Shown: positions 1 through 31,420 of the stretch, piece by piece | Layout: every line of letters starts with the position of its first letter | Numbering within the stretch: the stretch's first letter is position 1 | IMG/VR virus record: IMGVR_UViG_3300028388_001432 | Span: 1-31,420 of that record | Length of the DNA stretch: 31,420 nt | Direction: 5' to 3' (one strand) | From: a virus | The notes under the pieces: model-generated | Told to the model about the DNA's origin: nothing | Seen by the model: only the letters and a program-made list of their open reading frames with translations | Databases searched by the model: none | Made by a program: the position numbers and the translations under genes

Positions 1-14
1 AAGAGGCATGGGAT

Positions 15-362
15 ATGAAACATAAAAGCTACAGATATGGAGATTACGAGTCATTCCTTTGGGATTTTAGGGAATCAGAATTCATTGAGGATCCGGAATT
101 AGATATAGACAATCAACTAAGAAGCCGAGGCGTTGATGCAGCGGATCGTCAAGAATCTTATGACGATTATCTTGAGTCAAATTACTGGGCAAAAGTGCGG
201 GCAAAAGCCATTGCAGATGCTAACCATAAATGCACTCGCTGCGGATCAATTGAAAAGCTGCAAGTACATCACAGGCAATACTGCAAGCGATTCACCGAAC
301 TGCAAAACATGCATTTACTTGAAGTTCTTTGTTTACAGTGTCACCGCCAAGAGCATTTGTGA
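15..362 (+). CDS. HNH endonuclease
   Basis: A 115-residue protein with a C-terminal HNH nuclease domain. After an acidic N-terminal part of about 55 residues, a basic helix (WAKVRAKAIADANHKC) leads into a CTRC pair, then LQVHHRQY with the catalytic-type His pair, and finally VLCLQCHRQEH, which supplies the second Cys pair and the last His. This is the beta-beta-alpha metal layout of HNH enzymes, which cut DNA using one divalent metal. Stand-alone HNH proteins are common in phages as homing enzymes or packaging helpers, and the sequence does not say which applies here. The codons are more A+T-rich than those of the genes that follow, which suggests separate acquisition. Confidence 0.85.
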   Translation: MKHKSYRYGDYESFLWDFRESEFIEDPELDIDNQLRSRGVDAADRQESYDDYLESNYWAKVRAKAIADANHKCTRCGSIEKLQVHHRQYCKRFTELQNMHLLEVLCLQCHRQEHL

Positions 363-370
363 CACCCAGG

Positions 371-437
371 AAACCGGCACACCACACGGCGCAACAGGGC
401 TGTTAGCTGCAATCATTACATCAGTCGCCACCCAGTC
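371..437 (+). promoter_or_regulatory. Bipartite repeated element, copy 1
   Basis: This segment begins just after the HNH gene and runs to the start codon of the next gene. It carries AAACCGGCACAC (371-382), about 32 variable bases, then ATTACATCAGTCGCCACCCA (415-434), three bases before the ATG. The same two blocks at nearly the same spacing occur at 2387-2456 and 3507-3576. A promoter plus untranslated leader is the simplest reading. No good TTGACA/TATAAT pair is visible, so the polymerase or factor that would use it is unknown. Confidence 0.6.
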
Positions 438-653
438 ATGACCACCTTCACACTTGAGCGCGCCGAAACCCAGCACACGCCCGCCGCTCGCTGCGTTTTT
501 GCTCCTAACGGCAAGTCAGTTGAAGTGACCATGCTTCACCTGACCAGCGCAGGATGGGGCGACACCATGGGACGCGGCAGCGGTTTCTACACCGTCAAGC
601 ACGCTCGGGAGTTCTACGCAGCTCTTCTCGGCAGGGGCTACGCCGCCGCCTGA
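438..653 (+). CDS. Hypothetical small protein (71 aa)
   Basis: I do not recognise this protein. It is 71 residues with no membrane segment or nucleotide-binding motif. The C-terminal half (residues 35-71) is rich in Gly and aromatic residues and reads like a compact folded domain (GFYTVKHAREFYAALLGRGY). The start is the ATG just downstream of repeated-element copy 1. There is no Shine-Dalgarno sequence, but a GCCACCCA stretch lies just upstream, as before several other early genes. Coding use matches its G+C-rich neighbours. It is probably an early accessory gene. Confidence 0.6.
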   Translation: MTTFTLERAETQHTPAARCVFAPNGKSVEVTMLHLTSAGWGDTMGRGSGFYTVKHAREFYAALLGRGYAAA

Positions 654-667
654 AGTCACCACCGCCC

Positions 668-686
668 GCCGGGAGCGCATCCCGGC
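668..686 (+). repeat. CCGGGA/TCCCGG hairpin, intergenic
   Basis: A perfect 7-bp inverted repeat (GCCGGGA, 5-base loop, TCCCGGC) lies between the gene ending at 653 and the one starting at 711. A similar hairpin with the same CCGGGA/TCCCGG arms lies at 3799-3821, also between two small genes and in a similar CACC-rich setting. Neither has a U-tract, so they look more like RNA processing or stability hairpins, or weak terminators, than standard intrinsic terminators. Confidence 0.45.
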
Positions 687-710
687 GACCATCACCGCCT
701 TTTGCTACCC

Positions 711-1100
711 ATGGCTGTCTGCTACGCAATCACATCAAACGAATACTCGGATTTTCGAGTTAGCGCGATATTTACCACTAGAGAAAAAGCAAAAGCAGAA
801 CTATTTAAGTACGGATCAAAAGCCAAAATAGAAGAGTTTCCATTGGATCCTATTACGCCAGAGTGGCCCAAGGGTTCAAGTCTTTTTTGCTGCTTTGGCA
901 ATCTATCTACTGGATTGATTAACGCGTGCATAAAAAATATGTCTGAATTTCGCAATAATTTGACCGAAAAGCTTTTTGAACCTCAACGCGCATCGCAACA
1001 TTTCCTTTGCGTTTTCGTAATCGCTAAAGACAGAAAGCACGCTGTAAAGATTGCAGCAGAAAAGTTTGCCAAATCTGGATATCGCCTGACCCCGCCATGA
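711..1100 (+). CDS. Hypothetical protein (129 aa), A+T-rich
   Basis: I do not recognise this protein. It has 129 residues with a central hydrophobic, Cys-containing stretch (SSLFCCFGNLSTGLINACI, about residues 57-75) and a C-terminal basic alpha-helix (RKHAVKIAAEKFAKSGY). That helix resembles the end of small phage proteins that carry a HAxxIA-type helix. The N-terminus, AVCYAITSNEYSDFRVSAIF, looks like a beta-hairpin. ATG 711 is preferred over the in-frame TTG at 702. The gene is clearly richer in A and T than the genes on both sides, a mark of separate origin. An intrinsic terminator follows 57 bp after the stop. Confidence 0.7.
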   Translation: MAVCYAITSNEYSDFRVSAIFTTREKAKAELFKYGSKAKIEEFPLDPITPEWPKGSSLFCCFGNLSTGLINACIKNMSEFRNNLTEKLFEPQRASQHFLCVFVIAKDRKHAVKIAAEKFAKSGYRLTPP

Positions 1101-1126
1101 TCCACCGCCGCCGCTGGCCGACAGCT

Positions 1127-1138
1127 AAACCGGCACAC
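1127..1138 (+). repeat. AAACCGGCACAC motif, lone copy
   Basis: The 12-bp first block of the bipartite early element occurs here after the stop at 1100, but the second block (ATTnCATCAGTC) does not follow at the usual distance. Instead a terminator lies 19 bp downstream. It may be a decayed copy or a separate protein-binding site. Confidence 0.45.
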
Positions 1139-1156
1139 CGCCTGATGCTACCCACC

Positions 1157-1180
1157 GCCCCTCACCCGAGGGGCTTTTTT
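1157..1180 (+). terminator. Rho-independent terminator
   Basis: A perfect 7-bp stem (GCCCCTC and GAGGGGC, 4-base loop) is followed directly by six T residues (1175-1180). This is a textbook intrinsic terminator reading rightward. It would end transcription of the 711-1100 gene and isolate the VRR-NUC gene, which then needs its own promoter between 1181 and 1219. Confidence 0.88.
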
Positions 1181-1219
1181 AATAGCTGCCGATAGGCTGC
1201 AGGGACCACTCACGCGCCC

Positions 1220-1597
1220 ATGCCCAGCGAGCAGCAGATACAGCAGCAGATCCGCCTGAGCTGCAGCCGCGGCCCGGTGCGGCTGATGCGCAATAACACC
1301 GGTACGCTGCGGGATCAACACGGCAGACCGGTGAGCTTCGGGCTCGCCAAGGGCAGCAGCGATCTGATCGGCTGGACCACGCGTGTGATCACGCCCGAGA
1401 TGGTCGGGCAGCAGGTGGCGATCTTCACCAGCATCGAAGTAAAAAGTGCCACAGGTCGCGTCCGGCCAGAGCAGCAGCAATGGATCGATGCGGTGATCGC
1501 AGCAGGCGGCATCGCCGGCGTTGCACGCAGCGTGGAGGACGCTCAGCAGCTGCTTATCACCCAAACTGACTGCGCTGCAGTGGATCTGACCCTGTAG
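1220..1597 (+). CDS. VRR-NUC domain nuclease
   Basis: A 125-residue protein that is almost entirely a VRR-NUC domain, a compact PD-(D/E)XK nuclease fold found in phage and in FAN1-type repair enzymes. Visible marks in order are QQIRLSC near residue 10, the RNNTGTLRD segment (residues 24-32), FGLAKGSSDLIG with the catalytic Asp (about 40-51), IEVKSATGR with the catalytic Glu-X-Lys (about 73-81), EQQQWIDAV and GGIAGVARSVEDA (about 97-109). Phage members are thought to act on branched or flap DNA, which fits the recombination genes further right. The gene lies alone between a terminator and a large non-coding region. Confidence 0.92.
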   Translation: MPSEQQIQQQIRLSCSRGPVRLMRNNTGTLRDQHGRPVSFGLAKGSSDLIGWTTRVITPEMVGQQVAIFTSIEVKSATGRVRPEQQQWIDAVIAAGGIAGVARSVEDAQQLLITQTDCAAVDLTL

Positions 1598-1649
1598 TAC
1601 ATTTGCTCACCCGCGATTGTTACGGAAAATCAACAACGCTGCCGTTATC

Positions 1650-1675
1650 CCTGTGGAAACGCACTTTTCCACAGG
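1650..1675. repeat. Perfect 10-bp inverted repeat
   Basis: CCTGTGGAAA and its exact reverse complement TTTCCACAGG are separated by 6 bp. It sits at the left side of the non-coding control region and abuts the first LexA-like palindrome. There is no T-tract, so terminator function is unlikely. A protein-binding site or origin hairpin is possible. Confidence 0.6.
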
Positions 1676-1687
1676 TACAGTCGTACT
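1674..1687. promoter_or_regulatory. LexA-box-like palindrome 1
   Basis: GGTAC-AGTC-GTACT. It matches the published cyanobacterial LexA consensus RGTACNNNDGTWCB at every fixed position except the D (here C). Two more sites of the same design lie at 1729 and 1910. Confidence 0.45.
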
Positions 1688-1692
1688 GTTTT

Positions 1693-1709
1693 GGCCAGAT
1701 CCCTTGCGC
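1693..1709. repeat. 17-bp direct repeat, copy 1 of 2
   Basis: GGCCAGATCCCTTGCGC. It recurs with one mismatch at 1871-1887 (GGCCAGATCCATTGCGC), in the same orientation. Each copy lies within about 25 bp of a GTAC palindrome, so the region may have arisen by duplication of a motif-bearing unit. Confidence 0.55.
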
Positions 1710-1728
1710 TGGAATGTATTTGAGCGAT

Positions 1729-1742
1729 AGTTCGCCCGTACT
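1729..1742. promoter_or_regulatory. LexA-box-like palindrome 2
   Basis: AGTTC-GCCC-GTACT. One half-site is GTTC instead of GTAC, which the family consensus allows on one side. The N4 spacing is the same as in the other two sites in this region. Confidence 0.4.
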
Positions 1743-1795
1743 CTCCGCCGCTGTTTTGTGCTGACGTGATACAAAAACCTGGCGTTTCTGGTGTG

Positions 1796-1830
1796 CTGGC
1801 ACAGGCGCTTGTGTCAATTAGCTGTGCCAG
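1796..1830. repeat. Perfect 9-bp inverted repeat with GGCACA core
   Basis: CTGGCACAG and its exact reverse complement CTGTGCCAG are separated by 17 bp. The arms contain the GGCACA core also seen in the AACCGGCACAC motif and in the 10-bp array at 2262. Two further copies of the core follow at about 1843 (inverted) and 1860, so this may be a cluster of sites for one DNA-binding protein. Confidence 0.5.
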
Positions 1831-1855
1831 TTATTTCTAATTGTGCCACAAATCC

Positions 1856-1866
1856 AACCGGCACAC
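1856..1866 (+). repeat. AACCGGCACAC motif, lone copy
   Basis: A copy of the first block of the bipartite early element, here inside the control region and without the second block at the usual distance. It stands 5 bp before the second copy of the 17-bp direct repeat. Confidence 0.45.
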
Positions 1867-1870
1867 TATC

Positions 1871-1887
1871 GGCCAGATCCATTGCGC
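1871..1887. repeat. 17-bp direct repeat, copy 2 of 2
   Basis: GGCCAGATCCATTGCGC, one mismatch from 1693-1709. It lies 22 bp upstream of the third GTAC palindrome. Confidence 0.55.
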
Positions 1888-1909
1888 CACAAGCGATCCC
1901 AGCGATTCT

Positions 1910-1923
1910 GGTACGACCGTACT
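1910..1923. promoter_or_regulatory. LexA-box-like palindrome 3
   Basis: GGTAC-GACC-GTACT. It has the same arms and spacing as site 1 at 1674. It lies 67 bp upstream of the start codon of the next gene, a distance suitable for an operator overlapping a promoter. Confidence 0.45.
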
Positions 1924-1989
1924 GGTTGACGCGTCGATGAAACACGGCCCGTTCTGGGAGATCATTAACGAGTCCCGCACCACCACCCC

Positions 1990-2190
1990 ATGGACATCAA
2001 CACCGCACTGCTTGAGGCACACGAGGCCGACCGGGAGGACGCGCACGAGAACGCCAGTGAGGCGTTCCACGCGATCGAGGCGCTGCAGCGCACCGACACC
2101 TGGATGGAGCTGCCGCTCGCGGTACAGCGTCAGCTGTCAGCAGCGCACGCCACGCTCGGCATGTTGGCCGATGGACTGGCTGAGGGGTGA
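1990..2190 (+). CDS. Hypothetical small helical protein (66 aa)
   Basis: I do not recognise this protein. Its 66 acidic residues are predicted by eye to be almost wholly alpha-helical (ALLEAHEADREDAHENASEA, then PLAVQRQLSAAHATLGMLAD), a two- or three-helix bundle pattern. There is no catalytic motif. The start ATG follows a CACCACCACCCC leader like other early genes. It is the first gene after the palindrome-rich control region and so may be directly controlled by it. A longer reading frame from 1841 in another phase is judged a shadow. Confidence 0.6.
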   Translation: MDINTALLEAHEADREDAHENASEAFHAIEALQRTDTWMELPLAVQRQLSAAHATLGMLADGLAEG

Positions 2191-2261
2191 TCCCTCAGCC
2201 CCGCCCAGGAGGCCCTACAACGCGCCTCAACACGGCGGCAGGGAGTGACCCCCACACACGC

Positions 2262-2309
2262 GCACACAGCGGCACACGGCGGCACACAGCGGCACACAGC
2301 GGCACACCG
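2262..2309 (+). repeat. Tandem 10-bp GGCACAC-type array
   Basis: About four and a half units of GCACACAGCG with single-base variants lie in a row within the non-coding stretch 2191-2456. The period is 10 bp, close to one helical turn, so all cores face the same side of the DNA. The core GGCACAC is the same as in the AACCGGCACAC motif found six times in gaps of the early region. This is iteron-like, but a simple slippage repeat cannot be excluded. Confidence 0.6.
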
Positions 2310-2386
2310 ACACAGACGCCCTGCTGGCCGACGTGGACGCGCTGACCGCTCAACTCGACGACATGGAGCGCTGAGTGCCGATCCGC

Positions 2387-2456
2387 AAACCGGCACAGCA
2401 CAGGGCTGATAGCGGCTGCATAGAGGCGATGATTCCATCAGTCACCACCCACCGCC
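2387..2456 (+). promoter_or_regulatory. Bipartite repeated element, copy 2
   Basis: AAACCGGCACAG (2387-2398) and ATTCCATCAGTCACCACCCA (2432-2451), 45 bp apart start to start, end five bases before the ATG at 2457. The rest of the 2191-2386 gap holds the 10-bp array and a coding-like remnant ending at 2374. Layout and spacing match copies 1 and 3. Confidence 0.62.
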
Positions 2457-2609
2457 ATGAATCAAATTGCACTCGCCGCTCGCATTGGCCAACGCAACGC
2501 AGCTGAGATGACTCTTCGTTTCAAAGCCATCAAGCTGGGCGCCACCGCCACCCAAGTCAATCTCTGGACTCTGAACGAAGTCTTCATTTTCATCAGCAAT
2601 CACGCTTGA
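2457..2609 (+). CDS. Hypothetical small protein (50 aa)
   Basis: I do not recognise this protein. Its 50 residues include a basic, Ala-rich N-terminal helix (ALAARIGQRNAAEMTLRFKAIK) and a hydrophobic C-terminus (LWTLNEVFIFISNHA). It directly follows copy 2 of the bipartite element, which supports the ATG at 2457. The next gene starts 3 bp after its stop, so the two are probably co-transcribed. Confidence 0.55.
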   Translation: MNQIALAARIGQRNAAEMTLRFKAIKLGATATQVNLWTLNEVFIFISNHA

Positions 2610-2612
2610 TCC

Positions 2613-2825
2613 ATGACCTACAAAGACACCGCCGCCATGCTCGCTTCATGCGGGCTCACTCCTGACACATTCGGAGCGGTCGCCAAAGCGTTGATCTACG
2701 ACCATCGCGCCGCTCATCCAGTTGGCAAGGCTGAGACGCCATGGCAAATCGGCTTTGCCGATTGCCTGCGCCAGCTGGAACGCGATGCAATGCAAATCAG
2801 CGCAGCGTGGCCAGCCGATGAATGA
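2613..2825 (+). CDS. Hypothetical small protein (70 aa)
   Basis: I do not recognise this protein. Its 70 residues look helical and soluble, with GLTPDTFGAVAKALIYDHRA followed by WQIGFADCLRQLERDAM. It lies in a run with short gaps or overlaps on both sides. Its last codons (GATGAATGA) contain the ATG of the next gene. There is no motif pointing to an activity. Confidence 0.62.
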   Translation: MTYKDTAAMLASCGLTPDTFGAVAKALIYDHRAAHPVGKAETPWQIGFADCLRQLERDAMQISAAWPADE

Positions 2826-3009
2826 ACACACAAAGCGCATCCTTGATGCTGCAATGCAGTACGAGATCAACCCTGAGTGCTACTCACGCGAGATTGCCAT
2901 CGCTGTATTGCTAGAGGTTGCTCGAATTCCGGGCGATCCTGAATCTTGGTACGCAATCCCTAGGAACACCATCCTTGAGATTGTCAGGGAGCTGCAGTCC
3001 GCTAATTAA
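2818..3009 (+). CDS. Hypothetical small protein (63 aa)
   Basis: I do not recognise this protein. Its 63 residues contain a central hydrophobic helix (EIAIAVLLEVARIPG) and a Trp-containing turn (DPESWYAIPRN). The start at 2818 overlaps the previous stop by 8 bp, an arrangement that suggests translational coupling. An earlier ATG at 2722 in this frame would run inside the previous gene and gives an unnatural sequence, so it is rejected. Confidence 0.62.
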   Translation: MNEHTKRILDAAMQYEINPECYSREIAIAVLLEVARIPGDPESWYAIPRNTILEIVRELQSAN

Positions 3010-3014
3010 CCACC

Positions 3015-3353
3015 ATGAACACCATCATCAAGAAACGCTGGACTCGGCTGATCCCGCGCGCGCCACACACCACCATGGCGCTGCGTACGCATGAAGGATT
3101 TTGTTACCTCGGGTTGTTGTGTGATCTGTACATCCAGGATCACCCTGACACCAACTGGTACTGGTGGCCGATGGATCAATGCTTCCGCGTCGGGCCATGC
3201 GGCGCTGCGACGTCACTGCCGCGTGACATCCAGCGCTGGGCTGGGCTCGATTGCGAGGATCCGATTGTTGCTGGCCATTCGATGGTTGAGCACAACGACA
3301 TCCTGCTGACGCCACCTAACGTGATGGCACGCCTTATCGAGGAGCACCTATGA
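3015..3353 (+). CDS. Conserved phage protein (112 aa), unknown role
   Basis: This 112-residue protein matches a type seen often in phages. It has a basic N-terminus, then ALRTHEGFCYLGLLCDLYI (residues 23-41), a Trp/Tyr-rich turn (NWYWWPMDQCF) and ending helices (LTPPNVMARLIEEHL). In related proteins as I know them, the pattern ALR...GFCCLGVLCDLY is the hallmark and the function is not established. Start ATG 3015 follows the previous stop by 5 bp and an ACCACC leader. It overlaps the next gene by 4 bp (ATGA). Confidence 0.75.
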   Translation: MNTIIKKRWTRLIPRAPHTTMALRTHEGFCYLGLLCDLYIQDHPDTNWYWWPMDQCFRVGPCGAATSLPRDIQRWAGLDCEDPIVAGHSMVEHNDILLTPPNVMARLIEEHL

Positions 3354-3523
3354 ACGTCCAAGAGCAGCAAGCCCGCGCGGATTACATGGATGCGTTGTAT
3401 GAAGACTCAGGCCGCACGAATGGGCTCTACACCGGCCTGTACGCCGAGCGGATGCAGCAGCTCGTGGCGATTGACCGCATCGAGCGGCTGCATTGTGCCG
3501 CCCGCCAAACCGGCACACGGTAG
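3350..3523 (+). CDS. Hypothetical small protein (57 aa)
   Basis: I do not recognise this protein. Its 57 residues are polar and helical (NVQEQQARADYMDALYEDSG, then GLYAERMQQLVAIDRIERL). It starts in an ATGA overlap with the previous gene, which supports both the frame and co-translation. Its last five codons lie within the first block of repeated-element copy 3, so coding sequence and regulatory motif share DNA here. Confidence 0.6.
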   Translation: MNVQEQQARADYMDALYEDSGRTNGLYTGLYAERMQQLVAIDRIERLHCAARQTGTR

Positions 3524-3576
3524 GTAGCAGCATGGCGGTGCAGGGGCAATAATTACATCAGTCACCACCCACTGAC
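3507..3576 (+). promoter_or_regulatory. Bipartite repeated element, copy 3
   Basis: AAACCGGCACAC (3507-3518) and ATTACATCAGTCACCACCCA (3552-3571), 45 bp apart, then five bases to the ATG at 3577. The first block overlaps the end of the preceding gene. With copies 1 and 2 this is the best-conserved non-coding feature of the early region. Confidence 0.65.
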
Positions 3577-3780
3577 ATGCTCCTCTTCACCACCACCTTC
3601 ACCACCGCTCAGTTCAAGGCCAAGGCCGAGCAGCTTCAAGGCGCTGAACTGGTTGACGCCGGTCGCCAGCTGGTTTCGATCAATGCGCCTCAATCGCTGA
3701 TTGACGTGCTGATCGAGATTGTGTTTGATCGCAACGGCGCAGAAGCCGCTGACCAGTTCGTTGACATGATCTTCGCCTGA
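3577..3780 (+). CDS. Hypothetical small protein (67 aa)
   Basis: I do not recognise this protein. It has 67 residues with a short Thr-rich start (LLFTTTFTTAQFKAKAEQL) and then two helices (QSLIDVLIEIVFDR, EAADQFVDMIF). It is probably soluble and a helix bundle. It follows repeated-element copy 3 and is followed by a gap with a CCGGGA/TCCCGG hairpin. Confidence 0.6.
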   Translation: MLLFTTTFTTAQFKAKAEQLQGAELVDAGRQLVSINAPQSLIDVLIEIVFDRNGAEAADQFVDMIFA

Positions 3781-3798
3781 CCCACCCCACACGGCCCA

Positions 3799-3821
3799 CC
3801 GGGAGCCGTCACCAATCCCGG
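3799..3821 (+). repeat. CCGGGA/TCCCGG hairpin, intergenic
   Basis: A 6-bp inverted repeat (CCGGGA, 11-base loop, TCCCGG) lies in the gap 3781-3848. It resembles the hairpin at 668-686 in arms and setting, and CACCACCCAC follows it. Confidence 0.4.
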
Positions 3822-3848
3822 CCACCACCCACTCATTCACTTTTCACA

Positions 3849-4046
3849 ATGTCTTATCGCTCTCTTTCAGGTTTATTCATTCTTGGCTATTGCCTGCTCA
3901 CTCTTGGCGGATCTATCGGATGGGTCCGCAATATCATTGCCGTTGCTCACAGCGATTTTTCAAGTATCGATGGAATGACCGTCGTTCGCGTTATCGGCAT
4001 TCCGGCTGTACCCGTTGGCGCTGTCGTTGGCTGGATTCCCCGGTAG
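3849..4046 (+). CDS. Small membrane protein (65 aa)
   Basis: A 65-residue protein with two likely membrane segments: LSGLFILGYCLLTLGGSIGWV (about residues 6-26) and VVRVIGIPAVPVGAVVGWI (about 45-63). A short polar loop (AHSDFSSIDGM) joins them. It resembles small two-helix inner-membrane proteins of phages whose function is not known. A holin role is conceivable, but the gene lies in the early block far from the endolysin, which argues against it. No Shine-Dalgarno sequence is seen. Confidence 0.65.
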   Translation: MSYRSLSGLFILGYCLLTLGGSIGWVRNIIAVAHSDFSSIDGMTVVRVIGIPAVPVGAVVGWIPR

Positions 4047-4082
4047 CTCTTCCTGCTGAAACCCACCACCTAACACAGGCTA

Positions 4083-4250
4083 ATGAACACACCACTTGAA
4101 GAGCAGCGATGCAAAAACTGCCGCTACCTGTCTCCGTATACAGGCACTTGCCACCGCCATGCACCGCAACCAAGCCATAAAGAAGGCCGTGACGCATGGT
4201 GGCCAGGCGTTGCCGGTGATGACTGGTGCGGGGAGTGGGTGCAGCGATGA
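4083..4250 (+). CDS. Small Cys/His-rich protein (55 aa), putative zinc ribbon
   Basis: Its 55 residues contain CKNCRYL near the N-terminus, GTCHRHAP in the middle and GDDWCGEW at the end. This is the common phage mini-protein pattern with four Cys and nearby His that is likely to bind one zinc ion. WWPGVAGDDWCGEW is the typical tail. The role is unknown; such proteins often sit next to recombination genes. The stop overlaps the exonuclease start (ATGA at 4247-4250), so expression is probably coupled. Confidence 0.75.
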   Translation: MNTPLEEQRCKNCRYLSPYTGTCHRHAPQPSHKEGRDAWWPGVAGDDWCGEWVQR

Positions 4251-5011
4251 TCATCACCAATGAGGAGTATCACGCTGACCCTGCCGTCAGCGCCAGCCAT
4301 CTGCACATGGTGGCAAAGTCTCCGTATCACTACTGGGCGCGATACCTGAATCCCGATCGTCAGCTGGTGAAACCCACCGCTGCGATGCTGTTTGGCACGT
4401 TGGTCCACACCGCTGTGCTCGAACCAGATGAGCTGCGCAATCGCTATGACCTAGCGCCAGATCGCCGCACCAAAGCCGGTAAGGAGTTGGCTGCTGACAT
4501 GGAAGCCAAAGGCATCACGCCTGTGAGCGCTGCCGACATGGATGCAGCACTGGCCATGGCTGCTGCTGTCCGCAGCCATCAAGCCGCTGCAGAGCTGCTG
4601 CGTGATGGCCAAGCGGAGCGGTCATTCTGGTGGGATGATGCTGATACCGGGATGCGTTGCAAATGCCGCCCGGATTGGCTCAATGGCGACTGGACGGTGG
4701 TTGATCTCAAAACCACCACCGACGTATCACCTGCTGGCTTCGCCAAATCCTGCGCTGCCTTCCGCTACCATGTTCAAGCCAGCCATTACCTAGCTGGTCT
4801 GCCGGCTGAACGGTTTATCTTCATTGCAGTGGAGAAGACCTATCCGTATGCCGTTGGTGTGTATCAGCTCGACGCTGATGCCATGCAACACGGCAATGAG
4901 CTGCGCAAGCAGAACATGCGGATGATTGCTGATTGCCGCGCCATCAACGAATGGCCTGGTTACAGCAACTCCATCGATGTTTGCCTATGCGTGTCAACGC
5001 ACTGGGCTTGA
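4247..5011 (+). CDS. RecE-like PD-(D/E)XK exonuclease, altered C-terminus
   Basis: A 254-residue nuclease of the exonuclease VIII/RecE type. It would resect double-stranded DNA 5' to 3' to give the 3' strand used by the Bet annealase next door. Visible marks are SASHLHMVAKSPYHYWARY (residues 16-34), FGTLVHTAVLEP (49-60), KCRPDWL with the active-site Asp (139-145), VVDLKTTTD with Asp-X-Lys (151-159) and YHVQASHYLAG (174-184). ATG 4247 overlaps the previous stop; the upstream GTG at 4226 is less likely. After EWPGYSNSI the last residues (DVCLCVSTHWA) do not look like the usual end. They are read out of frame through Bet-coding DNA, which points to a deletion at the junction. Confidence 0.9.
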   Translation: MIITNEEYHADPAVSASHLHMVAKSPYHYWARYLNPDRQLVKPTAAMLFGTLVHTAVLEPDELRNRYDLAPDRRTKAGKELAADMEAKGITPVSAADMDAALAMAAAVRSHQAAAELLRDGQAERSFWWDDADTGMRCKCRPDWLNGDWTVVDLKTTTDVSPAGFAKSCAAFRYHVQASHYLAGLPAERFIFIAVEKTYPYAVGVYQLDADAMQHGNELRKQNMRMIADCRAINEWPGYSNSIDVCLCVSTHWA

Positions 5012-6635
5012 TCCGTTCAGCAAACAGATCTACGCCATCAAGCGTGGCGGCAAGATGACCATCCAGGCCGGCATCGATGGTCTGCGCAGCATCGCCGAAC
5101 GCACCGGCCAGCTCGACGGTTCTGAGACGTTTTGGTGCGGCGAAGATGGCGAATGGAAAGACGTTTGGCTTGGCAGCAAGCCACCTGCCGCAGCTAAGAC
5201 CATCATTCACCGCAAAGGCAGCCAGCATCCGTTCGTTGGTGTTGCGCGGTACGCGGATTACAACGCCGGCCAGGGGCTGTGGAACAAGATGGGTGCCGCG
5301 ATGATCGCCAAATGCTACACTCCTGACACAGAGATTCTCACGGATCACGGATTTGTCCGTTTCCCTGATGTCACCAAAGACATGAGGATCCTTCAAGTCA
5401 CAGATTCTGGGCTTGAACCGGTGGACGCGACTCCATTTGCGCAGTCCTATTCTGGCCCAATGATCAAGTGGGCGTCAAAGCGAGGTGGCGGAATTGATTT
5501 TTGCGTGACTCCCAATCACGACATGCTGCTTTGCTCTGGAGAAGTAATTGAGGCTAGTGATCTTTTTGATAGAACGACTCAGCGCTCTCAAGATCGCATT
5601 CCGCTCACCGCATCTTTCGCCAAAGAAGATGCTCCTTATAGCAACACAGCAATCAAACTTGCTGCAGCCTATCTCGCTGATGGATCTGATTACAACAACG
5701 CAGGATTCAAAATCTCCGTTTCACGGGACAGAAAAATCGAGAAACTAAAATCTATTGGTGGCTTTTATAGGTCATCTATTCGCGAATGTGCTGGCGACAC
5801 GGCTAGATCCTCAAGTGGTCGAGTAATCACTACTAAATCAAACAAAATCGAGTATTTTTACGAGTGGAGCGCTATTGAGGAGATTGTCGGTCCTTCTAAA
5901 AAAATATCTGCTGAAACAGTTCTATCTTTGTCTCAACGACAAGCTAGGTTGCTGGTTGACACTTGGATGTTTTTTGATGGACACGAACAGCGCAATGGAG
6001 TTCGGCGAGTCAGCATGGCGCGTGAAACACACGCATCTATTTTTGAGATCGCAGCAGTTCAAGCTGGCTACTCAATTTCGGAACGCCGGCAAACAACATC
6101 CGACATCGGATCTTGCTGGAATTTCACGCTGACATCAAAAGAGGATGTCCGCGTCCGGCTGCGATGGGACGGCCCATCTAAATCGTCGGTTGGTCTTGAG
6201 ATTCAAGACTCAAATCCATCCGGCGCTGTTTGGTGTGTCACCGTGCCCACCCATGTCATCGTGACTCGGCGACATGGCATGTCCTGGATTGGCCGCCAGT
6301 GCTCCGAAGCGCTCGCATTGCGTAAAGCGTTCCCGGCTGATCTGTCCGGTGTCTATGGCTCTGAGGAGATGGAGCAAGCCGAGGATGTCCAGGCTGTCAC
6401 CGTCACGGCTGAACCAGCACCGGCAGCACCGGCAGGCGACGAGAAGGTGTTCAATGCCGGCAAGGCTGCTATCGCCAAAGTCATGAGCGTCAATCAACTC
6501 AAGGCGCTGCAGGAACGAATGGAAGCCCGCTCGGGTGAGCTGAGCGATGAGCAGATGACGCAACTGCTGGAGCTGCTGATGGCCAAAGAGAAGGAGCTGA
6601 GCGAGGTTGAAGAGGATCCATTTGCTGATGACTGA
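4977..6635 (+). CDS. bet: Bet/RecT-type single-strand annealing protein with intein, N-terminus missing
   Basis: A 552-residue precursor. Residues 1-112 and 442-552 together make a Bet-family single-strand annealing protein of 223 residues: YACQRTGLDPFSKQIYAIKR, then MTIQAGIDGLRSIAERTG, then the split motif AAMIAKC/SEALALRKAFPADLSG. It anneals DNA made single-stranded by the exonuclease upstream. Residues 113-441 are an intein. Bet proteins usually have about 45-55 residues before the segment that opens this protein (compare lambda Bet), so the N-terminal part appears lost. ATG 4977 is the first start within Bet-like sequence; the frame is open from 4926, but that part reads as shifted exonuclease code. 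After splicing, the Pro/Ala-rich linker and acidic tail (SEVEEDPFADD) remain. Confidence 0.85.
   Translation: MFAYACQRTGLDPFSKQIYAIKRGGKMTIQAGIDGLRSIAERTGQLDGSETFWCGEDGEWKDVWLGSKPPAAAKTIIHRKGSQHPFVGVARYADYNAGQGLWNKMGAAMIAKCYTPDTEILTDHGFVRFPDVTKDMRILQVTDSGLEPVDATPFAQSYSGPMIKWASKRGGGIDFCVTPNHDMLLCSGEVIEASDLFDRTTQRSQDRIPLTASFAKEDAPYSNTAIKLAAAYLADGSDYNNAGFKISVSRDRKIEKLKSIGGFYRSSIRECAGDTARSSSGRVITTKSNKIEYFYEWSAIEEIVGPSKKISAETVLSLSQRQARLLVDTWMFFDGHEQRNGVRRVSMARETHASIFEIAAVQAGYSISERRQTTSDIGSCWNFTLTSKEDVRVRLRWDGPSKSSVGLEIQDSNPSGAVWCVTVPTHVIVTRRHGMSWIGRQCSEALALRKAFPADLSGVYGSEEMEQAEDVQAVTVTAEPAPAAPAGDEKVFNAGKAAIAKVMSVNQLKALQERMEARSGELSDEQMTQLLELLMAKEKELSEVEEDPFADD
5313..6299 (+). other. Intein with LAGLIDADG endonuclease, inserted in Bet
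   Basis: An in-frame insertion of 329 residues between Lys-112 and Cys-442 of the Bet precursor. Intein numbering: Cys1 with CYTPDTEILTDHGF (block A, 1-14), TPNHDML (block B with T-x-x-H, 66-72), LAAAYLADG (first LAGLIDADG motif, 116-124), LLVDTWMFFDG (second, 213-223), and AVWCVTVPTHVIVTRR to WIGRQ (blocks F and G, 305-329), then extein Cys+1. It would cut itself out of the host protein and join the flanks. Its endonuclease would spread the element to empty bet genes, if still active. The C-terminal residue is Gln and the usual penultimate His is replaced. The DNA is clearly more A+T-rich than the flanking bet sequence, which suggests recent acquisition. Confidence 0.9.
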
Positions 6636-6837
6636 ACCGTACCTGACTACTGAACAACTCGCTGAGCGCTGGGGCATGAAACCCAGCGCCATCAAAAATC
6701 AACGCACACGTGGCGTTGGTCCGAAATACGTCACCCTGCCGCGTGTTGGCACACCAGCTGGCACGCCACGGGTTCGTTATCCACTTGCACACGTCCTCGC
6801 ATTCGAGGAATCCAATAACATCACACCACTGAACTGA
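6628..6837 (+). CDS. Helix-turn-helix (excisionase/MerR-like) DNA-binding protein
   Basis: A 69-residue protein consisting of one winged-helix domain of the excisionase/MerR-like type: LTTEQLAERWGMKPSAIKNQ (about residues 6-25) forms the helix-turn-helix, followed by a wing with PRVRYPLAHVLAFEE. A paralogue lies at 8206-8403 with the same order of motifs. It starts 8 bp before the bet stop, so it is translationally coupled. Such small proteins serve as excisionases or transcription regulators in phages. No integrase is present in the window, so regulation is the better guess. Confidence 0.8.
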   Translation: MTEPYLTTEQLAERWGMKPSAIKNQRTRGVGPKYVTLPRVGTPAGTPRVRYPLAHVLAFEESNNITPLN

Positions 6838-6842
6838 ACATC

Positions 6843-7235
6843 ATGAGCCTCTACGCAAACGGCATCATTCGCATCATCACCCAACCCGAAGCCCGTTATT
6901 TCGAGAGCGGGACTATGGTCGTCAACTTTGCAGCTGGTATCCAGGAAGGCAAAGATAAAAACGGTAACTACATCAACAACGCCATTGACGTTGAGGTGTG
7001 GGGCAAAACTGGCCAGACGATCGTGGATCGCTGCAAAGTGAAAGATTCGATTATGGTGACTGGCAACATCAAGCGCCAGGAATGGCAGGATAAGGAGACC
7101 GGCGCCAAGCGCAGCAAGCACGTATTAAGCGTTGGGCGCTTTGAGTTCCTGCCACGCGCCACCAGCGATGAGTCATCGCCACGCGCAGCGGCTCAGCCAG
7201 CAGCGGCGCCAAGCAACGAAGAAGTGCCGTTCTGA
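6843..7235 (+). CDS. ssb: Single-stranded DNA-binding protein
   Basis: 130 residues with an OB-fold of the SSB type: NGIIRIITQPEARYFESGTM at the start, then AIDVEVWGKTGQTIVDRCKVKD and MVTGNIKRQEWQDKETG. An Ala/Pro-rich linker follows and the short acidic end NEEVPF. That tail corresponds to the DDDIPF-type tip through which SSB recruits partner proteins. It coats single-stranded DNA in replication and recombination and works with the exonuclease and annealase just upstream. The start lies 5 bp after the previous stop. The gene is followed by another AACCGGCACAC motif. Confidence 0.93.
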   Translation: MSLYANGIIRIITQPEARYFESGTMVVNFAAGIQEGKDKNGNYINNAIDVEVWGKTGQTIVDRCKVKDSIMVTGNIKRQEWQDKETGAKRSKHVLSVGRFEFLPRATSDESSPRAAAQPAAAPSNEEVPF

Positions 7236-7236
7236 G

Positions 7237-7247
7237 AACCGGCACAC
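7237..7247 (+). repeat. AACCGGCACAC motif after ssb
   Basis: The first block of the bipartite early element lies one base after the ssb stop. A weak match to the second block (ATAGTGGTCTCACC) is seen about 42 bp later, near 7278-7291. It may be a diverged fourth copy driving the next gene run. Confidence 0.45.
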
Positions 7248-7331
7248 AACACAGCTAAGCGGAGCTGAATAGGGTCGATAGTGGTCTCACCGGAGGCAAT
7301 CGGCCCTCCACTCGGCAGCCCAGAGGCTGCG

Positions 7332-7526
7332 ATGATCATGCAAGCCATCCTCGATATGGCCGGAGAGCAGCTGGACATCGGCCAGAAGGTCTGGGTAGAC
7401 ATGCCGCACATGGCCGACTGGTTTCCCGGCGCAGTGATGTTTGCCGAAGTAATCGAAGGCCACCGCGGAACCGGGCACACGACGCGTCACCACGAGCCCG
7501 CCCTATTTTCTACCACCACCCCATGA
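7332..7526 (+). CDS. Hypothetical small protein (64 aa)
   Basis: I do not recognise this protein. From ATG 7332 it has 64 residues, with a helix (MQAILDMAGEQLDIGQKV) followed by VDMPHMADWFPGAVMFAEVIEG and a His/Thr-rich end. The frame is open further left and a GTG at 7281 would add 17 residues, so the true start is uncertain. Its stop overlaps the ATG of the next gene (ATGA, 7523-7526). Confidence 0.5.
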   Translation: MIMQAILDMAGEQLDIGQKVWVDMPHMADWFPGAVMFAEVIEGHRGTGHTTRHHEPALFSTTTP

Positions 7527-7825
7527 CCATCACCATCCCCACCGACGAGGCCCTCGGCCTCCAGACCAAACGCATCATCACCGCCGTAGCCACCGTGGCC
7601 GTGGCGTTCTACGTCGCCGGCTATGTGCTCGGCACTGCTGTCCACTGGACCAGCGAGCACTTGACACGGCTACCTGCCATTGCATTGACCACCATCACCA
7701 CCACTTCCGATCATGCTGGCCCGCATCCTTTTGTTCCTGCTGCCCACAGTCGTGATCGCTATGGTCCTAGCCGACCACGGCAATCCCAGACTCAACCCAG
7801 CCGTTCAGGAGTCGGGTTCGCATGA
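7523..7825 (+). CDS. Small membrane protein (100 aa)
   Basis: It has one clear membrane segment near the N-terminus (IITAVATVAVAFYVAGYVLGTA, about residues 18-39), then HWTSEHLTRLPA. The last 40 residues are basic, Ser/Pro-rich and look less natural. They are encoded in DNA that in another frame gives a second hydrophobic small protein (7713-7865), so the overlap could be real dual coding or the gene may functionally end earlier. It starts by ATGA overlap with the previous gene and ends by ATGA overlap with the next. Role unknown. Confidence 0.5.
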   Translation: MTITIPTDEALGLQTKRIITAVATVAVAFYVAGYVLGTAVHWTSEHLTRLPAIALTTITTTSDHAGPHPFVPAAHSRDRYGPSRPRQSQTQPSRSGVGFA

Positions 7826-7865
7826 AAAAGTTCTACTTTGCCATTCCCGAGGCGAATGTATTTGA
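7713..7865 (+). CDS. Possible nested small membrane protein (50 aa)
   Basis: Fifty residues opening with ARILLFLLPTVVIAMVLADH, a strong membrane or signal-type segment, followed by a polar stretch (GNPRLNPAVQESG). It lies in a different frame inside the end of the 7523-7825 gene and overlaps the next gene by 44 bp. The first 38 residues look like a real protein; the end reads through the neighbour. Nested membrane proteins occur in phages, for example in spanin pairs, but there is no lysis gene close by. Low certainty. Confidence 0.35.
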   Translation: MLARILLFLLPTVVIAMVLADHGNPRLNPAVQESGSHEKVLLCHSRGECI

Positions 7866-8040
7866 AGTGGTGCGTGCTGCATCCTTCACCGAAGCAAAGC
7901 AAATCGCAGCTAAAGAATGGCTGCCCTACTGGAACCAAATCCAATGGCTAAACCATCCGCAGACTTTCAAAGAGGCGACATCGTTTACGTCCACGGCAAC
8001 CGCCGCCGATGGGTCGCGATCGTTGAACGCACAGATGTGA
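7822..8040 (+). CDS. Hypothetical small protein (72 aa)
   Basis: I do not recognise the function. The first 48 residues form a neat beta-beta-alpha pattern (KKFYFAIPEANVFEVVRAAS, then FTEAKQIAAKEWLPYWNQIQWL). Several phage and cyanobacterial small proteins share this pattern of an aromatic helix followed by NxIxWL. The remaining Thr/Ser/Ala-rich end overlaps the next gene in another frame and may be dispensable. It starts by ATGA overlap. Confidence 0.62.
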   Translation: MKKFYFAIPEANVFEVVRAASFTEAKQIAAKEWLPYWNQIQWLNHPQTFKEATSFTSTATAADGSRSLNAQM

Positions 8041-8138
8041 TGACACCATTCCCGCATTACATCTGCCAAAAGGAAGACGGCAGCCAATGGCAAATCAGCA
8101 AGCTGGAGCTATCGGCTAACCCGATTGATCCGCATTGA
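7944..8138 (+). CDS. Hypothetical small SH3-like protein (64 aa)
   Basis: Sixty-four residues that read like a small beta-barrel: FQRGDIVYVHGNRRRWVAIV, then HYICQKEDGSQWQISKLELS. The GDxVYV opening and the WQxxxxxL end are typical of SH3-like folds, but no specific family is recognised. It overlaps the previous gene by 97 bp in a different frame, an unusually large overlap for this region. The start at ATG 7944 is the first that gives the barrel intact. Confidence 0.62.
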   Translation: MAKPSADFQRGDIVYVHGNRRRWVAIVERTDVMTPFPHYICQKEDGSQWQISKLELSANPIDPH

Positions 8139-8205
8139 GAGGGACTTGCGCCGCCCACCACCCACAGGTTTGCGGCGCTATCCCGTGCACACCTTAGCGA
8201 CACCT

Positions 8206-8403
8206 ATGGAGACTGACTTCTTGACCACCGAACAACTCGCCGCAAGGCTTGGGTTGAAACCTGCCACCATCAAGGGTTGGCGGTATCGCGGCATTGGGCC
8301 GCACTGGCGTGAACTGCCACGTGCTGGCCGCAGCCCACGACAGCCGCGTGTGCGCTACCGACTGGAAGACGTTGAGCGCTGGGAGGCGACAGGTGATGAA
8401 TGA
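8206..8403 (+). CDS. Helix-turn-helix DNA-binding protein, paralogue
   Basis: A 65-residue winged-helix protein: FLTTEQLAARLGLKPATIKG (residues 5-24) for the helix-turn-helix, then RGIGPHW, then PRVRYRLEDVERWE for the wing. It is a clear paralogue of the protein at 6628-6837 and probably binds a related site. The ATG at 8206 gives the same N-terminal layout as the paralogue; the longer frame from 8125 is rejected. The stop overlaps the start of thyX (ATGAATGA). Confidence 0.78.
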   Translation: METDFLTTEQLAARLGLKPATIKGWRYRGIGPHWRELPRAGRSPRQPRVRYRLEDVERWEATGDE

Positions 8404-9025
8404 ACAGGTCCGCTTCGTGCATTGCACGCCTGATGCTGAGCGACTCATCGTCAAGATGGCTCGCGTCAGCAATCCCAGCAATGACGAGAACTGGGACACC
8501 GGCCCTCGGTTGCTGCGCTATCTAATCAAGCACAAGCACTGGTCACCGTTCGAGATGGCGTCGTTATGCGTTTTCATCGAAACCGAGCGCGACATCGCCG
8601 CTCAGATCCTGCGGCATCGTTCGTTCAGTTTCCAAGAGTTTTCGACTCGTTACGCTCGCACCACCGTCGCCGAATGTCCAGCGCAACGCGTGCAAGATCC
8701 GACCAACCGTCAGAGCAGCTACGACAGCCTCAGCGATGATGACAAACGCCGCTGGGATGAACGCTGCGCTCGCCTGATCGGAGACGCATACCTCCTTTAT
8801 GAAGACATGCTTTCCGAAGGCTTGGCCAAGGAAACAGCGCGGAGAATTCTACCGCTTTGCACACCGACCAGGCTCTACATGCACGGCTCGCTGCGTAGCT
8901 GGTTGCACTTCATCGATGTCCGCACCGATGTTGGCACCCAGCTTGAGCATCGCCGTTTAGCAGAGCAATGCCGCGAGATCTTTACGGCGCAGTTTCCGGT
9001 CATCGCGGAGGCTGCATGGGCATGA
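8396..9025 (+). CDS. thyX: Flavin-dependent thymidylate synthase ThyX
   Basis: A 209-residue ThyX. It converts dUMP to dTMP using FAD, NADPH and methylene-tetrahydrofolate, independently of ThyA and dihydrofolate reductase. The family signature RHR-x7-S is present at residues 73-83 as RHRSFSFQEFS, followed by TRYA. The dUMP-binding end RLYMHGSLRSWLHFIDVR is also intact, and the length is normal. ATG 8396 overlaps the stop of the previous gene. With the Dcd-family enzyme at 12836-13351 it would raise thymidine nucleotides for phage DNA synthesis. ThyX is frequent in cyanophages. Confidence 0.97.
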   Translation: MNEQVRFVHCTPDAERLIVKMARVSNPSNDENWDTGPRLLRYLIKHKHWSPFEMASLCVFIETERDIAAQILRHRSFSFQEFSTRYARTTVAECPAQRVQDPTNRQSSYDSLSDDDKRRWDERCARLIGDAYLLYEDMLSEGLAKETARRILPLCTPTRLYMHGSLRSWLHFIDVRTDVGTQLEHRRLAEQCREIFTAQFPVIAEAAWA

Positions 9026-9153
9026 CTGGATCCCGCCGCGAGCGCTACCTGAAGGCGCTTGAAATCGCAGAACGCCATGGCAACAAGTTCATGGCACAGA
9101 ACATCCGCGCTGAGTTGCGGAAGCTCGATTCACAGGAGACTCGCAATGACTGA
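9016..9153 (+). CDS. Hypothetical small protein (45 aa)
   Basis: Forty-five basic residues, essentially one long helix pair (RRERYLKALEIAERHGNKFMAQNIRAELRKLD). I do not recognise it, though it resembles the short helical proteins that often follow thyX in such phages. ATG 9016 has a Shine-Dalgarno-like GGAGG four bases upstream. ATG 9022, in the ATGA overlap with thyX, is the alternative start. Confidence 0.6.
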   Translation: MGMTGSRRERYLKALEIAERHGNKFMAQNIRAELRKLDSQETRND

Positions 9154-9484
9154 CCGCTCCATCACCCCACCGCCGGAGCTACTCAAGCAGTGGGAAGACG
9201 ATTGGTTTGATGAACGTAAAAACGTTGACATACTCTTGATCCAGGCGTACCAAGCTGGTGCGGATGCTGAGCTGGAGGCGTGCGTGGGGTGGCTAAACGA
9301 TGTTGGCTACGCAGGCATCGGAACTGAACTCCGCGCTGCCCGCCGCCCGAAGCCACCGAGTCTGAAGGAGCAAGCGCTAGTCGCACTTCATGCTGTTGCC
9401 GCTGGGGCAAATGATATGCGCGAGCAGTGCCATGACCTTGAGACAATCCGCCGCGCCATTGAATCAATCCCTGACCCTTCGTAG
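9146..9484 (+). CDS. Conserved phage/cyanobacterial small protein (112 aa)
   Basis: 112 residues of a type I associate with Synechococcus phages and genomes. Marks are ITPPPELLKQWEDDWFDE at the start, the helix QAYQAGADAELEACVGWL, the basic LRAARRPKPPSLKEQAL, and a closing helix with ETIRRAIESIPD. The function is not known. It is soluble, acidic at the start and basic in the middle. It overlaps the previous stop by 8 bp. Confidence 0.75.
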   Translation: MTDRSITPPPELLKQWEDDWFDERKNVDILLIQAYQAGADAELEACVGWLNDVGYAGIGTELRAARRPKPPSLKEQALVALHAVAAGANDMREQCHDLETIRRAIESIPDPS

Positions 9485-9503
9485 TGGAACCCACTAATCA
9501 CTC

Positions 9504-9668
9504 ATGTCTATAACAACAATCAAGCGCTGCCAGCCAAATCCGCTCTGGTGGTACACCGTCGAAGACTGCTATGTCGAAGGCGAGCCAGAGTCAGGTACTG
9601 GGCTGACAATTACGTATTTTGACGAAAACAAGCTAGCGGGGGGAGCGCTTGCTTTGTGTTTCCCGTGA
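9504..9668 (+). CDS. Hypothetical small protein (54 aa)
   Basis: I do not recognise this protein. Its 54 residues include CQPNPLWWYTVEDCYVEGEP and then GTGLTITYFDENKLAGGAL. It seems beta-rich with two Cys residues in the first third. There are no clear motifs. It is isolated by small gaps on both sides. Confidence 0.5.
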   Translation: MSITTIKRCQPNPLWWYTVEDCYVEGEPESGTGLTITYFDENKLAGGALALCFP

Positions 9669-9736
9669 AGACGCCCTGCTCTTGCGAGATGCTATTAACC
9701 AGCTCTACCCGCCCTCCTAGCCATTTCCACACTTCT

Positions 9737-9988
9737 ATGTCTGAACTTTCACCCGCCGCGCAAGCTGTATTGGATGCTTACCGCAACCCACACATTGATC
9801 CGGCGCTGCTCTTCAACTACAAGAACACATATGCCCTCGCCGCCGCCCTGCGAGCTGCTGCGGATCAAGTGGTGCCTAAAGAATGGTCTACCATTGAAGA
9901 CTACAACGAATACGAGCAAGGCGTTGCCGCTGCACACATCAAGTATCGCAACCAAATTCTCGCCATTGCAGACGAGATTGAAGCCTAG
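9737..9988 (+). CDS. Conserved small helical protein (83 aa)
   Basis: 83 residues: SPAAQAVLDAYRNPHIDPAL, then ALAAALRAAADQVVPKEWST, and a closing helix KYRNQILAIADEIEA. The AAALRAxADQVVP pattern is one I associate with a small protein of cyanobacteria and their phages whose function is unknown. ATG 9737 is chosen because the 9656 start of the same frame adds unlike residues. Confidence 0.7.
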   Translation: MSELSPAAQAVLDAYRNPHIDPALLFNYKNTYALAAALRAAADQVVPKEWSTIEDYNEYEQGVAAAHIKYRNQILAIADEIEA

Positions 9989-10114
9989 TAGCCACCTTCA
10001 ATATTTGCTTTCTTGATAAACTCCAATTACCAGGAATCCGAGTGGTGACCAAGCTCTCGCCTCAAGCTCAAGCAGTGCCATCGTCGCTACAGTGAAGGCA
10101 CTGAACCGCACCGC

Positions 10115-11266
10115 ATGGCGGCAGACGAACAGCTGAAGTTCACCTGCCGCCGGTCGCGTCGTTGCCGTGAGAAGCTGCCTGCTGATCTGCTCTACCGCGA
10201 TGAGGCAAGCGGTGAGCTGTACTGCAAAGCTGGTCATTGCCCCAAAGGCAAAGGCGACACGCAAGAAGCACTGACACAACTGCAGATCGAGAACCGTCGC
10301 TTGCGAGAGCAGGTGCGTAGCCAGACCAGCGATCAAGACAGGCTGTTGAGCAAAGTCGAGAGCCTGCAGGAGCAGCTGGCTACGGCCTTGGAGATCCGTG
10401 ATATCGAGCAGCCCGCACCGCTTGCCACGGACGCCACAGGCAAGCGCAGCGAGACTGTGCCGCTGCTGCTGTGCTCTGACTGGCATTGCGGTGCCAACGT
10501 CGATCCTGCAACGGTCTGCGGCCTCAACCATTATGACGTTGACATTTTCCATGAACGTGCCGGTGCATTGTTCCGCAACACGCTGCGGGTTGTGCGGATG
10601 CTCCGTTCGACCACAGAAGTGAGCAAATGCGTCATCTGGCTTGGTGGTGATCTGATTGATAACTGGCTCCATCCTGACCAAGTGGAGACGCAGATCCTGA
10701 GCCCAACGCAGCAGCTGATCGAATGCGAGCGTGCCATCGTTGCTGGCCTTGATCACCTCCTGGAGCACGGCGACTTCGAGCAAATCATCGTGCCCTGCTC
10801 CTTCGGGAATCACGGCCGCACAACGGAGAAGATGCGAGCAGGCAACGCCGCCGCCACCAGCTACGAATGGTTGATGTACAAATCCCTTGCTCGGCATTAC
10901 CGCAAGGAACCACGCATCAGCTTTGACATCAGCGATGGCAACATCCACTACGTAGACATCCTTGGTCATCGTTTGCGGTTCCATCACGGCGATGCCATCA
11001 GATACGGCGGCGGTGTCGGCGGTATCACGATCCCGCTTCAAAAATGGATCTACCGGCAAGACCAAGGCATCAAGGCTGACCATACCTTCATGGGGCACTT
11101 CCATCAACTGACGATGGGTCAGAACTGGTCAGTCAATGGCAGCCTGATCGGCGCCACGCCATACGGCATGAAGTTAGGCTTTGCGCCAGAACGTCCGCAA
11201 CAGCTGCTACGTTGCATCGACTCAGAGCGAGGTTTCACAATATCAGCGCCCATCCTCACTGATTAG
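10115..11266 (+). CDS. Metallophosphoesterase with Cys-rich N-terminus and coiled coil
   Basis: A 383-residue protein in three parts. Residues 1-45 carry four Cys (11, 17, 37, 42) spaced like a zinc ribbon. Residues 50-95 are a coiled coil (LTQLQIENRRLREQVRSQ and onward). From about 115 comes a calcineurin-type phosphoesterase with all metal motifs: SDWHCG (Asp122, His124), GGDLID (Asp179), GNHGR (231-235), HHGD (290-293) and GHFHQ (327-331). Such enzymes hydrolyse phosphodiesters with two metal ions, and phage members may be nucleases. The zinc and coiled-coil parts suggest DNA binding and oligomerisation. Coding-like sequence continues upstream of ATG 10115 without a usual start codon, so the true start is slightly uncertain. 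Confidence 0.88.
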   Translation: MAADEQLKFTCRRSRRCREKLPADLLYRDEASGELYCKAGHCPKGKGDTQEALTQLQIENRRLREQVRSQTSDQDRLLSKVESLQEQLATALEIRDIEQPAPLATDATGKRSETVPLLLCSDWHCGANVDPATVCGLNHYDVDIFHERAGALFRNTLRVVRMLRSTTEVSKCVIWLGGDLIDNWLHPDQVETQILSPTQQLIECERAIVAGLDHLLEHGDFEQIIVPCSFGNHGRTTEKMRAGNAAATSYEWLMYKSLARHYRKEPRISFDISDGNIHYVDILGHRLRFHHGDAIRYGGGVGGITIPLQKWIYRQDQGIKADHTFMGHFHQLTMGQNWSVNGSLIGATPYGMKLGFAPERPQQLLRCIDSERGFTISAPILTD

Positions 11267-11575
11267 GTGGATCACTGCATCGATGGCTGCTACCTTGTGC
11301 CACGTCGTCACGCCAAGCGTCAATTCAGGCGATCGATACTCGAAGCATGGGAGCACCGCTGCGCTTATTGCGGCAAACCAGCCACAACGCTGGATCACGT
11401 TCGGCCACGCAGTAAAGGCGGACAGACTGACCGAGCGAACTTGATAAGCTGCTGCGCTAACTGCAACTCGCGTAAGGGATCTGACGACTGGGTGGCGTGG
11501 TTCAGGCTGCAACCGTTCTGGACCGCTGAAGCGGAAGGCACGATCTGGTTGTGGTTGCACCAAGATCAGTGTTAA
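11267..11575 (+). CDS. HNH endonuclease
   Basis: A 102-residue HNH nuclease starting with GTG directly after the stop of the phosphoesterase gene. The domain is complete: CAYCG (first Cys pair), TTLDHVRPRSKGG (catalytic His in DHV), then NLISCCANCNSRKG (Asn and second Cys pair). This is the common McrA-like HNH core. It could be a homing nuclease, or part of replication or packaging. The adjacency to the phosphoesterase and lack of any gap suggest they are co-translated. Confidence 0.88.
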   Translation: MDHCIDGCYLVPRRHAKRQFRRSILEAWEHRCAYCGKPATTLDHVRPRSKGGQTDRANLISCCANCNSRKGSDDWVAWFRLQPFWTAEAEGTIWLWLHQDQC

Positions 11576-11604
11576 GATGCGCCGGTCGTCACCACCACCC
11601 ACTG

Positions 11605-12513
11605 ATGTCCGACGTAATGCGCGATTACCTCAACGAGGTAGGTAAGTATCCGCTGCTCACCACAGACCAAGAGATCAAGCTATCGAGGCGCGTCAAGCGT
11701 TGGCAGGAGCTTCGTGATAAACCAAATCCGACCAATATCGAACGCCGTGAGATTAGGTCTGGGCTGCGCGCGCGTGAAGAACTTGTCAAATGCAACCTCA
11801 GGCTTGTGGTGCATGTAAGCCGCAGGTTTGCTTCAAGAATTCGTGGTGCTGGCATGGATCACATGGACTTGATCCAAGAAGGCACGGTCGGATTGCAACG
11901 CGCAGCGGAACTGTTTGATGGCACCAAGGGCTACAAATTCAGTACCTATGCGTATTGGTGGATCCGGCAAGCGATGAATCGCGGGCTTGAGTCTTATGAC
12001 CGTGTTGTAAGAATACCGACCAACGCATTGGAGAAAGTTAATCGCGCATTCAAGATCAAAAACGAATACAGGCAGGCTCATGGTGTACTGCCAACGCTGG
12101 ATCAAGTGGCCGAGATCATGGGCATGAAGTCAAGTGATCTGCGGATGATAATGGAACGCTCAACAATGCACACCAGCCTTGACGTACTTGCTAAAGAAGA
12201 TGGCTCGCCGTTGGTTGACATGTTATCCAATAGTGAGGATTTGTACGATGATGTCAATGCTAAAGAGCGTCACGCTGAGTTTTATTTTGCTTATAACCAA
12301 CTAGATGACTTCGATCGAGACATCATCGCAAAGCATTTCGGGCTGTTTAACAATGAACCGACGACATTGCTTAAGATCGCTCAGCATCACAATGTATCGC
12401 GTGAACGCATCAGGCAACGCCGCGATCGCGCATTGATCAAGATCAGACGCGCATTAGGCAAAACAGCTACGTTTGATTGTCAAGGCACGCTGCCATTGCT
12501 TCAAGTTCAATGA
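11605..12513 (+). CDS. RNA polymerase sigma-70 factor, cyanobacterial-like
   Basis: A 302-residue sigma factor with the order of primary-type (SigA-like) factors but no long region 1.1. Region 1.2 is VMRDYLNEVGKYPLLTTDQE. Region 2 runs from NLRLVVHVSRRFASRIRG through DLIQEGTVGLQRAAELFD and FSTYAYWWIRQAMNRG (polymerase binding, -10 recognition). Region 3 follows VVRIPTNALEKV. Region 4 ends with LLKIAQHHNVSRERIRQRRDRAL (-35 helix-turn-helix). ATG 11605 follows a CACCACCACCCACTG leader. It would bind host core polymerase and direct it to particular promoters, probably phage ones. It is among the last rightward genes, a logical place for an early-to-late switch. A cellular sigma gene next to prophage DNA is unlikely given the neighbours. 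Confidence 0.93.
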   Translation: MSDVMRDYLNEVGKYPLLTTDQEIKLSRRVKRWQELRDKPNPTNIERREIRSGLRAREELVKCNLRLVVHVSRRFASRIRGAGMDHMDLIQEGTVGLQRAAELFDGTKGYKFSTYAYWWIRQAMNRGLESYDRVVRIPTNALEKVNRAFKIKNEYRQAHGVLPTLDQVAEIMGMKSSDLRMIMERSTMHTSLDVLAKEDGSPLVDMLSNSEDLYDDVNAKERHAEFYFAYNQLDDFDRDIIAKHFGLFNNEPTTLLKIAQHHNVSRERIRQRRDRALIKIRRALGKTATFDCQGTLPLLQVQ

Positions 12514-12691
12514 TCCGGCCAGTGGCTTGCTTCAGTAGCTTTTGCTGCATGTGGTTTTGACGGATCAGGCTTGAGCACAACTGCCGGATTTGATCGCTGC
12601 TGCCTTGATGCAACGGCGTCCGTGCATGTTTCTCTAGAGTGAGTTGCTCCTCAACCGGGAGTTCAACGATCATCCATTGCGCCCAACCCAT
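12467..12691 (-). CDS. Hypothetical helical protein (74 aa), end of late unit
   Basis: Seventy-four residues, mostly amphipathic helix: IVELPVEEQLTLEKHARTPL, then IRQLCSSLIRQNHMQQKLLK and GRIIELEAM. I do not recognise it, but the sequence reads like a real coiled-coil protein. A perfect GGAGG lies four bases before the start codon on this strand. Its 3' end overlaps the last 47 bp of the sigma gene tail to tail. Its start codon shares the CATG tetramer at 12689-12692 with a rightward gene. Confidence 0.65.
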   Translation of the reverse strand: MGWAQWMIVELPVEEQLTLEKHARTPLHQGSSDQIRQLCSSLIRQNHMQQKLLKQATGRIIELEAMAACLDNQT

Positions 12692-12839
12692 GAAACCTCC
12701 ATCGATCGAAAAAGTAGGTGACGTATGGCGCGTCACCTATGCTGGCATGATAAAGGAGCACCGCCAAGAATGGCAGGCTCGTGTATTTTACGAGCAAGCA
12801 ATTCAGCTTTACTCTGAACGCATGAGGCGTGTGTTCTAA
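12690..12839 (+). CDS. Hypothetical small protein (49 aa), nested between leftward genes
   Basis: Forty-nine residues: KPPSIEKVGDVWRVTYAGMI, then KEHRQEWQARVFYEQAIQLY. It looks like a real beta-hairpin plus helix, and I do not recognise the family. The start codon overlaps the opposite-strand gene's start (CATG) and its TAA overlaps the stop of the dcd-like gene (CTAA, 12836-12839). It exactly fills the gap between two leftward genes. No independent promoter is seen. Confidence 0.5.
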   Translation: MKPPSIEKVGDVWRVTYAGMIKEHRQEWQARVFYEQAIQLYSERMRRVF

Positions 12840-13351
12840 CCCTTACTTCCGGCCACCTTAACGTCTCTGTTATATCTACCAGTCTCAGAGTAGTCCCGCA
12901 GTGGTGATGCGCACATTCTGTGAAACACCATCTGGCCAATCTTCAGGCCAGGGTATAGCGGCAAATCGTGAAATCTGCGTGCATTCTTGAGTTCAAGCGT
13001 GAGCTTGCTTCCATGCCAACCTGGATCGCAGAATCCAGCAAGCATGTGCTCGTAACCTTCGCGTGCGCGGCTTGATTTCAATACAAATTGACCAGCAATA
13101 AATCTTGGCAGATTGAATGTTTCCAGCGTTTCAGCCAAACAGAACTCATTCGGTAGCAACCAGTAAGGATGTTCTGCTGTGCGCTTGCTGATGTCAATCT
13201 CGATCAGTTCGCGTTCATCGGCAACCTCAATCATCAGGTGATTGCCGAGTCTTACATCGATACTGGCTGGGTTTACAAGTTTAAGGTCAAACGGTTCAAC
13301 CATCGCACCTTGTTCTGAGTGCGAACGGATCTGCCAATCGCTAAGAATCAA
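12836..13351 (-). CDS. dcd: dCTP deaminase / dUTPase family protein
   Basis: 171 residues of the trimeric dCTP deaminase-dUTPase fold. The N-terminus MILSDWQI is the family's usual opening, which supports the TTG start codon at 13351. Further marks are PASIDVRLGNHL (28-39), FVLKSSRAREGY (89-100) and AGFCDPGWHGSKLTLELKN, with the catalytic-type Glu at about 120, then PGLKIGQMVFHR. The enzyme would turn dCTP into dUTP (or onward to dUMP), supplying the substrate for ThyX. It is a metabolic gene placed at the end of the late unit after the endolysin. Confidence 0.9.
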   Translation of the reverse strand: MILSDWQIRSHSEQGAMVEPFDLKLVNPASIDVRLGNHLMIEVADERELIEIDISKRTAEHPYWLLPNEFCLAETLETFNLPRFIAGQFVLKSSRAREGYEHMLAGFCDPGWHGSKLTLELKNARRFHDLPLYPGLKIGQMVFHRMCASPLRDYSETGRYNRDVKVAGSKG

Positions 13352-13380
13352 GAGTGCGCTGCAACTTTTGACAGGATAGC

Positions 13381-14118
13381 CTAAACACCTAGCACCTTAA
13401 ACGCTCTGGCAGCGTAATCACGTCGATCCTGGGCACCGTTGGGAGGCATCCTGCCGTTGACCCTAGCGCCAACTTGATCAACGCTTGCGCCTTGGCTGAT
13501 CAGGCGCTTCATCTTGTTGTCATGCCACCAAAAGCCTGAGATTGTCCATGGATAAACTTCACTCGTGTAAGTCTTTCCTAGTTGCATTACTTTTGGATCT
13601 GGCTTCCCGATGCTGGCTAGGTAATCACTGAAGCGTTGATGGTTGTATCTTCCAGTCACCTGAATAAAGCCCGTCCCGGCAAACTTGACACCATCGCCCG
13701 GGTGAACATTCCCCAGATCCCTCCGACCCTCGTAGTTGCTGCCGCTGTGAATCTCGACCGCGTAGCGCAACCCGGCTGATTCGTGACCGCATTGGCCAAG
13801 GAAGTGCGCCAGCTCGATGCGCGTGTCGATCTTGAACACTTCGCAGCAGCGAGCTAAGTCATCCATCAGATCGTCGGACAGCGACTCCGGCCGACAGAGC
13901 ATGATCTGAGCCAGTTCAGCCTTTGTGATAGGCCACTGCGGCTTCGGCGCCTCGACTGCTGAAGACCACGTTGAGTACCAATCTTGGTCGCGGCTCAGGA
14001 GACCGGGAGCAGCAGCGTTGATGGCCTGCTCTAGCTCATGAATCGCGGCATCCTGATGACCCAACCGCTTGTAGTACTTGAATAGGTCAATCAATCGGAT
14101 CGGGCTTGTCGGGCTCAT
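13381..14118 (-). CDS. GH19-type endolysin
   Basis: A 245-residue protein with a C-terminal glycoside hydrolase 19 (chitinase/lysozyme-like) domain. ELAHFLGQCGHESAG (about 102-116) carries the catalytic Glu. KFAGTGFIQVTGRYNH (145-160) is the typical GRGxIQxTGxxNY segment in varied form, and SGFWWHDNKMKRL follows. The first 45 residues (RLIDLFKYYKRLGHQDAAIH and on) form a helical part that I associate with lysins of cyanobacterial phages, possibly for wall binding. It hydrolyses peptidoglycan for host lysis. ATG 14118 overlaps the previous gene by 32 bp; a longer frame from 14208 is rejected as it reads through that gene. Confidence 0.9.
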   Translation of the reverse strand: MSPTSPIRLIDLFKYYKRLGHQDAAIHELEQAINAAAPGLLSRDQDWYSTWSSAVEAPKPQWPITKAELAQIMLCRPESLSDDLMDDLARCCEVFKIDTRIELAHFLGQCGHESAGLRYAVEIHSGSNYEGRRDLGNVHPGDGVKFAGTGFIQVTGRYNHQRFSDYLASIGKPDPKVMQLGKTYTSEVYPWTISGFWWHDNKMKRLISQGASVDQVGARVNGRMPPNGAQDRRDYAARAFKVLGV

Positions 14119-14272
14119 ACCAAGGCGCTCGGAGGTGCAGGTCATCAAGCCGCACTGGCGGCGGCACTGTAGGCGGCTGACTGCGATGCCAGCTTTTGAT
14201 CTCGGCATCCAGTCTGGGTTTCAAGGTCGCCTCGAATTTGCGGCGGTCGATGGCACGCTGCAGATCCTGCAA
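14087..14272 (-). CDS. Hypothetical small protein (61 aa), uncertain start
   Basis: From TTG 14272 the protein has 61 residues: LQDLQRAIDRRKFEATLKPR, then DAEIKSWHRSQPPTVPPP and APWYEPDKPDPID. The same frame stays open and protein-like for 17 codons upstream (LIPADGRWLWRFDTRSP) to 14323. There a CTG overlaps the stop of the previous gene, with no ATG, GTG or TTG available. The real protein may therefore be about 78 residues with a rare start. The role is unknown; its place between a membrane protein and the endolysin suggests the lysis cassette. Confidence 0.6.
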   Translation of the reverse strand: MQDLQRAIDRRKFEATLKPRLDAEIKSWHRSQPPTVPPPVRLDDLHLRAPWYEPDKPDPID

Positions 14273-14319
14273 CGGTGACCGTGTGTCGAACCGCCACAGC
14301 CAGCGGCCATCAGCGGGGA

Positions 14320-14469
14320 TCAGCCCTTTTTTGCTTTGAGGCTGCGGAGCGCATGGAACACAAGCTGGATCACGCTGTTGTCCTTCAGCGGGCTGAGAGC
14401 GATCAGCTCGGAAGCCGCTGCCACCACGATCCAGAAAGCTGGATGGGCGAGGATTTCTTCGATGTTCAT
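14320..14469 (-). CDS. Small membrane protein (49 aa), lysis cassette
   Basis: Forty-nine residues: NIEEILAHPAFWIVVAAASE, then LIALSPLKDNSVIQLVFHAL and a basic tail ending KAKKG. There is one hydrophobic segment (about 11-25) and a second half-hydrophobic helix. I associate this type with cyanobacterial phages next to lysis genes. A holin or holin-accessory role is plausible but unproven. Confidence 0.7.
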   Translation of the reverse strand: MNIEEILAHPAFWIVVAAASELIALSPLKDNSVIQLVFHALRSLKAKKG

Positions 14470-14495
14470 GAGAATGGATGGCTCATGCCCTGATC

Positions 14496-14741
14496 CTAGC
14501 GCCCCTTGTTTTCTAGAACAGTAATTCGATTACCATGCTCGTTAAGTCTTGAATAAATCGTCCTTCGGTCTTCCTTCATATCTTGGTGCAACTCCTCCAA
14601 TTTTCCAGCAATCGACTCGACTGCTGCGGTCAGGCGGATCACGGCTTCACGTGACTCGCTGGTGCGGCGGGTGAAGCCCGATATGGACATGCCTGCAATG
14701 CCGATGGAGGCACCCAAGATCGCTGCGTAAATTTCGATCAT
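14496..14741 (-). CDS. Holin-like membrane protein with coiled coil (81 aa)
   Basis: Eighty-one residues. One N-terminal membrane segment (IYAAILGASIGIAGMSISGF, about 4-23) is followed by a long charged coiled coil (VIRLTAAVESIAGKLEELHQ and on) ending in NRITVLENKGR. This layout of one membrane helix plus soluble coiled coil is shared with several small phage holin or antiholin-like proteins. The position upstream of the endolysin supports a lysis role. The ATG at 14741 is chosen over a much longer frame that runs antisense-like through the glycine-rich gene. Confidence 0.7.
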   Translation of the reverse strand: MIEIYAAILGASIGIAGMSISGFTRRTSESREAVIRLTAAVESIAGKLEELHQDMKEDRRTIYSRLNEHGNRITVLENKGR

Positions 14742-14787
14742 TGGCGCCTCTGGTGCCTCCTGATTCAGTTTAACTCCGCGCTCGGGG

Positions 14788-15654
14788 TCATACGTCGGCA
14801 GTATTTGTGGATGGGAAAGCGCGACCTGCGCCCCAAATGATGCGGACTGCTCCACCAGCACCATCGGAGCCAGTGCTATCAGCACCACCACCGCCACCGC
14901 CGTAAAGACCGCCAATACCTGCGCCGTTGACATTGCCGGAATCGCTGCCATTTGCACCGCCAGAACCGCCGCCACCGCCTGCGCCTGCATCACCAGTTGC
15001 TGCTGCGCCACTGGATCCTTCGCCGAGGATGCCAACACCACCACCGCCGCCCCCGGCAGTGAATCCATAATCTCCACCACCGCCACCACCGCCCGAGCCC
15101 GCTGTAGGGTCAGTGCTAATTGTTCCGCCATCACCGCCATTGCCGGAGTAGCCGCCTGCGCCGCCACCGCCTCCGCCAACACCGCTAATTGATGCAGTGC
15201 CTGCACCGCCGCCATCACCACCGCCGTCATAGCCAAGCGTGACTCCGCCATCGCCGCCATTGGCGAGAGCGCCAGAGGACAATCCTTCTCCACCTCCACC
15301 ACCGCCAGCCGCGACTAACGATGTCACTCCTCGCTCTACGGCGGATCCACCGCCATTTGCTCCTGCAGCTCCGCTTGATCCGGTGCCACCTGCGCCGACC
15401 AAAATGTCAAGCGTTTCACCTGGAGATACAGCGATGTTGTTTTGGTAGGCCAAGCCACCACCACCACCACCGAGGTCAAAAGCTCCGTCATTACCCGCAC
15501 CGCCACCGCCACCGCCAATGCAGACAGCGCAAATACTGGTCACGCCAAACGGCACAGTCCAAGTGAACGAGCCAGCCGTGGTGAAGGCTACTTGACCAGG
15601 CAATGCAGTTTGACCACCTGCCATGGCCATCAAACCGTGCGCAATGCTTCTCAT
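14788..15654 (-). CDS. Glycine-rich adhesin / tail fibre tip
   Basis: 288 residues. An N-terminal part (QVAFTTAGSFTWTVPFGVTS) is followed by some 200 residues dominated by poly-glycine runs separated by short turns, closing with GGAVRIIWGAGRAF. The start and end match glycine-rich adhesins that form polyglycine-II-like bundles at phage fibre tips, as in T-even gp38-type adhesins. The variable turns between Gly runs would contact the host receptor. It follows the large fibre gene by 3 bp, as expected for a fibre-tip protein. Confidence 0.82.
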   Translation of the reverse strand: MRSIAHGLMAMAGGQTALPGQVAFTTAGSFTWTVPFGVTSICAVCIGGGGGGAGNDGAFDLGGGGGGLAYQNNIAVSPGETLDILVGAGGTGSSGAAGANGGGSAVERGVTSLVAAGGGGGGEGLSSGALANGGDGGVTLGYDGGGDGGGAGTASISGVGGGGGGAGGYSGNGGDGGTISTDPTAGSGGGGGGGDYGFTAGGGGGGVGILGEGSSGAAATGDAGAGGGGGSGGANGSDSGNVNGAGIGGLYGGGGGGADSTGSDGAGGAVRIIWGAGRAFPSTNTADV

Positions 15655-15657
15655 GAC

Positions 15658-17349
15658 TCAATCCACGTAATCAACAAGTGCAGCACCACGCCAGCGTGTT
15701 CCGCCATCTTTAGTGACAAACATGAACAGGTGCGTTTTGCCGGTGGTCAGTGTAGGCGCTACGTCAAACGGCCATTTCACCGATGCTGGCCAGGTGATTG
15801 TTCCGCTGGTGTGCGTCACTTCAAGCGTGAAGGCATAGGCGCGACCAGATGCTGGTGGGTTACTGAAAGTGAATGTACTGTTAGCGGCAATGGTTTTTGT
15901 AAAGTAGTTCCCTAGTGAGCAGTCAATATCAAGCGCAGCGACGGCAATCTCGTCCTCGGTGTAAGGGCCATCGTTGGCGATGCCGCTGTCAAATGTCTGC
16001 AGCGCGGTAAACGATTGCGCTGTGTCGAGTTTGGCGGTGTCGGCGTCGTATGCCTGGACATCTGTGCCGATGACAAGGCCAAGCGTTGCGCGTTGAGTTG
16101 CAGCATCGGCATCGTCAAGCAAAGCGCGACCCGCTGCGGTGCAGTCAATCTCCTCGATCGGACCAGCGCCAGCAGTGCTACGCCCCAGCAGCTTGTCGGT
16201 GGCGCTCACGTTGGCGAGCTTGCTGAACGCAATGTCGGCGCTGGCATTGACATCCGCATTGACGATCACACCTGATGCGATCGAAGTGGCGATGCTTGCG
16301 CCACTGGTCAAATCGCTGCTGACTGTACCAGTGACATCTCCGGTAACAGCGAATGTGCGGGTGCTGCTAAGCGCTGTAGCGGTATCGGCGTTGCCAGTTA
16401 GATCAGCAGTGATCGTCCCAGCGCTGAAATCACCGGATGCGTCACGGGCGACAATCGCGCTTGCGGTGTTGGCATCGGTTGCAGTGGTGGCGCTGTTGCT
16501 GACTTTGCCTGCGGTGCTGATTGTGTCGAGGTAGGTGTCAACAATGGCGCTGCCTTCCCACGTACCAGTGCCGATGGTGCCGACGCTGGTCAGGCTTGAA
16601 TTGACGACACCACTGCCAAGGGTGGTGCCACTCAGTACCTCTGTGTCATTGATGCGGTAGCTTTTGCCGCTGGCCAGATCGATGTTCTCGCTACTGGTCC
16701 AGCTATCAGTGGCATCAAGCCAGTTGAAGGTTTTATCAGTTGCGCCTTTTAGCGTGATGCCACCAGTATTGGCGGTGGTGTCTGTTGGGGTGTTGACATT
16801 GCCGAGGACGACGTTGCGATCTTCGACATCAAGCGTTGTGGTGTTGATGATCGTTTGGGTGCCATTGACCGTCAGGTTTCCGGTGACGGTCGCGTTACCA
16901 GTGACGCTTAAGTTTGGAACGGTAAATGGATCAGCGGCAAGCGCAGTGCTGATGTCAGCGGTGATTCGGCTGGCAAGCTGGGCAGCATCAACTACTTTCC
17001 CTGACGTGCCATTGGTGATGTCTGCGCTGGTAGCAAGCCTGACGGTGCCGTAAGCGCTGGTCGTTGCAATGGACACTGCTGTGGCAGCTTGCCATGAGCT
17101 GCCGTCATACACCTTAAAGATCGGTGTGCTTGATGTGTCAAGCCACGGATCGCCTTTGGTTGGACTGCTTGGTGCTGACGTTCCAACCCATACGCCAGTG
17201 ACTTTGCGGATGTTGCCGGCGGTGTCCTTACACGTAAGGAATGGACCGTCAGCGTGGTAGTTGAGCGCGATCTCGCCCAGGGCAAGGTCACTGGGAAAAG
17301 GCTGCTTTTGCGAGACAGCGCTTTTCTTGAGTTCAATCTGCAGGGACAT
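15658..17349 (-). CDS. Tail fibre protein (563 aa)
   Basis: 563 residues, rich in Thr, Ser, Ala and Gly. The N-terminus (LQIELKKSAVSQKQPFPSDL, then ALGEIALNYHADGPFL) is of the kind that opens many phage fibre proteins. A WVGTSAPSSPTKGDPWLDT segment follows (about 54-72), then ATVTGNLTVNGTQTIINTTT, a motif familiar from cyanophage fibre proteins. The long middle (GDVTGTVSSDLTSGA and similar) is beta-helical in character. The C-terminus (TSGTITWPASVKWPF) resembles a head domain. It probably forms a trimeric fibre with the glycine-rich protein downstream. Confidence 0.85.
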   Translation of the reverse strand: MSLQIELKKSAVSQKQPFPSDLALGEIALNYHADGPFLTCKDTAGNIRKVTGVWVGTSAPSSPTKGDPWLDTSSTPIFKVYDGSSWQAATAVSIATTSAYGTVRLATSADITNGTSGKVVDAAQLASRITADISTALAADPFTVPNLSVTGNATVTGNLTVNGTQTIINTTTLDVEDRNVVLGNVNTPTDTTANTGGITLKGATDKTFNWLDATDSWTSSENIDLASGKSYRINDTEVLSGTTLGSGVVNSSLTSVGTIGTGTWEGSAIVDTYLDTISTAGKVSNSATTATDANTASAIVARDASGDFSAGTITADLTGNADTATALSSTRTFAVTGDVTGTVSSDLTSGASIATSIASGVIVNADVNASADIAFSKLANVSATDKLLGRSTAGAGPIEEIDCTAAGRALLDDADAATQRATLGLVIGTDVQAYDADTAKLDTAQSFTALQTFDSGIANDGPYTEDEIAVAALDIDCSLGNYFTKTIAANSTFTFSNPPASGRAYAFTLEVTHTSGTITWPASVKWPFDVAPTLTTGKTHLFMFVTKDGGTRWRGAALVDYVD

Positions 17350-17395
17350 GGCTATCGAGCCGAGTGATCACCGAGCATGGGCCGGTGCTTACAGT

Positions 17396-18490
17396 CTAAA
17401 AGGATGTGTCATACAAGTACTTGCCGAGCACACGTCCTAGCGCCCAGAAGGTGACGGGGAAATTGCCTGATGTGGCGCGAAGCCCAAGGACAGCGCCGTT
17501 GCTTCGTTTTGCGTAGTAATAGGTGTTTGTTGACCCTGCTGTGCCAGGCGCATCTGGCGTCATACGCGTCAAGGTCTCGACAGGTACGCCACCAACGAAG
17601 TAAGTTGTTTCTTTACTTGTTATGTTGCCGCGTGGAGCGTAAATAATTGTGCAAAGTGTCTGAGAAGGAAAGACAACACCGGCTGGGTCGTATGTGGAAT
17701 CTGGAATCAAGCCAGCGTCAACATGTTCATTTTTGATCGTGCATCCAATGTTGTCTGCTTGGGCATCAATAAATACAAGAATCTGATTAAAAGCGGGGTC
17801 ATCAATTGCGTCTGAAAGTTCGTTGCGTTTTGTGTTGTTGCCACCACTAGTGCTTGGCCCTTGATTGTCCAGGTTGTAATCAACGCCAGGAGCACCGTTT
17901 CCGATGCCGTAGGTGCCAGAAATTGCGATGTCAGCACTGGTTTCTTCCGTAGATTCGCTGATAATAATCCCACGGATGTTTTGCCCGGATCCAGTGCGAT
18001 AAGAGCCGTCAACGACAGGGCCAGTCAGCGGTGTTGAGCTTGTCCATGAATCAGTAGTGCGCGGCCAGTTCGTTGCAGGATCTGCGACCAGTGTCGGCAG
18101 CGAGCGATTGCCGGTCATGATGTTATAAATAGCGCCAGTCTCGTCTTCGTCGCTGGTGCCATTGAAAGCTATGTTACGAGAATCTTGCCACTCCAAACCT
18201 GCTTCATCTAGTTCAGAAGCGTCAATCCAGACACGCGCCTCATTGTCAAGCAGCGTGTGCATCAAAAACTCAAACGATGTGATTGAATAGCGATTCTCAT
18301 CTGCGCCAACACCAATGCTTTCTACAGCAAGCTCTGCCTCCATTTCTTTGATGTTGTCAACATTACGGAAGGCATCGATAAATGCTTGGTTTGACACCGA
18401 ATGGTCATAGGTGATCGTCACGTCCACCGCAGCAGGGCGGCGCGTCTGCGCTTTGGCGCCGAAGAAAATTGGTACGGAATTGCCTGCCAT
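17396..18490 (-). CDS. Putative structural protein (364 aa)
   Basis: 364 residues with no family I can name. It begins AGNSVPIFFGAKAQTRRPAA and contains a long acidic middle, then a beta-rich C-terminal third with TYFVGGVPVETLTRM and YYYAKRSNGAVLGLRATSG. It sits between two large fibre-type genes, its start two bases from the stop before it, so a virion role, perhaps a fibre connector or receptor-binding accessory, is likely by context only. Confidence 0.6.
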   Translation of the reverse strand: MAGNSVPIFFGAKAQTRRPAAVDVTITYDHSVSNQAFIDAFRNVDNIKEMEAELAVESIGVGADENRYSITSFEFLMHTLLDNEARVWIDASELDEAGLEWQDSRNIAFNGTSDEDETGAIYNIMTGNRSLPTLVADPATNWPRTTDSWTSSTPLTGPVVDGSYRTGSGQNIRGIIISESTEETSADIAISGTYGIGNGAPGVDYNLDNQGPSTSGGNNTKRNELSDAIDDPAFNQILVFIDAQADNIGCTIKNEHVDAGLIPDSTYDPAGVVFPSQTLCTIIYAPRGNITSKETTYFVGGVPVETLTRMTPDAPGTAGSTNTYYYAKRSNGAVLGLRATSGNFPVTFWALGRVLGKYLYDTSF

Positions 18491-18491
18491 G

Positions 18492-21400
18492 TCAGCTCAC
18501 CATCGATGCGGTATAAACCACTGTATTTGCAGCGGCGATGTAATAACCAATCAGCAGATTACCGGTAAGGCCGGTGGTGTTATTGGTTGGATTGACCCAA
18601 GTATTCACTGCACCTTTCCAGTAAGCGTCATCAATGCCGACCAATGCAACGCCAGTTGCATTAGTCACATAGATAAAGCCTGACGTGCCAACGTAGCCCG
18701 TGGTCACAGGCGTGCCAAGTGCAAGACTAGTGGCCGCTCCGGTGTGCGTGAAGGTGAAATTAGCGCTTAGGTCAAAGTTGGTGTTACCGCTGACCCAAGC
18801 AACAGGTGTGGTCAGTAGCTTATTTGCCGGGATGGTCGGCAGCTTTGCCAGTTCTAGTACCGGCAGCTTGGCATTGGTCAGCGTTGGAATGTTCGCCAGC
18901 GGGATCGTTGGCAACTGCGTCGTGGGCAGCAGCGCACTGCCATCTAGCGTCGCAAGGCCATTGGCTGCTGCACGTAGTGCAGCAAGATTGCTAGGCACCA
19001 GCGCTCTCGCGGTATCGCTATAGGCAGCAGCCTCGGCGTCGGTGGCAATTTCGATAATCCCTTGCTGCGTCTCAGATGCAGCAGGAAGATTCCCGGTGGG
19101 AATATCAGGCAGTTCGCTGGTGGGCACCTTGCCTGTGCCATCGAGTGAAGCCAGTCCATCAACAGCGCCGCGCAAGTCACCGAGCGTGGCAGGCGTGATT
19201 GCCTTGTTGATGTCCTCTAGCGCTGCTGTCTCTGCTGCAGTGGCAAGCTCAATGATTCCTTGCGCTGTAGTGCTGGCAACGGGCAGCACATTTGGCGCGA
19301 ATGTGGGCGCACCATCGACCGTGCCGTTGATCGTGATGTTGTTGAACGTCGCTTCTTGAAGCGCGTTGAATTCATCAGTGACCGTCAGCGTGTCGAAGCT
19401 GGTTGGCACCACCGGGAAGTCTGGGTCACCGCCAAGCGCACCAAGGCCAGCAGTTTCGATGGTAACGACAGTGTTGGTGCCGAGGTCGTTGATCGTATCG
19501 CCTTGAACGATCAGGCCATCCTCGTTGAAGCCAGTGTTGTAAACCCTGCCGCCCATGTGATTGACGGCGAAGTAATCAACCTTGTGCTGATCGCTCAATG
19601 CCGTCACTTGATACTTCGGCATTGCCTTGGAGTAGTTGCCCTGGCCGGCCCACTCGTAGGCTTGACCGAAAGCGCGGATCAGGCTCGGGCGGTTGAACTC
19701 CATCGGCCAGTAACCGCGAGCGTCCAGCTTGCCGCTTGGTGCAGGGCTACTCAGTGCTGATGGATCCCAGTCGCGTGCTGCGGCGGTGTCTTGCAAGGCC
19801 AGCACTGAATTGACATCACTGGCGCTGTACCCAACGGCAAGCATGAAGTCCGCAATACCGCGATAATCTGTTGCGCTTCTCACCTGCTGAAGAATATCGG
19901 CATCAGTGGTTTGATCGATGCCAAGATCAGTGCTGTCGGGGTTGTTGGAAAGATCTTTGTCAATCAGCACCTCGGGCGCAATAGCGATACGAAGCGCTTC
20001 GATGCCGCGCTCATTGGTGAGCATCGGCAGTGTCGGTTCCCATTCGTCAGTCGAGAACGAATCAAACGCATCGTTGCGCTTGGAGCGATAGATGCGGTTG
20101 GAACTCAATGCAGGCGTACCAACGCGGTAATATTCGCCAGGCGTGAAGCTAGTGGCTGAATCACCGGGTCGCAGTACAACGTTGAAGCGGCTGGATGACA
20201 CGCTACCGCCAGTGTTGTCCACTGATGATTCACTCACCAGGAACACTTGACCGGCGCCGTTATTTGGGTCGAGCTGCGTTGCGGTGCTGCCACGACCACC
20301 AAGGCGAGCCACGAAATTGCCGACAGGGCGTCGCGTTGCAGCAGGGTTGCTGTTTTCGGTGATGATTGAATACTTGCGTTCCGATGGAGTACGGGTATCA
20401 ACTAGGCGGCGAATATAGACGCGATTGCCAACAAGCACCGCAGGATCCATTGTGGTGATGTTATTGATCGCAAGATCACCGCTGGGGTTGACACTGATCA
20501 GCGTGGGTGAACCTTCTGCCCACGGTGTTGCCGCCAACTTCGCCCTTACGTCAACAGCAGAAGATGCATTCTTGTCACCTGGCACGAAACCGGGGCCAGT
20601 ATCACGGCTGCGGTTTTCGATCCAGATGTAGTCGTCTTCTTTGAGCGTGTAACCATAACGGCCAAAGGTAAGGTTGGGATCAAAGGCCGTATCAAGCGTG
20701 ATCACGCCAGTGCCGCTGTCGTAGCCAGCAACGGTGCCGATGGTGACCTGACGGATGTTGCTGCCGTCTGTACGCACCTTAATGGCGCGACGCACGGCTT
20801 TCACAAGGAAGTTCTGATCTTGATTGAAGGCACCGCTGGCAGTGCCGATGCCACGGAAGCCGGATGACAGCAGTGCGGTCAGGCCAAAGTTTGAGTTGCT
20901 GTTGGTGATGGTGCATTCACCACCGCTTGCGGTCCAGTGGTGAACGGCATCACCAATCACAAAACAACTAACTTCCTGCAGAATCGAGTTGTTGATGCAC
21001 TTAAATCCGAAGCTGCGATAATCAACGTCGTAACAACCAGTTTCGTGATTGATGTTGCCCGCAATGCGATAGCGGACATTGTTGATGTCAGAAGCAATGT
21101 AAGCCTCGTAGCTGGCAGGGACGTTCCATGAGCCACTGGCGTAGGTTTCCCATGCGTTCATGTCCTTTTGCAAAGACACGTTGGTGAACTGTGCCACCAC
21201 CATGCTTTTGAAGCCTGTTACCTTGTTGCCATCAAGGAACATGCCGCACATCCCATAATCGGAACGCAGCGAGCAGTTGAACACATACGGCGAGCTGCCG
21301 CGTGTGGAGTCAACAGCAGGAATAGCAGTCCCATCGGGGTAAACGGTAGTGATCTGCGTTTCACCGGGATTGATGAGTTCGACGTCGGCAGGGTTGAGAT

Positions 21401-22142
21401 CAAACGCCGTCGCCACCTTGGCGTAGAAAGCGCTCAGTTCTGCTTCGGCACAGAACTCAAAAGCGGACAGCAGATGGTGCGATGTGGTGACACCGATCGC
21501 ATCTTTGAAGGTGAAGTTGAAGAAGAAGCTGCCGCCAGTGGCCTTGAAGATGGCGCCGCGGGCAGTGGATGGGTTGAGGTTGGCGGCTGGGACCGTGCTT
21601 GGGCGGATGACGGATTTACGCAGATCCTCGCCAACGATGCTGACACCACGAGGGAGGATGACGCCGATGCCGCTGCCGTTGAACGCACGGAGGTTTTCAG
21701 CAGTGGGCGAGAAGGAGCTGCCCCAAGAGCTAACAATTTCGGATCCAGCAGGTGCATTGTCGATGATGTGCTCACCTGGCGACACGCGGATCACAACGCG
21801 GTCATACAGGTCATTACCACTGCCGGAGACAATAGATAATCGAGCCGCTTCGATCAGCGCACGTTGCAGCGTTTTGAACGGGGCGCTCTTGCTGTAGCCA
21901 GCGGTGATCTGCTGGTTGGTAAGCGGCGGGACAGCTGTGCCGTCAGCTACGCCGCTTTCCCAGTCGTCAGTTCCAATCTCAGGATCGACATAGAGGCTGG
22001 TGGTCGTGACTCCCTGGCTCGTGCCACCGACGTAACGACGCGCAGCGACAGCAATGGCAGCGATCTGATCGCGAAAATCAGCTTGAGTGATATCGATGTC
22101 GTCAATCGCGCCAGTCTGGCCAGGCAGTACGATGGCTGTCAC
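18492..22142 (-). CDS. Large beta-helix fibre/tailspike-like protein (1216 aa)
   Basis: A 1,216-residue protein starting with GTG. The first 60 residues include ADFRDQIAAIAVAARRYVGG. SLYVDPEIGTDDWESGVADG and SAPFKTLQRALIEAARLS then mark the start of a right-handed beta-helix of the kind in cyanophage structural proteins. DRVVIRVSPGEHIIDNAPAG and later CMFLDGNKVTG and NSILQEVSCFVIGDAVHH continue it. Near the C-terminus, residues 957-1022 and 1023-1088 are two tandem repeats (QGIIELATAAE... and QGIIEIATDAE...), followed by a Leu-Pro-rich stretch. It probably forms a receptor-binding fibre or tailspike; no polysaccharide lyase active site can be named by eye. Confidence 0.8.
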   Translation of the reverse strand: MTAIVLPGQTGAIDDIDITQADFRDQIAAIAVAARRYVGGTSQGVTTTSLYVDPEIGTDDWESGVADGTAVPPLTNQQITAGYSKSAPFKTLQRALIEAARLSIVSGSGNDLYDRVVIRVSPGEHIIDNAPAGSEIVSSWGSSFSPTAENLRAFNGSGIGVILPRGVSIVGEDLRKSVIRPSTVPAANLNPSTARGAIFKATGGSFFFNFTFKDAIGVTTSHHLLSAFEFCAEAELSAFYAKVATAFDLNPADVELINPGETQITTVYPDGTAIPAVDSTRGSSPYVFNCSLRSDYGMCGMFLDGNKVTGFKSMVVAQFTNVSLQKDMNAWETYASGSWNVPASYEAYIASDINNVRYRIAGNINHETGCYDVDYRSFGFKCINNSILQEVSCFVIGDAVHHWTASGGECTITNSNSNFGLTALLSSGFRGIGTASGAFNQDQNFLVKAVRRAIKVRTDGSNIRQVTIGTVAGYDSGTGVITLDTAFDPNLTFGRYGYTLKEDDYIWIENRSRDTGPGFVPGDKNASSAVDVRAKLAATPWAEGSPTLISVNPSGDLAINNITTMDPAVLVGNRVYIRRLVDTRTPSERKYSIITENSNPAATRRPVGNFVARLGGRGSTATQLDPNNGAGQVFLVSESSVDNTGGSVSSSRFNVVLRPGDSATSFTPGEYYRVGTPALSSNRIYRSKRNDAFDSFSTDEWEPTLPMLTNERGIEALRIAIAPEVLIDKDLSNNPDSTDLGIDQTTDADILQQVRSATDYRGIADFMLAVGYSASDVNSVLALQDTAAARDWDPSALSSPAPSGKLDARGYWPMEFNRPSLIRAFGQAYEWAGQGNYSKAMPKYQVTALSDQHKVDYFAVNHMGGRVYNTGFNEDGLIVQGDTINDLGTNTVVTIETAGLGALGGDPDFPVVPTSFDTLTVTDEFNALQEATFNNITINGTVDGAPTFAPNVLPVASTTAQGIIELATAAETAALEDINKAITPATLGDLRGAVDGLASLDGTGKVPTSELPDIPTGNLPAASETQQGIIEIATDAEAAAYSDTARALVPSNLAALRAAANGLATLDGSALLPTTQLPTIPLANIPTLTNAKLPVLELAKLPTIPANKLLTTPVAWVSGNTNFDLSANFTFTHTGAATSLALGTPVTTGYVGTSGFIYVTNATGVALVGIDDAYWKGAVNTWVNPTNNTTGLTGNLLIGYYIAAANTVVYTASMVS

Positions 22143-22168
22143 GGTTTACACTAACACTTGATTACAGC

Positions 22169-23305
22169 TTACACCCCCATCTTAAGCTCGATCGGGCCGG
22201 TAGTGACAAAGCGTGCTGTCCCGACGATTGCGTCAGAAGCACGGGTGTTGATTGCTGTGTTTGTAACAAGAATATCGCATTTGTAGTACAAATCGCCGGG
22301 CGCGAGCTTGCGTGATGTATCAACGCGATCAGTGATCATAAAGAATTCAGCTTCGGCTTTGGCGCCTTTTTCGGTAAGCAGTAAAAGCTGCATCAATGCG
22401 GTTGAGTCATACTTCTCTTCATCAATACGTCGTTCAACAAAGAAGTCAAACGAGCCACCGCCACTGACGACGGATTTCACACTCTCCCCAAATTTCTGGC
22501 CAACTGCAGTGGTGCTGACATTTTCGGCATCAAGCTCGATGTTCCATTCGCGCAGTTCGCCTTGAATGATCCAAGGGAAACCTCCGACCCATCTGCGTGG
22601 CTCAAGTTCAGCATCGTCGTATTCGCCAGTACCCGCTACTGGCTGCAGGTAGTTTGGTGCATAGTCGCAGATGCTGGCTAGTGTAATTTCATCTCGAACA
22701 TCAGAGAATCTGTAATCTCCATTAGCGGCTAGGCACTCAGTTAACGCGTTGTTGTATTCTTCGGTGCCAGCTGGAGCAATCAGCATGTATTTGAAGCTGA
22801 GCTGCTTTAGATCTATTCGGCTATCGCTAAGTCCGGAAAGCGCAGCGGCGCGGTTGTCATATAGGCTTAACCTGCCGAGTTGATCTTTATAGATAAAGTA
22901 CGTGCCGCTATTTACTGGCGTGCCACGGTTGTAAAAGTAGGTCGTAGTGTCATCAATAAAACTGATAGAGTCACCACTTTGAGTTGTCAGAGTATCTTCT
23001 GCTTGCGTGATTAGAAAAGTTGTGATGCCGGTGTAATATGCGTCGTCATTTGATGTGACGTGAATCCTGTTCGGGCCAAGATCCCAATATGAACCAAAGT
23101 AGCAGCCAACGCCTCCGGGTAAGGTGTCCGCTGAAAACGGCAGGCCGTTGGGTGTGGATAAATAAACTTCGTCCCCATTCCAGAATTCAATGCTTTCAAC
23201 CTGGAATGTATTGATATCCGCTCGCAGTGAATTTTCAAAAACAACAATAGGCTCAGGCGCCTCTCGGCGAAAGCGCACGTTGCCTTCAATGCCGAGAACT
23301 GCCAT
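22169..23305 (-). CDS. Tail protein with tube-like C-terminal domain (378 aa)
   Basis: 378 residues in two parts. The N-terminal 220 residues are beta-rich with many Tyr and Asp (IEFWNGDEVYLSTPNGLPFS, FYNRGTPVNSGTYFIYKDQL). The C-terminal part from about 230 (IIQGELREWNIELDAENVST, then GGGSFDFFVERRIDEEKYDS and LMQLLLLTEKGAKAEAEFFM) has the layout of a tail-tube fold and resembles the whole of the protein encoded just upstream at 23309-23707. It is probably a tail component formed by adding a domain to a tube-like core. Confidence 0.65.
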   Translation of the reverse strand: MAVLGIEGNVRFRREAPEPIVVFENSLRADINTFQVESIEFWNGDEVYLSTPNGLPFSADTLPGGVGCYFGSYWDLGPNRIHVTSNDDAYYTGITTFLITQAEDTLTTQSGDSISFIDDTTTYFYNRGTPVNSGTYFIYKDQLGRLSLYDNRAAALSGLSDSRIDLKQLSFKYMLIAPAGTEEYNNALTECLAANGDYRFSDVRDEITLASICDYAPNYLQPVAGTGEYDDAELEPRRWVGGFPWIIQGELREWNIELDAENVSTTAVGQKFGESVKSVVSGGGSFDFFVERRIDEEKYDSTALMQLLLLTEKGAKAEAEFFMITDRVDTSRKLAPGDLYYKCDILVTNTAINTRASDAIVGTARFVTTGPIELKMGV

Positions 23306-23308
23306 CGC

Positions 23309-23707
23309 TTAGAAGCCGCCAGAAATCGCACCAGACACTTGGAATGACACAGAGCAGACTTGAATGTCTCCAACGCTAACACTCGGCGAAACGTTGGTTA
23401 AAAACGCTGAGCAGCTCAGACTCTTGCCGCCTGCGGTGTCAAGTACAAAACTAACTGAGCTTGCTGCGTTATCACTATTGCTTAGTATGCTGTTTAGCAA
23501 CGAAACGGCCTGACCTTCTGATGGATCGTACATCAACTCAGCCGTGCCAGTTGAGCCGCGCAGTCCGGGTACATAGTTGCGGTCATGCACACCGAGCGTT
23601 GTCGTCTCAAGCGGGTCTTTGCTAATTGTCATGGACCACGACCGTACCTTACCTACAGTGTCGCCATTCCACTGCAGTGCTCCATTCTTTCCAGTAAGTA
23701 CGGCCAC
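23309..23707 (-). CDS. Tail-tube-like protein (132 aa)
   Basis: 132 residues: AVLTGKNGALQWNGDTVGKV, then RSWSMTISKDPLETTTLGVH, GSTGTAELMYDPSEGQAVSL and SVSVGDIQVCSVSFQVSGAI. This is the beta-sandwich pattern of siphovirus/myovirus tail-tube proteins. Its place downstream of the tail-tip genes is unusual, since major tube genes normally precede the chaperones. It may therefore be a tail-associated paralogue, with the main tube gene beyond the right edge. Confidence 0.7.
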   Translation of the reverse strand: MAVLTGKNGALQWNGDTVGKVRSWSMTISKDPLETTTLGVHDRNYVPGLRGSTGTAELMYDPSEGQAVSLLNSILSNSDNAASSVSFVLDTAGGKSLSCSAFLTNVSPSVSVGDIQVCSVSFQVSGAISGGF

Positions 23708-23735
23708 GAATCACTCCAACCTATGAGCATCATAG

Positions 23736-24125
23736 CTAGAAGTCGCGTGTCGCTTCAAGGCTGATGCGGACACTGCTGATGCCAGGTTTGACACGCTGGA
23801 CTTGAGGTGGCGCAGCGAAGTGCCAGATCAGGTCATCGCCACCGTCTGAAACGTAGGCCACAAGCGCGGTGCTGGCTCCATCAAACACTGCACTGGGAAC
23901 CGTTACAGCATCAAGCTGCCCGCGTGATGCGTTCCAGGCATCAAGGAACTGAACAGCGGAGGCATCGGCGATGTTGTCAAAACTGAGCTGCAACGTGGAC
24001 CGCGATCCACGGCTGCCAAAAATACGACGTGACACCACGCCGCTAAGCGAAGTGTTGGACTTGACCGGAAACTCCGGCGCCGTGAAGTCCATTGCTGTTG
24101 GCGTCAGCGCTGGTAGTGCGGCCAT
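23736..24125 (-). CDS. Minor tail protein (129 aa)
   Basis: 129 residues: ALTPTAMDFTAPEFPVKSNT, then VSRRIFGSRGSRSTLQLSFD and NIADASAVQFLDAWNASRGQ, ending WHFAAPPQVQRVKPGISSVR and ISLEATRDF. Proteins of this layout occur beside the tail-tip gene of siphovirus-like cyanophages, with unknown exact role. ATG 24125 is chosen over 24161, because the latter lies inside the preceding gene while 24125 follows its stop by 2 bp. Confidence 0.65.
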   Translation of the reverse strand: MAALPALTPTAMDFTAPEFPVKSNTSLSGVVSRRIFGSRGSRSTLQLSFDNIADASAVQFLDAWNASRGQLDAVTVPSAVFDGASTALVAYVSDGGDDLIWHFAAPPQVQRVKPGISSVRISLEATRDF

Positions 24126-24127
24126 GT

Positions 24128-25666
24128 TCAGGTCTCCACCCAGTAGTCGTCGTTGCTCCACTCAGCGTAAAGCTGCAACGTGCCATCGCTGAGCAATGGA
24201 GCATGAACGGCTTCGATCTCGTAGCCATCCTCGCTTGGCGTGATTGAATCGATGCGATAAGTACGGGTAAGGATCTCGGAGGTCTTAACGGTAAACACCA
24301 CGCCTGCGGGGCTGGCAGTTGTGCCGCTATTGCTCACGGTCAGCGTGCCTTCCGTCACCTCAGCATCCTTGTCGCCAGTCCAGTAAACGATTTCATGATC
24401 GCCATCGTTCAAAGCTGTTGATGACACCAGTTGCCCATCACTTGTAACCGCGCCATTGATGAACTGGTTGTAATGCGTGTAGTCAAGCGCTACTTTGATG
24501 AAGTCGCCAGGAGCGATGGAGCTTGTCAGTGCTTCATAGGTGGTGCTGATCTTTACGGTGTGATCCGCAAGTCGCCTGGCGCCAATGATGAAACGCGCAG
24601 CCTTGAGGGCATGTTGCTCGCTTGTGCAGTATTCCGACATATCAAGGCTTTCGGTGACGCCTTGCCCCCAGTCCTTGTGGTAGACAATGCGTTCTTTCGG
24701 TTCAGGGAACAAGCCGTAGCTGGGGTTAACGTTTTCAGATGGTGCGTTGCCGCCGTAACGTTCTGTTCTGTATTTGACCGACATGGAGATCGGTTGGCGT
24801 TGCTCGGCATCAGCCATCGTTAGCTCCATGCTCATGCAGTTGCCAGCAGTGAAAAGTCCTCGAATTTCCGGCTGCTGCGGGATGGCTTGGTCTAGGTAAA
24901 AGATGCCTCCACGTTCAATCAGCAACAGGCAGTGCGTTGCGGCTGTATCTGCAGCCCACTGACGCCAGTTGGTGTTATTGATCTTTGGTCCGTCATAGAA
25001 GAAGCGGTTGTCTTGGCAGAATTGCGCTGCAGCGGTGAAAGACGCAATGTCGATCTGTTCAGCACTAATTTCGTTGCCAAGTCCATAGCGCTTGTTCAGC
25101 ATGAAATCATACAAGATTTCGGGGAACAAATGCGTAGCGCCAAATTCACCGAGCAGTCTTTGGACTTGCTTGCCTTCGGTGATATAGGCCGATAACTGAG
25201 AAAACTGCGACCACTCTCGGCTTGCCTTTACGTTCATGCCAATTAGGCACAAGTTATCGTATTGCGGCGTAAGCGCATTGGGCTGAATAACGTTGATGTA
25301 TGCAATTTCATGCTCTGGCCCCGAAGAGCATGACGTAGTGATTTCGTCATACACAAAAAACTCAGCCGCTCGTGCATAGCGGTCCAGATATGTGCCATCT
25401 GTATCGGAGGTATAGTCACCTTCTGTCCAGCTAATACCAATTTCTTGCTTCGGGCGAAGTCCTTGGATGTCGAACACTTGATTAAAATCAAGCAGGTCAA
25501 TGTACCGTCCTTTTACATAAGCGCTTCCCTGATCAAAGCCAAGTGACAACAGAGAAGATGTAGCAAGGTTATCGGCTTGCAATTCAATAACTCGCCAAGA
25601 TAGGTTCCTGATTTCCCAGCTTGAAACTGGCTCGATCCGCACTTCCCATGCTGCGTCCCCTTTCAT
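24128..25666 (-). CDS. Tail-tip (J-like) protein, C-terminal piece (512 aa)
   Basis: 512 residues that look like the continuation of the preceding 732-residue gene. The first residues (KGDAAWEVRIEPVSSWEIRN) continue a beta-sandwich pattern normally preceded by more sequence. Later parts are DTAATHCLLLIERGGIFYLD and AARFIIGARRLADHTVKIST followed by SIAPGDFIKVALD, typical of the central tail-tip or host-specificity protein of lambda-J type. In this frame the DNA stays protein-like for 17 codons upstream of ATG 25666 (SGNGAKETPSFNFIRFA). A frame change between the two genes, natural or by error, is therefore likely. The start overlaps the previous stop by ATGA. Confidence 0.78.
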   Translation of the reverse strand: MKGDAAWEVRIEPVSSWEIRNLSWRVIELQADNLATSSLLSLGFDQGSAYVKGRYIDLLDFNQVFDIQGLRPKQEIGISWTEGDYTSDTDGTYLDRYARAAEFFVYDEITTSCSSGPEHEIAYINVIQPNALTPQYDNLCLIGMNVKASREWSQFSQLSAYITEGKQVQRLLGEFGATHLFPEILYDFMLNKRYGLGNEISAEQIDIASFTAAAQFCQDNRFFYDGPKINNTNWRQWAADTAATHCLLLIERGGIFYLDQAIPQQPEIRGLFTAGNCMSMELTMADAEQRQPISMSVKYRTERYGGNAPSENVNPSYGLFPEPKERIVYHKDWGQGVTESLDMSEYCTSEQHALKAARFIIGARRLADHTVKISTTYEALTSSIAPGDFIKVALDYTHYNQFINGAVTSDGQLVSSTALNDGDHEIVYWTGDKDAEVTEGTLTVSNSGTTASPAGVVFTVKTSEILTRTYRIDSITPSEDGYEIEAVHAPLLSDGTLQLYAEWSNDDYWVET

Positions 25667-27861
25667 CGCAAAGCGGATAAAGTTAAACGACGGTGTTTCC
25701 TTCGCGCCATTGCCGGATCAGAACGCATAGCAATACGGAAGAAGCTGTAACGCTTTTCTGGTGTAGTGACCGTACCAGAGCTAAAGACTGTGTTTGCCAA
25801 ATTGTCCGAAACGCTTTCACCGGCAAGGCCATCAGCAGCTTTCCAGTTGATAGATTCATAGCCTGAGACCGTGCTAGGTGTCATTACAGTTGTGTCAACA
25901 GCGTCGATCCTGAGATAAATAAACCGAACCAAGTATTCCGGCTCAAACAAAAAACTATTACTAACCACATCACCGACTTCGTAACCAGATCCGCCATCGT
26001 CAATTGTTACGCTTGTGATTGTTCCACCGCTGACAACTACTGTGATTTGCATATCTTGCCCTGAGGTGCTTTCTGGAAATACTGCCATCGGGCCATAAGT
26101 TCCATCCACAAGACCGCTGATGTCGTTGGTTGGATTGAATTCGCCTGGCACCAGAGTCACCGCAGTCGCTGCTCCCGCAGCGGTAAACTCTTTCTTGTCA
26201 TTTGGGACATCAGCAAAATTGCACAGTCCTTGAATTTGCATCGCAACAGTGCTGCGAATGCCGATCTCAAAATACTGCGTTTCCCTATTGATACTGACGT
26301 TTCCTAATGCACAGCGGAAGATCTGCGGAAATGCCGATGCTGTGTAATATCGTTCGCCAATTTCTCCATCGCCGTAGTTTAGTCCTACGGTTTGAAACAC
26401 CCATGGAGTAGACGGATTAGATGCGACGTTTTCAGCTGGGCGAATTGTCTTGCTGCCAGTTGTGTCAAAAAATCTTGTATCCGTGAGGTCGTAACCAGCA
26501 ACGCCAACTTGGCCAGAACGCACCACGCGGAATGTGAAAAATGCGTTTTGCCCTAACGTTACGGGTTCAGCATCTGGTGATGTTGGGATGCCCTCTAGCG
26601 CACCAAGTGAATAATCTGCTTCACTGCTAAACAAAGGATCGCGTTGAATCAATACTGCCAAGCACGACCCAGCCTTGTAAAGCTCGCCTTCTAGCAATGC
26701 CGAGTCATATTGCTTCTGCCTTCCAGAAACGGCTTGCCCCACCGCGATCAATGTTTCTTGGCCATCCATTGAGCCACTTTCATTGTCACTGTTCTCTGAG
26801 TTAACGACAATTTCAGGAAAGACTAATCCGTCAAATACACCGTCAGATTTTTGACTAAGCATGTAGGTGAAAGTATCGCCTACATCCAATGAAACAATGG
26901 CGCCAGGCGTGCTGCCTTTACTCGTAGCGATAATCCCAGACTTGCTGCTGTAGCAGTATTTGTACTTCCAGGCTTCTGCTGTTGCCTGTGCATCGTCGTC
27001 CGCTTTGTACTCATCGTTTCTGATTTGCAGTATCCTTAGCGGTCGGATGCGAGGATTGACTCGATACCCGAGCCCATTGGCAATGGGTGAGTAAAGACCA
27101 AAACTGGTAGACGTACTCGGTTTATATGCGCCGCAGAATGCAGGGAGCAGATTGCCAGGATTAGTCTCAACCCGAAAAATGTCAGATTCGTATTGGCCTT
27201 GAGCGCCGATATCATTTTGCGATCCAGACAAATAGTTCCCGATCGCCATGCGTCCACCATCGGGCACGCTGTAAACGGCAACACGTTGCAAGTTGCCGTC
27301 AAACGAATAAGCACCAAGCGTGTTGTTTCCGATTGCAAAGCTATTAGGGTGAATAGAGCCGATACTGCCTTCACCGACAAGGAAAACCGCACGCAGCATC
27401 TGACTGCCGCCTAACGACCAGATCTGGCTCCACAGCAACGGAGTGTTGAGGCGAACACCGCCGTACCACTGGCCGTTCAAGAATTCACGCTTGGCATAGA
27501 CCAGTGGAATCGGGTCGCCAAGTGGTGCGACATCTTGAACAGCTTCAAAGCCATAAGTAGGCGCAAAGGCACTTGGCACACGTAGCGTGTCGCCTTGCTT
27601 CTGGCGTGTCGTAAGCTCACCGCGTTCACGTGGCTGCTGCGGGCGCGGTGCCAGCAGCATCGACACCACCGTCAGTCCAACGCCTATGACAAGGTTGGCG
27701 ATGGCGATAATCAGCGCCGTCTCCGCACCAGCCACAACAGCAGGTTGCGGCCCTTCCATGGCGCGGCGTTGCACTTCCGCCTTGTACCAGCGCATCTCTT
27801 CCTCGGTGAGCCCAAGCAGCTCAGCGATGTAGCGATCCTGAGGCAGAAGTGGTGCGCTCAT
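25663..27861 (-). CDS. Tail-tip (J-like) protein, N-terminal piece (732 aa)
   Basis: 732 residues. After YIAELLGLTEEEMRWYKAEV comes a hydrophobic segment (TALIIAIANLVIGVGLTVVS, about 48-67), then PTYGFEAVQDVAPLGDPIPL VYAKREFLNGQW, a section typical of the N-terminal region of tail-tip proteins that close the tail tube. A long beta-rich body follows. The last 14 residues (ARRKHRRLTLSALR) are basic and unlike the rest, while the next gene's frame continues the domain, so this end is probably out of frame. It follows the NlpC/P60 gene by a 4-bp overlap, the same order as lambda K to J. Confidence 0.78.
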   Translation of the reverse strand: MSAPLLPQDRYIAELLGLTEEEMRWYKAEVQRRAMEGPQPAVVAGAETALIIAIANLVIGVGLTVVSMLLAPRPQQPRERGELTTRQKQGDTLRVPSAFAPTYGFEAVQDVAPLGDPIPLVYAKREFLNGQWYGGVRLNTPLLWSQIWSLGGSQMLRAVFLVGEGSIGSIHPNSFAIGNNTLGAYSFDGNLQRVAVYSVPDGGRMAIGNYLSGSQNDIGAQGQYESDIFRVETNPGNLLPAFCGAYKPSTSTSFGLYSPIANGLGYRVNPRIRPLRILQIRNDEYKADDDAQATAEAWKYKYCYSSKSGIIATSKGSTPGAIVSLDVGDTFTYMLSQKSDGVFDGLVFPEIVVNSENSDNESGSMDGQETLIAVGQAVSGRQKQYDSALLEGELYKAGSCLAVLIQRDPLFSSEADYSLGALEGIPTSPDAEPVTLGQNAFFTFRVVRSGQVGVAGYDLTDTRFFDTTGSKTIRPAENVASNPSTPWVFQTVGLNYGDGEIGERYYTASAFPQIFRCALGNVSINRETQYFEIGIRSTVAMQIQGLCNFADVPNDKKEFTAAGAATAVTLVPGEFNPTNDISGLVDGTYGPMAVFPESTSGQDMQITVVVSGGTITSVTIDDGGSGYEVGDVVSNSFLFEPEYLVRFIYLRIDAVDTTVMTPSTVSGYESINWKAADGLAGESVSDNLANTVFSSGTVTTPEKRYSFFRIAMRSDPAMARRKHRRLTLSALR

Positions 27862-28235
27862 TTCCAGTCGTACCAGTCAAATTTACAGAGCATATTCCCA
27901 GGCATCCAGCGGACGCCGCGTTTGTGGCTTACATGCAGCAAGCCATCGTCGATCATCACTGCTGTACCCATTTTATCTGGTGTCTCAAACACTGTAAACG
28001 CACCATTGTGTGGAGTCTGCAGCGGCACCAGATGCGGCAAAATCAGCTTGTGGATTTCGGAGAACGCTTCCGATTGAGACAGCAGAATCAAGGTCGCCGT
28101 ATCGATTGCGCTAGGCGCTGGTAGCCCTAAGTGCTCGCGGATGCGCGTCACCATCAAAAGGCAGTCGCAGCCTTCATCGCAAACCGGATCAGCTCCGGTG
28201 ACATGAGGTTTACCAATCCAGCGATGCCAATTCAT
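27858..28235 (-). CDS. NlpC/P60-like tail assembly peptidase (lambda K type)
   Basis: 125 residues with the marks of a small NlpC/P60 papain-like domain. GADPVCDEGCDCLLMV (14-29) carries the Asp-Cys of the active site at 24-25. GAFTVF (78-83) and MIDDGLLHVSHKRGVRW (94-110) follow, with a likely catalytic His at 101 or 104. In siphoviruses this protein sits at the tail tip and may cut peptidoglycan cross-links on entry or help tip assembly. Both ends overlap neighbours by ATGA. Confidence 0.8.
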   Translation of the reverse strand: MNWHRWIGKPHVTGADPVCDEGCDCLLMVTRIREHLGLPAPSAIDTATLILLSQSEAFSEIHKLILPHLVPLQTPHNGAFTVFETPDKMGTAVMIDDGLLHVSHKRGVRWMPGNMLCKFDWYDWK

Positions 28236-28681
28236 GAGACGACCAATGTACCCGAGCTTGGAACGCGCCCCACAAGCGAACGCGAAAGGAAACGGCCAGG
28301 TCCGCGTCGTGTTGCATCACCGGGGCCACGCAAGACGAAGGTGAGCATCTCTTGATCGTGGCTGAAGCTGCCGACGACCCATAGCTCTCGGGAAATTGTG
28401 GCGGCCTCTGCCAGTGAGCTGATGTTGACTTCTTTGGTCGTCACCTCCGCAATGTACCGATTGTCTGCCGCTTCTTTGGCGTAATTCAATGAGATGGCAT
28501 TAACAGGAGTGACGAGGTTTGCTTCTGAACGCTCGCCTGCTGTTTGTCCTGCGCCCTGTCCGTAACCAAAAGGCAAGAAGTCAGCCGGGCGATCCACGTA
28601 GAAGTTTTGCCACAAAGGGCTAGCGGTTGCAAATGTTTCGCGGTTGCGGAACTGTAAATAGTTGACAGTTGCGACTGACAT
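28232..28681 (-). CDS. Minor tail protein (lambda L-like position)
   Basis: 149 residues: QFRNRETFATASPLWQNFYV, then DRPADFLPFGYGQGAGQTAG, TPVNAISLNYAKEAADNRYI, and the end GRFLSRSLVGRVPSSGTLVV. It lies between the tape measure gene and the NlpC/P60 gene, the place of the M/L-type minor tail proteins. The closing motif also fits that group. The start codon is the CAT complement at 28679-28681, overlapping the tape measure stop by one base. No Cys pattern for an iron-sulphur cluster is present, unlike lambda L itself. Confidence 0.65.
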   Translation of the reverse strand: MSVATVNYLQFRNRETFATASPLWQNFYVDRPADFLPFGYGQGAGQTAGERSEANLVTPVNAISLNYAKEAADNRYIAEVTTKEVNISSLAEAATISRELWVVGSFSHDQEMLTFVLRGPGDATRRGPGRFLSRSLVGRVPSSGTLVVS

Positions 28682-30930
28682 CAGATGCCCACCCGTTTGC
28701 GTGTCTTGACGCTATTCTGCAGCGACCCGATCGCAAGCTCTCGCCCTCGGAGTGCAGATTGCGCCGCCATGCGTTCAGCCTGTTCGCGGGTGACGTACTC
28801 AACATTGTTGATCACCTGCGATTCGTACTTAATGTCGAGCTTGCCGGGTGTTGATGCCATTTGCTCAATGCGCTCTCGTTCATAACGCCGGTCGAATTCT
28901 TTCTGCTGTGACATAATTTGCATTCTATTTTCTTGGATGCGCTCGCTTTCACGTATTGCAGCTCGTGTCGCAATTGTTGCTTCACGCTCAGCTTCGCTGT
29001 CGTCGGAAGCGGTCCCGCCATTCTCGGTGTAAATAGAGTCAAGAAATGCCCTGTTCTGCGCTTGCAGATTTTCGTTCGAGGTGATACTGCCACTGCTAGA
29101 TGGCATGAACAACTCAGGCCCGCGTTCGCCGACGATGTAAGGCTCGTTTGCGTTGACCGGGCCGCCGTTGGCGCGAGTGCCGAAACCTAAGAAGCTGAGG
29201 ATGCCAATGCCATCGCCACCAGCAAGTTGATTCAGGCCAAGGTTCAGGAAGAAGCTACCAAGTTGTTTTAACGTGTCTTGGAGAATGCTGTTCCAATCAG
29301 CTGTGCCATCGATCAAGCCATCAATCGCGCCACGTAGCTGGTTGCCGATGATTTCACCGGCGCCAGAGAGGGCTTCGTTTAGTAGGTCCGTTTCCTCTTT
29401 GGCTTTACCAATGCCCTCAGCCAAGGCTTCGCCCATGTTCATGCCTGCACGGACAAAAGGCTCTGCCGCTACATCCATTGCCAACTGATTGCGCAGTCGT
29501 GCCTCCTCTGTTAAAAGTCGCTTCATGGCGTCACTAGCACCTTCCATCCGGTTTTCAATGTCTTGCCTGATCTCCAGCTGATCAAGCAATAGTTGATTGA
29601 TAATCCGATCACCATCAGTGAAGCTGTTTTGAAGCACAATTTGAGCCTTTAGCTTTTCATTAAGTTGGTCTTGGTTCCGCAAGCTGATACGACGTTGCTC
29701 TTCTTCTCTTGCTGCTGCATCTGCTGCGCGTTGGGCATCTCTTGCTGCTGCTGCGCCTGCACCTGCAGTTCTAGTTGCTGCGCCGCCGCCTCCTCCCAAT
29801 AATTCAGGCACTTTAGGGGTTTCTAGTGTGGGCGCCTTTGTTTCCACTTGGATTTGACCAGTTTCGTATCCGTATCGTTCAATCAAATCACGGAATCGCT
29901 CATCTCGTAGTTGCGTAAATGTAGCGGGGTCGATCTTGCCGCCACCACGCAAGAGGGCTATTTCTTCGGCTTCCCTTCCGGCTTGTTGGAACAGTTGATT
30001 TCTTTGTTGTGCGCTAATTCCAAACTGCTGGATCCTGCGACCTGCGGACAATGCGTTATTGATTGAGTTGACAACGCCAATTGCTTGGTCAAGAATGGTT
30101 TGCAATGCCGGTGATAACACTTGACCAAGTGCTTGCGCTGTTCTGGTAATGCCATCTTGCAAAGTGCTAAATTTGCCAGCTAATGTGTCCGACTGAGCAA
30201 TTGCGCCATTTGCGTATTTGCCACCAGTGTTGGTAAGATTTTGCAATGCAATATCCACCGCCTCTGCGCTAAACCTGCCTTTCTCTAATGCTTTCCTAAA
30301 CTCTTCGCCTGTCAATCCATACATTTTCTGCAGTTCGCTTTGCAGGTCGATGCCGCGCTCTTGCAGTTGCAATAGCTCTTCACCCTGCAACCTACCCTTG
30401 GCTTGGATCTGGCCAAATGCCGTGGCGATACCGCCAAGATCCGCACCTGTAGCGCCGGCAACATCACCTAATCGACGCGTTGTGTCAACAAGCTTCTCTG
30501 TTTCAACGCCAAACGCACTTAGCCGTTTTGCTGTATCAATTAGCTCAGTGCTAGTAAATGGCGTTACTGCGCCAATGTCTTGCAATTGCTGAACAATTTT
30601 CTGAGCCGTCTCAAGGCTGCCCGTTAAAACTTTAAGGCTACGGGTTTGTGTTTCAAGTTCAGCAGTGCTGACAATAGTGAACTTAAGTGCCTGCAATGCA
30701 GCGGCAACGGTAATTATCCGGCCTATCGCTTTTCCTAGTTTATTAAATCCGCCAGCAGCTTGGCTTGCGGCATTGCCAGCGTTTTTGAACTCACGCCCAG
30801 CTTTTGTGGTTGCAGCTGCTGCGCCATTAAGCGACCGATCGACTTCTTTACCGCGATCTGCGATCTGCTTCAGCTTCGCCGGTACGCCACGCGAATCAAG
30901 GTTGATTGCGATATTCGCTACTGTGCTCAC
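28681..30930 (-). CDS. Tape measure protein (749 aa)
   Basis: 749 residues starting with GTG. The N-terminus (ANIAINLDSRGVPAKLKQIA) and TRSLKVLTGSLETAQKIVQQ to PFTSTELIDTAKRLSAFGVE match the phage tape measure domain (TIGR02675 type). Long helical stretches rich in Ala and Gln follow, with AAARDAQRAADAAAREEEQR near 400. Near the C-terminus GGPVNANEPYIVGERGPELF is a typical tape measure end. It sets tail length and is ejected with the DNA. At about 0.15 nm per residue the tail would be near 110 nm, suggesting a medium-long siphovirus tail. The adjacent chaperone genes support the call. Confidence 0.95.
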   Translation of the reverse strand: MSTVANIAINLDSRGVPAKLKQIADRGKEVDRSLNGAAAATTKAGREFKNAGNAASQAAGGFNKLGKAIGRIITVAAALQALKFTIVSTAELETQTRSLKVLTGSLETAQKIVQQLQDIGAVTPFTSTELIDTAKRLSAFGVETEKLVDTTRRLGDVAGATGADLGGIATAFGQIQAKGRLQGEELLQLQERGIDLQSELQKMYGLTGEEFRKALEKGRFSAEAVDIALQNLTNTGGKYANGAIAQSDTLAGKFSTLQDGITRTAQALGQVLSPALQTILDQAIGVVNSINNALSAGRRIQQFGISAQQRNQLFQQAGREAEEIALLRGGGKIDPATFTQLRDERFRDLIERYGYETGQIQVETKAPTLETPKVPELLGGGGGAATRTAGAGAAAARDAQRAADAAAREEEQRRISLRNQDQLNEKLKAQIVLQNSFTDGDRIINQLLLDQLEIRQDIENRMEGASDAMKRLLTEEARLRNQLAMDVAAEPFVRAGMNMGEALAEGIGKAKEETDLLNEALSGAGEIIGNQLRGAIDGLIDGTADWNSILQDTLKQLGSFFLNLGLNQLAGGDGIGILSFLGFGTRANGGPVNANEPYIVGERGPELFMPSSSGSITSNENLQAQNRAFLDSIYTENGGTASDDSEAEREATIATRAAIRESERIQENRMQIMSQQKEFDRRYERERIEQMASTPGKLDIKYESQVINNVEYVTREQAERMAAQSALRGRELAIGSLQNSVKTRKRVGI

Positions 30931-30957
30931 GGATGGCGACCACTACCTAACAGCAGT

Positions 30958-31104
30958 CTACCGCCGTCGTTTCATTGCTTTCTCGCGTTCTTCACTTCTG
31001 ATAGCAAAAAACGCATCCCAAATGAGTAGCTCCTCTGGTGTGATTTCTTGATTCAACCGCGCAAGGCTCATGCCGAGTTCTGCTGCGACGCAAAGCTGCA
31101 GCAT
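30958..31104 (-). CDS. Tail assembly chaperone, downstream part (lambda T-like)
   Basis: From ATG 31104 the protein has 48 residues: LQLCVAAELGMSLARLNQEI, then TPEELLIWDAFFAIRSEERE and a basic end. The pattern AAELGMSLxxLxxxITPEEL is typical for the second tail chaperone. The frame is open upstream to 31143 (residues LRRDNWL precede Met) and overlaps the end of the first chaperone in a +1 relation. In many siphoviruses the second part is made only as a fusion by ribosomal frameshift. Both chaperones bind the tape measure protein during tail assembly. Confidence 0.75.
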   Translation of the reverse strand: MLQLCVAAELGMSLARLNQEITPEELLIWDAFFAIRSEEREKAMKRRR

Positions 31105-31126
31105 GAGCCAGTTGTCACGACGTAGG

Positions 31127-31420
31127 TCAGTCTTTAGTGCTTTTCATGTCTGATTGCTCATCCTCTTGGATCACGCCAAGGATCAGCTTTTGGATGTCAT
31201 CATCACGCACTTCTTCACGCAACTCAGCGATCTGGCCAGCTTGGAATAACCGCTGCCCGTTTTCATCCATTGCTTTGTTGACCAGCAGGTTCAGGCCGAA
31301 ACCGTTGGCATCATCACCACCTGGCATCTTCTGCGCCCGCTCGCGTTCAGACATCGTGAGCGGTGTTGCATAGAACTCAAACTCAGTGCCGTCATTCAGC
31401 GTCACCACACGCTTAGATGG
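31127..31420 (-). CDS. Tail assembly chaperone, upstream part (lambda G-like), 5' end cut by window
   Basis: At least 97 residues are visible; the frame runs off the right edge without a start. The GTG at 31408 is internal, since PSKRVVTLNDGTEFEFYATP reads on smoothly from the window edge. The sequence is acidic and helical: TMSERERAQKMPGGDDANGF, then LLVNKAMDENGQRLFQAGQI and DIQKLILGVIQEDEQSD. The place, directly before a short T-like frame and the tape measure gene, and the type fit the first tail assembly chaperone. It ends MKSTKD, where a run AAAA-GC offers a slip site. Confidence 0.7.
   Translation of the reverse strand, partial: PSKRVVTLNDGTEFEFYATPLTMSERERAQKMPGGDDANGFGLNLLVNKAMDENGQRLFQAGQIAELREEVRDDDIQKLILGVIQEDEQSDMKSTKD

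Follow-up and report, generated by a model that had tools for sequence, protein, structure and literature searches.

A probable LAGLIDADG intein at a fixed site in the RecT/Bet annealase gene of a cyanobacterial virus

The window analyzed here is the whole 31,420-nucleotide stretch of IMG/VR virus record IMGVR_UViG_3300028388_001432. Its RecT/Bet annealase gene very probably carries a full-length class 1 intein, comprising a Hint domain and a central two-motif LAGLIDADG endonuclease, at a site that is fixed in this protein family, and it is viewed most simply as a selfish, constitutively splicing element. An earlier note, made from the letters of the sequence, had proposed a LAGLIDADG intein in a Bet-family annealase. 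The proposal is supported by an allelic family at the same site, empty sites in related viruses, a Hint-plus-LAGLIDADG structural model, and conserved splicing and nuclease residues. On sequence comparisons and structural models, we consider the identity, borders, allelic family, empty sites, fold, catalytic residues, and horizontal spread of the element to be established. The element itself is of the ordinary LAGLIDADG sort, apart from its uncommon C-terminal residue, and a search of an open-access library turned up no account of an intein in a RecT/Bet protein. A mycobacteriophage survey lists other host proteins (PMC5050341).

The annealase gene and its insert

The window is a 31.4-kb virus contig, termed cyanobacterial here, that is kin to Synechococcus phage S-H1. 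Both share the gene order exo, bet, ssb, thyX, with matching stretches of 79 to 92% DNA identity. The open reading frame (ORF) at 4926 to 6635 (plus strand) encodes a RecT/Bet annealase, in agreement with the earlier note; it matches PF03837 (RecT; E 9.8e-23) and phrog_2780 (E 2.3e-46). The PF03837 match begins at profile position 26, and TIGR01913 gives the N-truncated, intein-interrupted ORF 63 bits against a cut-off of 77 bits. No stop codon occurs anywhere inside the ORF, including the frames of the intein and the C-extein. Upstream of exo, positions 1220 to 1597 hold an ORF resembling RusA-like or Holliday junction resolvase-like proteins (phrog_93, phrog_5702), whose homologous stretch in S-H1 is annotated as hypothetical.

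Table 1. Positions of the annealase, intein, and neighboring features in the window
Feature	Position	Strand	Basis
RecE-like (DUF3799/PDDEXK) exonuclease ORF	4226..5011	+	PF12684, E 1.5e-35; phrog_412 exonuclease VIII, E 1.2e-89; comparison with S-H1 exo
Deletion junction, 150 bp relative to S-H1 and L014, with 2-bp microhomology GA	4976..4977	.	blastn coordinates
N-extein, residual Bet/RecT (MFAYACQ...MIAK)	4977..5312	+	PF03837; phrog_2780; 92% DNA identity to S-H1
LAGLIDADG intein, 329 aa, C1 to Q329	5313..6299	+	AlphaFold2 model; PDB fold matches; 24-member allelic family
Cys1, predicted splicing nucleophile, in block A CYTPDTEILT (residues 1-10)	5313..5315 (Cys1)	+	invariant, 24/24
Block B TPNHD, residues 66-70 (Thr66, His69)	5508..5522	+	His69 invariant; Thr66 in at least 90%
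LAGLIDADG motif 1 LAAAYLADG, residues 116-124 (Asp123)	5658..5684	+	Asp123 in at least 90%; Gly124 invariant
LAGLIDADG motif 2 VDTWMFFDG, residues 215-223 (Asp222)	5955..5981	+	Asp222 and Gly223 invariant
Block F VWCVTVPTH, residues 306-314 (Cys308 at F:4, His314)	6228..6254	+	Cys308 invariant; His314 common to Gln-terminal alleles
Block G GRQ, residues 327-329; C-terminal Gln329, penultimate Arg	6291..6299	+	sequence
C-extein, CSEALALRKAFP... (Cys+1) to stop	6300..6635	+	homologous to S-H1 Bet from residue 144 onward

The insert measures exactly 987 bp, or 329 in-frame residues, and splits MIAK/CSEALALRKAFP between Lys and Cys, with Cys (codon 6300 to 6302) as the +1 residue; both the coordinates and the K/C position proposed earlier are exact. 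When the insert is removed, the window reads MIAKCSEALALRKAFP, the sequence at the empty site of S-H1 Bet. At the DNA level, the S-H1 empty site is GCCAAA/TGCAGCGAAGCG. The 12 bases 5' of the insertion site are the same in the window, S-H1, and the intact relative L014, and the flanking exteins share 92% and 79% DNA identity with S-H1. A comparison with Bet homologs lacking the insert, which the earlier note had suggested as a check, found the site empty in S-H1 and in 80/80 of the closest IMG/VR relatives, each of which aligns unbroken across it. The motif MIAKCSEALALR was counted 76 times among the relatives, the rest being one-residue variants. The insert is indeed more A+T-rich than its host gene, as had been remarked (GC content of 48.4% versus 58.7% for the extein; GC3 of 44% versus 67%). 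However, about 5.5% of the 987-nt windows across the contig are equally low in GC, so composition alone is weak evidence.

A 150-bp deletion in this record

The annealase identity stood, but the window copy of the protein is N-terminally truncated. Relative to S-H1 and L014, 150 bp are missing, removing the C terminus of exo (EPLSLPKWA...) and the first 31 residues of Bet, among them the start codon of bet, which overlaps the stop codon of exo. Past the scar, the exo frame continues into an out-of-frame tail (DVCLCVSTHWA), and Bet loses its first helix and part of its second. The remaining starts for bet are a TTG at 4926, inside exo, and an ATG at 4977 with no evident ribosome-binding site. 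A natural exo-Bet frameshift fusion was considered and rejected, as exo and bet are distinct and complete in both S-H1 and L014, and the Bet N terminus is retained in all 80 relatives.

The deletion could stem from faulty assembly or represent a true lesion. If real, it would have inactivated both exo and bet, leaving the intein to persist without function in this phage, a reading that we take seriously while leaning slightly against it. It draws on the observation that 0/81 relatives (S-H1 included) carry the deletion and 81/81 keep the Bet N terminus, and on the parts that are hit, namely the exonuclease tail at its C terminus together with the first helix of Bet and part of its second. On the other side, the intein and C-extein frames are fully open and all key residues are retained. 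Moreover, the evidence comes from a single metagenome contig, in which a chimera and a real deletion are indistinguishable, and the 4976/4977 junction was found in no other IMG/VR contig. Judging from the sequence, if the deletion is genuine and not an artifact of assembly, the annealase of this record is probably nonfunctional, whether spliced or not. Because the Bet N terminus is deleted in the record, the window copy is unsuitable as a functional model, and for the same reason there is possibly no selection for splicing in it. The identification of the intein is unaffected by the deletion.

Intein motifs and predicted fold

Blocks A and B, the two LAGLIDADG motifs, and the block F/G end are each located where the first reading of the sequence had placed them (Table 1), and Cys+1 occurs in all aligned members of the allelic family. 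An AlphaFold2 model built from the 24-member intein alignment has a pLDDT of 94.6 and a pTM of 0.92. In fold searches (Foldseek, VIA-align), its whole chain matches homing-endonuclease inteins, with TliVMA at Z 19.1 (287 residues) and PI-SceI and PI-PfuI at Z about 17 and Z 16.9, respectively, over about 285 residues. Hint-only matches, including mini-inteins and the Hedgehog Hint domain, score lower (Z 12 to 16).

These relatives were found by fold search only, as a PDB sequence search with the intein profile gave no match. Pfam matched 0/24 family members. TIGR01445 reaches E 0.012 on the window intein, under its cut-off, and 4/24 members at E<0.01. Automatic annotation is therefore likely to miss this family. 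The lack of a Pfam intein domain would also suit a non-splicing in-frame insertion or endonuclease domain fusion, in which Bet would be active while still carrying the additional domain. We regard such a fusion as very improbable, given the Hint fold, the conservation of Cys1, the block B His, the block F Cys, and Cys+1 in all members, and the exact agreement of the insert ends with the empty site. In addition, a permanent domain of 329 residues would be hard to fit in a DNA-contacting helix (see below).

An allelic family that moves between annealase genes

A search with the insert alone retrieved six viral loci with a full-length homolog, at 34 to 45% identity in the best segment; all six encode a RecT/Bet protein with the insert at the identical K/C position. 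A profile search extended the family to 24 copies including the window, representing about 20 distinct viral or prophage alleles. Some of these come from bacterial sequences, as prophages or contigs: a Burkholderiales isolate, a Panacagrimonas metagenome-assembled genome (MAG), and a Zavarzinia MAG. All 24 are inserted at K/C, nearly all preceding C(A/S/T/C)E(A/S). The insert is hence not a chance feature, since a homologous insert lies at the same K/C in 23 other viral or bacterial loci. Of the records with an intein, L167, L094, L110, and L095 were compared with PF03837, and all four exceed its cut-off. No allelic RecT/Bet intein from an isolated phage or plasmid was among the matches listed. 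Two DNA pattern matches, L173 and L174, were found not to be inteins. In the Zavarzinia MAG contig (L165, 3465 to 3530), the C-extein is lost past C+1 (CSYPDRRE, stop) near the contig end, a possible truncation or chimera.

The phylogenies of inteins and exteins disagree. In the intein tree, the window pairs with L094 (99/97), and L095 comes next (92/91). Its partner in the extein tree is S-H1, a very long branch there carries L095 together with L118, and several intein-bearing hosts belong to RecT subfamilies very distant from that of the window. The extein data reject a grouping of the window, L094, L095, and S-H1 (AU test, p 5e-53), and the intein data reject the extein grouping of L095, L118, L111, and L116 (p 4e-4); the pair L095 and L118 alone is compatible with the intein data (p 0.35). 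Horizontal transfer of the intein among annealase genes is the best account of this conflict between the sequence trees. One insertion site has been colonized across very divergent annealase subfamilies, unflagged by standard domain libraries.

A C-terminal glutamine

The window intein ends in Arg-Gln instead of the usual C-terminal Asn with penultimate His by which class 1 inteins are recognized. Inteins that end in Gln splice by the same mechanism, with Gln undergoing the cyclization; two Pol II inteins do so slowly, and the RNR intein of Chilo iridescent virus does so efficiently (PMC4031507). Splicing inteins are known that have Gln or Asp as the last residue or that lack the penultimate His (PMC4031507), so the Arg-Gln end is compatible with intein membership.

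The Gln terminus is not unique to the window. Among the alleles, L094 ends in TGQ and L110 in SGQ, all others ending in Asn as CGN or CHN, and Gln also terminates inteins in epimerase (L168/L169) and terminase-like (L185/L187) genes and in L119. The epimerase case comes from Trichodesmium MAGs, at 1098 to 2105 of L168 and 1035 to 2042 of L169, where the host protein resembles NAD-dependent epimerases (assigned by eye). Gln-terminated inteins carry the block F His in 5/6 cases (window codons 6252 to 6254 and 6297 to 6299; L094, L110, L168, and L185), and most Asn-terminated inteins have Gly there. Counted by eye with one row per host gene, the association falls short of significance (p about 0.10), and in these sequences it serves as a lead only. 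A strict pairing of Gln with His and of Asn with Gly was rejected, as inteins with both His and Asn were found by a deliberate search and in P1201 ThyX. Natural Gln/Asn allele pairs in one host protein could be used to study the slow step of splicing.

The insertion site and its possible consequences

The insertion site was mapped on a model of the intact L014 Bet (pLDDT 69, moderate), aligned to lambda Red-beta (7ujl) at Z 10.7, with residues 5 to 158 on 3 to 168; the alignment with RecT (7ub2) gives Z 7.1. A PDB sequence search with Bet alone ranked TAL-effector repeats above Red-beta, which was judged spurious. Residue matching was read from the alignment ranges. Toward its C-terminal end the alignment is offset by 10, so that W133 corresponds to W143, R151 to R161, and the insertion between K143 and C144 to the boundary between H153 and K154 of Red-beta. 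Red-beta bonds its template strand through R128, W143, H153, K154, and R161 (PMC9512822). The model thereby places the insertion in a DNA-contacting helix, at the equivalent of Red-beta 153/154. As this site is the H153/K154 template-strand contact, the precursor should be annealing-incompetent until spliced; that the unspliced protein should be unable to anneal DNA follows from this model.

As judged from knowledge of the family, translation would yield a precursor from which the Hint domain excises itself, rejoining the annealase. Splicing would begin with an N-S acyl shift at Cys1 and proceed through transfer to Cys+1, cyclization of Gln329, and an S-N shift, releasing uninterrupted Bet and the free intein. 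The penultimate Arg in block G counts against this reading, as does the C-terminal Gln, a residue that slows splicing in some of the inteins studied (PMC4031507). In mixed infections, the free intein would cut intein-less bet alleles, and the cut gene would be repaired from the intein-bearing copy; the disagreement of the intein and extein trees lends such homing indirect support. A location in the DNA-contacting helix would also make imprecise loss of the intein costly.

The earlier note had suggested that recombination could depend on splicing conditions. The location in the DNA-contacting helix would suit such a conditional switch, in which single-stranded DNA (ssDNA) or another infection signal triggers splicing and hence annealase activity, by analogy with Pyrococcus horikoshii RadA, whose splicing is sped up by its ssDNA substrate (PMC5790916). 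The slowing of splicing that Gln termini can cause would fit such a switch (PMC4031507). We nevertheless hold it to be unlikely, since the homing endonuclease is kept, the scattered allelic distribution is that expected of an unregulated selfish element, and insertion at conserved sites is general among inteins (PMC2814812). It is likewise improbable that this is an annealase-specialized mobile intein family that parasitizes a possible homing-repair enzyme, with splicing (slowed by Gln in some alleles) timing the annealase to ssDNA. A site in a DNA-contacting helix would permit a direct test of whether splicing can turn on a phage recombination protein, as shown for archaeal RadA.

Relation to known inteins

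TliVMA (7qss/7qsu), PI-SceI (1vde), and PI-PfuI (1dq3) likewise have a LAGLIDADG endonuclease set into a Hint domain and align end to end over residues 1 to 329 (Z 17 to 19). They differ in their hosts (VMA-type ATPase and others), share 11 to 16% identity with the window intein, and are larger, at 366 to 454 residues. The Chilo iridescent virus RNR and Pyrococcus abyssi Pol II inteins, in other hosts, also end in Gln and splice experimentally (PMC4031507). RecA and RadA inteins also reside in recombination proteins, and RadA splicing responds to ssDNA (PMC5790916), but these hosts are unrelated ATPase recombinases, in contrast to the RecT/Bet-superfamily annealases described here. With this family, RecT/Bet annealases, which are behind recombineering, join the proteins in which inteins have been seen.

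Phage inteins with the pattern VxC.TVP..(H/G)...RR.G...GN in ThyX (P1201), NrdA, NAMPT, DNA polymerase, portal, and nucleotidyltransferase proteins are of the same type and give full-length tblastn matches to the window intein at 25 to 27% identity. They differ in host gene and insertion site, and those read end in Asn. Two further loci hold several inteins of this type: the ORF at 5704 to 8166 of L008, probably a ribonucleotide reductase small subunit (by eye), contains two or more, and a 2227-aa ORF in L186 has three block A motifs.
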